Assembly (NCBI GenBank): GCA_019634625.1 | Contig: JAHCBA010000012.1 | Coordinates: 62,001 to 126,000, forward strand | Direction: 5' to 3' | DNA length: 64,000 nucleotides | From: Verrucomicrobiia bacterium | GTDB taxonomy: Bacteria > Verrucomicrobiota > Verrucomicrobiia > Limisphaerales > CAIMTB01 | Shown here: one piece after another, positions 1 to 64,000 of the stretch | Numbering within the stretch: the stretch's first letter is position 1 | How the letters are laid out: each line of letters begins with the position of its first letter | The notes under the pieces: model-generated | Databases searched by the model: none | The model's input: only the letters and a program-made list of their open reading frames with translations | What the model was told of the DNA's origin: nothing | Program-made: the position numbers and the translations under genes

Positions 1-1423
<1,423 letters not shown>

Positions 1424-1547
1424 TCGTTCGGATCAAACCGGACGAGGTCGGACCGGATGCAAATTCGGTGATGTCGCTATCGCACAAACCAGTTTTTAGG
1501 AACACGCCAGACCCGGAAGGGGCCGGAAGCGGCCTGGGCTGAACGGC

Positions 1548-1623
1548 GGGGCTGTAGCTCAGTTGGTAGAGCGGTAGCTTTGCAAGCTATAGGTCAGGAG
1601 TTCGAGTCTCCTCAGCTCCACCA
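1548..1623 (+). tRNA. tRNA-Ala(TGC)
   Basis: A 76-nt cloverleaf with CCA encoded. The acceptor stem pairs GGGGCTG with CAGCTCC and the anticodon TGC lies at 1581-1583. It sits in the 16S-23S spacer, upstream of tRNA-Ile. Confidence 0.98.
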
Positions 1624-1634
1624 GGACCTTCAGC

Positions 1635-1711
1635 GCGCCTGTAGCTCAGTTGGTTAGAGCACGCGCTTGATAAGCGCGGGGTCACTGGTTCAAGTCCAGT
1701 CAGGCGCACCA
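1635..1711 (+). tRNA. tRNA-Ile(GAT)
   Basis: A 77-nt cloverleaf with CCA encoded. The acceptor stem pairs GCGCCTG with CAGGCGC and the anticodon GAT is at 1669-1671. It starts only 11 bases after tRNA-Ala. The order Ala then Ile is the reverse of the common Ile-Ala order in bacterial rrn spacers. Confidence 0.98.
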
Positions 1712-1822
1712 ATTTGCCTGCGTCGATCGCGACGCCGGTGGGTTCTTTGACAACTATACATGGAATCAGCAGGGCAGTAACAGAATCGTCGAGTTCCATG
1801 GGATGGCCCATGGACCGGTTTT

Positions 1823-4689
<2,867 letters not shown>

Positions 4690-4779
4690 TCCATTGGACG
4701 ATTTTAACGGCGAGTCTGTCTGCCGGCGGTTCCATGTATAGTTGTCAGCGAATCCACACGTGGGTTCTTTGCAAGTTTT

Positions 4780-4893
4780 CTGGTGGCGATCAAGCTGTGG
4801 TCCGACCCGATCCCATTCCGAACTCGGCCGTCAAACGCAGTATTGCCGATGGTAGTGCATGTATAGCTTGCGCGAGAGTAGGTAGCCGCCAGT
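4780..4893 (+). rRNA. rrf: 5S ribosomal RNA
   Basis: About 114 nt. The terminal stem TGGTGGC (4781-4787) pairs with GCCGCCA (4885-4891). The conserved loops CCCATTCCGAACTCGG and GCGAGAGTAGGT are present. It follows 23S after about 90 nt and precedes the operon terminator. Confidence 0.96.
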
Positions 4894-4901
4894 TCTTTTC
4901 C

Positions 4902-4939
4902 GGCGCCCGTTGACCCTTGTCAGCGGGCGCCTTTTTTTT
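4902..4939 (+). terminator. rRNA operon rho-independent terminator
   Basis: GGCGCCCG (4902-4909) pairs perfectly with CGGGCGCC (4924-4931), extended by TGA/TCA, and is followed by eight T residues (4932-4939). It ends the rRNA transcript. Confidence 0.95.
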
Positions 4940-5018
4940 CGGGAGAGGATTGGCGTTGCGACACGGGCCCAGGGGCTTGCGTATCCGCCGTGCCCCCTCC
5001 CGGCGGGGAGGCTGCCCC

Positions 5019-6698
5019 ATGCGTCTCGGAATCGATTTCGACAATACCATCGTTTGCTACGACGAGCTTTTCCGGAAGCTCGCCGTGGAGGACGGGTCGA
5101 TCGCAGGGGCGTCATTGACCACCAAGACGGCAATTCGCGATTCCCTCCGGAGTGCCGGCCGCGAGGCGGTTTGGACCCGGATGCAGGGTGTTGCGTACGG
5201 GCCCCGCCTGGGTGAGGCGAAGCCCTTTCCCGGGGTGCTGGGTTTCATCCGGCTCTGTATCAGGGCGGGGTGGCATGTTTTCATCATTAGCCACAAGACC
5301 CGGTTTCCTTATCTGGGGGAGCGGCATGACCTCCATGCCGCGGCGTGGGCTTGGATCGAGCGGGTCGGTCTACTGGGTGGGGCGCCGGATGGGCTGTCGG
5401 CGGCGGATGTATTCTTCGAGGGCACGAAGGAAGCGAAGTTGGAACGGATTCGATCGTGCGAATGCGACTTCTTCGTGGATGATCTTCCCGAGTTTCTGGG
5501 CGATCCGCGATTTCCGGAGGGTGTGCAGCGAATTCTCTTCGATCCGTCCGGGGAGCATGGGGCTGACATGCGGTTCTGCCGGATGAGGAACTGGGTGGAA
5601 GCGGATGAACTGGTGGGACTGACCCGGAATGGCCCGGGGCGGGAAGGGATTTGGGGCGACGGACGGGATCGGTTCCTGGTACCGCTCTTGAAGAGTGCGG
5701 GGATCGACCGGAACGCGCGATGGGAGGTTCTTACAGGCGGGGCGAATAATCGCGTGTGGCGAATAGAGGGTCCCCGGTCTAGCTGGGCTTTGAAGGAGTA
5801 CTTCAGTCGGTCGGTTGGAGGGCGGGATCGGTTTGAATCCGAGCGGGCGTTCTACGAGTGGCTGCGTGTTCGTGGTATTGGGAATGCGCCGGTTCCCGTG
5901 GGTTGGGACGAGGAGAACCGGCTTGGCTTGTTCGAATGGGTGGAAGGGCGGCGGGTGGCTGTCGAGGATGTGGGTGAGGACCTGGTTCGTATGGCGATCC
6001 GGTTTGTCGCCGACGTCAACCGGGGGCGCGGGGAAGGGGGTACGGGGGAGATTCCCCATGCGGCGGAGGCCTGTTTTCGGATCTGCGAGCACGTCGCATG
6101 CATCGAGGACCGTGTACGGCGTTTGGAGAGGTTGGAGGATGGATCGGAATTGTATTGCGAGGCTGGGGCCTGGATCCGGGAGACGGTTCGCCCGGCGTGG
6201 GAGCAAACGTTGAATGTGCTGAGGGAGAATGCGGGAGGGGAGTGGGACCGGAGCTTGACGGACTGGGAGCGGTGCCTTTCGCCGTCGGATTTTGGCTTCC
6301 ACAATGCGCTTCTTCGGGCGGATGGGCGGGCAACGTTCTTCGATTTCGAGTACGCGGGCTGGGATGATCCCGCCAAACTGGCGGTGGACTTCCTGTGGCA
6401 GCCCCGAGTCCGGGTGCCGCGGGTTCACTGGAACCTATGGATCCGGGGGCTTGACGAGGCGCTGGGGTGGAAAGGGGCTCTCCGGCGCCGGGCGGGATGG
6501 TTGTGGCCTGCCTACCGGGTCAAGTGGTGTTGCATCGTTATGAACGAGTTTCTTCGGAGCGGGCGCGAGCGAAGGGTGTTTTCGACAGGCGGGGAAGGTT
6601 GGGAAGATCGCCTCAGGGGGCAATTGGAGAAGGCCCGGGTGTTGATGGCGGGTTGGAGGGGCGATGACGGTTTGGGAGCGGAATCGGAAGGCGGGTGA
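5019..6698 (+). CDS. HAD-like phosphatase fused to APH-fold phosphotransferase
   Basis: A 559-residue protein with two domains. Residues 1-200 look like a HAD-superfamily phosphatase: DFDNT at 6-10 is motif I and VDDLPE near 153-158 fits the acidic motif. Residues 225-500 look like an aminoglycoside/choline-kinase (APH) fold: glycine-rich GGANNRVW, a lysine in ALKEYF, the catalytic-loop variant SDFGFHN at 423-429 and the metal-binding DFEYAGWDDP near 441. The reading frame stays open upstream to 4917, but that part overlaps the rRNA terminator, so the ATG at 5019 is chosen because motif I follows at once. The pairing suggests linked phosphorylation and dephosphorylation of a small metabolite or sugar. 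No substrate can be read from sequence and no biosynthetic cluster adjoins it. Confidence 0.85.
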   Translation: MRLGIDFDNTIVCYDELFRKLAVEDGSIAGASLTTKTAIRDSLRSAGREAVWTRMQGVAYGPRLGEAKPFPGVLGFIRLCIRAGWHVFIISHKTRFPYLGERHDLHAAAWAWIERVGLLGGAPDGLSAADVFFEGTKEAKLERIRSCECDFFVDDLPEFLGDPRFPEGVQRILFDPSGEHGADMRFCRMRNWVEADELVGLTRNGPGREGIWGDGRDRFLVPLLKSAGIDRNARWEVLTGGANNRVWRIEGPRSSWALKEYFSRSVGGRDRFESERAFYEWLRVRGIGNAPVPVGWDEENRLGLFEWVEGRRVAVEDVGEDLVRMAIRFVADVNRGRGEGGTGEIPHAAEACFRICEHVACIEDRVRRLERLEDGSELYCEAGAWIRETVRPAWEQTLNVLRENAGGEWDRSLTDWERCLSPSDFGFHNALLRADGRATFFDFEYAGWDDPAKLAVDFLWQPRVRVPRVHWNLWIRGLDEALGWKGALRRRAGWLWPAYRVKWCCIVMNEFLRSGRERRVFSTGGEGWEDRLRGQLEKARVLMAGWRGDDGLGAESEGG

Positions 6699-6708
6699 AC
6701 GTGTGGAA

Positions 6709-7569
6709 TTACTGACGAAGGATGGTGGTGCGGTCCGCCAGCCAGACCACGTCGCGATTGTTCGCCGAGGCGACGTTGAGTTGGAGCTGATTGTTGTAGC
6801 GGACCGGCGGTTTGGTGCGGGAATCCGTCCATTTTTTGATTTCGGCGCGGCCGTCGGCGAAGGTGATTCCGGCGGCGCCGTTGTGGTAGCTGGCGGGGAA
6901 ATCGATGATTCGCGCCTGCGCCGGGTTTTCGACCATCATGTTGGCGAAGCCTCCGGCATTGATGCTGTCCGGATGCTCATCGAGCAGGACGTAGAGTTGG
7001 GAAGGACCCGGAACGGCCATATCGGAGGACTTCAGGTAGGTCTTATACCGGGTCTGATTGTCGTTCATGCTGGGGGGCATGAGCCAGCCGCCCGGTCCGC
7101 CCATGGCCTGGCTCATGCCCATGCTGCGAACACGGGGGACCCGCTGTCCGCCGATGGTCACCGCGCTCATGTCGGCGGGGCATTTGTACACCTCGGCGGA
7201 GGGGACGTAGGGTGCGAACCTGGCCCGCTGCGGATCGATGAGGTCCTGCTTGTTGGTGTTGTCCCGGTTGGAGGGAGCGAAGTCGAGCCAGCCCCAGACC
7301 CAGGCGCCGGGTTCGTCGCGGCTGTTGCCGGGCGCTGTCAGGCGGTCGTTGTTGTCGTCCGGGTACATGATGTGGGCCAGCTGCAACTGCTTGAGATTGC
7401 TGAGGCATTTGATGCCCTGGGCCTTCGATTTTGCCTTGGCGAGGGCCGGGAGGAGCATGCTTGCCAGAATGGCGATGATGGCAATGACGACCAGAAGTTC
7501 GATCAGGGTGAAGCCGGGAGAGTCGGCACGGCCCATCGCAGTACGGTACGCCGGGGTGGAGGAGGACAT
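6709..7569 (-). CDS. type II secretion pseudopilin-like protein (prepilin N-methylation)
   Basis: A 286-residue protein. After a short leader ([19 protein letters not shown]) comes the class III signal [20 protein letters not shown], with the conserved Glu at mature position 5. A prepilin peptidase would cut before the Phe. The C-terminal half contains [13 protein letters not shown], the 'H-x-DG'-like end typical of this very expanded Verrucomicrobia/Planctomycetes family. The protein is probably inner-membrane anchored with a periplasmic globular domain. The 7569 start is preferred over the longer frame at 7659 because it leaves a short leader. Its 3' end converges with the HAD/APH gene. Individual function is unknown. 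Confidence 0.88.
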
Positions 7570-7669
7570 GGGTTGGCTTTTAGAGGGAACGTGGGCGGCG
7601 CGCAATCGTGGAGTCTGGAGGGGGCGGGGGATGCATCCCGGGATCGGGGTTGGGATCACCTATCCGCGA

Positions 7670-9079
7670 TCAGGACGGAACCGACTCGACGATGGCCTCG
7701 TGGGTGCTGAAGCCGACGACGCGGAGGCGGGTGCCTGCCGGGAGCATCTCGCCTTGAGTCACGACATCGAGGAGTTCGTCGCCGAACCGGGCTTTACCGC
7801 CGGGCCGGAGGACGGAGACGGCCACGCCTTCGGCGCCGAGGCGGGTGGCCTTGAGCTGGCCGATGTCCCGATCGGACAGGGCACCGCTGGTGCCGGCGGA
7901 GACGAGGATGTGGTAGATGGAAGTCCTGGGGAGGACGGAGCCGAGGGCCCAGATGCCGAGGCCCGACAGGACTCCGGCGATGGCGAGATTCTGGAGGGGC
8001 AGATGGAGCTGGGGGACGGTGGGGATGCGGGGCATGCCCGGGTAGAGATCGGTTGCGGCCATGACAAGGGAGATGAGCACCATGACGGCGCCGCTGATGC
8101 CGAGGGCGAGCGTTCCCGGGAACAGGAAAAGTTCGAGGGCGATCAGGACGACGCCGAGGGCAAAGACGAGGATCCATTCGAAGCCGGAGAAGCCGCCGAT
8201 GTAGCCGCCCAGGAAGTAGAGCAGAAGGGCAACGACCGCGATGGATCCGGGGATGCCGAATCCCGGGGTTTTGAATTCCATGTAGATGCCGATGAGGCCC
8301 AGCGCGAGGAGGATGGGGCTGATGGCGTTGAGCCAGAAGGCGATCTGTTCGACGCCGGTGGGTTCGACGTGAAACACCGTCGCGGAGGAAAGGCCCAGGT
8401 GTTCGAGCAGATCGTCGAGGGACACCATGGTTCCCGACGAAAGCAGCGGCCTGGGGGGCTCGCCATAGGAGCGTTCCGCCTGGCGGTTGGTCAGGGTGAG
8501 AATCTGGCCCTTGGGGTTGATGACGTCGCCGTCGAGGGTGAGTTCCTTTTGCCGGTCGATCATGGCCTCGATGACTTCGACGTTGTGGCCGTTGCTCTCG
8601 GCCTTCGTACGGATGAGCGCCTTGATGCTGGACGTCATCTTGGCTTCGACCGACTCCGGGAGCTGGGCGGGGCCGCCGCCGGGGATGATCATCATGGGAG
8701 CGGCGGCACCGATGACGGACTCTTCCGCCATAAAGATCCGGCGGGTCCCAACGGCGATGAAGGCTCCGGCGGAGAAGGCCTTGCGATTCACGTAGGTGAT
8801 CGTCTCCCCCGGGAATCGGGAGATGATCCCGATGATTTCCTCGGTGACGTCCACCCGGCCGCCATTGGTGTCCATGTCGATGATCAGGGTCGAGGCCCCC
8901 GCCTCCATGGCCTCCTTGACGCCGCGGCGGACGACGTAGGTGAGGGGCGGCATGATGTCCTCGCGGATGGGAATGACGTACACCCGCTGATCCGGTGCCG
9001 CGAGGGTGACGTCGTCGGCCGGTCGTGCGGTCAGGCCGAACCCCCCGAGGAGCATGCAACCCAGTGCCCAGAACTTCAT
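7670..9079 (-). CDS. NfeD family membrane-bound ClpP-class serine protease
   Basis: A 469-residue long-form NfeD protein. MKFWALGCMLLGGFGLTARP is a signal peptide. A ClpP/crotonase-like protease domain follows, with IDTNGG-like MDTNGGRVDVTEEI and the nucleophile motif KAFSAGAFIA. Several transmembrane helices follow (ISPILLALGLIGIYMEF, SIAVVALLLYFLGGYIGG, WILVFALGVVLIALELFLF). The C-terminal end (about residues 400-469) is the soluble OB-fold NfeD domain. The family works with stomatin/SPFH proteins in membrane quality control, but no stomatin gene is seen here. The 9079 ATG is chosen because it starts the signal peptide; the longer frame from 9223 would overlap the sialidase gene. Confidence 0.92.
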   Translation of the reverse strand: MKFWALGCMLLGGFGLTARPADDVTLAAPDQRVYVIPIREDIMPPLTYVVRRGVKEAMEAGASTLIIDMDTNGGRVDVTEEIIGIISRFPGETITYVNRKAFSAGAFIAVGTRRIFMAEESVIGAAAPMMIIPGGGPAQLPESVEAKMTSSIKALIRTKAESNGHNVEVIEAMIDRQKELTLDGDVINPKGQILTLTNRQAERSYGEPPRPLLSSGTMVSLDDLLEHLGLSSATVFHVEPTGVEQIAFWLNAISPILLALGLIGIYMEFKTPGFGIPGSIAVVALLLYFLGGYIGGFSGFEWILVFALGVVLIALELFLFPGTLALGISGAVMVLISLVMAATDLYPGMPRIPTVPQLHLPLQNLAIAGVLSGLGIWALGSVLPRTSIYHILVSAGTSGALSDRDIGQLKATRLGAEGVAVSVLRPGGKARFGDELLDVVTQGEMLPAGTRLRVVGFSTHEAIVESVPS

Positions 9080-9140
9080 GGTGGAATGATGATCGCGTGC
9101 GCGGAGGACCGCAAGGATGGCGGGGCGGATGGGAAGCCTC

Positions 9141-10259
9141 TCATTCCGAGGCGCCAAGGATGGCGCTCTCGGGAAAGACGGCGCGACGGATGACGGTGCG
9201 TTCGTCGCTGGTGAAGGTGACATGGATGCGTCCGTCGCGGGTCTGGATGGCGGTGGGGTAGGAAAAGGAGCCGGGTCCCTCGGCCAGGTTGCGGCGATGG
9301 GGCCAGGTGAGGCCGCCGTCCGTGGAGATGGCGGCGGTCAGGGGCGTGCGCTGGTGGTGGCTGTCGTTGTAGAGGAAGAGCAGGTGGCCGTTGCGCAGAC
9401 GGATCAGTTCGACCGAGGCATTGGGGTTGGGGAACTCCGTCTCGACGCCTGGGGACCAGGTGCGGCCGCCGTCGCTGGATTCGGTGCGGACAACGTTTCC
9501 GTCGTCGCCCGGCAGATAGTCACCGCCGCGCCGGCACAGGGCGAAGAGGCGGCCGGGTGCGAGTTCGACGACGGCGGCCTGGAGATTGCCCATGCGGGAG
9601 AAGACGCGGTTGGACTCGGTCCAGGCGCGGGTGGCGGGATCGAAGCGGAGGAAGAGCGAGCTGGTGTCGGGGTCGGTGCGGTCGGGATCGCTGCCGGTCT
9701 CGTGGTAGATCGGGAGCAGGTAGGCGCCATCGGCGAGGACGATGGGGTGGGATCGGACCATCATGCCCGCCTCCCAGGCGACGATGAAGGTGTCGCTCCA
9801 GGACTCGCCGCGGTCGCGGGAGATTTTGGCGCCGATGCGGGAAGTGCTCCAGGTGGCGCCGGGGCGGACGACAAAGAAGAGCCAGACGGTTTGGTCGGGG
9901 GCCTGCCAGACCACGGGATTGCCCATGGAATAGAAGGGATTGCTGGCGATGACGACGGGTTCGGACCAGGAGCGCGATCCGCGGGGGAGCTTCATGCCGA
10001 AGACCTTGCTCTCTCTGGAGTATTCCCCGTCGCCTCCGTAGTACGCGAGCAGCAGATCGCCGTTGTCGAGTTCGGTAAAGCTGGACGGATGTTTGTACGG
10101 GCCGGTGGGCGTTTCCGGGCCGACGACCTTCTCGATGGCGATCGGGGCAAGGACCGGGGCCCCGACGGCCGCGGCCTCCGCAAGCGCGATCGCCAGGGCG
10201 AGGAGGGCGGCGCGCCCTGGGGCCAGCAGGAGCAGAGGCTGGTGGACGGAGCATCGCAT
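9141..10259 (-). CDS. exported sialidase-like BNR/Asp-box protein
   Basis: A 372-residue protein with a signal sequence (hydrophobic stretch LLLLAPGRAALLALAIALAE). It has the beta-propeller signature of the sialidase superfamily, with Asp-box repeats SSDGGRTWSP and STDGGLTWP and the related SRDRGESW. Other conserved stretches are SSFTELDNGDLLLAYYGG and YPTAIQTRDGRIHVTFT. Family members cleave sialic acids or related sugars or act as lectin-like propellers. The substrate is not readable. The gene is divergent from the beta-lactamase-fold gene at 10377 and ends 62 bases before the nfeD start, so it could share a transcript with nfeD. Confidence 0.88.
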   Translation of the reverse strand: MRCSVHQPLLLLAPGRAALLALAIALAEAAAVGAPVLAPIAIEKVVGPETPTGPYKHPSSFTELDNGDLLLAYYGGDGEYSRESKVFGMKLPRGSRSWSEPVVIASNPFYSMGNPVVWQAPDQTVWLFFVVRPGATWSTSRIGAKISRDRGESWSDTFIVAWEAGMMVRSHPIVLADGAYLLPIYHETGSDPDRTDPDTSSLFLRFDPATRAWTESNRVFSRMGNLQAAVVELAPGRLFALCRRGGDYLPGDDGNVVRTESSDGGRTWSPGVETEFPNPNASVELIRLRNGHLLFLYNDSHHQRTPLTAAISTDGGLTWPHRRNLAEGPGSFSYPTAIQTRDGRIHVTFTSDERTVIRRAVFPESAILGASE

Positions 10260-10376
10260 GGGCGGACGGGTTGTAGCGCGAGTGTCGCGGGCGGACGACA
10301 GAAAAGCGCGTAAGGATGCGGGGACGGGATCGAAGGGCTCGCCGGGGCGACGTGGGTGGCCGTAGGCTGGACGGCC

Positions 10377-12092
10377 ATGAGGCTTGGTCAAGCGGGTATC
10401 GGGAGCGGCGTGATGGTGGCAGCGGCCCTTTCCCTGGCAGGCATGGGCGCGGGAGGGGAGACGGCGCAGGGTTGGGAATGGACCGATGCGCTGCGGGCGC
10501 AGGTGGAGGCGGCGATGGAGCGCTGGGACCGTCCCGGATCTCCGGGAGTGGCGTTGGTATTGGTGGGCGAGGGACGGGTGTTGCTCGAGCGCCATTGGGG
10601 GATGGCCAACCTGGAGCACCGCGTTCGGATCGGGAGCGGGACGGTGTTCGATTCCGCTTCGGTGGCCAAGCAATTCATGGGAGCGGCCATGGCAATCCTG
10701 GTGCGGGAAGGCAGGGTGGGATTGGAGGACGATGTCAGGCGATACCTGCCGGAGATGCCGGACTTCGGGGAGACGATCACCCTCGGGCATCTGTTGCACC
10801 ACACGGGCGGGTTGAGGGATTGGCCGGGGATGTTTCGGCTTGGGGGAATGGACCTGCGTGAGCCCATCGACCTGGAGATGATTCTGGAGATGGCGGGACG
10901 GGCCCGGGATTTGAACTTCCCACCGGGCGAGCGGTACCTCTATTCGAACACCGGGTACAACCTGCTGGCGCAAGTCCTGGAACGGGTCACCGGACATTCC
11001 CTCAGGGCATGGACCGACGAGCGGTTGTTTCGTCCACTGGGCATGGTGTCCACCCACTTCGGGGAGGACCCGGCCGAGACGATTCCGAACCGGGCGGAGG
11101 GGTACGGGCCGGCAGGGGAAGGGCGTTTTCGGCGGGTGATGGGGCCGTTGGCGGCACGGGGATCCAGTTCGCTGCACACCACCATCGCGGACTTGGGCCG
11201 TTGGCTGGTGGAAATGGAGACAGGTTCGGTGTTGGGGCGGGGCACGATCGAGTTGATGGAGCAGCCGGGGCGAACCCGGAGCGGTGGCCGGGTGGAGTAT
11301 GGGTATGGGGTGGCACTCGACCGGCATCGGGGGAGGCAGGTGGTGGTCCACACGGGGAGTTGGGCGGGCTATCGCAGCATCACCTGGCGCGTGCCCGAAC
11401 ACCGGTTCGCCCTGGGCATTCTGGCCAATGTGACGACGGTCGATACGACCTCACTGGCACGGCGGTTGACGGACTTGATCCTGGGAATGGACGGGACGGC
11501 CTCCGAAGGGCGCATCGACGCGCCGGATCGGGAGGGGACGGGGGAAATCGATGGGGCGGCGTGGACGGATTACGAGGGAACCTATCGATTGGGGCCGGGC
11601 TGGTTGTTGACGATTCGTCGGGAGGGCGGGCGGTTGGTGACCCAGGCGACCCGGGAGGCGTCGGCGGCGATGACCCCGATGGGCTCCGGCACTTTCCATG
11701 TGGAGGCGTATCGGCAGGGCATGGAGTTTGTGAGGGACGAGGAATCGGGGCTGGTAACCCATCTGCGGTACCGGGGGATTCGCGCCCCGAAGCTCGAGGG
11801 TGCGGAGACCGAGGCCCCGCGGCTCCAGGTTCTCGCGGGCGAGTATTGGAGTGAGGAACTGCGGGCGATGCACCGGGTGGAACTGCACGACGGCGCACTG
11901 CGTTGCTGGCAGGGGCCCTACCGGGCCACCCGCCTGCGGCCGGTGGCGAAGGACCACTTCGAGACCGGGAACGGGATGTCCATCGAGTTTCGGCGCCATG
12001 GCAACGGGCACCCGGTGGAAATGCGGTACTCAGCGGGACGGGTGTTGGATGTCCGCTTCGTCCGGGGAGATTACCCAGGGGAATCCCGATAG
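10377..12092 (+). CDS. exported serine hydrolase, class C beta-lactamase/DD-peptidase fold
   Basis: A 571-residue protein with an N-terminal signal peptide (GVMVAAALSLAGMGAGG). The penicillin-recognising fold is supported by SVAK (S-x-x-K nucleophile motif in FDSASVAKQFMG), YSN (in LYSNTGYNLLAQVLERVTGH) and HTGSWAGY as the third motif. The C-terminal 170 residues look like the beta-barrel lipocalin-like tail often found in this family. Likely roles are esterase, D-aminopeptidase or carboxypeptidase in the periplasm. True antibiotic resistance is not implied. Its last 63 bases overlap the 3' end of the truncated hipA on the other strand. Confidence 0.9.
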   Translation: MRLGQAGIGSGVMVAAALSLAGMGAGGETAQGWEWTDALRAQVEAAMERWDRPGSPGVALVLVGEGRVLLERHWGMANLEHRVRIGSGTVFDSASVAKQFMGAAMAILVREGRVGLEDDVRRYLPEMPDFGETITLGHLLHHTGGLRDWPGMFRLGGMDLREPIDLEMILEMAGRARDLNFPPGERYLYSNTGYNLLAQVLERVTGHSLRAWTDERLFRPLGMVSTHFGEDPAETIPNRAEGYGPAGEGRFRRVMGPLAARGSSSLHTTIADLGRWLVEMETGSVLGRGTIELMEQPGRTRSGGRVEYGYGVALDRHRGRQVVVHTGSWAGYRSITWRVPEHRFALGILANVTTVDTTSLARRLTDLILGMDGTASEGRIDAPDREGTGEIDGAAWTDYEGTYRLGPGWLLTIRREGGRLVTQATREASAAMTPMGSGTFHVEAYRQGMEFVRDEESGLVTHLRYRGIRAPKLEGAETEAPRLQVLAGEYWSEELRAMHRVELHDGALRCWQGPYRATRLRPVAKDHFETGNGMSIEFRRHGNGHPVEMRYSAGRVLDVRFVRGDYPGESR

Positions 12093-13079
12093 TGGAGCCA
12101 CAGGCAGGCCCATGTTCTTGGCATGACCATCGATGGCAGCCAGAAGCCAGAAGACCAACTGGGTTCGCAAAAAATCCTCCCGGTCTGCGATGGGTTGATT
12201 TGATCCACGCAGCAATTCCATGATCGGGAGGATTCCTGGGCCTCCGTCACTTTCGTACTTGCAGGCTGGCGGCGTGGCGGTCGCCTGGCACAAGTCCTCT
12301 TGAGGCAACCGCATCCACCAGGACCGGTCCTGGGCGGGACGACGGTCGAACCGTTCGATGACCAGTACCCTGTACTCCCCGAACCGTTCCATCCGGGAGT
12401 CCGCCACCGGGATGCCGAAGGCCGACAGTATCCGCCCGCACAACCACTCGTTTTCGACTGAGGTCGACAAATTGATTCCCATCGGGGCTGGTCCGATGGG
12501 CAGCTTCAGGATGTGTGTGGTGGGCGTCGCGCCGGTCGGTCGGTGCCACGCGCCGTCATGCCAGAGCAACGCCGTCTTCTCCTGAGCCCCGGCCAGTGAA
12601 ATGCGAAACTCGTCATCCTGCCCGGGCGCGGCGCTGGCCTGGCCCAAACATCTGGAAAGTTCGTCAGCCACCTGCTTTCGGGAGAGCCGTTGTCCGTGGA
12701 TGGATCGGATGCCGGCCGGTTCAGCCTCTTCGGGGAGAAGCTGCAACGCGCCCACGCAGTCCCGCCCGATTTCCGCCAGGAGATCAAATGCCCTTGCAGA
12801 ACGGGTTCGGTATCGGTGCTGGATGCGTTCCCGGATGGATCGATTGTCCGGAAGCAGGTTATCGAAGAAGGCCTCGACCCCCTTCCTGTAGGGTTCCCGC
12901 GAAACGCGCAGCGGCATGGACAGTGAAATCGGTCGAGCATGCTCCGATTGACGCCAGGAATCCTCATAGATGAATGGGTGGCCGTTCTGACCCCCTGCAT
13001 GCCAAAGGCCGACCTTCTCACCGTTCATCCAAACGGAGAGCACGCGACGAATCTTCGGGCGGGGCATCGTCGTTACCAA
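12030..13079 (-). pseudogene. hipA: HipA-type toxin kinase, C-terminally truncated
   Basis: The 349-codon frame matches HipA: N-terminal subdomain MNGEKVGLWHAGG, FFDNLLPDN, the ATP-site loop ISLAGAQEKTAL, THILKLP and ERFDRR. The catalytic-loop Asp is in IDGHAKN (about 317-322). Homology then stops: the last 27 codons are largely antisense to the convergent hydrolase gene. About 80-90 residues of the usual ~430 are missing, including the Mg-binding Asp expected shortly after the catalytic loop. The kinase that phosphorylates glutamyl-tRNA synthetase in the classic case would therefore be inactive. The start overlaps the stop of the hipB-like gene, as in a hipBA operon. Confidence 0.85.
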
Positions 13080-13318
13080 TCGGTCTTGGACCCGCTCATC
13101 CCACGGGGTCGAACGACAAGTTCCAGGTCGAGTGCGGAGAGGACCGCAAAAATGCGAGACAGGCTCGCGGGCCCAGGGTCCGCCTCAATGCTCGAGATGG
13201 AGGGTTGCCGGAGCCCGGCCCGTTCGCCGACGGCGGCCTGGGTCAATCCATGCTCTCGTCGATGGCCTCGCAGAAGTGCCCCAAGCTGTTGAGGTGTTCG
13301 AGCGGCGTCCTGGTGCAT
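13073..13318 (-). CDS. hipB: HipB-like XRE-family antitoxin
   Basis: An 81-residue helix-turn-helix protein with the pattern LRGHRREHGLTQAAVGERAG and PSISSIE, typical of XRE/Cro repressors. It is followed by a short C-terminal strand region (LDLELVVRPR) as in HipB. It ends 7 bases inside hipA, so the two are translationally coupled. It should bind an operator in the AT-rich DNA just upstream (13320-13440) and repress the operon. The antitoxin frame looks intact although its toxin partner is truncated. Confidence 0.85.
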   Translation of the reverse strand: MHQDAARTPQQLGALLRGHRREHGLTQAAVGERAGLRQPSISSIEADPGPASLSRIFAVLSALDLELVVRPRGMSGSKTDW

Positions 13319-13694
13319 AAAGGCTAAACAATGGAAGGCATATATCTATTTAACAGAATATCCTCGGGATTTGGCGCGTCCCCAAAGCCGACCCTTTTTC
13401 ATCTATCCCCTAAATCAGATAAAGCGACTTTATTTCATAAATTGGATAATCGGGATCGTCCCGACGTTCCTGCGATGCCACCTGCTCCTCGCGGCCATAG
13501 GCGAGCGCAAGGTGCGCCAGCACGTGCATGAGCGTGTGGCATGGAGCTTCTGAACGAGGGCGCTCCGTAGCGCCGCAGCTTCCCAGGAACTCCAGCCGTC
13601 CTGCGAACCACCGGGAGAACGTGCTCGCAAATCCGTCCGTAATTGCCACCCACCGAGGAATAGAAAACGCGACCTGAGGACCGGCAGCGGGGAA
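13319..13694 (-). other. AT-rich hipB upstream region plus degraded ORF
   Basis: About 120 bases (13320-13440) are clearly AT-richer than the surroundings and probably hold the hipBA promoter (candidate -10 TATATG at 13337-13342 on the minus strand). The rest reads on the minus strand as a short protein-like fragment (LMHVLAHLALAYGREEQVAS) that stops near 13410. I do not recognise it and treat it as debris. Confidence 0.4.
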
Positions 13695-13771
13695 TGGCGG
13701 GAGTGGCGGGGCTCGAACCCGTAACCTCTGCCGTGACAGGGCAGCGCTCTAACCAATTGAGCTACACCCCC
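13695..13771 (-). tRNA. tRNA-Asp(GTC)
   Basis: A 77-nt cloverleaf on the minus strand with CCA encoded. The acceptor stem pairs GGGGGTG with CACTCCC (one G-T pair), the D arm is GCTC/GAGC, and the anticodon stem CTGCC/GGCAG encloses CTGTCAC with anticodon GTC. The first T-stem pair is a mismatch (A-C). It lies outside the rRNA operon, between hipB and rpsA. Confidence 0.95.
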
Positions 13772-14053
13772 GCAACCGAAGGGGACGCGATTATGGGAAT
13801 CGGGGGCGGCGCGTCAACGGGGTTTTCCAAAAAATGCGCCTTGCCACCGGACGCCCGGTCGATAGCCTGCACGACCCGCCCGGGCCTCGCGTGCGCGAAC
13901 GCCCACTCAGGGCTGAGAAACAACAGTCAACCCACAACCTAACCGTCAACCTCCGTTGCCTCCGCAACGTGCGGTTCTTCGTTTAGGCAATGGAGTCTTC
14001 GCCGGGCCCCGCGCCCGACAGGCCTCCGCTCAAGTCAGAAGGCACCCGTCCGC

Positions 14054-15739
14054 ATGCTCACCATGGAAGAGGCCCTGCGGCACAGCGACCTCCGCTTTGC
14101 CGCCGGCCAGATCGTCAAGGGTATCGTCATCGAGGTTCGTCCCCGGGAAGTTCTCGTCGATATCGGTTACAAGAGTGAAGGCGTCATCTCCGCCTCGGAA
14201 TTCGAGGACATCTCGGCCGTCAAGGTCGGCGACGAGGTTCCCATCTACATCGAGAAACTGGAGGACCGCGACGGCATGGTCGTCGTCTCCAAGGAGCGCG
14301 CGGAGTTCAAGCAGAACTGGGAGAAGATTCTCAGCGTCTCCACCGAGGGCGGCACCATCCACGGCAAGGTGAAGGCGGTGGTCAAGGGCGGACTCCTCGT
14401 GAACGTCGGCGTCGAGGCCTTTCTCCCGGCCTCGCAGGTGGACATCATCCCCCCCAAGAATCTCCAGTCCTACGTCGGCAACAGCTACGAGTTCAAGATC
14501 GTCAAGATCAACCAGGACCGCCAGAACATCGTCCTTTCCCGGCGCGAACTCATCGAGGCCGAACGGGCCGAACGCCGCTCCCGGTTGCTCGAGGAGATGA
14601 CCCCCGGCGACATCCGCAAGGGCACGGTCAAGAACATCACCGACTTCGGCGCGTTCATCGACCTCAACGGCCTCGACGGCCTCCTCCACATCACCGACAT
14701 GTCCTGGGGCCGCATCGGCCATCCCTCGGAAATCCTCCGCGTGGGCCAGGAAATCGACGTGGTCGTCCTCGACGTCAACAAGGAGAAGGAGCGCGTCAGC
14801 CTCGGCCTCAAGCAGAAACTCCAGAATCCCTGGGAGAACATCGAGCAGAAGTACCAGGTGGGTCAGAAGGTCTCCGGCAAGGTCGTCAACCTCGTCCCCT
14901 ACGGCGCCTTCGTCGAACTCGAACCCGGTGTCGAGGGCCTCGTGCACGTCACCGAACTCTCCTGGACCAAGCGCATCGCCAAGCCTTCCGACGTCCTCAA
15001 GCAGGGCCAGGAAATCGAGGCCGCCGTCCTCGGGATCAATCGCGACGAACAGAAGATCAGCCTCGGCATCCGCCAGCTCGATGCCAACCCCTGGGATGCC
15101 ACCGGCGAGAAGTATCCCCCCGGCACCAAGGTCAAGGGCAAGGTCCGCAACCTCACCAGCTACGGCGCCTTCATCGAACTCGAGGAGGGCATCGACGGCA
15201 TGGTGCACGTCTCGGACATCTCCTGGACGCGCAAGATCAATCACCCCTCGGAAGTCCTCAAGAAGGGCGACGATGTCGAGGCCGTGGTCCTCGAGGTCGA
15301 TCGGCCCAACCAGCGCATTGCCCTCGGCGTCAAGCAGCTGGCGGTCGATCCCTGGGAACAGATCGAACAGCTCTACAAGGTCGGCGACCTGGTCACCGGC
15401 AAGGTCACCAAGCTCGCCAGCTTCGGCGCATTCATCGGCCTCCAGAACGAAATCGATGGCCTGGTTCATATCTCCCAGGTCACCGAGGACCGCATCGAGA
15501 AGATCAAGAACGTCCTCACCGTCGGCCAGGAGGTCACCGCCCGCGTGGTCAAGATCGACCGTGCGGAACGCCGGATCGGCCTGTCCATCAAGGCCGCCAA
15601 TTACACGCCCGAACAGCTCAAGGAAGAGCAGAAACTCCTCGACGCCCTCAAGCCCGGCGAGGACCTGGTCGCCCTCGCCTCCGCCTTCGACGCCGCCGAC
15701 GAGGCCCGCGCCGCCCGCGAATCCAAGGACGACGAATAG
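14054..15739 (+). CDS. rpsA: 30S ribosomal protein S1
   Basis: A 561-residue protein with six S1 RNA-binding (OB-fold) repeats. The first two are the divergent ribosome-docking ones (GQIVKGIVIEVRPREVLVDI and GKVKAVVKGGLLVNV). The next four are canonical, each with GKVxxxxxYGAFVEL-like and GLxHxxxxS motifs (ITDFGAFIDL, LVPYGAFVEL, LTSYGAFIEL, LASFGAFIGL). It binds mRNA on the small subunit to aid initiation. Length matches the six-repeat bacterial form. The start could also be the ATG at 14063. A good terminator follows at once, so it is probably monocistronic. Confidence 0.97.
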   Translation: MLTMEEALRHSDLRFAAGQIVKGIVIEVRPREVLVDIGYKSEGVISASEFEDISAVKVGDEVPIYIEKLEDRDGMVVVSKERAEFKQNWEKILSVSTEGGTIHGKVKAVVKGGLLVNVGVEAFLPASQVDIIPPKNLQSYVGNSYEFKIVKINQDRQNIVLSRRELIEAERAERRSRLLEEMTPGDIRKGTVKNITDFGAFIDLNGLDGLLHITDMSWGRIGHPSEILRVGQEIDVVVLDVNKEKERVSLGLKQKLQNPWENIEQKYQVGQKVSGKVVNLVPYGAFVELEPGVEGLVHVTELSWTKRIAKPSDVLKQGQEIEAAVLGINRDEQKISLGIRQLDANPWDATGEKYPPGTKVKGKVRNLTSYGAFIELEEGIDGMVHVSDISWTRKINHPSEVLKKGDDVEAVVLEVDRPNQRIALGVKQLAVDPWEQIEQLYKVGDLVTGKVTKLASFGAFIGLQNEIDGLVHISQVTEDRIEKIKNVLTVGQEVTARVVKIDRAERRIGLSIKAANYTPEQLKEEQKLLDALKPGEDLVALASAFDAADEARAARESKDDE

Positions 15740-15764
15740 CCGCCGCGTCACGCTTCCCTGTCAC

Positions 15765-15795
15765 GGGCGGGTCCACTCCAGGACCCGCCCTTTTT
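15765..15795 (+). terminator. rpsA rho-independent terminator
   Basis: A 10-bp perfect stem, GGGCGGGTCC (15765-15774) with GGACCCGCCC (15781-15790), loop ACTCCA and a run of five T residues. It lies 25 bases after the rpsA stop. Confidence 0.93.
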
Positions 15796-15817
15796 CATTT
15801 CCAGCCCTCCGCCCGTC

Positions 15818-16822
15818 ATGACCCACGCTCCGCATCCCCTCACGGCCGCCCTTCTCGATCCCCAGGCGGAAGGCGCCCTTGTCCATGCCGGGCACGATGC
15901 CACGCCGGAGATTTCCGCGACCTACTCGTCCCTCCCCGCCGACCGCATGTCATGGTGTCGCGGGTTTCTCGGGATCCCGCCGCTGACCCTCGATCTTGAT
16001 CTGCCGCGGGAAACGTTCGTCGCCTCCTTTCAGTCCAAACTGGAAACCTGGCTGCACCAGACGTCCCGCCGTCCTTCCGGCTCGGGACCTCAGGGAGGCA
16101 AAGGGAACACGGACCCAACTCCGACTTCCGTATGGCCACGCCTGGTGGAACTCGAAACACGTTTCGTCTCCATCTGTCTCGAAGCCCTCGATCGATGGAG
16201 TCGCGAAGACGGGGCGCTGGTTTTGTGGGACATCGACGAAACCCTTGTTGGTTCAGGGGCCCGCGTTCGGTTCCTACGCCCCTCGTCCGAAGCCGTCCTG
16301 CGCCACGCCATACGGCACTATCCGCACCTGCGTCACGGCGTTCTTTCGTCCCTGGCCCCGAAATGGATTCCCGCCGCGGCCGCTCTGATCGCCACCGTTC
16401 TCGATCTTCCAGGACCTTTCGGGGACCCCGAATTCCGTTTCTCGTTCCGCCCGGCACTCGACCGGTTCGATCCTCACCCGTGGCCCGTTCTGCGCCAGGC
16501 CCTCCGTGAAGCCGGCCTGCCCGACTGCAGCCCCGGGACCTTTCCGGGCGACTGGCCGTTCTACGTCACCGAATTCAGCCGGGTCATCGCGTTGCATTTT
16601 CTCCGGCGTCGCGGCTGGAACGTGAAGGTCATCGACAACGACCTGAACGCCTGTTTCGACCCCGACAATTCCCAGGAGAACCAGATCGGTGAAGCGGCCC
16701 GGCACTGGTTGCGGGAGATGCTTGGGGACACCTGCGCCACCGGCCCGCACTGGTGGCCCCAGGACACCGAGGAATGGATCATCGGAAAGATCCGGGAGTT
16801 CGGGCTGCCGGATCCCCAATGA
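15818..16822 (+). CDS. HAD-like protein of unknown function
   Basis: A 334-residue protein. The first 125 residues are unrecognised. From about residue 135 it looks like a HAD-superfamily domain: VLWDIDETLVGSG is motif I (DxDxT), HGVLSSLAPKW may hold motif II (Ser), and VIDNDLNACFDPDN near 270 resembles motif IV with paired acidic residues. It could be a phosphatase of a small molecule or nucleotide. The ATG at 15818 follows the rpsA terminator by 23 bases, leaving little room for a promoter, so expression may rely on read-through or on a promoter inside rpsA. Confidence 0.65.
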   Translation: MTHAPHPLTAALLDPQAEGALVHAGHDATPEISATYSSLPADRMSWCRGFLGIPPLTLDLDLPRETFVASFQSKLETWLHQTSRRPSGSGPQGGKGNTDPTPTSVWPRLVELETRFVSICLEALDRWSREDGALVLWDIDETLVGSGARVRFLRPSSEAVLRHAIRHYPHLRHGVLSSLAPKWIPAAAALIATVLDLPGPFGDPEFRFSFRPALDRFDPHPWPVLRQALREAGLPDCSPGTFPGDWPFYVTEFSRVIALHFLRRRGWNVKVIDNDLNACFDPDNSQENQIGEAARHWLREMLGDTCATGPHWWPQDTEEWIIGKIREFGLPDPQ

Positions 16823-16905
16823 CCCATACGTCCCGGCGAGGGGAGGCCTGGGCGGGTTCCCAGGAACCGGGTTGCGCCCCCGGGGATCCGGGTCGCAGCC
16901 ACCAC

Positions 16906-16944
16906 TTGACATGACAACTACCAGGGTCGTACTACTGGGGTAGT
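16906..16944 (+). promoter_or_regulatory. candidate promoter and operator of the BlaI-type gene, leaderless
   Basis: TTGACA at 16906-16911 is a perfect -35 box. TACTAC at 16930-16935 is a fair -10 box with 18-bp spacing, which puts the transcription start at about 16942. The gene starts with GTG at 16943, so the message would be leaderless or nearly so. The inverted repeat ACTAC-TGGG-GTAGT (16931-16944) covers the -10 box and the start codon and resembles a BlaI/MecI-type dyad (ACTAC..GTAGT), so the repressor probably binds here and shuts off its own operon. Confidence 0.6.
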
Positions 16945-17338
16945 GAACTTGCCCGAACGTCCCCATCTCCGTGTCGGAGACCTTCAACTGCGGATTCTCC
17001 AGGTTCTCTGGGACGCCGATGAATCCTCCGTCGCCACCGTCCACAAGGCCCTCCAGCCCGAACGCGATCTCGCCTACACCACCATCGCCACGATGCTCCG
17101 CAAGATGGAGGACCGGGGCCTGGTCGGGCATCGTGAAGAAGGGCGCACCTTCCTCTACCGCGCCCGGGTCGCCGCCGACCAGGTCGGCCGGAGCATGACG
17201 GATCACGTGGTCGAGAGCCTCTTCCAGGGCAGCCTGGCCGGCGCCGTGAACCACCTCCTCCAGACGCGCGAGGTGACCCGTGAGGATCTCAATGAACTCG
17301 AACGCCTGATCCGTGCCGCCAAGAGGAGGATCTCATGA
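16943..17338 (+). CDS. BlaI/MecI/CopY family transcriptional repressor
   Basis: A 131-residue winged-helix protein. The DNA-binding half is LRVGDLQLRILQVLWDADES and AYTTIATMLRKMEDRGLV, and EGRTFLYRA forms the wing. The C-terminal half is the dimerisation region whose linker is cut by BlaR1-type peptidases when the signal arrives. The start is GTG at 16943. The stop overlaps the ATG of the M56 peptidase gene (ATGA), so the two are co-translated. A dyad over the promoter fits autorepression. Confidence 0.93.
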   Translation: MNLPERPHLRVGDLQLRILQVLWDADESSVATVHKALQPERDLAYTTIATMLRKMEDRGLVGHREEGRTFLYRARVAADQVGRSMTDHVVESLFQGSLAGAVNHLLQTREVTREDLNELERLIRAAKRRIS

Positions 17339-19656
17339 GTCCGGATCTCGAATTCTGGGTCCACCTTGCCGCGCTGCTGACCGCGGAGACCGCCGTGCTC
17401 GCCGCACTGGCAGCCCTGATCGCCCGGACCCTCCGACATCCGCACCCTCGACGCCGGCTCTGGCAGGCGGCCCTGTTGTCGATCGCCTTCGTCTGGCTGG
17501 GCGAACTGATGGGTGGCCGCGACGCCATCGCGGGATGGCAACGCCCTGCCAGGAGCGAGCGTCAGGCGGTGGTGCGACTCCTCGATGCCGATGAGGCCCG
17601 CCCCCTGGCCGTCGAACGCCCGTCGGAAGGCGAAGGTCCTGCCACGCCGGCCCGCGGCACGTGGTGGCCCGGCTGGCTCTGGCTGAGCGGGACGGTTCTG
17701 CTGATGGGTCGTGGCGTCGTTGCACAGGCCCTGCTCGTCCACCGCGCAAGGCGGGCTCTGCCGGCCGATCCGGACACCCGCAACACGGCCCAGCGTCTGG
17801 CCGCAGCCATGGGCCTGCCTGGGGTGACGGTGCAATTCTGGCCGGGACTTCGAGGGCCGATCGCCTTCGGATCCCTGCGACCGTCCATCGCCCTGCCATC
17901 CGGGTTTCGAAGACGCTTCGATGCCACCCAGCGCGAGGCCATCCTCGCCCATGAACTCACCCACCTCGCCGCGCGCGATCCGCTGTGGCTGACCGCGGCC
18001 AATATCATTGCGGCTCTCGCCTGGTGGCATCCCGCCGTGTGGTGGGTGCGCCGCCGCCTGCAAGCCGAGATGGAAGCCGCCGCCGACACGGGCAGCGCCA
18101 TGGTTCCCGGCGGGCGCCCCGCCCTGGCAGAATCCCTGGTCCTGCTCGGACGGGAACTCGCCGCACCGACGGCCGGCCGCGGTCTGGGCATGGCCGGGGC
18201 CGGTCCCAGGTCCGCCCTGGCCCGTCGCGTCAACGACCTGCTCAACGGGCGGGAAGGATGGCGCCGTCCGTCCCGCACGGAATCCGCGCTTGCCACCAGC
18301 CTGGCCCTGCTCGCGTCGGGGATCGTGCTGGTCGTGCCGGGCGTCGGAACGGGTGCGGAGCCTCTTGGCACACTGTTGTTCGCCCGGAACACGGTCGGAA
18401 ACCGCGAAGTCTCTTCGTCGCCCGCGGCCCCGGCATTCTCCCCCGCTGACCCATCCATACCGGATGCGGTGGAAGGATCGGAACCCCGTGACGGCACAAT
18501 CCTCCCTCGACCTGAGGCCGATCCTCTCACGGCCTCCGCGCCTCCGGTGGAACTGGTGACACGGACTTACCGGCTGGATCCCGAGCAATTGAGAACTCGC
18601 TTGCTGCCCCAGCCTTGGCCGGACGGGAATCCCGAGATCGACGGGGCTGGGATCCGCAATGCCCTGGAAGCTTTGGGTCTCTCCTTCGAACCGCCCCGGT
18701 CGGTGTTCTACGGGGGCCGCCCGGGCGAAGCGATGCGCCTGATGATCCGGACTACACCGGAAGAGATCGCCCGTGTTGACGACATGCTGAACCGTGTCGG
18801 GTTGAAGGAAAGGCGCGTTCAGTCCGGGGTGCCCGAGTTCGCCGCCGCCGCCACAGACACCGCCCCGGGACCAAGTTCCCCCACTACCGCCCCCGAGCCA
18901 ACCGTCACCCTCACGGTCCACGTCATCGACATCCCGGAGGAACATGAGAAGGGCCTAGGCCTGGACTGGCTGTTCCGTGACGCCGGGGACCCTGCGGAAT
19001 CGCCCCGCGTCTCGCCGCCCTCGGGCCAGCAACCCGGCGCCGCCTCGCCCCACGTGGACAATATCCGGATCGAGCAGGGCCGCGTGCAGGACCGCCCGAC
19101 GCTCCTCACCCGGGACCAGGCCCTCGCCTTGCTGGACCGGCTGCGGAACCGGAAGGGCGTCGAGATCCTGGCCACGCCGCGCGTCACCAGCATGAGCGGG
19201 CGCGCCGCCCGGGTCAGTGTTCAGGAAGTCCGTTCCATCGTGACCGGCGTCGAGGCGAACGACGGCACCGGCACACTGCCGGCTGGTGTCAACTACGTCA
19301 CCGAACCCCTTCCCTTCGGACCCGAAATCGATCTGTATCCGGAGCTTCAGGGCGACACCTGGCACCTCTCGGTGACGGCGCGACTGACGGAATTCGTCGG
19401 CTACGACGATCCGGGCCCGATGCAGATCGAGGTGCAGGCTCCCGGCGCCCGGGAACCCATCAAGGCCCAGACTCCTCTCCCTCGCCTCCGCCTTCGGGAG
19501 GCGGTGGGCGAGGCCCGCATGGGGGATGGCGCCTTCCTGCTGCTGCGCGGTCCCGTCGCCGAACGGGTGGAACGGGTCCGGGGCACCTGGTTCCGCGCCG
19601 CCCGAACCGAAACCCATCGCCACCGGCTCTACATCCTCACCGAACTTCGCCAATGA
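17335..19656 (+). CDS. BlaR1-like M56 metallopeptidase fused to a secretin-like domain
   Basis: A 773-residue protein. Residues 1-345 are a BlaR1/MecR1-type membrane peptidase: several transmembrane helices, the zinc motif HELTH at 206-210 with WHPAVWWVRRRLQAEMEAAAD (third ligand Glu) after it, and a further helix (SLALLASGIVLVVPG) near 325-345. Residues 395-773 do not look like a penicillin-binding sensor. Instead they resemble the N-domain and start of the beta-barrel of a type II/III secretin: TRTYRLDPEQL, TTPEEIARVDDMLNRV, then ILATPRVTSMSGRAARVSVQ and PEIDLYPELQGDTWHLSVTA. The fusion would put a secretin-type module outside the membrane as sensor. It is coupled to the BlaI-type repressor upstream. 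What it senses is unknown. Confidence 0.85.
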   Translation: MSPDLEFWVHLAALLTAETAVLAALAALIARTLRHPHPRRRLWQAALLSIAFVWLGELMGGRDAIAGWQRPARSERQAVVRLLDADEARPLAVERPSEGEGPATPARGTWWPGWLWLSGTVLLMGRGVVAQALLVHRARRALPADPDTRNTAQRLAAAMGLPGVTVQFWPGLRGPIAFGSLRPSIALPSGFRRRFDATQREAILAHELTHLAARDPLWLTAANIIAALAWWHPAVWWVRRRLQAEMEAAADTGSAMVPGGRPALAESLVLLGRELAAPTAGRGLGMAGAGPRSALARRVNDLLNGREGWRRPSRTESALATSLALLASGIVLVVPGVGTGAEPLGTLLFARNTVGNREVSSSPAAPAFSPADPSIPDAVEGSEPRDGTILPRPEADPLTASAPPVELVTRTYRLDPEQLRTRLLPQPWPDGNPEIDGAGIRNALEALGLSFEPPRSVFYGGRPGEAMRLMIRTTPEEIARVDDMLNRVGLKERRVQSGVPEFAAAATDTAPGPSSPTTAPEPTVTLTVHVIDIPEEHEKGLGLDWLFRDAGDPAESPRVSPPSGQQPGAASPHVDNIRIEQGRVQDRPTLLTRDQALALLDRLRNRKGVEILATPRVTSMSGRAARVSVQEVRSIVTGVEANDGTGTLPAGVNYVTEPLPFGPEIDLYPELQGDTWHLSVTARLTEFVGYDDPGPMQIEVQAPGAREPIKAQTPLPRLRLREAVGEARMGDGAFLLLRGPVAERVERVRGTWFRAARTETHRHRLYILTELRQ

Positions 19657-19878
19657 TGGTAGGAAGTCCCGCGGCACGCTGGAGTCCATGCGGCTCGGGC
19701 GCATCTCAGGCTCTTGGAATCTGCCCAAGCCACCCCTCGTTGGGACTCGTACTCAGCCCGAAGGGCGGTACTCGTCCTCGACCCCGCAGGCGCACCTCTC
19801 TTGAGCGTCGCCTGAGGGCTGGCCCGGTGGGTTTGGTATTTTTCTAAGCTCCAATGCAGCCAGGGAACTGGGGAGGGA

Positions 19879-19992
19879 GATTAAGATTAAGATTAAGATT
19901 AAGATTAAGATTAAGATTAAGATTAAGATTAAGATTAAGATTAAGATTAAGATTAAGATTAAGATTAAGATTAGGATCACGATCACGATCAC
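19879..19992 (+). repeat. hexanucleotide tandem array (GATTAA)15-GATTAG-(GATCAC)3
   Basis: Fifteen perfect GATTAA units (19879-19968), one GATTAG unit, then three GATCAC units (19975-19992): 19 hexamers in all. Both strands stay open through it (Arg-Leu or Ile-Leu repeats) but no start, stop context or homology supports a protein. It lies between the M56 gene and a truncated dispersed element and abuts that element exactly. Confidence 0.97.
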
Positions 19993-20094
19993 GAGTCCTC
20001 ATCCCAACGCTCCACACCGTTGCGGCCTCGTGGAACTCGGCCCTCCGAGGCGATGCTTCGCGAAGTTCGTGCCTCGACCCACAACTCGGGGATG
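19993..20094 (+). repeat. MITE-like dispersed element, copy A (right part)
   Basis: Matches the 3' two thirds of copy B (24621-24773): AACGCTCCACACCGTTGCGG, GTGGAACTCGGCCCTCCGAG and CTTCGCGAAGTTCG. It ends in CCCACAACTCGGGGATG (20078-20094), nearly the reverse complement of the left end of copies B and C, so this copy keeps the right terminal inverted repeat. Its left part is replaced by the hexamer array. Confidence 0.85.
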
Positions 20095-20165
20095 TACGGG
20101 GGGGAAGGAACTCCGGCCACGAACCCGTTGACCGTCCTCCTGGCGGTGTCTAGCCTGATGCCAGC

Positions 20166-20510
20166 ATGCCGGGGATCCTGGAACTGCCAGAAGTCCGCCA
20201 GCGCGTCTCGCCCCTGACCGTGGACGAGTACCACCGGCTTGACGAACACAACGAGCGCGGCCGCAGAACCGAGCTGATCCGGGGCATTGTGATCGAGAAG
20301 ATGTCCAGGTCGCCCCTGCACGCCGCCCTCTACGCGGAGGCGGGTGTGAACGAGTACTGGATCGTCCTGGGTGCCACGCGCCAGATTGAGGTGTACCGCA
20401 GGCCCGAAGGCGGCAGCTACCGTGAGCGGGCGATCTTCGACGTGGATGCCCTTCTGGAAAGCGCCGTTGTTCCCGACGTCCGCCTTCGCGTGGCCGAGCT
20501 GTTTGCGTGA
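20166..20510 (+). pseudogene. Uma2 family (DUF820) nuclease-like gene with internal deletion
   Basis: A 114-codon frame. The start (LTVDEYHRLDEHNERGRRTELIRGIVIEKMSRSPLHA, first 20 residues of the motif region typical) and the end (YAEAGVNEYWIV then IEVYRRPEGGSY) are both Uma2/DUF820. About 70 residues that normally lie between, including most of the PD-(D/E)xK-like active site, are missing, and the join is in frame (SPLHAALYAEAG). Full Uma2 proteins are about 190 residues. The remnant is probably non-functional. Confidence 0.75.
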
Positions 20511-20603
20511 GTTCCCGTTCTTCCCATCGCCACGCCGGCCGGCCCCAGTCTCACCCGTCGCACTTGGCCCGGGTGCGGTCGGTGTGGTTGGATGCGCGCG
20601 TCG

Positions 20604-21542
20604 ATGATCAAGACCGCATTGATGTTTGCCGGGCAGGGGGCGCAGTCGGTGGGTATGGGGCGCGATCTGGCGGAGGCGTTTCCCTCGGCCCGTGCCTGGT
20701 TCGAGCGGGCGAATGAGGCGCTGGGGTATGACCTGACGCGGGTTTGCTTCGAGGGTCCGGATGCGGATCTGACCCGGACGGAGAACGCCCAGCCGGGGAT
20801 TTACCTGGTGGGCTGGGTGGCGTGGTCGCTTCTTCAGGAACGTCTGCCGGACCTGGGGTTCGAGGCGGCCGCCGGTTTGTCCCTGGGTGAATTCACGGCG
20901 CTCTCCGCCGCGGGAGTGCTGGGGTTCGAGGACGGTCTGCGCGTCACTCGTGCGCGGGGACGGTTCATGCAGGACGCCTGCGAGGCGACCCGCGGCGGCA
21001 TGGCGGCGATTCTCAATCTGGACGAGGCGGTGACACGGGAGATCTGCGAAGCCACCGGGGTGGAACTGGCCAATCTGAATTGTCCCGGACAGCTGGTGAT
21101 TTCCGGGCCGGAGGCGGGTCTGGCGGCCGCCTGCGACCAGGCCCGGGCGCGGGGTGCCAGGCGTGCGGTGCCGCTGCCGGTGGCCGGGGCCTACCATTCG
21201 CGCCTGATGGCCGGGGCGCAGCCGCGGCTCGCGGGCGAGCTTGCAGGCCTTGAACTCCAACCTTCCAGCGTGCCGGTCGTGTCGAATGTCACCGCCCGGC
21301 CCCACGGCGATCCCCAGTCGATCCGCGACGTGCTGGTCCGGCAGGTGTGCGCGCCGGTCCGATGGGAGGAATCGATCCGCTGGCTGGGGGATCAAGGCTT
21401 CACCCGCTTCATCGAATTGGGGCCGGGCAAGGCCTTGTCCGGCTTCCTCAAACGGATTCTTCCCGAGGCGGAATGTCTGCGGGTGTCCGATGTGCCCAGC
21501 CTCGAGGCCACGGTTGCCGCCTGTTCCGCCCCGGCCTCATGA
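20604..21542 (+). CDS. fabD: malonyl-CoA:acyl-carrier-protein transacylase
   Basis: A 312-residue FabD, which moves malonate from CoA to acyl carrier protein at the start of fatty-acid synthesis. The N-terminal FAGQGAQSVGMG, the nucleophile elbow GLSLGEF (Ser), ATRGGMAAIL, the His of PVAGAYHSRLM and the C-terminal IELGPGKALSGFLKRI are all present. Start at 20604 (MIKTALMF) is preferred; an ATG at 20592 is also possible. Its stop overlaps the ATG of the coaB-like gene (ATGA), implying a two-gene operon. Confidence 0.96.
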   Translation: MIKTALMFAGQGAQSVGMGRDLAEAFPSARAWFERANEALGYDLTRVCFEGPDADLTRTENAQPGIYLVGWVAWSLLQERLPDLGFEAAAGLSLGEFTALSAAGVLGFEDGLRVTRARGRFMQDACEATRGGMAAILNLDEAVTREICEATGVELANLNCPGQLVISGPEAGLAAACDQARARGARRAVPLPVAGAYHSRLMAGAQPRLAGELAGLELQPSSVPVVSNVTARPHGDPQSIRDVLVRQVCAPVRWEESIRWLGDQGFTRFIELGPGKALSGFLKRILPEAECLRVSDVPSLEATVAACSAPAS

Positions 21543-22240
21543 ATGTCCTGGTGACCGGCGGCCCGGCCTGGGAGCCGATTGACGGGATGCGGCGCCTGAC
21601 CAACGCCTCGACGGGAGCCTTGGGGGCCCGGCTGGCCGGGGCGCTGGCCGCGGCGGGACACCGCGTGACCTTCCTGCGGGGCGAGCTGGCCAGTGCCGTT
21701 GTGCCGGTCGTGCCGGTCGGAATGCTGGAAACCCTTCCCTTCGGCACCAATGACGACCTGTCCCGGAGGCTGGAGGAATGGCCGGACCGCGGCGCCATCG
21801 GGGCGGTGTTCCATGCGGCGGCGCTCTGTGACTTCCGGGTGGCCGCCGCGCGGCTGGCAGACGGGACGGACTGTGCGGCAGCCAAGATCCCGACCCGCTC
21901 GGGGCGGGTGATTCTCGAATTGGAGCCGGCGACGAAGGTGCTCGCCCGGCTGCGGGCCTGGTTTCCCGGGGCGCGACTGGTGGGGTGGAAATACGAACTC
22001 AACGGGACGCGCACCGACGCCCTGGCCGCCGCGTGGCGGCAGTTGGAAGAGGCACGCACCGACGCCTGTGTTCTCAACGGCCGCGCCTGGGGCGGGGGAT
22101 TCGCGCTGTGCGAACCACCCGACCGGGTGGTCCCTTTTGGGGATGGCGCGGCGCTGGCCGCCGGACTGGTTCGCTGGCTCGAGACCGGACCGTTCCCCGG
22201 GGCGCGGGATCACCAGGAAACCGGGACTGGCAGCACCTGA
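21539..22240 (+). CDS. phosphopantothenate-cysteine ligase-like protein (CoaB domain only)
   Basis: A 233-residue Rossmann-like protein of the DFP/CoaB family: MNVLVTGGPAWEPIDGMRRL, TNASTGALGARLA, then FHAAALCDFRV, AAKIPTR and VGWKYE. It corresponds to the C-terminal half of the bifunctional CoaBC protein, which joins cysteine to 4'-phosphopantothenate in coenzyme A synthesis. The flavin-binding CoaC half is absent here and must be encoded elsewhere if the route is complete. It overlaps fabD by 4 bases, tying CoA supply to fatty-acid synthesis. Confidence 0.85.
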   Translation: MNVLVTGGPAWEPIDGMRRLTNASTGALGARLAGALAAAGHRVTFLRGELASAVVPVVPVGMLETLPFGTNDDLSRRLEEWPDRGAIGAVFHAAALCDFRVAAARLADGTDCAAAKIPTRSGRVILELEPATKVLARLRAWFPGARLVGWKYELNGTRTDALAAAWRQLEEARTDACVLNGRAWGGGFALCEPPDRVVPFGDGAALAAGLVRWLETGPFPGARDHQETGTGST

Positions 22241-22779
22241 CCGTGTCGCTGGGTGTAGAACACCTGACGCCGGTCGCGTCCGAACTCGTGGACCAGGCGG
22301 GTGATCTTCACGTCGTAGCAGCAGTATTCGGCGATATCGAGGAGGCGCCCTTCACGGAACCACCGGAGGGCCTGAAGCCCGTCGGCGGTCTTCTCCGCCC
22401 CCAGGGTGGCCGAGGCGACCGAATCCAGGGTGAGCCGGTGGTTGAGGATCTTCTGCAGTTCGACCAGCAGATCGAGGGTCGGAACCTGGGTCAGGTCCAG
22501 GACGGTGTAGCCGTGGAGCACCTCGTAGTCGAACCGCAACTGGTTGAAGCCGACGACGAGGTCCGCCCGGCGCAGTTCCTCGATCAGGGCATTGACCTGG
22601 GCTTCGGGGTAGATGCGATACCCGCCCCGGGCGGTGCTGTAGGTCACCCCGAGGCTCATGCGCATGTCGCGGATGCGGTGCCAGCCTCCCACCTCCTCGG
22701 CGGATTTCTGGGTCTCGAGATCGAAATAGACGATGTTCTTCACGCGACGGCGGCTCCGATGTTCGGGACCCGGGGCCAT
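22210..22779 (-). CDS. RNase H-fold (DEDD-type) 3'-5' exonuclease domain protein
   Basis: A 189-residue protein with a DEDD exonuclease pattern: VYFDLETQ (DxE), VVGFNQLRFDYEVL (second Asp), LDLLVELQKILNHRLTLDSV and DIAEYCCYDVKIT (last Asp). The domain is often fused to helicases (YprB-like); here it stands alone. Its 3' end overlaps the end of the convergent coaB-like gene by 31 bases. A GTG at 22743 just before KNIVYFDLE is an alternative start. Confidence 0.8.
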   Translation of the reverse strand: MAPGPEHRSRRRVKNIVYFDLETQKSAEEVGGWHRIRDMRMSLGVTYSTARGGYRIYPEAQVNALIEELRRADLVVGFNQLRFDYEVLHGYTVLDLTQVPTLDLLVELQKILNHRLTLDSVASATLGAEKTADGLQALRWFREGRLLDIAEYCCYDVKITRLVHEFGRDRRQVFYTQRHGQVLPVPVSW

Positions 22780-22861
22780 CGGGACAAACCGAAACTGACG
22801 GGGAGGGATTGGCAGCAGCGGGCCGAGCGCCTAGCCTCGCGGCGCCGGTGCATCCCCGCCC

Positions 22862-23881
22862 ATGGAGCGATCCGATCCAGCGACACCGCCTCCCGACGAC
22901 AACAGCCGGCTCAAGATCTATCTCCTGCCGAACCTGATGACGGCGGGGAACCTGTTCTGCGGGTTCCTGGCGCTGACCCGCATTGTGGAGGCGGATCCGT
23001 TCGTCCCGGGGTTCGCGACGGTGATCCGGGAGGCGCTGTTCTTCATCCTGCTCGCCTGCATCTTCGACATGCTGGACGGGCGGGTGGCGCGGATGGGCGG
23101 GCTGGAGAGTCCGTTCGGACGGGAGTTCGATTCCCTGGCGGACGTGGTGTCCTTCGGTGTGGCGCCGGCGTTCCTGGTGCACCGGATCGTGTTGGCGGAT
23201 GTGTTCGAGAACCACCAGGAGATCGGCTGGCTGATCGCCTCGATCTATCTCTTGTGCGGCGCCTTCCGGCTGGCCCGCTTCAATGTGCTGGCGCACTACA
23301 ACGAGGGCGGGGCGACCCGCGAGTTCATCGGATTCCCCATTCCGGCGGCGGCCGGAGTGGTGGCGTCGCTCACCCTCTTCATTCTGTGGTGGTCCGAGAA
23401 GGACTTCGCCCGCGGCTGGTGGCGGTACCTGCTGCCCATCATCCTGGTCTTCCTCTCCGTCATGATGGTCAGCCAGGTCCGCTATCCGGCGTTCAAGAAC
23501 CTCAACTGGCGCACCAGCACCCCCTTCACCAAGGCGGTCATCATCCTCGCCCTGGTCGGCGTTTTCCTGATCCTCTGGCAGAAGATTCTCCCGGTGGTGC
23601 TGCCTCTCGTCTTCACTTCGTATCTCGTGTACGGCTTCGTGCGGCCCCACATCTCGCGGCGCATGCGCCGCGAGATCGAGTACGAGGATGCGGAGGACGA
23701 GGACGATGAGGAGGAGGCGCAACCCGAAGCGACGCTCTCGGATTCCAATCCCGACAACGCGGACGGGGATGCCCATGGTTCCGATGTGGATGCCGAAACC
23801 CCGGCCCCCAGGAAGCCGGAGGAACCCGGCACCTCTGGCTCGTCCGACTCTTCCGACTCGTCCGGCAAGCCCGGTGTCTAG
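22862..23881 (+). CDS. pssA: CDP-diacylglycerol-serine O-phosphatidyltransferase
   Basis: A 339-residue integral membrane protein of the CDP-alcohol phosphatidyltransferase family. Visible are LLPNLMTAGNLFCGFLAL and the signature D-G-x2-A-R-x8-G-x3-D-x3-D in DMLDGRVARMGGLESPFGRE followed by FDSLADVV. It makes phosphatidylserine, the precursor of phosphatidylethanolamine. Eight or so helices follow, then an unusual soluble tail of about 75 residues rich in Asp/Glu and Ser (DEDDEEEAQPE, SGSSDSSDSSG). It is probably co-transcribed with the LysE-family gene 27 bases downstream. Confidence 0.94.
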   Translation: MERSDPATPPPDDNSRLKIYLLPNLMTAGNLFCGFLALTRIVEADPFVPGFATVIREALFFILLACIFDMLDGRVARMGGLESPFGREFDSLADVVSFGVAPAFLVHRIVLADVFENHQEIGWLIASIYLLCGAFRLARFNVLAHYNEGGATREFIGFPIPAAAGVVASLTLFILWWSEKDFARGWWRYLLPIILVFLSVMMVSQVRYPAFKNLNWRTSTPFTKAVIILALVGVFLILWQKILPVVLPLVFTSYLVYGFVRPHISRRMRREIEYEDAEDEDDEEEAQPEATLSDSNPDNADGDAHGSDVDAETPAPRKPEEPGTSGSSDSSDSSGKPGV

Positions 23882-23908
23882 GCGACGCGGTCCCCGTTCC
23901 AGCCCGCC

Positions 23909-24847
23909 ATGCCTGACCTGTCTGTCCTGATGATTCCGTGGGCGGTCGGCTTCCTGGCCGGCTATCTCGCCTGCATTCCGGTGGGGCCCGTCAACGTGAC
24001 GATCATCAACGAGGGGGCGCGGCGCGGTTTCCGGCACGTGCTGTTCATCGGGTTGGGCGCGGTGCTGATGGAGGCGATCTACTCGATGGTCGCCTTCGCC
24101 GGTTTCGCCCGGCTCTTCACTTCGACCTGGGTACGCGCGGTGATGGAACTGGTCAGCTTCGTGGTGGTCAGCGTGATCGGCGTGAAGTACCTCCTGACCC
24201 GGGAGATGCCGGCCACGCCCCACGCGGTCGTGGTGGTGGAGCAGCGCCTGCACCCGCACACGGCGTTCATGACCGGGTTTGTCAGGGTCCTGGGCAATCC
24301 GGTGACGCTTCTCTTCTGGGTTGCCTTTGCCGCCGCCTGCGTGGCCCACGAATGGGTGGACACCACATGGGCCTCGAAGGGTGCCGCCGTTGGCGGCATC
24401 GCCATGGGATCCTTCGCCTGGTTTGCCAAGCTCGGGTACGCGGTGTCACTGGGGCACCGGCGATTCTCGCCCAGGGTGCTGCTGCGCACGGCCCACATCT
24501 CGGGGGCGATCCTGATCGCGGCGGGGCTCTTCATGGGGGGCCGGCTCGTCACGGCGCTGGCCCGACACCATCAGCTTCAGAAGCCCAAGGAAACGCGGGC
24601 GCCGATCCTGGATCGGGCGCATCCCGGAGTTGTGGGTGAGGAGGCAGCCAATCGGAGGGACGAGCTCCGCGAGTCCTCGATCCAACGCTCCACACCGTTG
24701 CGGCCTCGTGGAACTCGGCCCTCCGAGGCGACGCTTCGCGAAGTTCGCACTCTCCCCACAAATCCAGGACGCACGATCCTGGATCGGGCGCCCGCGAAGA
24801 AGGTATTGGCGGCGCAACGGACGCGCCTTGGGTCGTCGAGTCCGTGA
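23909..24847 (+). CDS. LysE family exporter with repeat-derived insertion near its C-terminus
   Basis: A 312-residue protein. Residues 1-225 are a LysE/RhtB-type translocator: GYLACIPVGPVNVTIINEGA, FIGLGAVLMEAIYSMVAF, and the later helices with LGNPVTLLFWVAFAAACVA and AILIAAGLFMGGRL. Such proteins export amino acids or similar small molecules. Residues about 238-294 are encoded by a dispersed repeat inserted in frame between two copies of CGATCCTGGATCGGGCGC (24603-24620 and 24774-24791). Without it the protein would read ...RAPILDRA-PAKKVLAAQ. The extension follows the last transmembrane helix, so the transporter core is untouched. Confidence 0.88.
   Translation: MPDLSVLMIPWAVGFLAGYLACIPVGPVNVTIINEGARRGFRHVLFIGLGAVLMEAIYSMVAFAGFARLFTSTWVRAVMELVSFVVVSVIGVKYLLTREMPATPHAVVVVEQRLHPHTAFMTGFVRVLGNPVTLLFWVAFAAACVAHEWVDTTWASKGAAVGGIAMGSFAWFAKLGYAVSLGHRRFSPRVLLRTAHISGAILIAAGLFMGGRLVTALARHHQLQKPKETRAPILDRAHPGVVGEEAANRRDELRESSIQRSTPLRPRGTRPSEATLREVRTLPTNPGRTILDRAPAKKVLAAQRTRLGSSSP
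24621..24773 (+). repeat. MITE-like dispersed element, copy B (complete, with flanking duplication)
   Basis: The fullest copy. The left end is ATCCCGGAGTTGTGGG and the right end is a decayed inverted copy (CCCCACAAATCCAGGA, 24754-24769). Inside are two small dyads: GGAC..GTCC around GAGCTCCGCGA, and CTCGG-CCCT-CCGAG. It is flanked by an 18-bp direct repeat (CGATCCTGGATCGGGCGC), and element plus one repeat is 171 bp, exactly 57 codons, so the LysE frame survives. Confidence 0.85.
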
Positions 24848-24871
24848 ACGGGCTCGAGATTGGGCCCGCTG

Positions 24872-25300
24872 TTACCGGCCGGTTGGGGGCGGCATGCGGC
24901 CGATGCGACGGAGCATCTCGGCGGCGCGCTGAGCCTGGGGATCGCCGTTGGCCATGGCGTTGGCGACTTCCATCTGCAACTGGCGCATGCGGTCGATCTC
25001 GTTGCCGTCCTGCCGGCCCTGGGCGTTCATCCTCAGAATCACGTCCGCCGCCTGCACATAGTTCTGCGCCCGCATGGCCGATTCATATTGTTCGGGTGAC
25101 GCCGGGGATCCATCGCCGCCGATCACGAAGGCATCGGTCGTCGATTCCTCGTAGCCGGTGTCGGCGTAGGTCTCGTCCGTCTCCTCCTCGGCCGGCATGT
25201 CCGCCCAGGAATCCTCCTGCTCACGGCTGCAGCCCGGACCCAGGACCAGGGCCATTCCAAGGAAGGCGCTGAGGGTCGCCTGACGCATCGGGTTCTTCAT
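24872..25300 (-). CDS. small lipoprotein of unknown function
   Basis: A 142-residue protein. The 25300 ATG starts a lipoprotein signal peptide (LSAFLGMALVLGPGC, lipobox LGPGC). Mature residues 1-50 are rich in Asp, Glu and Thr (EEETDETYADTGYEE), and the C-terminal half is helical (YESAMRAQNYVQAADVILRM, RMRQLQMEVANAMANGDPQA). It probably sits in the outer or inner membrane facing the periplasm. It lies 53 bases downstream of the pseudopilin gene on the same strand, so the two may be co-expressed. Confidence 0.75.
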   Translation of the reverse strand: MKNPMRQATLSAFLGMALVLGPGCSREQEDSWADMPAEEETDETYADTGYEESTTDAFVIGGDGSPASPEQYESAMRAQNYVQAADVILRMNAQGRQDGNEIDRMRQLQMEVANAMANGDPQAQRAAEMLRRIGRMPPPTGR

Positions 25301-25353
25301 GGCTCGCGAATTCGATCTGACTCGATCTGACGGCGTCGATCCGACGGTGCGGG

Positions 25354-26247
25354 TCAATACCCGCCCGTGGGACTGCCGGGGACGTAGAACAGATCATTGG
25401 GAAGTTCCGCCGGCCGGAACCGGGCGCCGCCGCTGCGCACCCCGGCCATGTCGTAGTACTTCTTGAACTTCATCAACTCGGCGTGACCGCCGATGGCTCC
25501 GACGATGGCGCCGCCCTTCACGTCCATGGTGGTGGAGGTGGTGTTGCCACCGGCGTGGCGCTGGGAAATCCCTTCATGGGGCTGGTTGCCGGCATCGTTG
25601 AACCAGAAGGCATCGTACTCGTTGGCCTCCCAGAGCTGGATGTTGGAGGGCCTGAGGCTGGTCACCTTGTAGGTGCCCCCGTTCGGAAGCTGGTTGCCGA
25701 GCCCGCTGATGGCGCCATTCCAGGTGTAGCTGGTCAGCTTGAGCGCGCGCTGCGCGTAGAGATTGGCCAGACGCCCCATCGACTCGGCCTGGTCCTTGGG
25801 ACACACCAGCACATCCCGGGTGGAGAGGAAGGGCGCAAGTTGCCCCTTCTGAAACCAGGGAAGCTGATTGGTGTGCGCGTACGCACCCCGCCGGCCCGCC
25901 GCCGAAGGAATAGGCCGGTTGCCGTCGATGCGCGTCGCGTAGCACCAGTTGTTCGGACCGTCGGGGATGCTCCCCCAGCTCGGGTGCGGCATCGATTCCT
26001 CGTTGTCCCCGGTGTAGAGATGGGTCGCCAGCAGGATCTGCTTCACGTTGTTCAAGTCCTTGGTGAGCAAAGCCCTGTCCTTGGCCTTGGCCAGCGCGGG
26101 AAGGAGCATGCTCGCCAGGATGGCGATGATGGCGATGACCACCAGAAGTTCGATCAGCGTGAAGGCGCTGCGGGAGGCGCTGCGGGCAGGGCCGGGCAAG
26201 GCCGGACGTTCGGCGTATTTCATGGGCTTGGGCTGGCGTTGACGCAT
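25354..26247 (-). CDS. type II secretion pseudopilin-like protein
   Basis: A 297-residue protein. A basic leader ([15 protein letters not shown]...) precedes [20 protein letters not shown], the class III signal with Glu5. The tail carries [20 protein letters not shown] and [13 protein letters not shown], the usual family end. The start at 26247 follows GGGGGAA by 5 bases; the ATG at 26223 is an alternative. The frame is open to 26700 but that upstream part is repeat DNA. The neighbouring lipoprotein gene is on the same strand. Specific role unknown. Confidence 0.87.
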
Positions 26248-26453
26248 CGTCGATTCCCCCGTCCTGCCCCCCGGGCCGCCTGGGGCTGGGGCCTCCGCAA
26301 CGTGGCAAATCCGCCACGAAGAAGCTGCCGGCTGGGAGAATCTTGCGGGGGGATACCATGGCGCTTGGGCAGATGGGAAGTGTGTTTCGGCGGGCACACA
26401 CCAGGGGAGCAGGGCGACTGACGAAGGCCCGAGGGGTCTGGTCTGAGGTTTTA

Positions 26454-26565
26454 GGACAGGATGAACAGGATGGAGCGGAGCAACAGACAGGGAGCTCTCG
26501 ACCCACAGCGAAACCCGGCAGACTGGCGGCACTTCTGGATCCTGTTGATCCTGTGAATCCTGTCC
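26454..26565. repeat. inverted ACAGGAT/ATCCTGT repeat
   Basis: GGACAGGATGAACAGGAT (26454-26471) faces a three-unit block of ATCCTGT-type repeats (26539-26565) about 67 bases away in inverted orientation, so the transcript could form a long hairpin. Units of this kind (ATCCTGTTNATCCTGT) occur in many unrelated bacterial genomes. The rest of the gap 26248-26638 holds no gene I can support. Confidence 0.75.
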
Positions 26566-26588
26566 AAATAACCTCGGATCATCCTTGG

Positions 26589-26612
26589 GGACTCGCGGAG
26601 CTCGTCCCTCCG
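26589..26612 (-). repeat. MITE-like dispersed element, copy E (24-bp core fragment)
   Basis: On the minus strand this is the core CGGAGGGACGAGCTCCGCGA plus GTCC, identical to the middle of copy B. The flanks do not match, so this is either a strongly decayed copy or the most mobile or conserved core alone. Confidence 0.55.
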
Positions 26613-26638
26613 AAGCAAAGCCGTGGGGCGAATCCGGC

Positions 26639-27655
26639 TCACGCAAGATCCCGCAACCGAACCCGATCCAGCAGCAGCAGCTTCCACCCGATCGACGCAA
26701 ACACCACGTCGCGCAATCGGCGGATCAGCGCGTAGGCGGCTCCGAATGTCTCGTCCACCCCGGCCATGCGGCAAAGGAACACGATGCTGCCCTCCTGCAC
26801 GCCAAGGGCTCCGGGGATGAAGACCGTAAGGCCCTTGGCCACCCCCACAAACGCCTCGATGGCCACCGCCTGCTCCACGCTCAGTGGCGTCCCGGTGAGC
26901 ACGGCGAACACCAGGATCTCGGTGGCGTCCAGCAGCCAGCCCAGACCGTAGAACGCCAGCGCCCCGGCGAACCGGTACGGATGGTTCCGACGGAACCCCA
27001 CGATCCGCGCGTCCAGCCCGTCCCATTCCGCCAGTTTCCGTCCCCACCGGGTGTCGCCGGCCCGAAAGCGTCGGACGACGCTGTTCAGCGAGGCGAAGAG
27101 GCCCCGGCGTTGCAGCGCGACCCACGCCAGAAGGGCGACCGTTCCGATCGCCAGCAACCCGCCCATCGCCTGCCGGAAGGCGGCTGGAGCGGTGCCCAAC
27201 GCGAGAAAACACCACGCGCCCAGACCCAGGAACGCCAGCTGGCTCACACTCTGGAGGGTCTTGGAAATCACCGCGGCCGGCACCCCGTCGTGGCCGGAGA
27301 CGCCGTGGCGACGCAGGAGCAGGACCTTGACCGCCTCGCCCCCGACATGGCCTGACGGGATGACGTTATTGACCGCCTCGCCCGCCCAGCGAATGCGCAG
27401 GAACCGAAGCCAGCTCAGCCGCGGCGGATGGCCGAAGCAACTGCGCCACCCGGCGGTATCGGCGAAATAGACCAGCAGGTAGGGAACGAAGACCAGCGGC
27501 AGCGCCCAACCCAGCCGGGCCAGAACACGGAAGGTGCCGGGCCAGTCCACCTGCCACGCGAACCACGACAGGGCTGCCAGACCGCCGACGACCAGGATCC
27601 GGCGGAGCCAGCGGCGACCGCTCGATTCCCGCGTTGACGACGGGCCGGAACGCAC
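26639..27655 (-). CDS. lysylphosphatidylglycerol-synthase-like membrane protein (flippase domain, UPF0104 type)
   Basis: A 338-residue protein with about eight transmembrane helices. Segments such as [40 protein letters not shown] and [20 protein letters not shown] are the hallmarks of the membrane domain of lysylphosphatidylglycerol synthases and flippases. The cytosolic aminoacyltransferase half is absent, so it is a stand-alone flippase-like domain; the lipid or glycoconjugate is unknown. The start is GTG at 27655, 30 bases after the upstream stop; the frame is open beyond it but runs over the DUF4287 gene. Confidence 0.8.
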
Positions 27656-27684
27656 CGGGGGGCGGGGAGTGGGAACCCGCCAGG

Positions 27685-28296
27685 CTAGGCGACGAGGGAA
27701 TGCGGCTGATCCGCGGTTTCGAGAAAGCCGCGGAGCCGCTCGAGGGCCGCAGACCAGAACGCCTGCAACCGATGCACCTCGTCCATGTTGGTCAGCCGGC
27801 TGTGCTCGACCTGCACCAGGGTGCGATCGACACTCCGCGGCCAGAGGTGGATATCGAGGTGGGTGTGCCCGTCGGTCCAGGTGACGCGCAGCGACTTGCA
27901 GGGGGTGGCTTTGCGGATGTGCCAGCCCTCGGCATCGAGCCAGGCGGCACGAAGCCCGTCCTCGGCCCACGCCGCATACACGCGGGTGGCGCCGGCCCGG
28001 ATGATCTTGCTGCCCTTGGCGGCCAGTCCGTCCTCGCGCTGGTGCCGGTCGCGCAGGCTGCGCGCCTGCTCGTACACCTCCGCGATCATCTGCTGCCACC
28101 AGCCGTTCGGCTCGGTTCGTCCGACCACCGCGACAATCTGCTGGTGCGTCATCTCGCGCGCGCCCGCCGTATCGAGGAGGTCAAACCAGTCGCCCCAGCC
28201 CTTGCCGGTGGCCTTCCGCACCGCGGTGTCGGTGACACCCTGACCGCTTCTCCGGACATGGTCTGAGGTCGCGCTGCGCTTGCCGTCATGTTTCAT
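27685..28296 (-). CDS. DUF4287 plus SRPBCC-like domain protein
   Basis: A 203-residue soluble protein. Residues 25-85 match DUF4287 (AVRKATGKGWGDWFDLLDTA, MTHQQIVAVVGR, GWWQQMIAEVYEQARSLRD). The C-terminal part (KGSKIIRAGATRVYAAWAED, TLVQVEHSRLTNMDEVHRLQ, FWSAALERLRGFLE) looks like the AHSA1/SRPBCC lipid- or ligand-binding fold usually paired with it. The biochemical role is unknown. It lies upstream of the flippase-like gene with a 29-bp gap on the same strand and could be co-transcribed. Confidence 0.8.
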   Translation of the reverse strand: MKHDGKRSATSDHVRRSGQGVTDTAVRKATGKGWGDWFDLLDTAGAREMTHQQIVAVVGRTEPNGWWQQMIAEVYEQARSLRDRHQREDGLAAKGSKIIRAGATRVYAAWAEDGLRAAWLDAEGWHIRKATPCKSLRVTWTDGHTHLDIHLWPRSVDRTLVQVEHSRLTNMDEVHRLQAFWSAALERLRGFLETADQPHSLVA

Positions 28297-28335
28297 ACGC
28301 TCGAATTCCTTATCGGATCGTTCTCCGAATTTCTT

Positions 28336-29718
28336 CTATACAAACTTTCCCGGGTTGAGAATGCCCTTGGGGTCAAAGGCACCCTTGACGAGGGCATGCA
28401 GCCGGCGGCTTCCGGGCGAAACCGCCTGCGTCCACCAAGGCTTCTTGGCCAGACCGATGCCGTGTTCCCCTGTAATGACCCCGCCCATCGCCAGCACGCC
28501 CTCGAACAACTCGTTCAAAGCCGCGTCGCGTCGCCGACCGTACCCCGGCGACGACTCGTCCACCATGATGTTGACGTGGATGTTGCCGTCACCCGCGTGC
28601 CCGAAGCACGCCACCGGGAACCCGTGTCGCTCGCGCAGTCGCTCCCCGAGCCGGAACAATTCCTCGATCCGGCCCCGTGGAACCACCACATCCTCGTTCA
28701 TCTTGATCAAACCTGTGTCCCGAAGCCCATAGGAAAATTCACGGCGCAACTGCCAGAGCCGTTCGGTCGCCTCCGGCCCCCGCGCGGTCCGCACAAAACG
28801 CGGCTTCGCCCGGTCCACAATCCGGGCCAGATCCCGTAATTCCCGCCGCACCGAGGCCTCGTGACCGTCCAGTTCCACCATCACCACAACCCCGCACCCG
28901 GACAGCCGCGCATCCCCCGTCCGCCGCCCCGCCGCCGCCAGGGTGAACCGGTCCGCCACCTCGACCGCGCTCGGCAGGAATCCCCCCGCGAAAATCTCCC
29001 GGATGACCCGTGCCGCCGCCCGCATCGATCCGAGTCCCGCCGCCATGCAGGCCCGCCACGGCGGCTTCGGCAGGAGCTTCAGGGTCGCCTCGGTAACCAC
29101 CCCCAGCAGGCCTTCGCTTCCCACGACCAGCCGCGCCAGATCGAACCCGGTCTTGTTCTTGTGCGTCCGGCTCCCCAACTGCACCACCGTCCCGTCCGCC
29201 AGGACCACCTCCAGCCCGAGCACGTAATCCCGTGTGACCCCGTACTTCAAACACCGCGGCCCCCCGGCATTGCAGGCGATGTTGCCGCCCAGGCTGCAGT
29301 CGGCCCGGCTGGCGGGATCGGGCGGATAGAACATTCCCTTCCGCTCGACCGCCTCCTGCAACGCCAGCGTCCGCACACCCGGCTCCACCACCGCCACGAA
29401 GTCCCGGGTGCTGATCTCCCGGATGGTCTGCCAGGCGTCCAGACTGAGCACCACGCCGCCCTCTGCCGGAACGCACCCCCCCACATACCCATGCCCCGCG
29501 CCGCGTGGCGTCACCGGCACCCCGTGGCGATGCGCCCACTTCAGCACCTTCACCACCCCCTCGGTGGCCCGTGGACACGCCACCGCCTCAGGCGTCCGGG
29601 CGGCCCACCACTTGTCCCCCGCATGGGCACGCCGCGTCGCCTCATCCAGGCACAATTCGCCGGGCGCCAGCTCCCGAGCCAGCCGCTTCAGGGCCGCGGC
29701 CCCGGCGTGCGCCTTCAT
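28336..29718 (-). CDS. FAD-linked oxidase, glycolate/D-lactate dehydrogenase type (GlcD-like)
   Basis: A 460-residue FAD enzyme. The PCMH FAD-binding domain shows VTPRGAGHGYVGG, the pyrophosphate loop DCSLGGNIACNAGG and NKTGFDLARLVVGSEGLLGV. The C-terminal FAD-oxidase domain shows ACFGHAGDGNIHVNIM, ITGEHGIGLAKK and FDPKGILNPGKF. It oxidises a 2-hydroxy acid such as glycolate or D-lactate; the GlcE and GlcF partners are not in the window. The DUF2007 gene overlaps its start by 4 bases (ATGA) and is upstream in the same transcript. Confidence 0.93.
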   Translation of the reverse strand: MKAHAGAAALKRLARELAPGELCLDEATRRAHAGDKWWAARTPEAVACPRATEGVVKVLKWAHRHGVPVTPRGAGHGYVGGCVPAEGGVVLSLDAWQTIREISTRDFVAVVEPGVRTLALQEAVERKGMFYPPDPASRADCSLGGNIACNAGGPRCLKYGVTRDYVLGLEVVLADGTVVQLGSRTHKNKTGFDLARLVVGSEGLLGVVTEATLKLLPKPPWRACMAAGLGSMRAAARVIREIFAGGFLPSAVEVADRFTLAAAGRRTGDARLSGCGVVVMVELDGHEASVRRELRDLARIVDRAKPRFVRTARGPEATERLWQLRREFSYGLRDTGLIKMNEDVVVPRGRIEELFRLGERLRERHGFPVACFGHAGDGNIHVNIMVDESSPGYGRRRDAALNELFEGVLAMGGVITGEHGIGLAKKPWWTQAVSPGSRRLHALVKGAFDPKGILNPGKFV

Positions 29719-29939
29719 AACTCCGCCGACTCGCTCGCCGCCAGGAGGGTTCGCGCCTCGTCCGCGCGCTCGGCCGGGACCTTGATCTGAATGCCGCCGG
29801 CCGGCAGCGAATAGCCCTCGATCGACAGCGGATCGATCTCGGGATCGACCTCGGCGGGAATGCCGGCCGCATCGAGTCGGGAGCGGATAAGCTGCGCTTC
29901 GGAAACGACCAGCGTTTCGAACACGGTTTCTAATTCCAC
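29715..29939 (-). CDS. DUF2007 family small protein
   Basis: A 74-residue protein starting at GTG 29939: VELETVFETLVVSEAQLIRS, RLDAAGIPAEVDPE and GIQIKVPAERADEARTLLA. This is the DUF2007 ferredoxin-like fold, called a putative signal-transducing protein with no proven function. It overlaps the GlcD-like gene by 4 bases, so their expression is coupled. An ATG at 29981 would add 14 residues unlike the family. Confidence 0.8.
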   Translation of the reverse strand: MELETVFETLVVSEAQLIRSRLDAAGIPAEVDPEIDPLSIEGYSLPAGGIQIKVPAERADEARTLLAASESAEL

Positions 29940-30183
29940 GCCGCCAGCGTGCGCCAACCGATTCCCCGAATCAATGAACAAGATGCCGATGACGGGCCCG
30001 CAGTCCGGTCAACGATCCAATCGACCCAACGGTGGAGCGCACCGCGCCGATCGGTGGGAAAGGAGGCGCCTTGGATCACGTTCGGATGCACTCCCGGATC
30101 TGCTGCCGGACATGGCAAACCATGGCGCGGATCCAGCCCCAACGGGGAATTGACACCAGGCAGCATCTTGCTACCCCGCGTCC

Positions 30184-30370
30184 ATGGGCCAGCCAGTGAA
30201 GCTTTCGGACGCCATCCGTGCTCGATGCCCGGGTCACCGCCGAACTCTCCCAGCGATCCCTTGCCGGCACGAAGCGATCGGCAGGGGATCGAAGCCGCTC
30301 TGGTCGATCATCAGCGGATCGCCGTTTCTGCCCTGGCCATGGAATACGATGGCGAGCGGACCTCCCTCGG
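30184..30370 (+). pseudogene. broken ParD-like antitoxin joined to a PIN-toxin remnant
   Basis: MGQPVKLSDAI then, after a one-base insertion near 30213, the ParD-like frame continues as LDARVTAELSQRSLAG. At about 30290 it meets a PIN remnant: LVDHQRIAVSA followed directly by LAMEYDGERTSLG. These are the start and end of segments separated by about 80 residues in the intact PIN gene at 39416 (GHRRIAVTD and LAMEQDCEWISLD), so the toxin copy has an internal deletion. The first 29 bases match the second ParD-like copy at 36277 exactly. The rest of 29940-30539 contains nothing else I recognise. Confidence 0.7.
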
Positions 30371-30539
30371 ACTCACTCCCGTCCCCACGTATCGCGACGG
30401 GGCTCGTGATCGGCATTCCACCGTCGCCGCGCCGCGTCCGTCGCCACCACCCACGCCTCCGGCCGGGCAGTCTCCACTGGACCGGGACCAAACTATGGAT
30501 TGCCCCCTGCGTCCAGGGAACGCATGGCGGGCAGAGTCT

Positions 30540-30962
30540 TCATCCTTCGTCCTTTCCTCGAAACGGGTTGATGACGCGGACGGCGTCGTAGGATTGGCCG
30601 GGGTTGAGGTCTTCGGAGAGGAGTTCGGTGCATCCTCCGGCGGCGGCGGCGGCCAGGATGGCGGCATCCCAGTAGGCAGTCTGGTAACGATCCTTGAGGC
30701 GCAAGGCAGCCTGCATGACCGTGACGGATAGCTCCACGACGGTGAAGCGGAGCCAGAGTTTGATCAAAGCCGTGGCATCGGCATGGGAAAGCGGCTGTGA
30801 CCGGGTCGAGCGGGTGGCTTGGACGTAAAATTCCTGAAGCACTTGGACAGACAGGGTGAGGTCGTCGCGCCGGAGAATCTCTCGCGCCTTTTCCGCCTTG
30901 GCGCGTTCGTGGCTGCCGGGACAAACGGCGTAGAGGAGAATGTTGGTGTCAATGAAGGTCAT
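30540..30962 (-). CDS. vapC: VapC-type PIN-domain toxin
   Basis: A 140-residue PIN ribonuclease: FIDTNILLYAV (first Asp), LQEFYVQAT (Glu), YWDAAILAAAAAGGC (Asp of the third motif) and LLSEDLNPGQ (fourth). Such toxins cut specific RNAs in a Mg-dependent manner. The ATG overlaps the stop of the antitoxin gene by 4 bases. All four acidic motifs are present, so it appears intact. Confidence 0.9.
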   Translation of the reverse strand: MTFIDTNILLYAVCPGSHERAKAEKAREILRRDDLTLSVQVLQEFYVQATRSTRSQPLSHADATALIKLWLRFTVVELSVTVMQAALRLKDRYQTAYWDAAILAAAAAGGCTELLSEDLNPGQSYDAVRVINPFRGKDEG

Positions 30963-31204
30963 GAACGCTCATGGATGGCATCGCGGGAGAGGTTCTCGGC
31001 AGAGGTAAAGCCGGGGTGGCGCCGCCAAAGGGAGTCGAGCAGGATTTCCTGCTCCTGCTTCAGATCACGGGGAGCAGGCGTCTCGGTTGCCAGGGTAAGA
31101 AGATACTTTTTCACGAGGGCAGAAACGGAGGCGTCGCGCTGAGCGGCGGCGATGCGTGCCTTGCGATAGGTTTCGTCATCGAGCGCGATGGTGATGTTTC
31201 TCAC
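30959..31204 (-). CDS. vapB: VapB-type ribbon-helix-helix antitoxin
   Basis: An 81-residue protein: the N-terminal strand NITIALDDETYRKARIAAAQ and the helix DASVSALVKKYLL form the ribbon-helix-helix DNA-binding fold, and the C-terminal tail should wrap the PIN toxin. It is first gene of the pair, as usual. A palindromic operator lies just upstream at 31216-31230. Confidence 0.87.
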   Translation of the reverse strand: MRNITIALDDETYRKARIAAAQRDASVSALVKKYLLTLATETPAPRDLKQEQEILLDSLWRRHPGFTSAENLSRDAIHERS

Positions 31205-31215
31205 GAACTCACAGT

Positions 31216-31230
31216 ATCACGTGATCACGT
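31216..31230. promoter_or_regulatory. palindromic operator upstream of vapBC
   Basis: ATCACGTGAT (31216-31225) and ACGTGATCACGT (31219-31230) are overlapping perfect palindromes 12-26 bases before the vapB start codon (minus strand). Their position fits autorepression by the VapB dimer and VapBC complex. Confidence 0.6.
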
Positions 31231-31272
31231 TTGCACAAGCCTAAACTCTGGTCGTCCCAAGGGCCTCGGTGA

Positions 31273-32104
31273 ATGGCAAACGGGTCCGATGAACCACGCG
31301 GACGGGTGTTGCTTCGGCAAGAGTGCGAGAAGGCCTGGCACCGCCCGCCCCCGGAAATAGATCGGTTGATCGAGGGGCGGCGGCTGCGGTTTGTCCTCAC
31401 CGGGTCCAGCGCCCGAAAGCTTCGCGGCCAGGGGGTGAACCTCCTTGCGGGTCGGGCGCTGACGCGTCACCTCCACCCGCTGACTGCCGCTGAACTGGGG
31501 AGCGACTTCGATCTGGAGCGCAGCCTGCGTTGGGGAGGGCTTCCGCAGGCCTGCACCTCGTCCAACCCGGCCGACTTCCTCGCCGCCTATGTGCACACTT
31601 ATCTGCGCGAGGAAGTGCAACAGAAGGGACTGACCCGGAACCTGGCCGCCTTTGCCCGGTTTCTGGAAGCCGCCAGCTTTTCGCAAGGGGGTGTGCTGAA
31701 CATGGCCGCCGTGGCGCGGGAGTGCGCGATCAGCGCCAAGGCGGCGGAAAACTGGTTCACCGTGCTGGAAGACCTGTTGATCGCCGTCCGCCTCCCGGCC
31801 TTTACGCGCCGGGCCAAGCGGCGCGTCGTGTTGCATCCGAAGTTCTACTTCTTCGACGCCGGAGTCTTCCAGACCGTGCGCCCACGCGGGCCGTTGGATG
31901 CGCCGGAAGGCATCCACGGTCCGGCGCTTGAAACGCTGTTCCTGCAGCACCTTCGGGCCATCAATGACTGCCTCGGTTTGGGTTACACCCTGCACTATTG
32001 GCGGACCCCGGCCGGCGATGAGGTGGACTTCGTCCTGTATGGTCCCCACGGCGTATTCGCCTTCGAGATCAAGCTCTCGCCACGGACAGCCAGTTCGTCT
32101 GCCG
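31273..32104 (+). pseudogene. DUF4143-type AAA ATPase, both ends missing
   Basis: The frame has the middle and C-terminal parts of a DUF4143 ATPase: FVLTGSSARKLR (sensor region), VNLLAGRALTRHLHPLTAAE, FLAAYVHTYLREEVQQKGL and FYFFDAGVFQTV, then GDEVDFVLYGPHGVFAFEIK (DUF4143 nuclease-like end). The P-loop half (Walker A and B) is missing upstream, and the last residues are replaced by pseudopilin debris from about 32070. A complete relative lies at 47613-49034. Confidence 0.8.
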
Positions 32105-32275
32105 GGCGGTTTCCACATGGCCGTCGGCGAAAAGCATCATCCGCCAGCCGTCTTTCTCGCCGTAGCCCATGATCCCGGCGCCGGTCGTCGGCGGGTAGTC
32201 GTGGAAGTCACCCAGGTACGTCTGCTGGGCCGGCCCCAGGGTGCGGCCCGCCCGTTTCCTGGCGATGGTTCATCC
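32069..32275 (-). pseudogene. pseudopilin gene fragment 1, internally deleted
   Basis: Minus-strand reading: QQTYLGDFHDYPPTTGAG, IMGYGEKDGW, then RMMLFADGHVETARQTNWL and a stop at 32069. The first part matches the larger fragment at 37810-38103; the second is the conserved family tail (FADGH). The N-terminal pilin signal and a central block are gone. It overlaps the end of the ATPase remnant. Confidence 0.75.
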
Positions 32276-32444
32276 CGGGCGAGTCCGCTGGAATCCCGCC
32301 ACCCGCCGTCGCCAACCGGCCACCGCCACCACGAAATGCCTTGACAGGTGCCCGATGACATCCGCCCGGGTCGTCCCGGCATCAAGACGTCAACTCCGCG
32401 CCTTCCGGCATGCCACCCAGGCGCACATCGGCCTATCAACGCCG

Positions 32445-32882
32445 TCACCGCGGCGGCGGCGAGGCTGGGGTGACGGTGTTGGTCACCGTGGCGAATGCCT
32501 GAAGTCGAAGGGTGGCCTTCTCCGCGGGGATCCAGAACACCCCGTTGGTGTTGTAGCCGCGTCCGAAGCCCAGTCTGGCCGCCTCCTCGTAGGCACTTCG
32601 GGCCGCGACGAACTTGGCGGGGTCTGTCCGGACGAACAGGCGGTTGGCCTCCCCGATGATGAAGTAACGGGTCGCCACGCTGTTCAATGGCCCGTTGGCC
32701 AGGATCGCGTCTCGAGCGGCTCCCGTGACGCCGCCACTCGGCAACGGCTTGCCAGCCCGTTCCAGGTCCGCCTGGAGCGCGCCTGCCGCCGCCTTGAACT
32801 CCCCGATGCATTCCTCGGCCCTGTCGATGGCGACTCCGTAGTCCGCCGCCACCAGAGCGTTCCATGCGGCCGCGGTCAGCAT
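32445..32882 (-). CDS. hypothetical protein, TPR-like C-terminal fragment
   Basis: A 145-residue frame: DRAEECIGEFKAAAGALQAD, LNSVATRYFIIGEANRLF, AARSAYEEAARLGFGRGYN and GVFWIPAEKA. The alternating helices look like a tetratricopeptide-type repeat region. No signal peptide. It borders the first IS91 remnant (which begins near 32919) and its upstream DNA is debris, so it may be a truncated gene. Function unknown. Confidence 0.5.
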   Translation of the reverse strand: MLTAAAWNALVAADYGVAIDRAEECIGEFKAAAGALQADLERAGKPLPSGGVTGAARDAILANGPLNSVATRYFIIGEANRLFVRTDPAKFVAARSAYEEAARLGFGRGYNTNGVFWIPAEKATLRLQAFATVTNTVTPASPPPR

Positions 32883-32918
32883 TTCATGCTTCGCCTGGGC
32901 GAACGACGGGTACAGCGC

Positions 32919-33410
32919 AACCGTTCCTCAAACTCTGGGAACAGGAGGTCTTCGAGCTGTTCCTGGCCGAGGGTAAGATCACCGAAGAGGTCGTCGCGAA
33001 CATGCGCTCCTGGAAGCATTCGGCCTTCAGCGTCGAGCAGAGCGTGCGGCTGGAGGCAGGGATACCGCCGGCATCCAGCGCTTGCTCCAGTACTTACTTC
33101 GTTGCCCCTTCAGCCAGACTCGGATGATCCGCCTCCGCCAAGGCTACGGCGGGACAAGTCGAGGTCACCGAGGCCGGGAAAGTCATCGACAAGAGCGACC
33201 ACAACGCGGTACGCCGTTTTCCCGAGCCGGGGGACGAGGAACTCCTGGCCGGACCTTCGTGCAACTTCCAGGTGTTCGATCCCTTGGATTTAAACCGACC
33301 CGCTGACCTGTCCCAAGTGCGGTGCGACCATGCGCATTATCGCCTTCATCGAGCGGCATCAGACGGACGTGATCGAGAAGATCCTGAGGTCCCGCGCCTG
33401 CGGGACGGCC
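32919..33410 (+). mobile_element. IS91-family transposase remnant, copy 1
   Basis: Fragments of a Y2-type (IS91/IS801-like) transposase in shifting frames: FLKLWEQEVFELFLAEGKIT, MRSWKHSAFSVEQSVRLEAG, LLQYLLRCPFSQ, then VTEAGKVIDKSDHNAVRRFP and LAGPSCNFQVFDPLDL, then CPKCGATMRIIAFIERHQTD, the zinc-binding end. It is broken by a one-base loss near 33060, a 29-bp insertion at 33130-33158 and an internal deletion at about 33297. The N-terminal half is absent. The second copy (38661-39079) is about 98% identical by eye. Confidence 0.85.
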
Positions 33411-34042
33411 TGTGGGAGCCAAGCCCAGCGCGAGCTCCGCCTGTGCCGGCGCTCGTGGCGGCGGAAGAGGAGTGAAGCTCAATCCAGGGAAGACTCGGTG
33501 GGGAGAATCGCGCCGCTTTGCGGGGTGCGGTCCGCCCAACGGGGGGACGCGCCCTCAAACGACCCGCGACCCCCAGCCGGGAGTTGGTCGCCGCCTCCCC
33601 AACCGCAGGGCTAGGTCCGACGAACCGGCGGAGCCCCACGGCCGTCCCCCGGGGGACGGCCGTGGGGAGGATTCCGGCCCGTTTCAGACCGACTGCCACC
33701 TTGAAAGCCCCCTCCCAATCCGCCATCCTCGCCCCACCTCAAAAAGCAAATTCCTATCAGTCCTGCGTCCGCCGACGGGCAAAGAATATTGGGGTTTAGT
33801 CACTCCGGCGGCAGCTTGACAGAATCGAGGCCGCTTTGCTCTGATCGCCGCGCCTCTCCAGGGGGGTAGCCAGGGCCTCAAGGCCCCGCGGGTGTCGTCA
33901 GTACGGATGCGCTTCACGGCGTGTGAAGAATGTCCCGGCCCCCGCTGCATGCAGTCTCGCATGCCAGGCAAGACCGCGAAGGTGACCTGTCAATATCAAT
34001 CAGGCTGGCTCGCCACAGCCTCCTTCGCAATTCGATGTCCTC
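33411..34042. other. gene-free interval after IS91 remnant
   Basis: No supported gene in about 630 bases. It contains a perfect 34-bp palindrome (33634-33667) and, at 33816, TTGACA without a convincing -10 box. From about 33880 onward the DNA leads into the terC gene; no riboswitch of the yybP-ykoY type could be recognised there. Confidence 0.4.
33634..33667. repeat. 34-bp perfect palindrome
   Basis: CCCCACGGCCGTCCCCC (33634-33650) followed without any spacer by its exact reverse complement (33651-33667). There is no T-run, so it is not a classical terminator. It may be a REP-like unit or the joint of two inverted element ends. Confidence 0.9.
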
Positions 34043-35059
34043 ATGTTGGTAACCCCCCAGATGTGGTCGCTGTTCGCGATCTTCGTTGCCGTTGCTCTGC
34101 TGGTCGACTTCTATGCGTTGAACAAACAGGGAGCGCACAGCGTTGGCATGCGCGAAGCGGCGATATGGTCCCTGATATGGGTGGCGACGAGCCTGCTGTT
34201 CATGGGATGGATGTGGTGGTACGTGGGAGGCCTGAGCGACGATCCCGCAATGCAGGCGATGGCCGATACCAAGGCGCTCGAGTTCGTGACGGGCTATCTG
34301 GTCGAGAAAGCCCTGGCCGTCGACAACGTCTTCGTGTTCCTGATGCTGTTCACCTACTTTGCCGTCCCGCCGGAATACCAGAAGCGCGTATTGATGATAG
34401 GCATCCTGGGCGCTCTGGTTCTTCGTGCGGTGATGATCCTCGTGGGCGCATGGGCGATAGCGCGGTTTCACTGGATTCTCTACTTCTTTGGCGCGTTCCT
34501 TGTGTTCACCGGTATCAAGATGTGGTGGGCCGCAGGCCAGGAACCGGACCTGGAGTCGAACCCGGCGCTGAACTGGGTCCGGCGTCGCCTGCAGGTGGCC
34601 CCGGACTACGACGGCGAGCGATTTACCACCAGGATCGACGGCAAGAGGGTGCTCACGCCGCTTGCGGTCGTGGTCATGCTGATCGGGATCGTCGACGTCA
34701 TCTTTGCGGTGGACTCCATCCCGGCAATCTTTGCCATTACGACCGATCCCTTCATCGTGATGACGTCAAACGTGTTTGCCATCCTGGGGCTGCGGGCGAT
34801 GTACTTCCTGCTTGCCGGCGTGCATGAGCGCTTTCACCTGCTGACCTATGGTCTGGCAATTGTCCTGGTGCTGATTGGCACGAAGATGCTGCTGCTCGAC
34901 ATCTACAAGATTCCCGTGGTCTGGTCGTTGGCAGCCACGGTGACCGTGCTGGCTGTCACCATGATCCTGTCGCTACTCATCCCACCAAAGGGCGCAGCCC
35001 CCCGTGGCGCATACCCGTTCAAGGCCAAGAAAGCACCAGGCACGGACGACCCGAAATAG
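34043..35059 (+). CDS. TerC family integral membrane protein
   Basis: A 338-residue protein with about nine transmembrane helices: WSLFAIFVAVALLVDFYALN, EFVTGYLVEKALAVDNVFVF, VIFAVDSIPAIFAITTDPFI and NVFAILGLRAMYFLLAGVHE. These acidic-residue motifs mark the TerC/Alx family, which is linked to metal (manganese, calcium) export during protein folding and to tellurite resistance. The sequence looks close to proteobacterial TerC forms and its codon use is less GC-biased than neighbours, which suggests acquisition. Start at ATG 34043 is supported by the first helix. It stands alone with debris on both sides. Confidence 0.93.
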   Translation: MLVTPQMWSLFAIFVAVALLVDFYALNKQGAHSVGMREAAIWSLIWVATSLLFMGWMWWYVGGLSDDPAMQAMADTKALEFVTGYLVEKALAVDNVFVFLMLFTYFAVPPEYQKRVLMIGILGALVLRAVMILVGAWAIARFHWILYFFGAFLVFTGIKMWWAAGQEPDLESNPALNWVRRRLQVAPDYDGERFTTRIDGKRVLTPLAVVVMLIGIVDVIFAVDSIPAIFAITTDPFIVMTSNVFAILGLRAMYFLLAGVHERFHLLTYGLAIVLVLIGTKMLLLDIYKIPVVWSLAATVTVLAVTMILSLLIPPKGAAPRGAYPFKAKKAPGTDDPK

Positions 35060-35416
35060 CTCAGCGGCTCCGGCGCGCCGGTCGCGCGCCGCTCGCGGGA
35101 GCGAACACCGGCGTTGGTGTCACGAAGCGTGAGGCGTCGAAGGACGCGAAGTCCACGAAGGCAAAGGCCGCGCCGAATAGGCATAGTGGTGCACATGCGA
35201 TGGACAAGCAGGATGTATTGGGCATGCAAAGGGTGCGCCGAGGGCGCAGCGACAAGCTACTGGGAACAACCTTGCCAAGAGGTGCGTGGGGTAGACTAGC
35301 AGAGCGAGCAAGATGGCTTTGCGAAACAGATGGTGCAAGAGGCGTTCAGAACTATCCAGTGTCTGGACCATGTTGGCCGAAGAACACCAACTCAAATACA
35401 GGAAAGGGATGTTGCC
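35060..35416. other. intergenic region of lower GC, no gene
   Basis: GGCGCGC (35072-35078) and GCGCGCC (35084-35090) form a short hairpin after terC, without a T-run. From about 35150 the sequence is visibly less GC-rich than the rest of the window. No gene is supported until the pseudopilin start at 35417. Confidence 0.4.
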
Positions 35417-36259
35417 ATGAAGTGTCACGAAAAGGAGATTGGTGGAGCGATTGGCAGTGGAACACGGCGTTGCAGAAAGGAGGATAGTGGCAACGCATCT
35501 GGAGGGGAGAAATGCGGCCTGTTCAGAGCGACGGCGGGTGGCTACACGGTAGTGGAGCTCTTGGTAACGGTAGGAATCATTGTTATCCTTGGGGGACTAT
35601 TGCTTGGAGGGGTGCATATTGCGGCCCGACGGAGCAAGGACGTGGAATGCAGGAGCAACCTGCGACAGCATGGGGTGGCCTTGTTGGACTTCGTGGCTAC
35701 GCATTCTGTGTATCCACTGGCTGGAAACGCGGACAAGCAGCATCCGGAGCACACAGTGAATTGGCGGAAATCGATCTTAAATAGCAAGGACTTAGACGGA
35801 AAACTGACAAGCTGTCCAACGGCAATTGAGCCAGTGGGGCGGCAGGAGGCGTTCATATCCTACGGCTACAATGACCGAGGAGTCATCGGGTCCGGTACGG
35901 ATGCTCCGCTTGGGCTCGGAGGGAAGGGCGTTATGGGAAGTAGTTCGAGGTGGCCGCCCGTAGGCGAGCATGAGGTAGTCAGGCCTAGTGAGATGGTGGG
36001 TATTCTTGACGCAGCAACGGCATGGAGGGGTTTGATTGACGACGGGAGGAGCAGCTACAGCGGCCGCTATTTTTATGCACCCGGTTCGGAGGCGGGAAGG
36101 GACAGAATGATGAGCCGCCACCAGGGCCGCGTGAACGTTGTGTTCGTGGACGGGCATGTCAGCGCACCGAGGATCAAAATGGTGTTCGTGGAGGCGGACC
36201 CAAGCGGCCTCGCGATATGGAATAGGGACGGAGAGCCCCATGGCGAAAGGTTAGACTAG
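35417..36259 (+). CDS. pseudopilin-like protein of divergent type
   Basis: A 280-residue protein starting at ATG 35417 after AAAGGGA. The leader ends in TAGG and the class III segment is YTVVELLVTVGIIVILGGLL with Glu5 kept, but divergent from the [13 protein letters not shown] form of the others. The C-terminal part has RHQGRVNVVFVDGHVSAPRI, the family's VDGHV tail. GC content is lower than in the neighbours, so it may have come with terC or from another lineage. Confidence 0.82.
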   Translation: MKCHEKEIGGAIGSGTRRCRKEDSGNASGGEKCGLFRATAGGYTVVELLVTVGIIVILGGLLLGGVHIAARRSKDVECRSNLRQHGVALLDFVATHSVYPLAGNADKQHPEHTVNWRKSILNSKDLDGKLTSCPTAIEPVGRQEAFISYGYNDRGVIGSGTDAPLGLGGKGVMGSSSRWPPVGEHEVVRPSEMVGILDAATAWRGLIDDGRSSYSGRYFYAPGSEAGRDRMMSRHQGRVNVVFVDGHVSAPRIKMVFVEADPSGLAIWNRDGEPHGERLD

Positions 36260-36280
36260 AATTCTGCCACCCATGTATCC

Positions 36281-36430
36281 ATGGGCCAGCCAGTGAAGCT
36301 TTCGGATTGCATCGCGCTCGATGCCCGGTTCACCGCCGAACTCTCCCAGCGATCCATTGCCGGTCAGATCGAGTATTGGGCCAACCTGGGCCGGGGCATC
36401 GAACAAGTGATCCAGCGGGCTGCGCTTCAT
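36281..36430 (+). pseudogene. ParD-like antitoxin, N-terminal fragment
   Basis: MGQPVKLSDCIALDARFTAE, LSQRSIAGQIEYWANLGRGI and EQVIQR match the start of the ParD-like antitoxin family (PF11903 type). After about 47 residues the homology ends and unrelated sequence follows. It shares an identical 29-bp start with the broken copy at 30180. No toxin gene follows. Confidence 0.75.
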
Positions 36431-36688
36431 CCATGCGGAGGTGCTGGCTGCCGAACCCGGTCTGGAGCCTTACGCCTGGTGGCTGTCGTTGAGAAGGGGC
36501 AGCCCGTCCGTTTGAATCCACCCGTTCCCCGGTGGCTCCAGCCATGGTTCGGGTCGGCGTGACCGGAGCCTTCGCCCGACTCCGGTTGAACGGAATGGAA
36601 CGGCGGCGTTGGCGCGTGGGCCCCCCCGGCTTGGCGCCACAGCCTGGCGCGCTTGCATGATGACATCACGGAAGTCACGCGTGACCGC

Positions 36689-36937
36689 GTGAACGTGCAG
36701 ATTACGATTCGTGACGTTCCTCGTGCGGTCCGGGATGAACTGGCGGCGCGCGCCGCCTGCCAGGGCCGGTCGATGCAGGAATTTTTGCAGGAGTTTTTGG
36801 GTGCCGACCTGGAGCGGTTGGCGGCCCGCCCTCAAAGGGAGCAGATGCTGTCAAGCTTGCGCGAGCGCAAGGCACTGGCGGGTACACGGGTGGCGCCGGA
36901 TGAAATCCTGGCGCAGCGAGATGCGGCTCGACGGTGA
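36689..36937 (+). CDS. orphan FitA/VapB-type ribbon-helix-helix antitoxin
   Basis: An 82-residue protein beginning at GTG 36689: VNVQITIRDVPRAVRDELAA, RAACQGRSMQEFLQEFL and a toxin-binding tail (RERKALAGTRVAPDEILAQR). It matches FitA-like antitoxins of PIN toxins. The PIN gene that normally follows is missing; pseudopilin debris begins instead at about 36945. An ATG at 36653 would add 12 residues unlike the family. Confidence 0.75.
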   Translation: MNVQITIRDVPRAVRDELAARAACQGRSMQEFLQEFLGADLERLAARPQREQMLSSLRERKALAGTRVAPDEILAQRDAARR

Positions 36938-36944
36938 GTGCGGT

Positions 36945-37070
36945 TGGACCTCCGTGTTCCAGCGGTGTCGGATGGCGGGAGAGAGCCAGTTTGTCCGGCG
37001 TCCCTGTTCCCCATGGCCGTCGGCGAAGCTCAGGTGGGCTCCGGAGCGGGGGCATCGGGAGCATCCAGGC
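36945..37070 (-). pseudogene. pseudopilin gene fragment 2 (tail only)
   Basis: Minus-strand reading GAHLSFADGHGEQGRRTNWL and SPAIRHRWN is the conserved C-terminal end of a pseudopilin (compare FADGHVETARQTNWL at 32069). Nothing of the N-terminal part is next to it. Confidence 0.65.
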
Positions 37071-37110
37071 GGTATTGCGTTCACGGATACGAGGTAATAC
37101 CCTGGCTCTC

Positions 37111-37356
37111 ATGGCGACGATCACCTGCAAGCTGCCCGAGGCTCTCGACGCCGAGCTCGAGGCGGTGGCAGAGAAGCGGGGGGTTTCCAAGTCGGAGGTG
37201 GTTCGCGAAGCCATCGAAGCGAACCTGCCTGAGCAGAAAAGGCGGGCCGGGCTTTCCGCCTTCGATGTCATGAAGCCGGCGGCGGGAATCCTGAAGGATG
37301 GTCCGTGCGACCTGGCCACCCACCCGCGGCACATGGAAGGGTTCGGGCGTGACTGA
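37111..37356 (+). CDS. CopG/VapB-type ribbon-helix-helix antitoxin
   Basis: An 81-residue protein starting at ATG 37111: ATITCKLPEALDAELEAVAE and KRGVSKSEVVREAIEANL are a ribbon-helix-helix DNA-binding fold, and the tail FDVMKPAAGILKDGPCDLAT is the toxin-binding part seen in antitoxins of PIN toxins. It overlaps the toxin gene by 8 bases. The pair looks intact. Confidence 0.88.
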   Translation: MATITCKLPEALDAELEAVAEKRGVSKSEVVREAIEANLPEQKRRAGLSAFDVMKPAAGILKDGPCDLATHPRHMEGFGRD

Positions 37357-37765
37357 GGCCGCCATCCTCGACACGGGCCCCCTGGTCTCATTTCTCCATT
37401 CGAACGAGCAGCACCATGGGTGGGTGGTCGATCGGCTCAGGGAGTTGCCACCCCGGTTTCTCTCCTGCGAGGCGGTCCTCACCGAATCCTGCTTCCTGCT
37501 TGGCTTCCATCCCCGTGCGATGGAACAGATCGACGCATGGTTGGAACGGGGCGTGATCCAATTGCCGTTTCAGTTTCTCCCGGAACGCCCGCGGGTCATG
37601 CGCCTGATGCACGCCTATCGGAACGTGCCCATGTCCTTTGCGGATGCGTGTCTCGTCCGCATGTCGGAACTGCATCCCAGCCTGCCGGTGTTCACCCTGG
37701 ACAAGGACTTCCGGGTCTACCGGAAGAACGGCCGCCAGCGGATGGAAACCATCATGCCCGAGTGA
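37349..37765 (+). CDS. PIN-domain toxin (VapC type)
   Basis: A 138-residue protein starting at GTG 37349: AAILDTGPLVSFLHSNEQHH (first Asp), LSCEAVLTESCFLLG (Glu), PMSFADACLVRMSE (Asp) and VFTLDKDFRVYRKNG (last Asp). All PIN active-site acids are present. It is the second gene of a toxin-antitoxin pair with the 37111 gene and is translationally coupled to it. Confidence 0.9.
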   Translation: MTEAAILDTGPLVSFLHSNEQHHGWVVDRLRELPPRFLSCEAVLTESCFLLGFHPRAMEQIDAWLERGVIQLPFQFLPERPRVMRLMHAYRNVPMSFADACLVRMSELHPSLPVFTLDKDFRVYRKNGRQRMETIMPE

Positions 37766-37809
37766 ATCGGGCCGATTTCTCGCGTCCCCACGTTTCCGGA
37801 TGCGGCTGG

Positions 37810-38103
37810 CCGTCGTTGTTCCTGGCGATCGGTGAACCGGTCGTCGTTCACGCCGATGAAGGGGATGAGCTTGAGCTTCCAATCGTTCATCATCAGCCAG
37901 CCGTACTTCTCCCCGTAGCCCATGATCCCGGCGCCGGCGGTGGCCGGGTAGGCGTGGAAGTCGCCCAGGTACATCTGCTGGGCCAGCCCCAGGGTGCGCA
38001 GGTTGTTGCGGCCATCGGTCGCGAGGGCCGCCCCCCTGCCCCGGGACAACGCCGGCAGCAGCAGACCGGCCAGGATCGCGAGGATGGCGATCACGACCAA
38101 CGC
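37810..38103 (-). pseudogene. pseudopilin gene fragment 3 (N-terminal and middle part)
   Basis: Minus-strand reading: VVIAILAILAGLLLPALSRG, then NNLRTLGLAQQMYLGDFHAY and AGIMGYGEKYGWLMMNDWKL. This is a pseudopilin that has lost its leader and FTLIELL start; the join at 38103-38106 runs straight into a PIN gene on the other strand. Its end past 37815 is also lost. It matches fragment 1 closely in the shared segment. Confidence 0.8.
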
Positions 38104-38105
38104 TG

Positions 38106-38491
38106 GTGGACACGGATGTCCTGCTGGATGTCGCCCTGAAACGCCCGGAATTTCATCGCGATTCCGCCGCAATCCTGGACTGGGGCGAAGCGCATTCCGG
38201 CAGTCTGGCGGTTTCGTGGCACAGCCTGGCAACCCTGTTCTACCTGGTACGACCCGATGCCCGGCCCTTCATACAGGACCCATCGAGTTCGCCGATCTCC
38301 CGGCCGTAGGACGGGAGGCCATGCTGGCGGCCCTGAGTTTTCCCATGGCGGACTTGGAGGACGCCATGCAAGCCGCTGCGGCACTCGCCTTCGGAACATA
38401 TTTCATCATGACCCGGAATCTGGCCGACTATCGTCCATCGCCGGTGCCCGTGTGTTCGCCGGTTCAAGCCATCCGGCGGTTGCGGACGTGA
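38106..38491 (+). pseudogene. PIN-domain toxin broken by a frameshift
   Basis: First frame: VDTDVLLDVALKRPEFHRDS and SGSLAVSWHSLATLFYLVRP. Near 38280 the frame shifts and continues as FADLPAVGREAMLAALSFPM, DLEDAMQAAAALAFGTYFIM and TRNLADYRPS. Together they make a full-length PIN protein (D, E-like, D and N/D motifs), so one small indel separates it from an intact gene. No antitoxin gene precedes it; pseudopilin fragment 3 does. Confidence 0.75.
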
Positions 38492-38660
38492 ACCGCGTCG
38501 GCACAAGCCTTGCACCCGCCGTCTTCCGGTTCCCCCACCTCGACCTCGGCCGCGTTGCGCGCCCCCTCCTCCTGTTGGACAGCGGCGATGACCATGAATG
38601 GGGGATGTGGTCCGAGGAGTTGCCATAGCGAGAACCCTTCACCTCGCGTTGCCCAAGCTG

Positions 38661-39079
38661 GCGAGCGCACCGTTCCTCAAGCTCTGGGAACAGGAGGTCT
38701 TCGAGCTGTTCCTGGCCGAGGGTAAGATCACCGAAGAGGTCGTCGCGAACATGCGCTCCTGGAAGCATTCGGGCTTCAGCGTCGATCAGAGCGTGCGGCT
38801 GGAGGCAGGGGATACCGCCGGCATCCAGCGCTTGCTCCAGTACTTACTTCGTTGCCCCTTCAGCCAGGCTCGGATGATCCGCCTCCGCCAAGGCTACGGC
38901 GGGACAAGTCGAGGTCACCGAGGCCGGGAAAGTCATCGACAAGAGCGACCACAACGCGGTACGCCGCTTTCCCGAGCCGGGGGACGAGGAGCTCCTGGCC
39001 GGACCTTCGCGCAACTTCCAGGTGTTCGATCCCTTGGATTTAAACCGACCCGCTGACCTGTCCCAGGTGCGGTGCGACA
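38661..39079 (+). mobile_element. IS91-family transposase remnant, copy 2
   Basis: Nearly the same sequence as copy 1 (about nine differences in 410 bases), with the same 29-bp insertion (38880-38908) and the same internal deletion just after FQVFDPLDL. It lacks the one-base loss of copy 1 (reads EAGDTAGIQRLLQYLL). It ends in LTCPRCGATM, so the last part of the zinc-binding tail is lost. Downstream is a 27-bp stretch that also occurs at 36544-36570. The stretch 38492-38660 before it holds nothing recognisable. Confidence 0.85.
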
Positions 39080-39176
39080 ATGGTTCGGGTCGGCGTGACC
39101 GGAGCCGTGGACAAGGCTTGGTTGCCGGCCTTCGGACCCTTTGACATCTTGATGCAGCATATTCACACTTTGATGC

Positions 39177-39419
39177 ATGCGAACGACGGTTTCGATCGAA
39201 GACACGTTGCTTCAGAAGGCTAGGGAGGCCTCGATCCGTCGCGGTTGCACGCTCAGTGAGGTGGTGGAGGATGCGCTCCGGGTGGTTCTGGTGAGCCAGC
39301 CCAAGTCGATGGCGAGGATTCCGGTTCCGAGATGGACGACCTGTTCCGGTGATGGCGTGCGCGCCGGGGTGGACTTGAACCATTCGTCCGCCCTCCTGGA
39401 GGCCATGGACGAGCCATGA
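39177..39419 (+). CDS. VapB-type ribbon-helix-helix antitoxin
   Basis: An 80-residue protein: MRTTVSIEDTLLQKAREASI and RRGCTLSEVVEDALRVVLV form the ribbon-helix-helix fold, followed by a Trp-containing tail (IPVPRWTTCSGDGVRAGVDL) typical of antitoxins that partner PIN toxins. Its stop overlaps the toxin start by 4 bases. Confidence 0.88.
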   Translation: MRTTVSIEDTLLQKAREASIRRGCTLSEVVEDALRVVLVSQPKSMARIPVPRWTTCSGDGVRAGVDLNHSSALLEAMDEP

Positions 39420-39844
39420 TGTTGCTGGATGTCAACATCCTGGTTCACCTCCACCGGGAGGATGCGGACCAGCATGACGCGATTCGGGATTGGATCGGAG
39501 CCACCCTCGTCGGTCATCGGCGGATCGCTGTCACCGACCTGGCCTTGAGCGGATGCATGCGGGTGGTGACCCACCCCAAGGTCTTCAAGCAACCCTCCCC
39601 CCTTCATCTCGCGCTTCAGTTCGTCGAGGAGTTCCGTTCCCATTCCCGGATTCACGTCCTGAATCCTGGACCGGGGCATTGGGAGCGATTCATCGAGCTC
39701 TGTCGCAAGGTCGATGCCCGGGGAAACCTGGTCCCTGACGCCTACCACGCTGCTCTGGCCATGGAACAGGATTGCGAATGGATTTCCCTCGACCGCGGAT
39801 TCGCGCGATTCCCGGGCCTGTGCTGGCGGCATCCGTTGGATTAG
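39416..39844 (+). CDS. VapC-type PIN-domain toxin
   Basis: A 142-residue PIN protein: MMLLDVNILVHLHREDADQH (first Asp), AVTDLALSGCMRVVTHPKVF, VPDAYHAALAMEQDCEWISL (Asp and Glu) and SLDRGFARFPGL (last Asp). It forms an intact pair with the 39177 antitoxin. A deleted relative survives at about 30300. Confidence 0.9.
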   Translation: MMLLDVNILVHLHREDADQHDAIRDWIGATLVGHRRIAVTDLALSGCMRVVTHPKVFKQPSPLHLALQFVEEFRSHSRIHVLNPGPGHWERFIELCRKVDARGNLVPDAYHAALAMEQDCEWISLDRGFARFPGLCWRHPLD

Positions 39845-39966
39845 TCCGGGGCTCACGCTGGAGGCCCGCTCCCGAGACCGCGTCAGGTCGTCCCGGGTGA
39901 GAGCTCCATGGCCGGGATTTCGAACAACCGCAGATCGTCCCGATCATGCCCCTTGTCTCACCCTCC

Positions 39967-40084
39967 GAGCGTCGCCTCGGAGGGCCGAGTTCCACGAGGC
40001 CGCAAGGGTGTGGAGCGTTGGATTGAGGACTCGCGGAGCTCGTCCCACCGATTCGCTGCCTCCTCACCCACCACTCCGGGATGC
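39967..40084 (-). repeat. MITE-like dispersed element, copy C
   Basis: Minus strand: starts GCATCCCGGAGTGGTGGGTG, then GAGGAGGCAGCGAATCGG, GACGAGCTCCGCGAGTCC, CAACGCTCCACACCCTTGCG and GAACTCGGCCCTCCGAGGCG, ending near GACGCTCGGA. The left end is intact and the right end is truncated. The stop codon of the VIT/vWA gene (40064-40066) lies inside it. Confidence 0.85.
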
Positions 40085-42709
40085 ACCGCGGGACCGCCAC
40101 AACAGCAGAACCAGCCCCGCCAGCAGCAGGGTTCCCACCCCGGGCTCCGGAATCGACGGCACCGTGAGCGGATCGGCCGGGGTCAGCTGATGATCGGCGA
40201 ATTGCTGCGCCGTCTCCAAAACCACCGCCCCGGTCACCGGAGTGACCAACTGATACCGGGCCGCCAGGCGCACGGCCTCCGAGTGCTTTCGAGCCCGGCG
40301 CCGTCGTTCCACCTCACCGTGGGCCCACAACCGCGCCAGATGCCCGGTGGTCTCGACCGCGTGCAGCCCCTCCGGCGGCGTTGTCAGCGTGTCGAGAGTG
40401 CGCTCCCACTCCGAACCGAGCGTCCCGCCCCGGGTCATCAACCCCCGAAGGTCTTCCTCCAACGATCCGCGGCGTGGATGCGCACGCACCCCGGGAAGCC
40501 CGTCCAGATCCTGAAGGAGTTGGTTCGGACCCGGACGCACCGGCAGGGCGACGAGCGTGACGCCGGACCCATGGCGTTCCCACCGCTGACGCAAGGCCTC
40601 CGGGGAGGAGATCGCCACGGGCTGCGGCCCATGCACCCAGACCATCATCGAGTCCGGGCCCGCCCCAATCGCATCCCTCGCAGCGAGGAGCGCCGGGACG
40701 TTGTCGGCCCCTCCGCGCAGTCGCATCCCCTCCAGGCGTGCCGACCAGCCCGTTGCCACGCCTCCAGTCCCGCCCGGCGGCAGGAGCCATACCGGCTCGT
40801 CCGTGGCCAGCAGCACCCCCGCCCACGGAAGCTCCGCCACCGCCTCCTCCAGCGCCGCGGCCGATTCGGCGAGGAACCCGGTCATCCCCACAGAACCGTC
40901 GAGGACGAAGACCACCCGGTTCGGGACGACAACGGGCACGGGGGCCAGGGTCTGCCGTACCACGGGCGCCCCCTCGGCCCGCCGGTCCCGGGTCCATGCC
41001 ACGGTGACTTCCGGCCTCCGGTGCACCCGCACCCGCGCGTCCCCGGAAACCAGGGTCTGCTCGTCCAGCAGGCCCTGCAGGGAATGCGCCTTCGGTCCCG
41101 CACCCAGCAACGGCGAATCGGCCTCAACAGGTCCGGTGGACTCCACCCAGACGGTGTGCCGCAGCGCCCCGCCAATGTTGAAATTCCGTTCCAGAAACAC
41201 CGGCCACCGCCATTCCGCCCGGGCCCCGGCATCGAGCGGCAACGGCGCCGTCCAGCCGATCCGCGTCTTGATCGTCCCGCCCCGCCGGGGCACGGGAAAG
41301 CACTGGACCAGGATGCGGTCGGGACCGCAGGTGTTGACCAGCACGGGATCGCGACGCTGCCGGATGGCGACGCTGCGGTAAGCCTCGCGAACGCGGCCCC
41401 GCTCGGCGAAGGCCGCTTCGCGTTCCTCGCCCTCGACCCAAAGGGTGAGCCGCGAAACGACCGCACCGGGTGGCAGCAGCACCTGGGCGCGGGCCTCCTG
41501 ATCGAGGTCCCCGTCATTGCGGAACTCAAGGATCCATTCGCCGTAGCCGATGGCCGCGTCCGCATCGAGCGTGACGTCCAGCCGCGACGTCGTCAGGGAC
41601 AACCCCTTGAGCCTCCCCCCCACCCGGTCGCCACCCTGATCCGCATCCCAGGTCCACTGGTTCAACTCGGCGAAGGCGCCGCGGCCCGTGCGCACTGCCG
41701 GGGCGGGGACGGTGTTGAACGGCCGGCCGGTCACCCGGTAGTAGAGGACACGCGCCTGTTCGGGCGACGGCGGCGGACTTGGAAACATCCACTCGGTCGG
41801 ATCGAGACCGGCCGCACCCCGGCCCCGCCCGTAGCAGGCGCGGAGCAGGGCATCCTCCTGCCCCACCGCCCGCAGCCATCGCAGCCCGCGCCGCTCCGTG
41901 GCGGGGTCCTCCGACAAGGCCCATCCCATGCCGGCGCGGGTGAGCCAGCCCGGGGCATTCAGGGCAACCAACGCGAAGAACCCCAACAGGGCTCCGCGCT
42001 GGATCGCCGGAAGCAGTCCCTCCGCCGCGGGCCGCAACGCACGGAGCCGGCGCCGAAGGAAGATCGCGCTCAGGAACGCCAGGACCGGCGCGCAGGGCAG
42101 CAGGCCGATGCCCAGGTAGATCACGCCGATGAGACCGAACGGTGTCATGGGCAGAAACAGCACCGTGTAGAATCCGGCCACCCCGAGAGCCAGGCCGTTC
42201 CCCCAGCCCAGTCGCCGCGGCGAGGCAACCCGTCCCTCCCGAATGGCCCGCCAGACCTGGAAGTTGCCCAGAACCACCAGCGCCACCAGCAGCCCGTGCA
42301 ACGGCGTCGGCAGCGGATCGAAGAATGCAGCGGCACACATCCCGAGACTCCACTCCAGGAACAGGGTGACCGCCGGCAGAACCACCCCGAAACCAAGCAG
42401 AAACACCATGCCCCAGTCGCGTCGCCCCGACGCCCGGACCGTGGCCAAGGCCGGGTCGGACTTCTCAGGGGGAGAACCCGTGGGAACGCCCGGCGCCGCG
42501 TTGTCGGGCAGCCCAATCCGCGCGGTAATGCGCCGCACGTCGTCTCCGGTGACCACTTTCAATCCAGCACCCGCCACGTCCTCCTCCACATGGCGCCGCA
42601 GATCGTCGAGCACTTCGTCCGCCTCCGCCTCCGGGAGATTCAGACTCCGCCGCGCCTCGTCGAGATAGCGCTGCAATTCGCCACGGCCCGCGTGGGTCCA
42701 TTCACTCAT
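40064..42709 (-). CDS. membrane VIT/vWA-domain protein with HAAS-like start and PEP-CTERM-like tail
   Basis: An 881-residue protein. Residues 1-65 resemble a HAAS-type adaptor domain (YLDEARRSLNLPEAEADEVL, DDLRRHVEEDV). About six transmembrane helices follow (95-240). A VIT domain lies near 385-500 (LPPGAVVSRLTLWVEGEERE, REAYRSVAIRQRRDPVLV) and a von Willebrand A-like domain near 598-760 (VVFVLDGSVGMTGF). The MIDAS motif is DGSVG rather than DxSxS, so metal binding may be impaired. The tail IPEPGVGTLLLAGLVLLLWR then SR is PEP-CTERM-like, suggesting processing by an exosortase. The gene is preceded by a strong AAGGAGGT and coupled to padR. The overall order recalls exosortase-linked VIT membrane proteins of Bacteroidetes. 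Confidence 0.85.
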   Translation of the reverse strand: MSEWTHAGRGELQRYLDEARRSLNLPEAEADEVLDDLRRHVEEDVAGAGLKVVTGDDVRRITARIGLPDNAAPGVPTGSPPEKSDPALATVRASGRRDWGMVFLLGFGVVLPAVTLFLEWSLGMCAAAFFDPLPTPLHGLLVALVVLGNFQVWRAIREGRVASPRRLGWGNGLALGVAGFYTVLFLPMTPFGLIGVIYLGIGLLPCAPVLAFLSAIFLRRRLRALRPAAEGLLPAIQRGALLGFFALVALNAPGWLTRAGMGWALSEDPATERRGLRWLRAVGQEDALLRACYGRGRGAAGLDPTEWMFPSPPPSPEQARVLYYRVTGRPFNTVPAPAVRTGRGAFAELNQWTWDADQGGDRVGGRLKGLSLTTSRLDVTLDADAAIGYGEWILEFRNDGDLDQEARAQVLLPPGAVVSRLTLWVEGEEREAAFAERGRVREAYRSVAIRQRRDPVLVNTCGPDRILVQCFPVPRRGGTIKTRIGWTAPLPLDAGARAEWRWPVFLERNFNIGGALRHTVWVESTGPVEADSPLLGAGPKAHSLQGLLDEQTLVSGDARVRVHRRPEVTVAWTRDRRAEGAPVVRQTLAPVPVVVPNRVVFVLDGSVGMTGFLAESAAALEEAVAELPWAGVLLATDEPVWLLPPGGTGGVATGWSARLEGMRLRGGADNVPALLAARDAIGAGPDSMMVWVHGPQPVAISSPEALRQRWERHGSGVTLVALPVRPGPNQLLQDLDGLPGVRAHPRRGSLEEDLRGLMTRGGTLGSEWERTLDTLTTPPEGLHAVETTGHLARLWAHGEVERRRRARKHSEAVRLAARYQLVTPVTGAVVLETAQQFADHQLTPADPLTVPSIPEPGVGTLLLAGLVLLLWRSRGASRSGG

Positions 42710-43052
42710 GCTGACCTCCTTGCTCCCGAAGAATCCGGGCTCCGGCCTGCAACGTGTCGAGATACTCCTCCATCAGGGTCATGACCTTCCTTCCGGCGGG
42801 GGTGAGGGCGTAATACTTCCGGGCGGGACCTTCGGGAGACTCCTCCAGCCGGGTGCGGACCAGTCCCTGGGTGCGCAGTCGCGAAAGAATCGGGTAGAGG
42901 GTGCCCTCGCTGACTTCCAGACCGGGCACCCGCACCAGGTGCCGGACCAGTTCGTAGCCGTAACACTCCTTGCGGGCGAGCGCATGGAGAAGGCAGAGCT
43001 CGAGCATCCCCTTGCGAACCTGAACCGTCCAGTTGTCGAAAAAATCCGTCAT
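42702..43052 (-). CDS. PadR family transcriptional repressor
   Basis: A 116-residue winged-helix protein: VRKGMLELCLLHALARKECY, GYELVRHL, VSEGTLYPILSRLRTQGLV and KYYALTPAGRKVMTLMEEYL are the PadR signature. The ATG at 43052 (MTDFFDNWT) is preferred over 43067. Its stop overlaps the start of the VIT/vWA gene. PadR genes next to HAAS-domain membrane proteins are a common pairing, so it probably controls the VIT/vWA gene and itself. Confidence 0.93.
   Translation of the reverse strand: MTDFFDNWTVQVRKGMLELCLLHALARKECYGYELVRHLVRVPGLEVSEGTLYPILSRLRTQGLVRTRLEESPEGPARKYYALTPAGRKVMTLMEEYLDTLQAGARILREQGGQHE
42714..42721 (-). promoter_or_regulatory. strong ribosome binding site of the VIT/vWA gene
   Basis: AAGGAGGT on the minus strand, 5 bases from the ATG at 42709 (AAGGAGGTCAGCATG). 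It lies within the last codons of padR, so translation of the second gene is coupled to the first. It fixes the start at 42709. Most genes in this window have no such clear site. Confidence 0.85.
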
Positions 43053-43182
43053 GCAACCTCGTGGCACCAGCTACCTTGCGAAACAAAATAGTGTGGACGG
43101 CTGTCTGTCAAGCGTTGCCTCTTCGAAGACTTCGCTGTTGCCGGTCCCAGGTCGGTTGCTTAGCGTGCGAAGCCCTTAATTC

Positions 43183-43929
43183 GTGGAGGACACCCGTCAA
43201 CCGAAGACGAACGCCCAGGCTGGCCGCTTCTGTACCACGCATTGGAGCGTTGTTCTCAAGGCGGGCGATCCCCAGGCCCCGGACGCCCTGGCCTGCCTGA
43301 CTCACCTCTGTCAGACCTATTGGTATCCCCTGTATGGCTGTGTCCGGCGCCACGGCTACTCCCCGGCCGACGCCCAGGACCTGACCCAGGCGTTCTTCGC
43401 CAAGTTGCTCGACAAGGACCGGATCGCCCTCGCGGATCCCTCCCGCGGTCGGTTCCGAACCTTCCTGCTCCGGTCCCTCGAGAACTTCCTCCGCACCCAG
43501 CACCGCGATCGCAACGCCCGGAAGCGGGGCGGCGGACAACAGTTCGTCTCCCTGGACGCCGGGACCGCGGAGGAACGCTACGCCGAGGACCCGGCCGGCA
43601 CGGCAACACCCGCCGAAGTCTTTGAACGCGACTGGGCCGCCACCCTGATCGAACAGGTCCTGGACCAGCTCCGACGGGAATTCGCCACCAGTGGACGCCT
43701 CGAACTCTTCGATGCGCTCGAACCTCACCTCTGGGGCGACGAACTTTCCACCCCCCACGCCCAGATCGCCGCGCCCCTCGGCATGACCGTCGTCGCCGTC
43801 CGCGTCACCCTTCACCGCCTGCGCCAGCGGCTTCACGATCTCCTGCGCCAGACCGTCGCGGCCACCCTCGAGAATCCCGCCGAAATCGACGACGAGCTTC
43901 GGCACCTGCGGCAGGTCCTCGCCCGGTAA
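43183..43929 (+). CDS. ECF RNA polymerase sigma factor (Planctomycetes/Verrucomicrobia type)
   Basis: A 248-residue sigma-70-like factor starting at GTG 43183. Region 2 is seen in CQTYWYPLYGCVRRHGYSPA and DAQDLTQAFFAKLLDKDRIA, and FRTFLLRSLENFLRTQHRDR is the helix binding the -10 element. Region 4 (LGMTVVAVRVTLHRLRQRL) recognises the -35 element. No anti-sigma gene is adjacent; instead a Ser/Thr kinase gene follows 66 bases later, a pairing typical of ECF groups that are controlled by phosphorylation. Confidence 0.92.
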   Translation: MEDTRQPKTNAQAGRFCTTHWSVVLKAGDPQAPDALACLTHLCQTYWYPLYGCVRRHGYSPADAQDLTQAFFAKLLDKDRIALADPSRGRFRTFLLRSLENFLRTQHRDRNARKRGGGQQFVSLDAGTAEERYAEDPAGTATPAEVFERDWAATLIEQVLDQLRREFATSGRLELFDALEPHLWGDELSTPHAQIAAPLGMTVVAVRVTLHRLRQRLHDLLRQTVAATLENPAEIDDELRHLRQVLAR

Positions 43930-43995
43930 CCCTCCGGACGGCGCGTCGGGCGCGTAACATTTCGCCGCTTTCCGGATAGGCCCCTGAGACGCCCG

Positions 43996-46900
43996 ATGAC
44001 GGCCCACCCTGCTCCTGCCTCCGAGCGCCGCTGCCTGCGCTGTGGCGCTCCGCTGCGGCGCCATTCCCGCAGCAGCGTCTGCGGGCATTGCCTGCTCGAA
44101 TCCGCGACCTCCCTCGCTCCTCCGGCGAACCATCCCTCCATTCCGGACCCCGCCGAGGGAGCCGCCCCCACCATCCCCTTCGGCGACTACGATCTGGAAC
44201 GGGAAATCGCCCACGGCGGCATGGGCGTGGTCTATCGGGCCCGCCAGCGAAGCCTCGGACGCACCGTGGCCGTCAAGCTCCTGCTCCTCGGACGACACGC
44301 CAGCCAGGAGAGCATCCAGCGCTTCCATCGCGAGGCCCAGGCCGTCGCCAGCCTTCGCCATCCCCACATCGTCGCCATCCACGAAATCGGCGAATGCGAC
44401 GGCCAGCCGTTCTTCTCGATGGAGTACGTCGAGGGCCTCAACCTCGCCGAACTGATCCGTGCCGGCCCCCTCGCCCCCCGCGAAGCCGCCACCCACGCCC
44501 GCACCATCGCCGAGGCCGTCCATCACGCCCACAACCAGGGCATCCTCCACCGCGACCTCAAACCCTCCAACATCCTCGTCGATGCCTTCGGCGGACTCCG
44601 TATCACCGACTTCGGCCTCGCCCGTCCACTCGACGGCAGCAGCGACCTCACCGAAACCGGTCGCGTCCTTGGCACCCCTCACTATCTCGCCCCCGAAGCC
44701 GCCACCGGACGCATCGAGGAGGTCGGACCCCCCAGCGACCTCTACGCCATCGGCGCCATCCTCTACGAACTCCTCACCGGCAGACCCCCCTTCCTCGCCC
44801 AGTCCATTCCCGAAACCCTCCTGCGCATCCGCGAAACCGACCCGGTCAGCCTGCGCCGCCTGAACCCGGCCCTTCCCGAGGACCTCGAAACGATCTGCCT
44901 CAAGTGCCTCGAAAAATCGCCCGCCGCCCGTTACGCGACCGCCCAGGCCCTCGCCGATGACCTCGACCGCTGGCTGCGCCACGAACCCATCCGTGCCCGA
45001 CCCGTCTCCCATGTCGAACGGCTCTTCAAATGGACCCGTCGCAACCCGCGCACCGCCGGCCTCCTGCTCCTTTCCTGCACCGCCGCTGCGGCCCTGATAG
45101 CCACCCTCGTCGTCTCCCACCTCCAGGTCCGTGCCGCCAACGCCCGCACCACCGCCGAAGCCGAACTGAACCGCCGCAGCCTGGTCCGCCTCCATGTCCA
45201 GTCCGGCAACCAGCGGGTGGGCGACGGCGATCCGCTGGCCGCCCTCGCATGGTTCGTCGAGGCGCTCGCCCTCGAAGGCGGCCAACCCGCCCGCGAAGAC
45301 ATCCATCGCCGTCGCATCGGCGCGATTCTCCGCCATGCGCCCCAACTGGAACGACTCTGGTTCCATGATGCCTTCGTCCAGGAAGCACTGCTCAGCCACG
45401 ATCATTCCGTGGTCGCCGCCACGTCGATCGAGGACACCGCGAAGTTCTGGGACGTCGGCTCCGGCCGGCCACGCCCGGGTCCCGTCACGGCCAGTTCCGT
45501 GCGGTTCTGCCCGGACCATCGCCAGTTCATGACCTCGGCCCCAGGCCAGGTCATCCAATTCTGGAACCTGTCCGACGGCGAACCCGCCCCGCAGATGCCG
45601 ACGTTCACAGCGGTGAACTTCGCTCATTACGAACCCACGGGTCGCTGGGTGGCCGCGGTCGATCCCCGGGGAGTCCATCGCTTCGATGTCCGTACCGGTC
45701 AACCCGTCGGTGCCCTCCTCGCGCCGGGCCATGAAGTGAATGCGCTCCGGTCCTCGCACAACGGTCGCTGGCTCATCGGGGTCGCCCAGCACGGCGTCAT
45801 CACGGTCTGGGATGCCGGGGAGGATCCCCCGGCTTCGCGGACCTTCAAAGTCGCCGGCCCGGTCCACCAGTGGATTGTCGATTCCCCGGGATGCCGGCTC
45901 GCCAGCGTCATCGGAGGCGCGGCCCTGGAACATATCGTCCGCCAATGGGACCTCGCCACCGGCTTGCCTGCCGGTCCCGACCTCACCCACGACTCCGGCG
46001 TCACAACGCTTCATTACAGTCCGGACGGAACCCGGCTCGTCACCGGCACCTGGGGCGGCTCGGCCCAACTCTGGGAGGCCGCCACCGGCAACCGGATCGG
46101 TCCGCCCATGACCCATCAGGGTGGCGTACGCTCCGCCCGGTTCAGCCCCGACGGTCAATTCCTCGCCACCGCAAGTTGGGATACCACCGTCCGGTTTTGG
46201 GACCCTCACACCGGCCATCCCCAGTCCCCATGGCTCCGCCACGGCGGCTTCGTGTCGTCTCTCGCCTTCAGCTCCGACAGCGCGCGTCTCCTCACCGGCA
46301 GCCAGGACACCGCCGTCCGCCTTTGGCGCCTCGCCACCAACAACCCCGCGCGCCTCCACCTCGATCACGGCAGCCAGGTGGAAATGCTGCGCTTCGACCC
46401 CACCGGCCAGTTCCTGGTCTCGTCCGGTCGCGAAGGCACCGTGCATCTGTGGGACCGCCTTTCCGGCACGCTCCAGCGGACCCTTCACCACCCCGCCGCG
46501 GTTCCCGATGCCCGCTTCAGCCCCGACGGCCGCCATCTCCTGACCGCCTGCGAGGATGGCACCGCCCGGTTGTGGAACCCGCGGACAGGCGAACCCGTCC
46601 ATCCCGGCGTCTCCCACGGCGCACCCCTGCACAGGATCGCCTTCAGCGGGGACGGAAGCCGATTCCTGACCACGGGCAGAACGAGCCGCGAATTGAGGAT
46701 CTGGGATGCCGCCACCGGCCTGCCCGCGTCCCCTCCGTTGGTTCACCCGCTCCCCATCGCCGTCGCCGCCTTCAGTCCCGACGGCGCCCGGGCACTCACG
46801 GCCGATCGGGAAGGCGGGTTGCAGATCTGGAACGTCTCCACCGGCCAGCCCGCAGGTCCGCTCCTCGCCGTCGGCGGCCCGGTCGCGTCCGCCACCTTCA

Positions 46901-47496
46901 GCCCGGACGGCGGGCGCGTCCTCACCGGTTGGGCCGACGACACCCAGCTTCCCTCCGGAGCCCAGCTCTGGGACGTCCGGACCGGAGAACGGATCGGCGG
47001 CCCCATGATGCACTTCGATGGCCTCTTCCATGTCGAGTTCAGTCCCGACGGCCGCTACATCGCCTCCTGCGGCGAAGACAACACCGCGCGGATCTGGAAC
47101 GCCGCCACCGGCGATCCCGTCACGCCCCCGCTGCGGCACCGGGCCTACGTCTGGCGCGCCACCTTCAGCCCCGACAGCCGTCTCCTCGCCACAGCCAGCC
47201 AGGACGGCACGGCCCGCGTCTGGGAAACGGAAACCGGCGAAGCCGTGACGCCTCCAATCCCCCATCCGGGACCCGTCCATCGAGTCGCCTGGAGTCCCGA
47301 TTCCCGCGAAATCGCCACCGCCGGGAATTCCACCCAGGCACGCGTCTTCGACCTCTCGCCCCACCCCGCCTCCATCGAGACCCTCCGCCTCCTCTCCGAA
47401 GTCCTCGGCTCCCAACGCCTCCATCCCGTCGCCGGCGCCATCCCCCTCTCCACCTCGGAACTGCGCGACCGCTGGGAGGCTCTGTCGCAGAGATAG
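43996..47496 (+). CDS. transmembrane Ser/Thr protein kinase with WD40 repeats
   Basis: A 1166-residue protein. Residues 15-35 are a small zinc ribbon (CLRCGAPL...CGHC). The Hanks-type kinase covers about 57-330: GGMGVVYRARQ (P-loop), AVKLLLLG (Lys), HRDLKPSNILVDAFG (catalytic loop), ITDFGLARP (DFG) and GTPHYLAPEA. A transmembrane helix (AGLLLLSCTAAAALIATLVV) lies near 352-373. Residues about 450-1130 are a run of WD40 repeats (SPDGTRLVTGTW..LWEAATGN, SPDGQFLATASWDTTVRFWD and so on), probably outside the cytoplasm as sensor. It likely phosphorylates the adjacent ECF sigma factor, which would link an external signal to gene expression. Confidence 0.93.
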   Translation: MTAHPAPASERRCLRCGAPLRRHSRSSVCGHCLLESATSLAPPANHPSIPDPAEGAAPTIPFGDYDLEREIAHGGMGVVYRARQRSLGRTVAVKLLLLGRHASQESIQRFHREAQAVASLRHPHIVAIHEIGECDGQPFFSMEYVEGLNLAELIRAGPLAPREAATHARTIAEAVHHAHNQGILHRDLKPSNILVDAFGGLRITDFGLARPLDGSSDLTETGRVLGTPHYLAPEAATGRIEEVGPPSDLYAIGAILYELLTGRPPFLAQSIPETLLRIRETDPVSLRRLNPALPEDLETICLKCLEKSPAARYATAQALADDLDRWLRHEPIRARPVSHVERLFKWTRRNPRTAGLLLLSCTAAAALIATLVVSHLQVRAANARTTAEAELNRRSLVRLHVQSGNQRVGDGDPLAALAWFVEALALEGGQPAREDIHRRRIGAILRHAPQLERLWFHDAFVQEALLSHDHSVVAATSIEDTAKFWDVGSGRPRPGPVTASSVRFCPDHRQFMTSAPGQVIQFWNLSDGEPAPQMPTFTAVNFAHYEPTGRWVAAVDPRGVHRFDVRTGQPVGALLAPGHEVNALRSSHNGRWLIGVAQHGVITVWDAGEDPPASRTFKVAGPVHQWIVDSPGCRLASVIGGAALEHIVRQWDLATGLPAGPDLTHDSGVTTLHYSPDGTRLVTGTWGGSAQLWEAATGNRIGPPMTHQGGVRSARFSPDGQFLATASWDTTVRFWDPHTGHPQSPWLRHGGFVSSLAFSSDSARLLTGSQDTAVRLWRLATNNPARLHLDHGSQVEMLRFDPTGQFLVSSGREGTVHLWDRLSGTLQRTLHHPAAVPDARFSPDGRHLLTACEDGTARLWNPRTGEPVHPGVSHGAPLHRIAFSGDGSRFLTTGRTSRELRIWDAATGLPASPPLVHPLPIAVAAFSPDGARALTADREGGLQIWNVSTGQPAGPLLAVGGPVASATFSPDGGRVLTGWADDTQLPSGAQLWDVRTGERIGGPMMHFDGLFHVEFSPDGRYIASCGEDNTARIWNAATGDPVTPPLRHRAYVWRATFSPDSRLLATASQDGTARVWETETGEAVTPPIPHPGPVHRVAWSPDSREIATAGNSTQARVFDLSPHPASIETLRLLSEVLGSQRLHPVAGAIPLSTSELRDRWEALSQR

Positions 47497-47612
47497 CGGG
47501 TCGGGAGTGACGACTCGCGAATTGGAAGTGCACGGATCTGTGCCTCGTGGTTCCGAAAACCTGGGATTCACCCGGCCAGGTCATGCTCCTGCCGGGGCAC
47601 GGGTCCGGGGAC

Positions 47613-49034
47613 TTATCCGCGTGCCCGGATCGCGGACTCGACCAGACGCCCCATCTGACCGCACATCATGAGCGGCAGTGAAACCATCTCGAACCTCACG
47701 TCGCCGTCGGCGAGAACGTGACGGATCGTCTGGCGCGACGGCGGGTTGAGGTCCAGCCGGCAGGCGACCGGGTTCCCTCGGAGCGCGGCGAACTGGACGA
47801 GCGACTTCAAGGAGCCCGCCTTTCCCGCCTTGACCTCGACCGGGAACACCTGGGTGCCGGCGACCTGGAGAAAGTCCACCTCGGCATTGCCGGTCCGGCC
47901 TTCTCGCAGCCAGTAATGCAACTCGGGTTTGTGGCCCGGTGCGCTGGCAAAATGGAGTTGTTGTGCCACGAACTGCTCTGCCAGGCAGCCTTCGTTGATG
48001 AAGCGCCGGTCGAGCAGATCGACTTCGCGCAGGGACGTGATTCCGGAGGCGCGGTTGAAGAAGCTGAGATCGAGGTTGTAGAGCTTGAAGACGCGTTCCT
48101 CCGCATGGGCGCGAAGGGGGACCCCGTCGCCGTGCGAATGAATGGCGGCGAACACCACGCCCGCTTTGATCAGCAGATCCAGTGCACGCCGAACCTCCCG
48201 GGCCTGCGATTCGCGGTCGATGTTGGAGTATTTCACCTTCTCGCACACGTGCCGCCCGAGGTAATCCATGACACGCTGCAACCGCACCAGGTCCGTGCCG
48301 GTGGCATACTTCGAGAAGTCGTCGCGGTAGGTCTCAATGATCGAGTCGTGAATCTCAAACACCGCGGGGAGATGGTTCTGCTCCAGGAAGACTTGAACCG
48401 CCTCGGGCATCCCGCCCACCAACAGGAACTCCCGCAGGAGCCGGAGCAAACGGTCATGGGCGGAATTCGGAAACACCTCCCCCAAGGTGTAATTCCCAAG
48501 CAACGCGAGAAGTTGGGTTTCACCCCGCGCAGACAGAAACTCCTCCCAGCTGACCGGACCCAGGTGAAAGTACTCAACCCGCCCCACCGGCATCGGAAAG
48601 CTGTGCTCGGCCAGCGTGAATTCGAGCAGCGAACCCGCCGCAACCACCGGCAGGTCGGGGAGTTCCTCAAGAAAATAGCGCAGGCATTGAAGCGCTTTGG
48701 GAACCGCCTGCACCTCGTCCAGAAACACGAGCGAATCCCTCGCGTTGACCTCGCCACGGTCCGCAAGGAACTCGATCTCGCGCAGAACACTCCTCGGATC
48801 GAGGCTGTCGATGACACGAGCCAGGGAGGGGTGACGTTCCAGGTTCACCTCGAACAAGCGGCGCTTTTTCCGCCCGGCGAACTGCCGGACCAGAGTCGAT
48901 TTGCCGACCTGCCGTGCACCGCGAATCACCAATGGCTTGCGATGCGGCTTGGCGATCCACCGTTCCAACTGCAGCGCTGCGGCGCGTTCAAACACCTGCA
49001 CAAAATAGACCCCTGTTATCGGTGAACAATGCAT
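47613..49034 (-). CDS. DUF4143-type AAA ATPase
   Basis: A 473-residue protein. Walker A is IRGARQVGKSTLV near 36-48, Walker B SLVFLDEVQ, sensor VVAAGSLLEFTLAE. The C-terminal DUF4143 part includes VFKLYNLDLSFFNRASG, FVAQQLHFAS and EVDFLQVAGTQVFPVEVKAG, a PD-(D/E)xK-like core. Such ATPases are common in mobile and defence-type regions and their role is unknown. The start at 49034 is taken; GTG codons at 49001 and 48995 are alternatives. A dispersed element lies 28 bases upstream. It is the intact relative of the remnant at 31273. Confidence 0.88.
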   Translation of the reverse strand: MHCSPITGVYFVQVFERAAALQLERWIAKPHRKPLVIRGARQVGKSTLVRQFAGRKKRRLFEVNLERHPSLARVIDSLDPRSVLREIEFLADRGEVNARDSLVFLDEVQAVPKALQCLRYFLEELPDLPVVAAGSLLEFTLAEHSFPMPVGRVEYFHLGPVSWEEFLSARGETQLLALLGNYTLGEVFPNSAHDRLLRLLREFLLVGGMPEAVQVFLEQNHLPAVFEIHDSIIETYRDDFSKYATGTDLVRLQRVMDYLGRHVCEKVKYSNIDRESQAREVRRALDLLIKAGVVFAAIHSHGDGVPLRAHAEERVFKLYNLDLSFFNRASGITSLREVDLLDRRFINEGCLAEQFVAQQLHFASAPGHKPELHYWLREGRTGNAEVDFLQVAGTQVFPVEVKAGKAGSLKSLVQFAALRGNPVACRLDLNPPSRQTIRHVLADGDVRFEMVSLPLMMCGQMGRLVESAIRARG

Positions 49035-49061
49035 AAAATACGGGGGTGATTCCTGGGCGGT

Positions 49062-49145
49062 GCCTCCCGGGGTTGTGGGTGAGGAGGCAGCGAATCGGAG
49101 AGACGACCTCTGCGAGTCCTCAACCCAACGCTCCACACCGTTGCG
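49062..49145 (+). repeat. MITE-like dispersed element, copy D (left part)
   Basis: Begins GCCTCCCGGGGTTGTGGGTG, continues GAGGAGGCAGCGAATCGG and AACGCTCCACACCGTTGCG, then diverges. It keeps the left end and the first half of the family. It lies in the upstream region of the DUF4143 ATPase gene, which is transcribed leftward, so it may affect that promoter. Confidence 0.8.
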
Positions 49146-49271
49146 AACGGACACCGCCCTGCGCACCGAATGAATGCCACGACAGACCCCGCGTAACGTT
49201 CCCCTCCTTTCCGCGTATGGCGGGGGGTAGGCCTCGCGTCCGGATGTGCCGGATGCCCTGCCGAATCGCCC

Positions 49272-50252
49272 ATGCCACGGATTTCCATTCCCCGGAGGAA
49301 CACCGGCATCCCCCTTGCCGCTCTCGCCATCGCTCTCCTGCTCGGCACGACGGCATGTCACCGGGAATCCCCCTCCGCGGCTGCCCACCCCCTTGCCCCC
49401 CATGAACTCGCGCGCATCGGCGAGGCCGTCGTCACCACCGCTCAGTTCCAGGCCGAACGCTTCCGCCACCCGGCGTCCATCTCCGCGGACGAACTCCTCC
49501 AACGCCTGATCCGCCGGGAACAACTCCTCGCCGAGGCCCATCGCACCGGGTTCGACCGCCAACCGGAACTGATCGAGGCCTGGAAGGCTTTCGTCACCTC
49601 GCGCTTCGAGGATTCCCTGCGCCCGGAACTCGCCCCCGACGACACCCTCCCGGAATCCGAACTGGCCGCCCACCATGCACTCGAAGCCGGGCGCTACCGC
49701 ACGCCCGAAGCGGTTCATGCCGCACTGGTCCAGTTCCACCTCCCGGGTGCCGCCCCCGAATCGCGACGTCGCGAGATCCTTGAACGCGCCGACGCCCTGC
49801 GCACCGCCGCAGGAGGCGACCACGCCACCCCCGAAGCCTTCGCCCGACTGGCCCGCGAACATTCCCAGCACGCCGGCACCCGGCGCAGTGGAGGCGACCT
49901 CGGCTGGGTGACCCGCAATCAGGCCGCCCAGTTCCTGCCGCAGTCCGTGGTGGACCAGATCTTCGCCCCCGGCCAACCCGGCACCGTGAGCCCGATTCTC
50001 CCCACTTCGGAGGGGGTGTTCCTGGTGCAGATCCTGGAACGCCGGCCCGCCCGGACCCTTCCGCTGGAGGACGTCCGTGAACGCGTCCGCCGGGATCTTC
50101 TCGCCGCCCGCGCCGCCGCCGCCGAGACCGCGTTGCTCGCCCGCCTCAATGCCCTTCACCCGGCCGCGATCAACGCCCCGGCCCTCGCCGATCTCGCGCC
50201 CGCGGTTCCCTCGGCCCTTGCGGCGCGCCCACCCCGCCTTCCCAGCCCGTGA
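49272..50252 (+). CDS. parvulin-type peptidyl-prolyl isomerase, lipoprotein
   Basis: A 326-residue periplasmic protein. The signal peptide ends in LLLGTTAC (lipobox, Cys29). An N-terminal chaperone-like helical part is followed by a PpiC/SurA-type rotamase domain near 145-250: EAVHAALVQFHLP, FARLAREHSQHAGTRRSGGD, LGWVTRNQAAQFLPQSV and VSPILPTSEGVFLVQILERR. It would assist folding of exported proteins. It lies directly before the genes for a 571-residue exported protein and the 3956-residue giant on the same strand, which suggests these are its clients. Confidence 0.9.
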   Translation: MPRISIPRRNTGIPLAALAIALLLGTTACHRESPSAAAHPLAPHELARIGEAVVTTAQFQAERFRHPASISADELLQRLIRREQLLAEAHRTGFDRQPELIEAWKAFVTSRFEDSLRPELAPDDTLPESELAAHHALEAGRYRTPEAVHAALVQFHLPGAAPESRRREILERADALRTAAGGDHATPEAFARLAREHSQHAGTRRSGGDLGWVTRNQAAQFLPQSVVDQIFAPGQPGTVSPILPTSEGVFLVQILERRPARTLPLEDVRERVRRDLLAARAAAAETALLARLNALHPAAINAPALADLAPAVPSALAARPPRLPSP

Positions 50253-50280
50253 CCCATCTTCCCGCAATCCCGTTCGCCCC

Positions 50281-51996
50281 ATGAATCCTCCCCACGCTCC
50301 CCACCTCATGCTCAAGGCCGCCCTGACAGCCCTGCTCGCCGCACTGGTGGCGCCGTCGGCTCGAGCCCAATCCCTCACCCAGGAATTCCTCCTGCAACCC
50401 GGGTGGAATGCCCTCTGGATCGAAGTCGATCCGCCCGATCGCTCTCCCGACGCCGTCTTCGCCACTCTCCCCATCGCCAGCGTCTGGACCTGGTCCGAAC
50501 GCGTGTCAGCCACCGACTTCATCCAGAACCCCGAGACCGCCGGTTGGAACCGCGCCCAGTGGCTGGCCTGGTTCCCTCCCGACAGCCCCGAGGCCCCCCT
50601 GGCCAACCTCTACGCCGTCCTCCCCCAACGGGCCTACCTCGTCCGGCTCGCCGGCACGGAACCCGTCCACGCCTCGGTGACCGGTCGCCCGATTCACCGG
50701 ACCCCCGACTGGAGCGCCGACCGCTTCAATCTCCGGGGCTTTCCCGTGGACGACTCGGTGGCGCCCACCTTCCGCCAGTTCTTCCGATCGTCCTCGGCCC
50801 ATTTCGATTCCCGAAGCGGCCGGCTGGAACCGATCTTCCGTCTCGGTTCGGACGGCCAGTGGCAGGCCGTTTCACCGGACGACCGGATGCGGCGGGGCGA
50901 GGCCTACTGGGTGTCCACCCGCGGACCCAGCGACTTCGTGGCCCCGTTCCATCTCAGTCTCAACACCGGCGACCACGCCACCTTCAACGCCGTGTTGCGC
51001 CGGGTCGAACTCACCCTCCACAACCTGCACGCCGCCCCGAAGTCCATCCGCATCGAACCCGCAGGCCCCCACGCCTCGCCCCTCCTGCTCCTCCCGCCTA
51101 CCCGCCCCGGCCAGACCAACGCACCCCGCCCGCTCGAGACGCACGACCAACCCCTCTCCGCCGGTGCCGGCCAACAAGTCCATCTCGGGCTGGACCGCTC
51201 CCAACTCACGAACTCCCCGGCCACCAATCCCACCACCGGCGTCCACGCCACCCTCCTCCGCGTCTCCGACAACGAGGGAACGCTCTATCACGTGGGCGTG
51301 ACCGCCACCCTGGGGGCGGTCTCCGACTACTCCGGCCTCTGGCTGGGCACGGTGACCCTCACCGATGTGGCGCCGACCGCCGGAACCCCCGGCGAACCCG
51401 GGCCGGTGACGGCGAACTTCCCACTTCGCCTTCTGCTGCACGTGGACGCTGGCGGACAAGTGTCGCTCCTGCGGGACGTGACGCTGGTCTATTCACGCAC
51501 CAACACCCCGGCCGGCTCGCCGGAGAACCTGGCCGGCCTCGCTCCCACCGAGTTGGTCACCGACCCGTCCCGGCTCTTCGCCTACGCGGCCTCGGACCTG
51601 CGAAGCGGTGCGGTGCGCGGACGGCGCATCACGGCGCCGCACTTCGAGTTCGCGCGGACGAACGGCCAGTTCACCCTGCCGCTCAGCGGTACGTTCGCCC
51701 CGGACAACACCGTCACCGGCACCCTGCAACTCCCCGGGGACCACCCCGGCAACCCCTTCCTCCACCGTTACCATCCCGACCACGGGACCAACGCCTACGC
51801 CGTCTCCCGCGACCTCCGCCTCGTGCTGGCGCCCGACCCGTCGCCCCCGCCGGGCGGCGGCGGTGGCGACACGCTGGGCGGCACGTACACGGAGACCTTG
51901 TCCGGCCTGCACAAGCTGCCGCTCCAGGTGGCCGGATCCGTGCAACTCCGACGCCTCACCACCCTCGGCGTGCTGAACGCCGGGAGCACCCCTTGA
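50281..51996 (+). CDS. exported protein of unknown function, partner of the giant protein
   Basis: A 571-residue protein starting at ATG 50281, 28 bases after the isomerase stop. The signal peptide (LKAALTALLAALVAPSARA, cleavage after ARA) leads to a mature start LTQEFLLQPGWNALWIEVDP. The N-terminal third has repeated aromatic beta-strand motifs (VWTWSERV, WLAWFPPDSP, RFNLRGFPVD) and the rest is rich in Thr, Pro and Gly with no known domain. A Gly-rich linker (SPPPGGGGGD) lies near 518-528. It ends 16 bases before the giant gene. Family function unknown. Confidence 0.8.
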   Translation: MNPPHAPHLMLKAALTALLAALVAPSARAQSLTQEFLLQPGWNALWIEVDPPDRSPDAVFATLPIASVWTWSERVSATDFIQNPETAGWNRAQWLAWFPPDSPEAPLANLYAVLPQRAYLVRLAGTEPVHASVTGRPIHRTPDWSADRFNLRGFPVDDSVAPTFRQFFRSSSAHFDSRSGRLEPIFRLGSDGQWQAVSPDDRMRRGEAYWVSTRGPSDFVAPFHLSLNTGDHATFNAVLRRVELTLHNLHAAPKSIRIEPAGPHASPLLLLPPTRPGQTNAPRPLETHDQPLSAGAGQQVHLGLDRSQLTNSPATNPTTGVHATLLRVSDNEGTLYHVGVTATLGAVSDYSGLWLGTVTLTDVAPTAGTPGEPGPVTANFPLRLLLHVDAGGQVSLLRDVTLVYSRTNTPAGSPENLAGLAPTELVTDPSRLFAYAASDLRSGAVRGRRITAPHFEFARTNGQFTLPLSGTFAPDNTVTGTLQLPGDHPGNPFLHRYHPDHGTNAYAVSRDLRLVLAPDPSPPPGGGGGDTLGGTYTETLSGLHKLPLQVAGSVQLRRLTTLGVLNAGSTP

Positions 51997-52012
51997 ACCC
52001 GCCTGCCCTGCC

Positions 52013-55000
52013 ATGAAGCTGAACCCTCACCCTTCCTGTTTCCCCCGGTGGATACGCCGGGCAATGCTCCTGCTTCTGCTCACCGCCGCCAGCCACGGGC
52101 TCCAAGCCTACGTCTATTCCGATGCCAACAATTTCAACGCCCCGGCCCCGAATGTTGGGATGTTTGGCAGGGCCTTCTTCACTAACCCCATCGGCGGCAG
52201 CTACGACATCGCCGCCGGCTACGTCCTGGCGGCCGACAATGTTTCCGGGCTGGTGATCTTCAACACGGCCAATCCTACCCGGCCGACCGGAGCCCACGCC
52301 GACTTCAACGTCGCCTTCGATGTGGACATCAGGTCGATCGATGGCGGCGATACCGGTCAGGTGGCCTTCGCGCTCAATTACGGCCGCCTCGCGGATGCCC
52401 CGACCTACGGCGACATCAACACGGGCGGCGGTCTGGTCATCTCATGCATCGGCACCGACAGCGGCAATGGCAACCCCAACAGCTATCTCAGCCGGGTGAC
52501 TTACCGCGGCAATTTGGTCGGGGAGTCGCAGATCGGAACCGGGGTGTCGATCACGCGGTTCGAGGCCTCCTTCGTCCGAGCGCCGGTTTCCCGGCTCACC
52601 GTCACTTATCGCGGAGTGGACCATTCCACCGGCGGTGACCTGGACCGTTCCTTTACCTACGACATGCCCAACTGGGATCCGGCCCAGGACTGGCGGTTCG
52701 GCCTCAGCGGATCCACCACCGTCTATCCGCAATACACGTACGGCATCGTGGCCAGCCGCGTCGAGCTGTCCGGCACGACGGCCCCTTGGTATGGGGCCCC
52801 GCTGAACTCCCTCACGCCCTACGCCCGGCAGTCCTGGCAGGATTTCCCTGACAACTTCCTGTTCGAGATCGGCTCGAACGAGGGCGTCAACCCGGCCAGC
52901 ATCACGGTCACGGCAACGTCCTCCGACGAGTCGGTGATCCCGGCGGCCAACCTCGCCATCACGGCCCCAAGTCCCGCTGTCCGCCAGATCAACCTCAACC
53001 CCCTGCGCGGCGCGCATGGCACCGCCACGATCACCCTGCGCTCCGATCCCGGCGGCGGGCTCCCGGCCAGCACGGTCAGCTACCAGCACACCGTCACCCC
53101 CAACATCCCGCCCTCGATCTCAGCCTTGCGACCCGACAACACCCCCGTCACCCAGCCCTATGGCTTCCCGCGCAGCCTGCCCTTCACCGCACTCAGCCTG
53201 CGCTGGCCGACCAACCAACTGCGGCTGGAGGCCAGCGTGGAAAACAACCTGGTGGATCCCCGGAATCTCTGGTTCGAGCCCCGCGACGACACCGGCATCA
53301 ACTGGAACCTCGTGTTCACCCCGTCCCGGGACGACTCGGCAAACCCCGCCTCCGGCAAGGTCACCGTCAAGGTCACCGACGGCTCGGGCGACTCGGCCAG
53401 CAGCAGCTTCACGCTCTATACCTACAACCAGCCGCTGCCGCCCGCCGTCCTCGGCGGCGGCACCGCCCTGGCGCTCAACGACGAGGGCCCCGTCGCGGTC
53501 CAGGCCCGCCAATACGCCGTGGACGCCAACGCCACCGATACCGGCGCCGGTTCCACAGCCACCCTCGAGGCCTGGGTCTTCGCCACCGCCCTGCCGGCAC
53601 CTGACCTCAACGTCGTCGCCGCCATGGGAACACCCTTGAAAACCCGCGGCGTCATCCTCGCCGTCCAGCAGGACGGCAGCCCCGCCCTGGCCAATTGGCT
53701 CAATGACTTCGTCCCCACCAACGCCACGGTGAAGATCACCACCAACCGCTGGCATCACGTTGCCAGCGTGGTCAACGGCCGGGCCGTGTCGCTGTACGTG
53801 GACGGCCAGATCTCGGCCCGGGGCACCCTGAACGACGCGGCCGACCTGCTGCCCAAGTACGTGTACCTCGGCCACGAACCCTTCGAGGACAACCTCGACC
53901 GCCCCTGGTTCGGCTATCTCGACAACGTCCGGCTCTGGAATACCGCCCGTTCCGCCGCCGACATCGCCGCCAACTTCAACCGCCTCGTGCCGCCCGATGC
54001 GCCGGGCCTCGTGCGCGACTTCCGCTGCGAGGACGGCTTCGTCCACTTCGACGGTGCCAACCCCGCCCTCGCCCCGGCCGGCGTGCCGGTGGGCGGCCGG
54101 TTGCAGGACTTCAGCGCCCGGCAGCGCCACGCCACGCTGGTGGGCTTCCCCGCCTTCGTGCCCGGCGTCTCCCCCGGAGCCACCGTCCATGTGCCCGAGG
54201 ATCAGCCCGCCTCCTTCGGCCTCGGCGCCGTCCCCGATGGCACCCGGGTCTGGGGCCCCGCCGGCCTGAAGCGTGAGATCTACTTCGGCCCGGTCAACGC
54301 GGGGCTCCAGGCCGGCCTGGGCGGCAGCCCCGGCTGGCCGGACCGGCCCGACGCGGTCCTGGCCCTTGGCACGGGTCTCGAGCTGCCGCCCGGCGGACCC
54401 GTCGCCTACGGTCAACGTCTCAGCGGCTGGCTGCTCCCGCCCGAGACCGGCAACTACACCTTCGCCATCGCCAGCGCCAACGAGGCCTGGCTGTGGCTCA
54501 GCTCCAACGACAGCCCGGATAACCTGTCCGTCCTCGCCCGCTCGCCGGCCAGCGGCGTCGGCTTCCGGCGCTTCGACTTCAACCCCGCGCAGCAGACCGC
54601 CACCGTCCATCTCAACGCCGGGCAACGCTATTACCTCGAGGTCCGCCACCAGGCCGACAACGGCGCCAACGGCAGCGCCCACCTGTCGGTCCAATGGACC
54701 CTCCCCAGCGGTCTCGTCGAGACCCCCATCCCCGCCTACCGCTTCCAACCCCTCGGCACCCCCAGACTTCCTGCCGACGCGCTGACCTTCACCGTGGAGG
54801 TGCCCCCCGCCGCCGGCTCGCTCACCCTCAGCAACGGCGTCGCCACCTACTCGCCCGTACCCAACTTCTTCGGGACCGACTCCTTCGTGTACCGCGCCGC
54901 CTACCTCGGGCGCACCTCCGCCCCCGTGGTGGTGAACCTGAACGTGTTGAACCGCGACGACGACCCGGTGGCCGGTTCGGGCAACGCCCTGCAACTGGGC

Positions 55001-58000
55001 GACGGCCCTTTCACCGTGGCCTCCGCCACCGAACTCAACCTGCGGGGCGGCTCCTTCACCCTCGAACTCTGGGCCCGCCGCGCCAGTGCCAATCCGCCCC
55101 CGGCCAACACCACGCAAACCCTCTGGCACCTCGCACCCGACGACCCCGGCAGCGCCAGCTCCCAAGCCTTCCTCGCCTGGCAACCCAACGGCACCGTCGG
55201 CGTCTTCCTCGCCCGCCAGGAACCCGATCCACTCCTCCTCAGCGGCACTCCCTACCTCGACACCGACTGGCACCATTGGGCGGTCGTCTTCGACGCAGCG
55301 ACCGGCCGCCGCGAGCTGTTCCGCGACGGGATCAGCCTCGGCACCGATACCACCACCCAACCGCCGCCCACCTTCGCCCGCCTTCACCTCGGCGCCATGC
55401 ACAGCCAGTCGAATCGCTTCCAGGGTGACCTCGATGAAGTCCGGCTTTGGACCCGGGCCCGCACCGCCGGGGAACTGCAGGCCACCATGCGCACCCCGCT
55501 CACCGGCACCGAAACGGATCTGCTCGCCTACTACCGCCTCGATGAAGGCAACGGCCTCACCGCCCGCGACTCGAGCCCTCCCAAACCCGGCGGCCTCACC
55601 TTCGACCTCAGCCTCGTCAACCCGGTCTCCTGGACCACCGGCCTCACCAACCTCGCCACCACGACCGTGCCGCGGAACAGTCCCGGACAGCGCCTCTTCC
55701 TGCCCGCCTTCGATCCGGATGGCCAAACGCTCGCCTGGCAGATCCTGTCGCCCACGCCCGCCAACGGCCGCCTCATCCCCGACCCCCTCATCCCAGGGGC
55801 CTTCACGTACATCCCCAACCCCAACTTCCACGGCCCCGACCCGGTCCGCTACCAGGTCACCGCCGGAAGCCGGACGTCGCCCGTCGCCACGCTGCTGGTG
55901 GACGTCCAGTTCCTGCCCATTCCGCCCACCATCGCCCCGCTCCGCGACGTGGAACTCGAGGAGGAAGACCCGCCGCGCGTCCTCCCCATCGTCCTGTCCG
56001 ATGTGGACGATCCCACCGGCACCAGCCTCTCGCTGACGGTGCGCTCGTCGAACCCCTCCCTGCTGCCCACCAACAACATCGCCTTCGGCGGCTCCGGCAA
56101 CGCGCGCTCCGTCACGCTGAACCCGGTGCCCGGCGAGGTCGGCACGGCCACGGTCGAGATCGAGGTCAGCAACGGCGCCCTCTCCGCCTCCGCGTCCTTC
56201 CAGGTCCGGGTCAACCCGCGTCTGGCCTTCGTGGTGGTCAATACCGGCGAGCCCACCAGCTTCCCGTCCGGCGTCGCCACCGCCCTCAACCAGGCCGGCC
56301 AGCTCGCCGGCTGGGTTGCCGGCTCCGCCGCCCAGACCAACAGCCAGCCCTTCCTCTACGCCGGCTACGGCACCGCCGTCCCGACCCACCTCACCGCCAA
56401 CCTCGGCGGCAACACCGGCGGCGCCCTCGGCATCAACAACGCCGGCCTTCTGGTCGGTGCCGCCGCCGATTCCCTTGGCGCCACCCGCGCCTTCCTCGTG
56501 GACCCCCGACGCGACACGTTGCCCACGGACCTCGGCCTCCTGCCCGGTGGCAATCTCAGCGTCGCCACCGCCGTCAACGATTCCGGCCTCGTCGTCGGTT
56601 ATGGCCAGCTCGGCGACGGCACCTTCCGCGCCTTCACCGCCGGTACCGGCCCCCTCACCGCCCTCGCCCTCACCAACGGTTACGCCGAAATGTGGGCCAC
56701 CGCTGTGAACGCCGCCGGCGAGATCGCCGGGTATGCGCGGCTCGCCCAGGGCGGCGCCACCAACGCCTTCCTCCATGCCGCCGGCCAAACCCGCGACCTC
56801 GGCCGCCCCAACGGCGCCAACCACGTCTTCGTCACCGCCGTCAACGCCGGCGGCACCGTCTTCGGTCACGCCATCTACCCCACCGGCGCCACCTCCCGCG
56901 TGGTCCGCTGGGACGCCGGTCAATGGGTCGAACTGGGTGACATGCTCGGCGGCGGCCGGGCCGAGGTGACCGGCGCCAACCGCTACGGCCAGATCGTCGG
57001 TCGTGCCCTCGATCCCCACGGCGTCTGGCGCGCCTTCCTCTACAGCGACGGCCGGGCTTCCGACCTCAATGCCCTGCTGACCATGGGCCCGGGCTGGATC
57101 CTCAACGGCGCCGCTGCCATCAACGACCTCAGCCAGATCGCCGCCAACGGCAGCCAGTCCGGCGGACTGTCCCAGGCGCTCTTGCTCTTCCCCGCCACTG
57201 AAATCGGTCGCCGCGTCTTCCGACCCGAGGGCACGCTCGCCGAGTTGCCGGACATCACCCTCCTCTCCGGCGGCGGGCATGACCAGTCGGCCAACGCCTT
57301 CTTCTGGAGCGCCGGCGACCGCAAACTCTTCGCCATCCGCCCCGTGGTCGCCGAAATCCGCTGGCGCACCGGCACCTACGAAGTCGTCACCAACCTCACC
57401 GAGTTCGGCGACACCTTCATCCGGCAGAGGTTCACCAACGAAATCAAACTGCCCACCCTGTCCTTCAACGTTTGGCCCGCCGATCCCGATGTTCATGTCG
57501 TGGGCACCCCGGTGCAGGTGGAACCGGACCAGCCGGACTTCCAGTACGGCTTCGTGGATCTCTCCTATACGGAAGCCGACGGCGCGGCCGTGAACGCCGC
57601 CAGCAAGGAGTTCACCAGCCCTTCCACCGGCTACAGCGTGCTCCACTACCTCCGCACCGGAGGCCGCGCCCCCAATCCCCAGCTCCAGCCCCACCAGTTC
57701 CGCGTGGTGCGCTCCGCCCTCTGGAACGATCCCGGACTCCTCGTCACCCATGTCGCCTGGTCCATCGGTTCCCCCGTCACCAACGCCCTTCACAACGATT
57801 ACCCCGGTCTCAACGGCTTCATCCTCTTCACCAACGCCCCCTACGACGGCTTCGGTTCCCAGGCCGCCTACGACCGAGCCACGCGCACCGGCCCCATCCT
57901 GCCCGTCAACACCCACACCGAAGGTGGCAACCTCGTCGTCGTCTGGTACCGACAAAACCCACTCGGCGTCGCCTGGTCCAGCCTGCCGTACCAGTACGCG

Positions 58001-61000
58001 CTGAACTGGCCCACCAACGCAGACCGCATCGTCATCGCCAGCCAGCTCGGCTCCGGCCCCCTCTCGCCCGCCCTCTATCCCCAGGCGCACGTGTACCACC
58101 AGCCCGATCCCTCCCGGCCGGGCTTCAACCCGAACGAGGAGCACGCCCTCCTCGCCGGTGGTGTGCTCTACGCCCTCCGCAACGACCTCAATGCCCGCGT
58201 GAACCCCAAGGCGTCCGATCCGTTCGTCCTCCTCAAGCACCTCGACCCCGCCCGCGGCGAATGGCGCATGAAACCCTACGCCGTGGTGGACGAACAGGCG
58301 CCGTGGTTCTTCCGCTTCGACGGCCTCGCCGGTACCGAAATCCAGCCTCCCCTGCCCCTCTCCACCCTGCCACTCATGACCCAGGCCAACCGCATGGTCT
58401 CCGGACCCGCCTGGCAGGATGTCCAGGGCAGGTTCTACGCCCGCGCTGCCGGCCTCGACGGCGGGGATGCCGACGTCGTCCTCCAATGGTTCTACCCGCT
58501 GCAGCCGGACTTCTTCTACGACCTCGACCGCAACGGCGTCCCCGACTTGCAGCCCGGGCAACCCGTGCCCTGGCTCGACCGCCGCCCCGGCGGCATCACC
58601 GGACAACCGATGAACGTCACCTACGTCATCCGCTGGCCCTCAGGCACCCCACCCCTCCTGGTCGGCCAATCCCTCACCACCGCCACCGGAGGCCTGCCGG
58701 ACATCGCCGACATGGCGGCGGCACAGGTCGTCTTCGACAGCATGGACCCCAACGGCAACCGCCCCGCCAGTGCCGCCGCCCGCCTCTACGATCCGCTCAG
58801 CCCCCGCACCGTGACGTTGGAGGAATCCTTCACCTTCCCGGACTCCGTGCGCCGCAGCGTGGACCCAACCACCGGTCTCGAGGTCTTCCCCGATCTCCCC
58901 TACGTCCTGCGCGTCCGCCTGTTCCACGATCCCCGGAACCGCCTCCTCGGCTTCCGCGGCGTCGTGTACACCCCGCCCGACGGCGGAGCTGCCATCACGC
59001 TCGTCAACGTCATGAATTCGCGCGAACGCGAAACCATCGCCGCCCTTGACACCTCCGGCGGCACGGCCTTCGCCGAAGTCGTCGCGGCCCTCTACCTCAA
59101 AAGCCGCAACCCCAACGGGGTGGACCTCGATGGCGACGCCAAACCCGACGAGGCCCTGCTCATCGGCCTGACCATGCAGTCGGTCACCAACAACGGGATC
59201 GTCACCAACATCGTCGTCCGCGAAACGCTGCTCGGGCCCAAGGCCCTGACCGCCGGCCAGCCCGTGCCGCCCCTCGCCCCGCCCCCGGCATATGCCGTGC
59301 ACTTCAACGGCGCGGACGCCGCCATGCAGGTCGGCCCCGTGTTCACGAATGTCACGGACAACTTCACCATCGAGTTCTGGGTCCGACCGGAGAAGGGCAT
59401 CCTGCAGCCTCCGGAACGTAACGATGCCAACGACGCCCGCCTGGGCCAGAACTTTGCCGTGTTCCCGGTGAACGGAGGGATGGCCTACGGAGGCGGCGCC
59501 GGTTGCGGGGTGTCGGTCGGGACCAACGGTGTGGCCGTGGTGCTCCAGGACTACTACCTGTTTGCGGCCCCGCTGGTGTACATGACCAACCTGGTCGGGT
59601 GGCATCATGTCGCCGTGGTGTACCATCAGCAGCAGCCCCTCCTGTATCTGAATGGCGCGCTCGTCCACCTCGGGCTCCCCGGACCGGAAAGCATCCGTCC
59701 CTCAGCCGACATCTCAGTCAGCCCGTTCACGGATCCGGGCTATGGGTCCAATCCAGGCCCCTTCCTCGGCAGTCTCTCCCATCTCAGGATCTGGGACCAC
59801 GCTCGGCTGCCATCGGAAATCGCCGTCAACATGTTCCTGCATCTTACCGGCAATGAAACCGGCCTCGTCGGCTTGTGGCCCTTCGAGGAAAACTCCGGCA
59901 CCACCGTCGCCGACACCTCCCCCTCCGCGAATCCCGGCACGCTGCTCGGCGGCGCCACCTGGACCTCCGACGCACCCGCCCGCGCACCCGCCTCCCGCTA
60001 CGTGGTCGTGGCCGAAAACAACGATCCGTCCCTCGCCGGCTTGCCCGTGGGCCTTCACGTCCTCCGTGTCGATGACGCCCTCGCCCGCGGTGCCCTCGCC
60101 CTTATCCAGCCCGACAATGTCCTCGACGAGCGGGTCACGCTCCGGCACACCGCCGACTTCGCCGGGCAACCCGAAAGCTTCGTCTTCGAATGGTTCTACC
60201 AGTTCGATGCCCAGGGCTTCGATCCCACGATCGTCCCAGCCGGGGACAGTTCCGGCTCCCTCACCAACCTCAATTCCTGGGTGCCCTATCCAGCCACCGG
60301 CGCCGGGATTAACGACATCACCCTCGGCACCGGCGGTGAATCCAGCCTGCTCTCCCTCTCCGACACCTGGTGGGTGATGCGCTATGGCGTGGCCACCGCC
60401 GCCGGCCAGACCAACTGGAGCGGCTGGGTCGGCGACCCCGCCGGCAGCGCCGCCGCGCCGCGCGCGATGCTCGTCCCCGGCTGGATCAAGCGCGTCCTCG
60501 GCGGCATCAACCTCTTCGCCCAGCGCAGCACCGACTTCCTCGATAACCCCGTCAACACCCTCGCCAGCACGATCGCCGAGGCCGGACCCCGCTACGAGGG
60601 CGATGTGGCCCTCAACCCCGATGTCCTCGACAACTTCGGCCTGATCGAAATCTACGAGACCATCCTCCGCCGCGGCCGTTCCCTCAGCATCGATGGCACG
60701 CCCCCCGTGGACTTCCCCCCCGCCGACCAGGCGCTGCTCCTCGCCGCCGGCCGCATCGCCGACCTCTACCTGCTCCACGCCAATGAGGCCTTCGCCGATG
60801 CCGCCGATCCCACTGTCGGCCTCACCACCGACTCCACGGAACTGGGCAGCGTGGCGTCCTCGATCTTCGCCTTCGAAAATCAGGTGGATTCCCTGATCGA
60901 GGAGGAACTCGCCCTGCTCCGCGGACGCGACGACACCTCCGGCGGCGTCGGCGCCGCCCCGGTGTACAACCGCCTGCTCTGGAACTTCACCGGCAGCGAC

Positions 61001-63883
61001 GGCGAGGTCGCCTACGTGGCCACCTACGGCATCCCCGACCAGAACAGCGACGGCTTCATCAACGCCGCCGATGCCCGCATCCTCTACCCCCAGGGCCACG
61101 GTGATGCCTGGGGCCATTACCTCAGCGCCCTCACCACCTACTACGACCTCCTCAGGCACCCGAACTTCACCTGGATCCCCCGCGCCCAGTCCACCCTCGT
61201 CGCCGGCATCCCCATCCAGGTCAATTACGAGGACGAACGCCGCTTCGCCCTCGCCGCTGCCGCCAAGGCCCGCACCGGCGTCGAAATCGCCGACCGCGCC
61301 TGGCGCCTCAATGACACCGCCGACCCCGTCGCCCAGTTCCGCGGCGACGACGATCCCAACCCGCAACGCGCCTGGAGCCCCACCGACTGGGCCCGCCGCA
61401 CCACCCTGGGCGCCTACTTCGACTGGGTCACCGGCAATGCCATCCTGCCCCCCACCGACCCCACCCAAACCGGCATCCAACGCGTGGACCGCACCACCGT
61501 CCTCGAACTGGTCCAGATCGTGACCGAAGCCGCTTCGGTGATGTCCGTCCTCGACCGTGCCGATGCCGGATTGAACCCCGCCGGACTGGCGCGCGGCACC
61601 GTTCCCTTCGACATCGATCCCGACATCCTTCGCACCGGCTTCACCCGCGTAACCCACTTCGAGCAGGTGTACGGGCGCGCCTTGCAGGCCCTCCAGAACG
61701 CCGAGGTCACCTTCAACCGCGCCAGCGCCCTCAGCAGCGAACTCCGCAAACAACAGAACTCCGTGTCCGACTACTCAGTGGCCGTCGCCGGGCAGGAAAT
61801 GGACTTCAGAAACCAGCTCCTCGGTATCTTCGGCTACCCCCACGCCGGCAACCTCGGCGCCGGCCGGCCCTTCCCCGCCAACTACGACGGCCCGGACCTG
61901 ACGTTTTGGATGTACGTGGACACCCTCGACGTGACCCCGGCCAACAACGCGCGCCGCAGCGAGTTTCTCGGCCTGCAGGACAAGTTCACGGCCCTCACCA
62001 CCGACTGGAGCGCGAAGTTTTCGCAGGCGGTCACCGACCTCCTGAACCCGGCCACGAACCGCCTGATCGAAGTCGAGTTCCCCGTCTCCACCGCCGATTA
62101 CGCCTTCCAGGCGCCGTCCGCCTGGGGACGCCGCCGCGCCGAGGGTCGGCTCCAGGCCAACCTTCGCTCCCTCGTGCTCGCCCAGGCCCAACTGCGCCAA
62201 ACGCTCGGGGCCTACGAGCATCTGGTTACCGAACTGGAGGTGCAGGCCGACCTCATGGACCTGCGCTACGGCCTGCAACGCGACCAGGTCAACCTCCTGA
62301 ACGCCAAGTTCGCCACGACCGACACGCTCAATGCGGTGATCCTCGCGGCCAAGACCACCAGGATCGTCCTCGGCGGGCTCACCCGAGACGTTCAAAAGCT
62401 GTTCGATGACATCGCCGATGGCCTTCCCGGTGTCGAAGGCTTGTCCGTGGACGCGCTGGCGGGCATCCGCCTCTCCATCCTCCTATCCGGTCAGTTCGCT
62501 AAATCCGTCCCCGCGAAAGTCGCAGAGGCGGCAGAGATTGCCGAAATCGCCCTCGACTTCGCCAAGGAACTCGCCGTCCTCGAAATCGAACGCGGGGCCC
62601 ATGCCAAGGAGCAGAACTTCGAAGTCACCCAACGCCTCAAGGAACTCGAAGGCCTCGTCCGCCACGAACCCGGTCTTCGCCTCGATCTCTTCAACGCCAC
62701 CCAGGCCATCCTCCAGGCCGCCCGCGATCTCGAAGCCACCCTCGCCGAGGGCCAGCGCCTGCTCGTGCAGCGCACGATCTTCCGCCAGGCCACCGCCGGC
62801 ACCATCCAGGCCGACCGCTATCGCGACCTCGGCCTCCGCATCTTCCGCAACGATGCCCTCCAGAAATACGAGGCCCAGTTCAACCTCGCCTCCCGCTACG
62901 TCCACCTCGCCGCCGCCGCCTACGACTACGAACTCAACCTCGGCACCGACGCCGGCGCCGGCGCCATCCTCGGCGCCCAGATCGTCCGCGAACGCAGCCT
63001 CGGCGAACTCGCCGGCGGCGAACCCGTGGTCGGCCGCGTCGGCCTCGCCAGTGTCCTCGGCCGCCTCCGCCAGAACTTCGATGTCCTCAAGCCGCAGCTT
63101 GGGCTGAACAACGACCGGCCCGAACGCACCCGCTTCTCCCTTCGCACCGAGGCCTTCCGCATCCTCCCCGCCGGCACCAACGACACCTCCAACGCCAGCT
63201 GGCGCACCCTCCTCCAGCAGGCCGCCGTCACCAACCTCTGGGACGTCCCCGAGTTCCGCCGTTACTGCCGCCCCTTCGCCCCCGAGTCCGCCGGACCCCA
63301 GCCCGGCCTCGTGCTCCGCTTCGGCACCACCATCAACGCCAGTCGCAACTTCTTCGACCAGCCCCTCGGACCCCTCGACTCCAGCTACGACCCGTCCGAG
63401 TTCGCCACCCGCATCCGTTCCATGGCGGTCTGGCTCTCCGACTACGACACCGCCGGCCTCGCCGCCCGGCCCCGCGTCTATCTCGTCCCCGTCGGCACCG
63501 ACCGCCTCCGCGCCTCCGACGCCTACGACTTCACCGTCCACGACTGGCAGGTCCTCGACCAGCGCATCCCCGTCCCCTATCCCCTCACCCCGGCCAGCCT
63601 CCTCGGCGCCGGCCCGCAACCCCTCCTGCCGTCCGCCGATGGCGACTTCACCGAACTCCGCCGCCATTCCGCCTTCCGCGCCTACCAGGACGCCGCCTTC
63701 GACCTCGAGGAATTCAACGAGACCAGCCGCCTCGTCGGCCGCTCCGTCTGGAACACCCAATGGGTCCTCATCATCCCCGGTGCCTACCTCCTCGGCGATC
63801 CCCAGGACGGCATCGACCGCCTCGTCCAGTCCGTCAGCGACATCAAACTCTACTTCCAGACCTACAGCCTCAGCGGCAACTGA
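52013..63883 (+). CDS. giant exported multidomain protein (LamG, PA14, HAF repeats)
   Basis: A 3956-residue protein with a signal peptide (AMLLLLLTAASHGLQA). Approximate order: unknown beta domain (35-250); Ig/cadherin-like segments (250-480); LamG-like domain 1 (481-690, WHHVASVVNGRAVSLYVDG); PA14-like domain (745-905, GWLLPPETGNYTFAIASANE); a tandem Ig-like unit (NFFGTDSFVYRA); LamG-like domain 2 (986-1182, WHHWAVVFDAATGRRELFRD); two more Ig-like units to about 1400; HAF-type repeats (1405-1730, TAVNDSGLVVGYGQLGDGTF); an unknown region; LamG-like domain 3 (2426-2636); then about 1300 residues, largely helical, with coiled-coil-like segments (KELEGLVRHEPG) and no known domain. It is probably a surface or matrix protein that binds glycans. 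No obvious sorting signal is at its end (YFQTYSLSGN). Confidence 0.93.
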   Translation: MKLNPHPSCFPRWIRRAMLLLLLTAASHGLQAYVYSDANNFNAPAPNVGMFGRAFFTNPIGGSYDIAAGYVLAADNVSGLVIFNTANPTRPTGAHADFNVAFDVDIRSIDGGDTGQVAFALNYGRLADAPTYGDINTGGGLVISCIGTDSGNGNPNSYLSRVTYRGNLVGESQIGTGVSITRFEASFVRAPVSRLTVTYRGVDHSTGGDLDRSFTYDMPNWDPAQDWRFGLSGSTTVYPQYTYGIVASRVELSGTTAPWYGAPLNSLTPYARQSWQDFPDNFLFEIGSNEGVNPASITVTATSSDESVIPAANLAITAPSPAVRQINLNPLRGAHGTATITLRSDPGGGLPASTVSYQHTVTPNIPPSISALRPDNTPVTQPYGFPRSLPFTALSLRWPTNQLRLEASVENNLVDPRNLWFEPRDDTGINWNLVFTPSRDDSANPASGKVTVKVTDGSGDSASSSFTLYTYNQPLPPAVLGGGTALALNDEGPVAVQARQYAVDANATDTGAGSTATLEAWVFATALPAPDLNVVAAMGTPLKTRGVILAVQQDGSPALANWLNDFVPTNATVKITTNRWHHVASVVNGRAVSLYVDGQISARGTLNDAADLLPKYVYLGHEPFEDNLDRPWFGYLDNVRLWNTARSAADIAANFNRLVPPDAPGLVRDFRCEDGFVHFDGANPALAPAGVPVGGRLQDFSARQRHATLVGFPAFVPGVSPGATVHVPEDQPASFGLGAVPDGTRVWGPAGLKREIYFGPVNAGLQAGLGGSPGWPDRPDAVLALGTGLELPPGGPVAYGQRLSGWLLPPETGNYTFAIASANEAWLWLSSNDSPDNLSVLARSPASGVGFRRFDFNPAQQTATVHLNAGQRYYLEVRHQADNGANGSAHLSVQWTLPSGLVETPIPAYRFQPLGTPRLPADALTFTVEVPPAAGSLTLSNGVATYSPVPNFFGTDSFVYRAAYLGRTSAPVVVNLNVLNRDDDPVAGSGNALQLGDGPFTVASATELNLRGGSFTLELWARRASANPPPANTTQTLWHLAPDDPGSASSQAFLAWQPNGTVGVFLARQEPDPLLLSGTPYLDTDWHHWAVVFDAATGRRELFRDGISLGTDTTTQPPPTFARLHLGAMHSQSNRFQGDLDEVRLWTRARTAGELQATMRTPLTGTETDLLAYYRLDEGNGLTARDSSPPKPGGLTFDLSLVNPVSWTTGLTNLATTTVPRNSPGQRLFLPAFDPDGQTLAWQILSPTPANGRLIPDPLIPGAFTYIPNPNFHGPDPVRYQVTAGSRTSPVATLLVDVQFLPIPPTIAPLRDVELEEEDPPRVLPIVLSDVDDPTGTSLSLTVRSSNPSLLPTNNIAFGGSGNARSVTLNPVPGEVGTATVEIEVSNGALSASASFQVRVNPRLAFVVVNTGEPTSFPSGVATALNQAGQLAGWVAGSAAQTNSQPFLYAGYGTAVPTHLTANLGGNTGGALGINNAGLLVGAAADSLGATRAFLVDPRRDTLPTDLGLLPGGNLSVATAVNDSGLVVGYGQLGDGTFRAFTAGTGPLTALALTNGYAEMWATAVNAAGEIAGYARLAQGGATNAFLHAAGQTRDLGRPNGANHVFVTAVNAGGTVFGHAIYPTGATSRVVRWDAGQWVELGDMLGGGRAEVTGANRYGQIVGRALDPHGVWRAFLYSDGRASDLNALLTMGPGWILNGAAAINDLSQIAANGSQSGGLSQALLLFPATEIGRRVFRPEGTLAELPDITLLSGGGHDQSANAFFWSAGDRKLFAIRPVVAEIRWRTGTYEVVTNLTEFGDTFIRQRFTNEIKLPTLSFNVWPADPDVHVVGTPVQVEPDQPDFQYGFVDLSYTEADGAAVNAASKEFTSPSTGYSVLHYLRTGGRAPNPQLQPHQFRVVRSALWNDPGLLVTHVAWSIGSPVTNALHNDYPGLNGFILFTNAPYDGFGSQAAYDRATRTGPILPVNTHTEGGNLVVVWYRQNPLGVAWSSLPYQYALNWPTNADRIVIASQLGSGPLSPALYPQAHVYHQPDPSRPGFNPNEEHALLAGGVLYALRNDLNARVNPKASDPFVLLKHLDPARGEWRMKPYAVVDEQAPWFFRFDGLAGTEIQPPLPLSTLPLMTQANRMVSGPAWQDVQGRFYARAAGLDGGDADVVLQWFYPLQPDFFYDLDRNGVPDLQPGQPVPWLDRRPGGITGQPMNVTYVIRWPSGTPPLLVGQSLTTATGGLPDIADMAAAQVVFDSMDPNGNRPASAAARLYDPLSPRTVTLEESFTFPDSVRRSVDPTTGLEVFPDLPYVLRVRLFHDPRNRLLGFRGVVYTPPDGGAAITLVNVMNSRERETIAALDTSGGTAFAEVVAALYLKSRNPNGVDLDGDAKPDEALLIGLTMQSVTNNGIVTNIVVRETLLGPKALTAGQPVPPLAPPPAYAVHFNGADAAMQVGPVFTNVTDNFTIEFWVRPEKGILQPPERNDANDARLGQNFAVFPVNGGMAYGGGAGCGVSVGTNGVAVVLQDYYLFAAPLVYMTNLVGWHHVAVVYHQQQPLLYLNGALVHLGLPGPESIRPSADISVSPFTDPGYGSNPGPFLGSLSHLRIWDHARLPSEIAVNMFLHLTGNETGLVGLWPFEENSGTTVADTSPSANPGTLLGGATWTSDAPARAPASRYVVVAENNDPSLAGLPVGLHVLRVDDALARGALALIQPDNVLDERVTLRHTADFAGQPESFVFEWFYQFDAQGFDPTIVPAGDSSGSLTNLNSWVPYPATGAGINDITLGTGGESSLLSLSDTWWVMRYGVATAAGQTNWSGWVGDPAGSAAAPRAMLVPGWIKRVLGGINLFAQRSTDFLDNPVNTLASTIAEAGPRYEGDVALNPDVLDNFGLIEIYETILRRGRSLSIDGTPPVDFPPADQALLLAAGRIADLYLLHANEAFADAADPTVGLTTDSTELGSVASSIFAFENQVDSLIEEELALLRGRDDTSGGVGAAPVYNRLLWNFTGSDGEVAYVATYGIPDQNSDGFINAADARILYPQGHGDAWGHYLSALTTYYDLLRHPNFTWIPRAQSTLVAGIPIQVNYEDERRFALAAAAKARTGVEIADRAWRLNDTADPVAQFRGDDDPNPQRAWSPTDWARRTTLGAYFDWVTGNAILPPTDPTQTGIQRVDRTTVLELVQIVTEAASVMSVLDRADAGLNPAGLARGTVPFDIDPDILRTGFTRVTHFEQVYGRALQALQNAEVTFNRASALSSELRKQQNSVSDYSVAVAGQEMDFRNQLLGIFGYPHAGNLGAGRPFPANYDGPDLTFWMYVDTLDVTPANNARRSEFLGLQDKFTALTTDWSAKFSQAVTDLLNPATNRLIEVEFPVSTADYAFQAPSAWGRRRAEGRLQANLRSLVLAQAQLRQTLGAYEHLVTELEVQADLMDLRYGLQRDQVNLLNAKFATTDTLNAVILAAKTTRIVLGGLTRDVQKLFDDIADGLPGVEGLSVDALAGIRLSILLSGQFAKSVPAKVAEAAEIAEIALDFAKELAVLEIERGAHAKEQNFEVTQRLKELEGLVRHEPGLRLDLFNATQAILQAARDLEATLAEGQRLLVQRTIFRQATAGTIQADRYRDLGLRIFRNDALQKYEAQFNLASRYVHLAAAAYDYELNLGTDAGAGAILGAQIVRERSLGELAGGEPVVGRVGLASVLGRLRQNFDVLKPQLGLNNDRPERTRFSLRTEAFRILPAGTNDTSNASWRTLLQQAAVTNLWDVPEFRRYCRPFAPESAGPQPGLVLRFGTTINASRNFFDQPLGPLDSSYDPSEFATRIRSMAVWLSDYDTAGLAARPRVYLVPVGTDRLRASDAYDFTVHDWQVLDQRIPVPYPLTPASLLGAGPQPLLPSADGDFTELRRHSAFRAYQDAAFDLEEFNETSRLVGRSVWNTQWVLIIPGAYLLGDPQDGIDRLVQSVSDIKLYFQTYSLSGN

Positions 63884-63905
63884 CCCGCAGCCCAAAGCCC
63901 GCTGT

Positions 63906-63941
63906 CACTGCCACTGCCACTGCCACTGCCACTGCCACTGC
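63906..63941 (+). repeat. hexanucleotide tandem array (CACTGC)6
   Basis: Six perfect CACTGC units immediately after the giant gene. This is the second hexamer array in the window; the unit differs from GATTAA. Confidence 0.95.
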
Positions 63942-63960
63942 CGATCCCGACCCCAAGCCC

Positions 63961-64000
63961 ATGCCCGCCATGAACGCAGCCGCCCTCCTCCGCCTCGCCG
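63961..64000 (+). CDS. start of a possible downstream gene, cut by the window end
   Basis: ATG at 63961 or 63970 opens a frame (MPAMNAAALLRLA) that runs off the end. Too short to identify; the context (same strand, 77 bases after the giant) fits a further gene of the same group. Confidence 0.3.
   Translation, partial: MPAMNAAALLRLA

Follow-up and report, generated by a model that had tools for sequence, protein, structure and literature searches.

We consider it highly probable that a MITE with ISKra4-like ends entered a LysE exporter gene at its 3' end, that a 162-bp variant of the element kept the reading frame, and that the hairpin inside the element was captured separately. Taken alone, the LysE copy is an ordinary MITE insertion. 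With clearly less assurance, we lean towards a wider reading, in which protein-coding palindromes of several families are present in an order of Verrucomicrobiota-type bacteria and have entered essential genes (ValRS, RsmA) again and again at shared permissive sites, and in which an ISKra4-like MITE has captured one of these palindromes. It is the in-frame palindromes of the order that merit further study.

The insertion lies in a window of 64,000 nucleotides, the whole stretch of DNA that was analyzed, whose positions are used below:
23909..24847, plus strand: LysE-type exporter ORF, 312 aa with the insert and 255 aa without it
24596..24620, no strand: left part of the near-palindromic target, which reads GCGGGCGCCGATCC-T-GGATCGGGCGCCCGC with the element and one duplication removed
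24606..24614, plus strand: left 9-bp target duplication, TCCTGGATC, of the sole duplication length that exceeds background in 52 copies
24615..24776, plus strand: MITE, the 162-bp variant of a 163-bp element, by profile match, at 94% to the copy C9:175966
24615..24640, plus strand: left terminal inverted repeat, ISKra4-like, consensus CGGTGCATCCCGGAGTTGTGGGTGAG, matching the right end of an IS in the sister-species genome G004
24652..24726, no strand: inner hairpin core, 75-80% identity over ~75 bp to loci L179-L184
24755..24776, minus strand: right terminal inverted repeat, diverged, AATCCAGGACGCACGA, by alignment to the consensus
24777..24785, plus strand: right 9-bp target duplication, TCCTGGATC, on the same basis as the left copy
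19992..20069, plus strand: partial copy of the same element (D7)
39957..40088, minus strand: truncated copy of the same element, by profile match
49057..49145, plus strand: truncated copy of the same element (D13)

The exporter ORF matches the Pfam family LysE (PF01810) over aa 23-208 with an E-value of 5.5e-21 and has orthologues at 74-78% in four genomes of the same genus. The 18-bp direct repeats CGATCCTGGATCGGGCGC described in the initial annotation do stand at 24603-24620 and 24774-24791, with a spacing of 171, and the ORF at 23909-24847 (+) runs across the insert without a stop, also as described. The repeat pair is not a product of chance, for the segment that it encloses has hundreds of near-identical copies in the genome. 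The element is absent from the orthologues in all four same-genus genomes, which align well as far as the motif ALA(K/R)H; past that point the LysE tail is not conserved, and the orthologue tails are unalignable, with no exact empty site readable. Presumably, the LysE site was empty before the insertion.

Across the 6.74-Mb genome (88 contigs), a first look returned 606 candidates for the element, and a 17-mer of its end gave 325 and 307 matches on the two strands versus 23 and 17 for the reversed control. A survey of copies covering 1.58 Mb of the genome yielded 215 profile matches, including 52 distinct full-length copies, some elements being matched on both strands because they are palindromic. 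The consensus, CGGTGCATCCCGGAGTTGTGGG...CCCACAACTCCGGGATGCACGG, is 163 bp long and folds end to end into a hairpin of -106 kcal/mol; 40 of the 52 full-length copies have exactly this length. When 9 bp are taken as the duplication, the flanks of these 52 copies have a mean identity of 0.76 versus 0.30 when shuffled, while lengths of 4-8 and 10-15 stay at background. The LysE insert is thus a MITE: it is short and non-coding with terminal inverted repeats, its family carries a target-site duplication fixed at 9 bp in the 52 copies, and an autonomous element with the same ends exists, though in a sister species. Searches of phage records with the element, and of Rfam with window positions 17000-50000, gave no match. 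As separate observations from the window, an array of AAGATT hexamers at 19878-19979 adjoins the partial element copy, and a similar hexamer array adjoins the element copy at G000:C26:96291; two further segments, 32135-33332 and 37888-39082, lie 5.75 kb apart, are 89-98% alike and have the appearance of a gene duplication.

The 18-bp repeat resolves into the 9-bp duplication plus 3 matching bp upstream and 6 downstream. This extra flank identity is the largest among 29 copies (the next is 6, most are 0-2), and the ends of the LysE copy are themselves altered, with GGGC for CGGT as the first bases and ACGA for ACGG as the last, both shifted toward the flank sequence. A possible but rather unlikely explanation is that a 9-bp duplication later grew to 18 bp by template switching, aided by the hairpin and the palindromic target: the changed end bases agree with the flanking sequence, and ATCCAGGA, located at the right end, exactly complements TCCTGGAT of the duplication. 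Against this, one chance match among several hundred copies is not implausible, and palindromic targets have no general link to insertions. The LysE target does have the top palindrome score of the sites examined (7, with a control mean of 3); as a general rule, a preference for palindromic targets was rejected (mean 2.7 versus 3.0 in the control) and holds for the LysE site only. The end bases may stem from chance, from variant ends that were inherited, or from template switching between the copies at a later time.

Retention of the LysE frame, which the initial annotation had credited to the insertion as such, is real and is owed solely to the 162-bp variant: 162 plus 9 gives 171 bp, and the standard element of 163 bp plus 9 gives 172 bp and would shift the frame. 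The LysE copy and C9:175966 have the same 1-bp deletion and an internal variant (AGCCAATC) in common, so the deletion is probably older than the LysE insertion. That LysE gained the 57 residues as a functional addition kept by selection is improbable in our judgment, even though the insert preserves the frame without a stop and, in related families, essential genes carry the same core in frame. Whatever their context, and most are intergenic, 50 of the 52 full-length copies contain no stop in the frame that LysE uses, and the orthologue tail is not conserved after ALA(K/R)H. Under a codon model built on 534 ORFs filtered on position-specific GC, the score per codon is +0.33 in LysE up to the insert, -0.22 in the insert and -0.41 in the remaining tail, although the model is simple and the tail has just 18 codons, so that a weak coding function of the tail is compatible with these values. 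No coding signal was seen on either side of 41 of the 52 copies, and in none of the 52 was there same-frame coding on both sides. Given a frame that is open in 50 of 52 mostly intergenic copies and the negative codon usage of insert and tail, frame retention in LysE is probably incidental. The proposal that the element can act as a protein-coding insert is not borne out for LysE, with its non-conserved tail, open intergenic copies and non-coding-like codon usage, and finds its support in the core hairpin of other families of the order, where the RsmA and ValRS alignments bear it out.

The remaining readings fare worse. An insertion with its target duplication, as first proposed, is borne out, and only the 18-bp length is not; that the duplication spans the full 18 bp and arose by microhomology or a long-stagger recombinase is very improbable, for although both 18-bp copies are identical and the extension past 9 bp is the longest seen, every comparable copy duplicates 9 bp, and the extra 6 bp take in GGGCGC, the bases with which the element itself begins; C3:265684 has this left end too. 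With a duplication of 9 bp, no unusual mechanism is needed. An assembly artefact at the repeat is barely credible, since a false join in this draft of 88 contigs with hundreds of copies would not give a 9-bp duplication that is exact across both flanks.

The source of the MITE ends points in turn to an IS of the same genus. Within the genus, the full element is confined to one species; no copy is present in two of the other genomes, a third matches only weakly and in the inner part, and in G004 just the end sequence matches. This G004 match corresponds to the right end of a 2.2-kb IS (G004:C12 94-2290) with ends GGTGCATCCCGAAGTTGTGGG and CCCACAACTTCGGGATGCACG, which differ from the MITE ends by 1 mismatch in 21. 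Its transposase hits the NCBIfam ISKra4 model with an E-value of 8.4e-45 and 153.6 bits, under the cut-off of 205, and we name it ISKra4-like only. ISKra4-type (p-MULT 4) elements have inverted repeats of 18-39 bp, a terminal C and duplications of 8-9 bp (PMC3942029), and the MITE consensus agrees with this description, starting with CGGT, ending with ACGG and duplicating 9 bp. ISKra4-like IS ends would account for both the mobility of the MITE and its 9-bp duplication. Because both terminal C bases are missing from the LysE copy, it may no longer be able to move. We found no clear 9-bp duplication at the flanks of the G004 IS and no intact helper IS in this genome, the intact IS being that of the sister species; a decayed relative is present in this genome (G000) at C21:99761-101020, with one internal stop. 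At L070 402-2790 (G000:C21), the decayed ISKra4-like IS has end sequences with GTCGG instead of GTGGG and is immediately preceded upstream by a MITE-like end.

Taken together, these results suggest a history in which the inner hairpin would be a separate repeat of the order, found elsewhere as an in-frame palindrome inside genes. In this species the hairpin was probably captured between IS ends and amplified, mostly in intergenic DNA. A non-autonomous MITE with ISKra4-like ends would have transposed into the 3' end of the LysE exporter gene, an ISKra4-like transposase cutting at the terminal repeats and joining the element to a target staggered by 9 bp, which was thereby duplicated. The ends, the duplication and the matching IS of the sister species are observed; the action of the transposase is what we infer from them. 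The inserted copy would already have been the 162-bp variant, so that 171 bp were added and the frame was kept, and because the hairpin has few stop codons, LysE would have gained 57 residues in its variable tail, probably to neither benefit nor harm.

Outside the genus, searches of the order matched only the inner part of the element. Of the 320 genomes of the order, 72 have it as a stand-alone hairpin with no IS ends, recognized by its arm TCGGAGGGACGAGYTCYRCGAGTCC, while controls were near zero. At 28 of 47 loci (some of which overlap) the hairpin lies in frame within long ORFs, and in the genomes G282 and G176, 16 of 26 loci are in frame in genes, the other 10 appearing mostly intergenic by ORF layout; such ORF-based counts favor open frames by construction, so the claim is carried by family matches and by the RsmA and ValRS alignments. 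All ten host ORFs tested belong to housekeeping families by NCBIfam: RsmA, LigA, ValRS, PurM, MutY, HisC, BioF, HemL, DusB and BioA. This genome presents another picture: in the 1.58-Mb sample there are 89 paired cores, of which 53 are bounded by both IS ends, 22 by a single one and 14 by neither. Neither a paired core within a coding frame (0 of 89) nor a stand-alone hairpin inside a gene was found in that sample. The hairpin arm also occurs in tandem, at L189 (G065, 576-3023) within an 816-aa open frame in which SEGRVTRVPN is repeated, and at G170:C4:58684-58933 with a spacing of ~113 bp.

At the RsmA site, two different copies of the core palindrome stand at the same place in G282 and G254, relatives in the genus of G282 have the empty site (ERFSDPHFELLHADAL), and further relatives carry a different palindrome. 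Since RsmA has a single match in G282, the insert-bearing copy is presumably the working one, and this intact single-copy gene suggests that the inserted peptide may be translated as part of a working host protein. Over the RsmA loci L245-L274, one loop carries a hypervariable insert: palindromes of two different families occur there, and in sister genomes the loop is empty. In ValRS, the site after CVEQ is occupied in frame by at least five hairpin families, which are distributed over different families of the order and have fold z-scores against mononucleotide shuffles of about -3 to -11; two ValRS sites with no palindrome score +0.8, which is this genome's own ValRS, and -1.1. As an observation in its own right, ValRS appears as a hot spot for coding palindromes at L218 (G282), L205 (G220) and L275-L304.

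Several known systems invite comparison. Like ISKra4-type (p-MULT 4) MITEs, the element has inverted repeats in the 18-39-bp class, a terminal C in its consensus and a duplication in the 8-9-bp range (PMC3942029), and a same-genus IS that encodes an ISKra4-like transposase shares nearly the same ends; unlike them, its interior is not derived from the IS and consists of an unrelated hairpin repeat that also occurs by itself throughout the order, and the LysE copy is without both terminal C bases. Coxiella QMITE1 and QMITE2, in the part of their description available to us (PMC5896051), are likewise small repeats with palindromes that overlap ORF ends, one with duplications of 7-11 nt. Their ends, judged by that description, are unrelated to those found here, their copies number tens versus hundreds, and the same part of the account reports no series of in-frame insertions into core genes. 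PARCEL is also palindromic DNA that codes for protein (PMC2996958), but forms tandem repeat domains, whereas the palindromes here are single inserts in housekeeping enzymes.

A counterpart in kind of the core hairpin, with no descent claimed, is the group of Rickettsia palindromic elements (RPE), palindromic repeats of several families that lie in frame in unrelated housekeeping genes (PMC10969869, PMC2996958) and have counterparts in Wolbachia and M. jannaschii. The core hairpin likewise stands in frame in unrelated conserved genes, and several palindrome families share this habit, at least five of them at one ValRS site. The stand-alone core differs from RPE in its length (~60-85 bp versus ~150 bp), in its host order, judged Verrucomicrobiota-like from gene content rather than intracellular alphaproteobacteria, in being readable in at least three frames, and in that one version is carried by a transposon, whose LysE copy sits at a gene end in a variable tail. 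In the open-licence literature we found no hosts of RPE-type elements other than Rickettsia, Wolbachia and M. jannaschii (PMC10969869, PMC2996958) and no report of RPE-like elements in Verrucomicrobiota, though an earlier report elsewhere is possible; nor did we find in the literature an account of how the protein-coding palindromes of Rickettsia, Wolbachia and one archaeon move. If the wider reading is right, capture by the MITE would link coding palindromes to a transposase and suggest a route of spread, and the order would be a second bacterial lineage with several palindrome families, shared hot spots in essential enzymes and a transposon-borne version, in which both spread and effect on the protein become testable.
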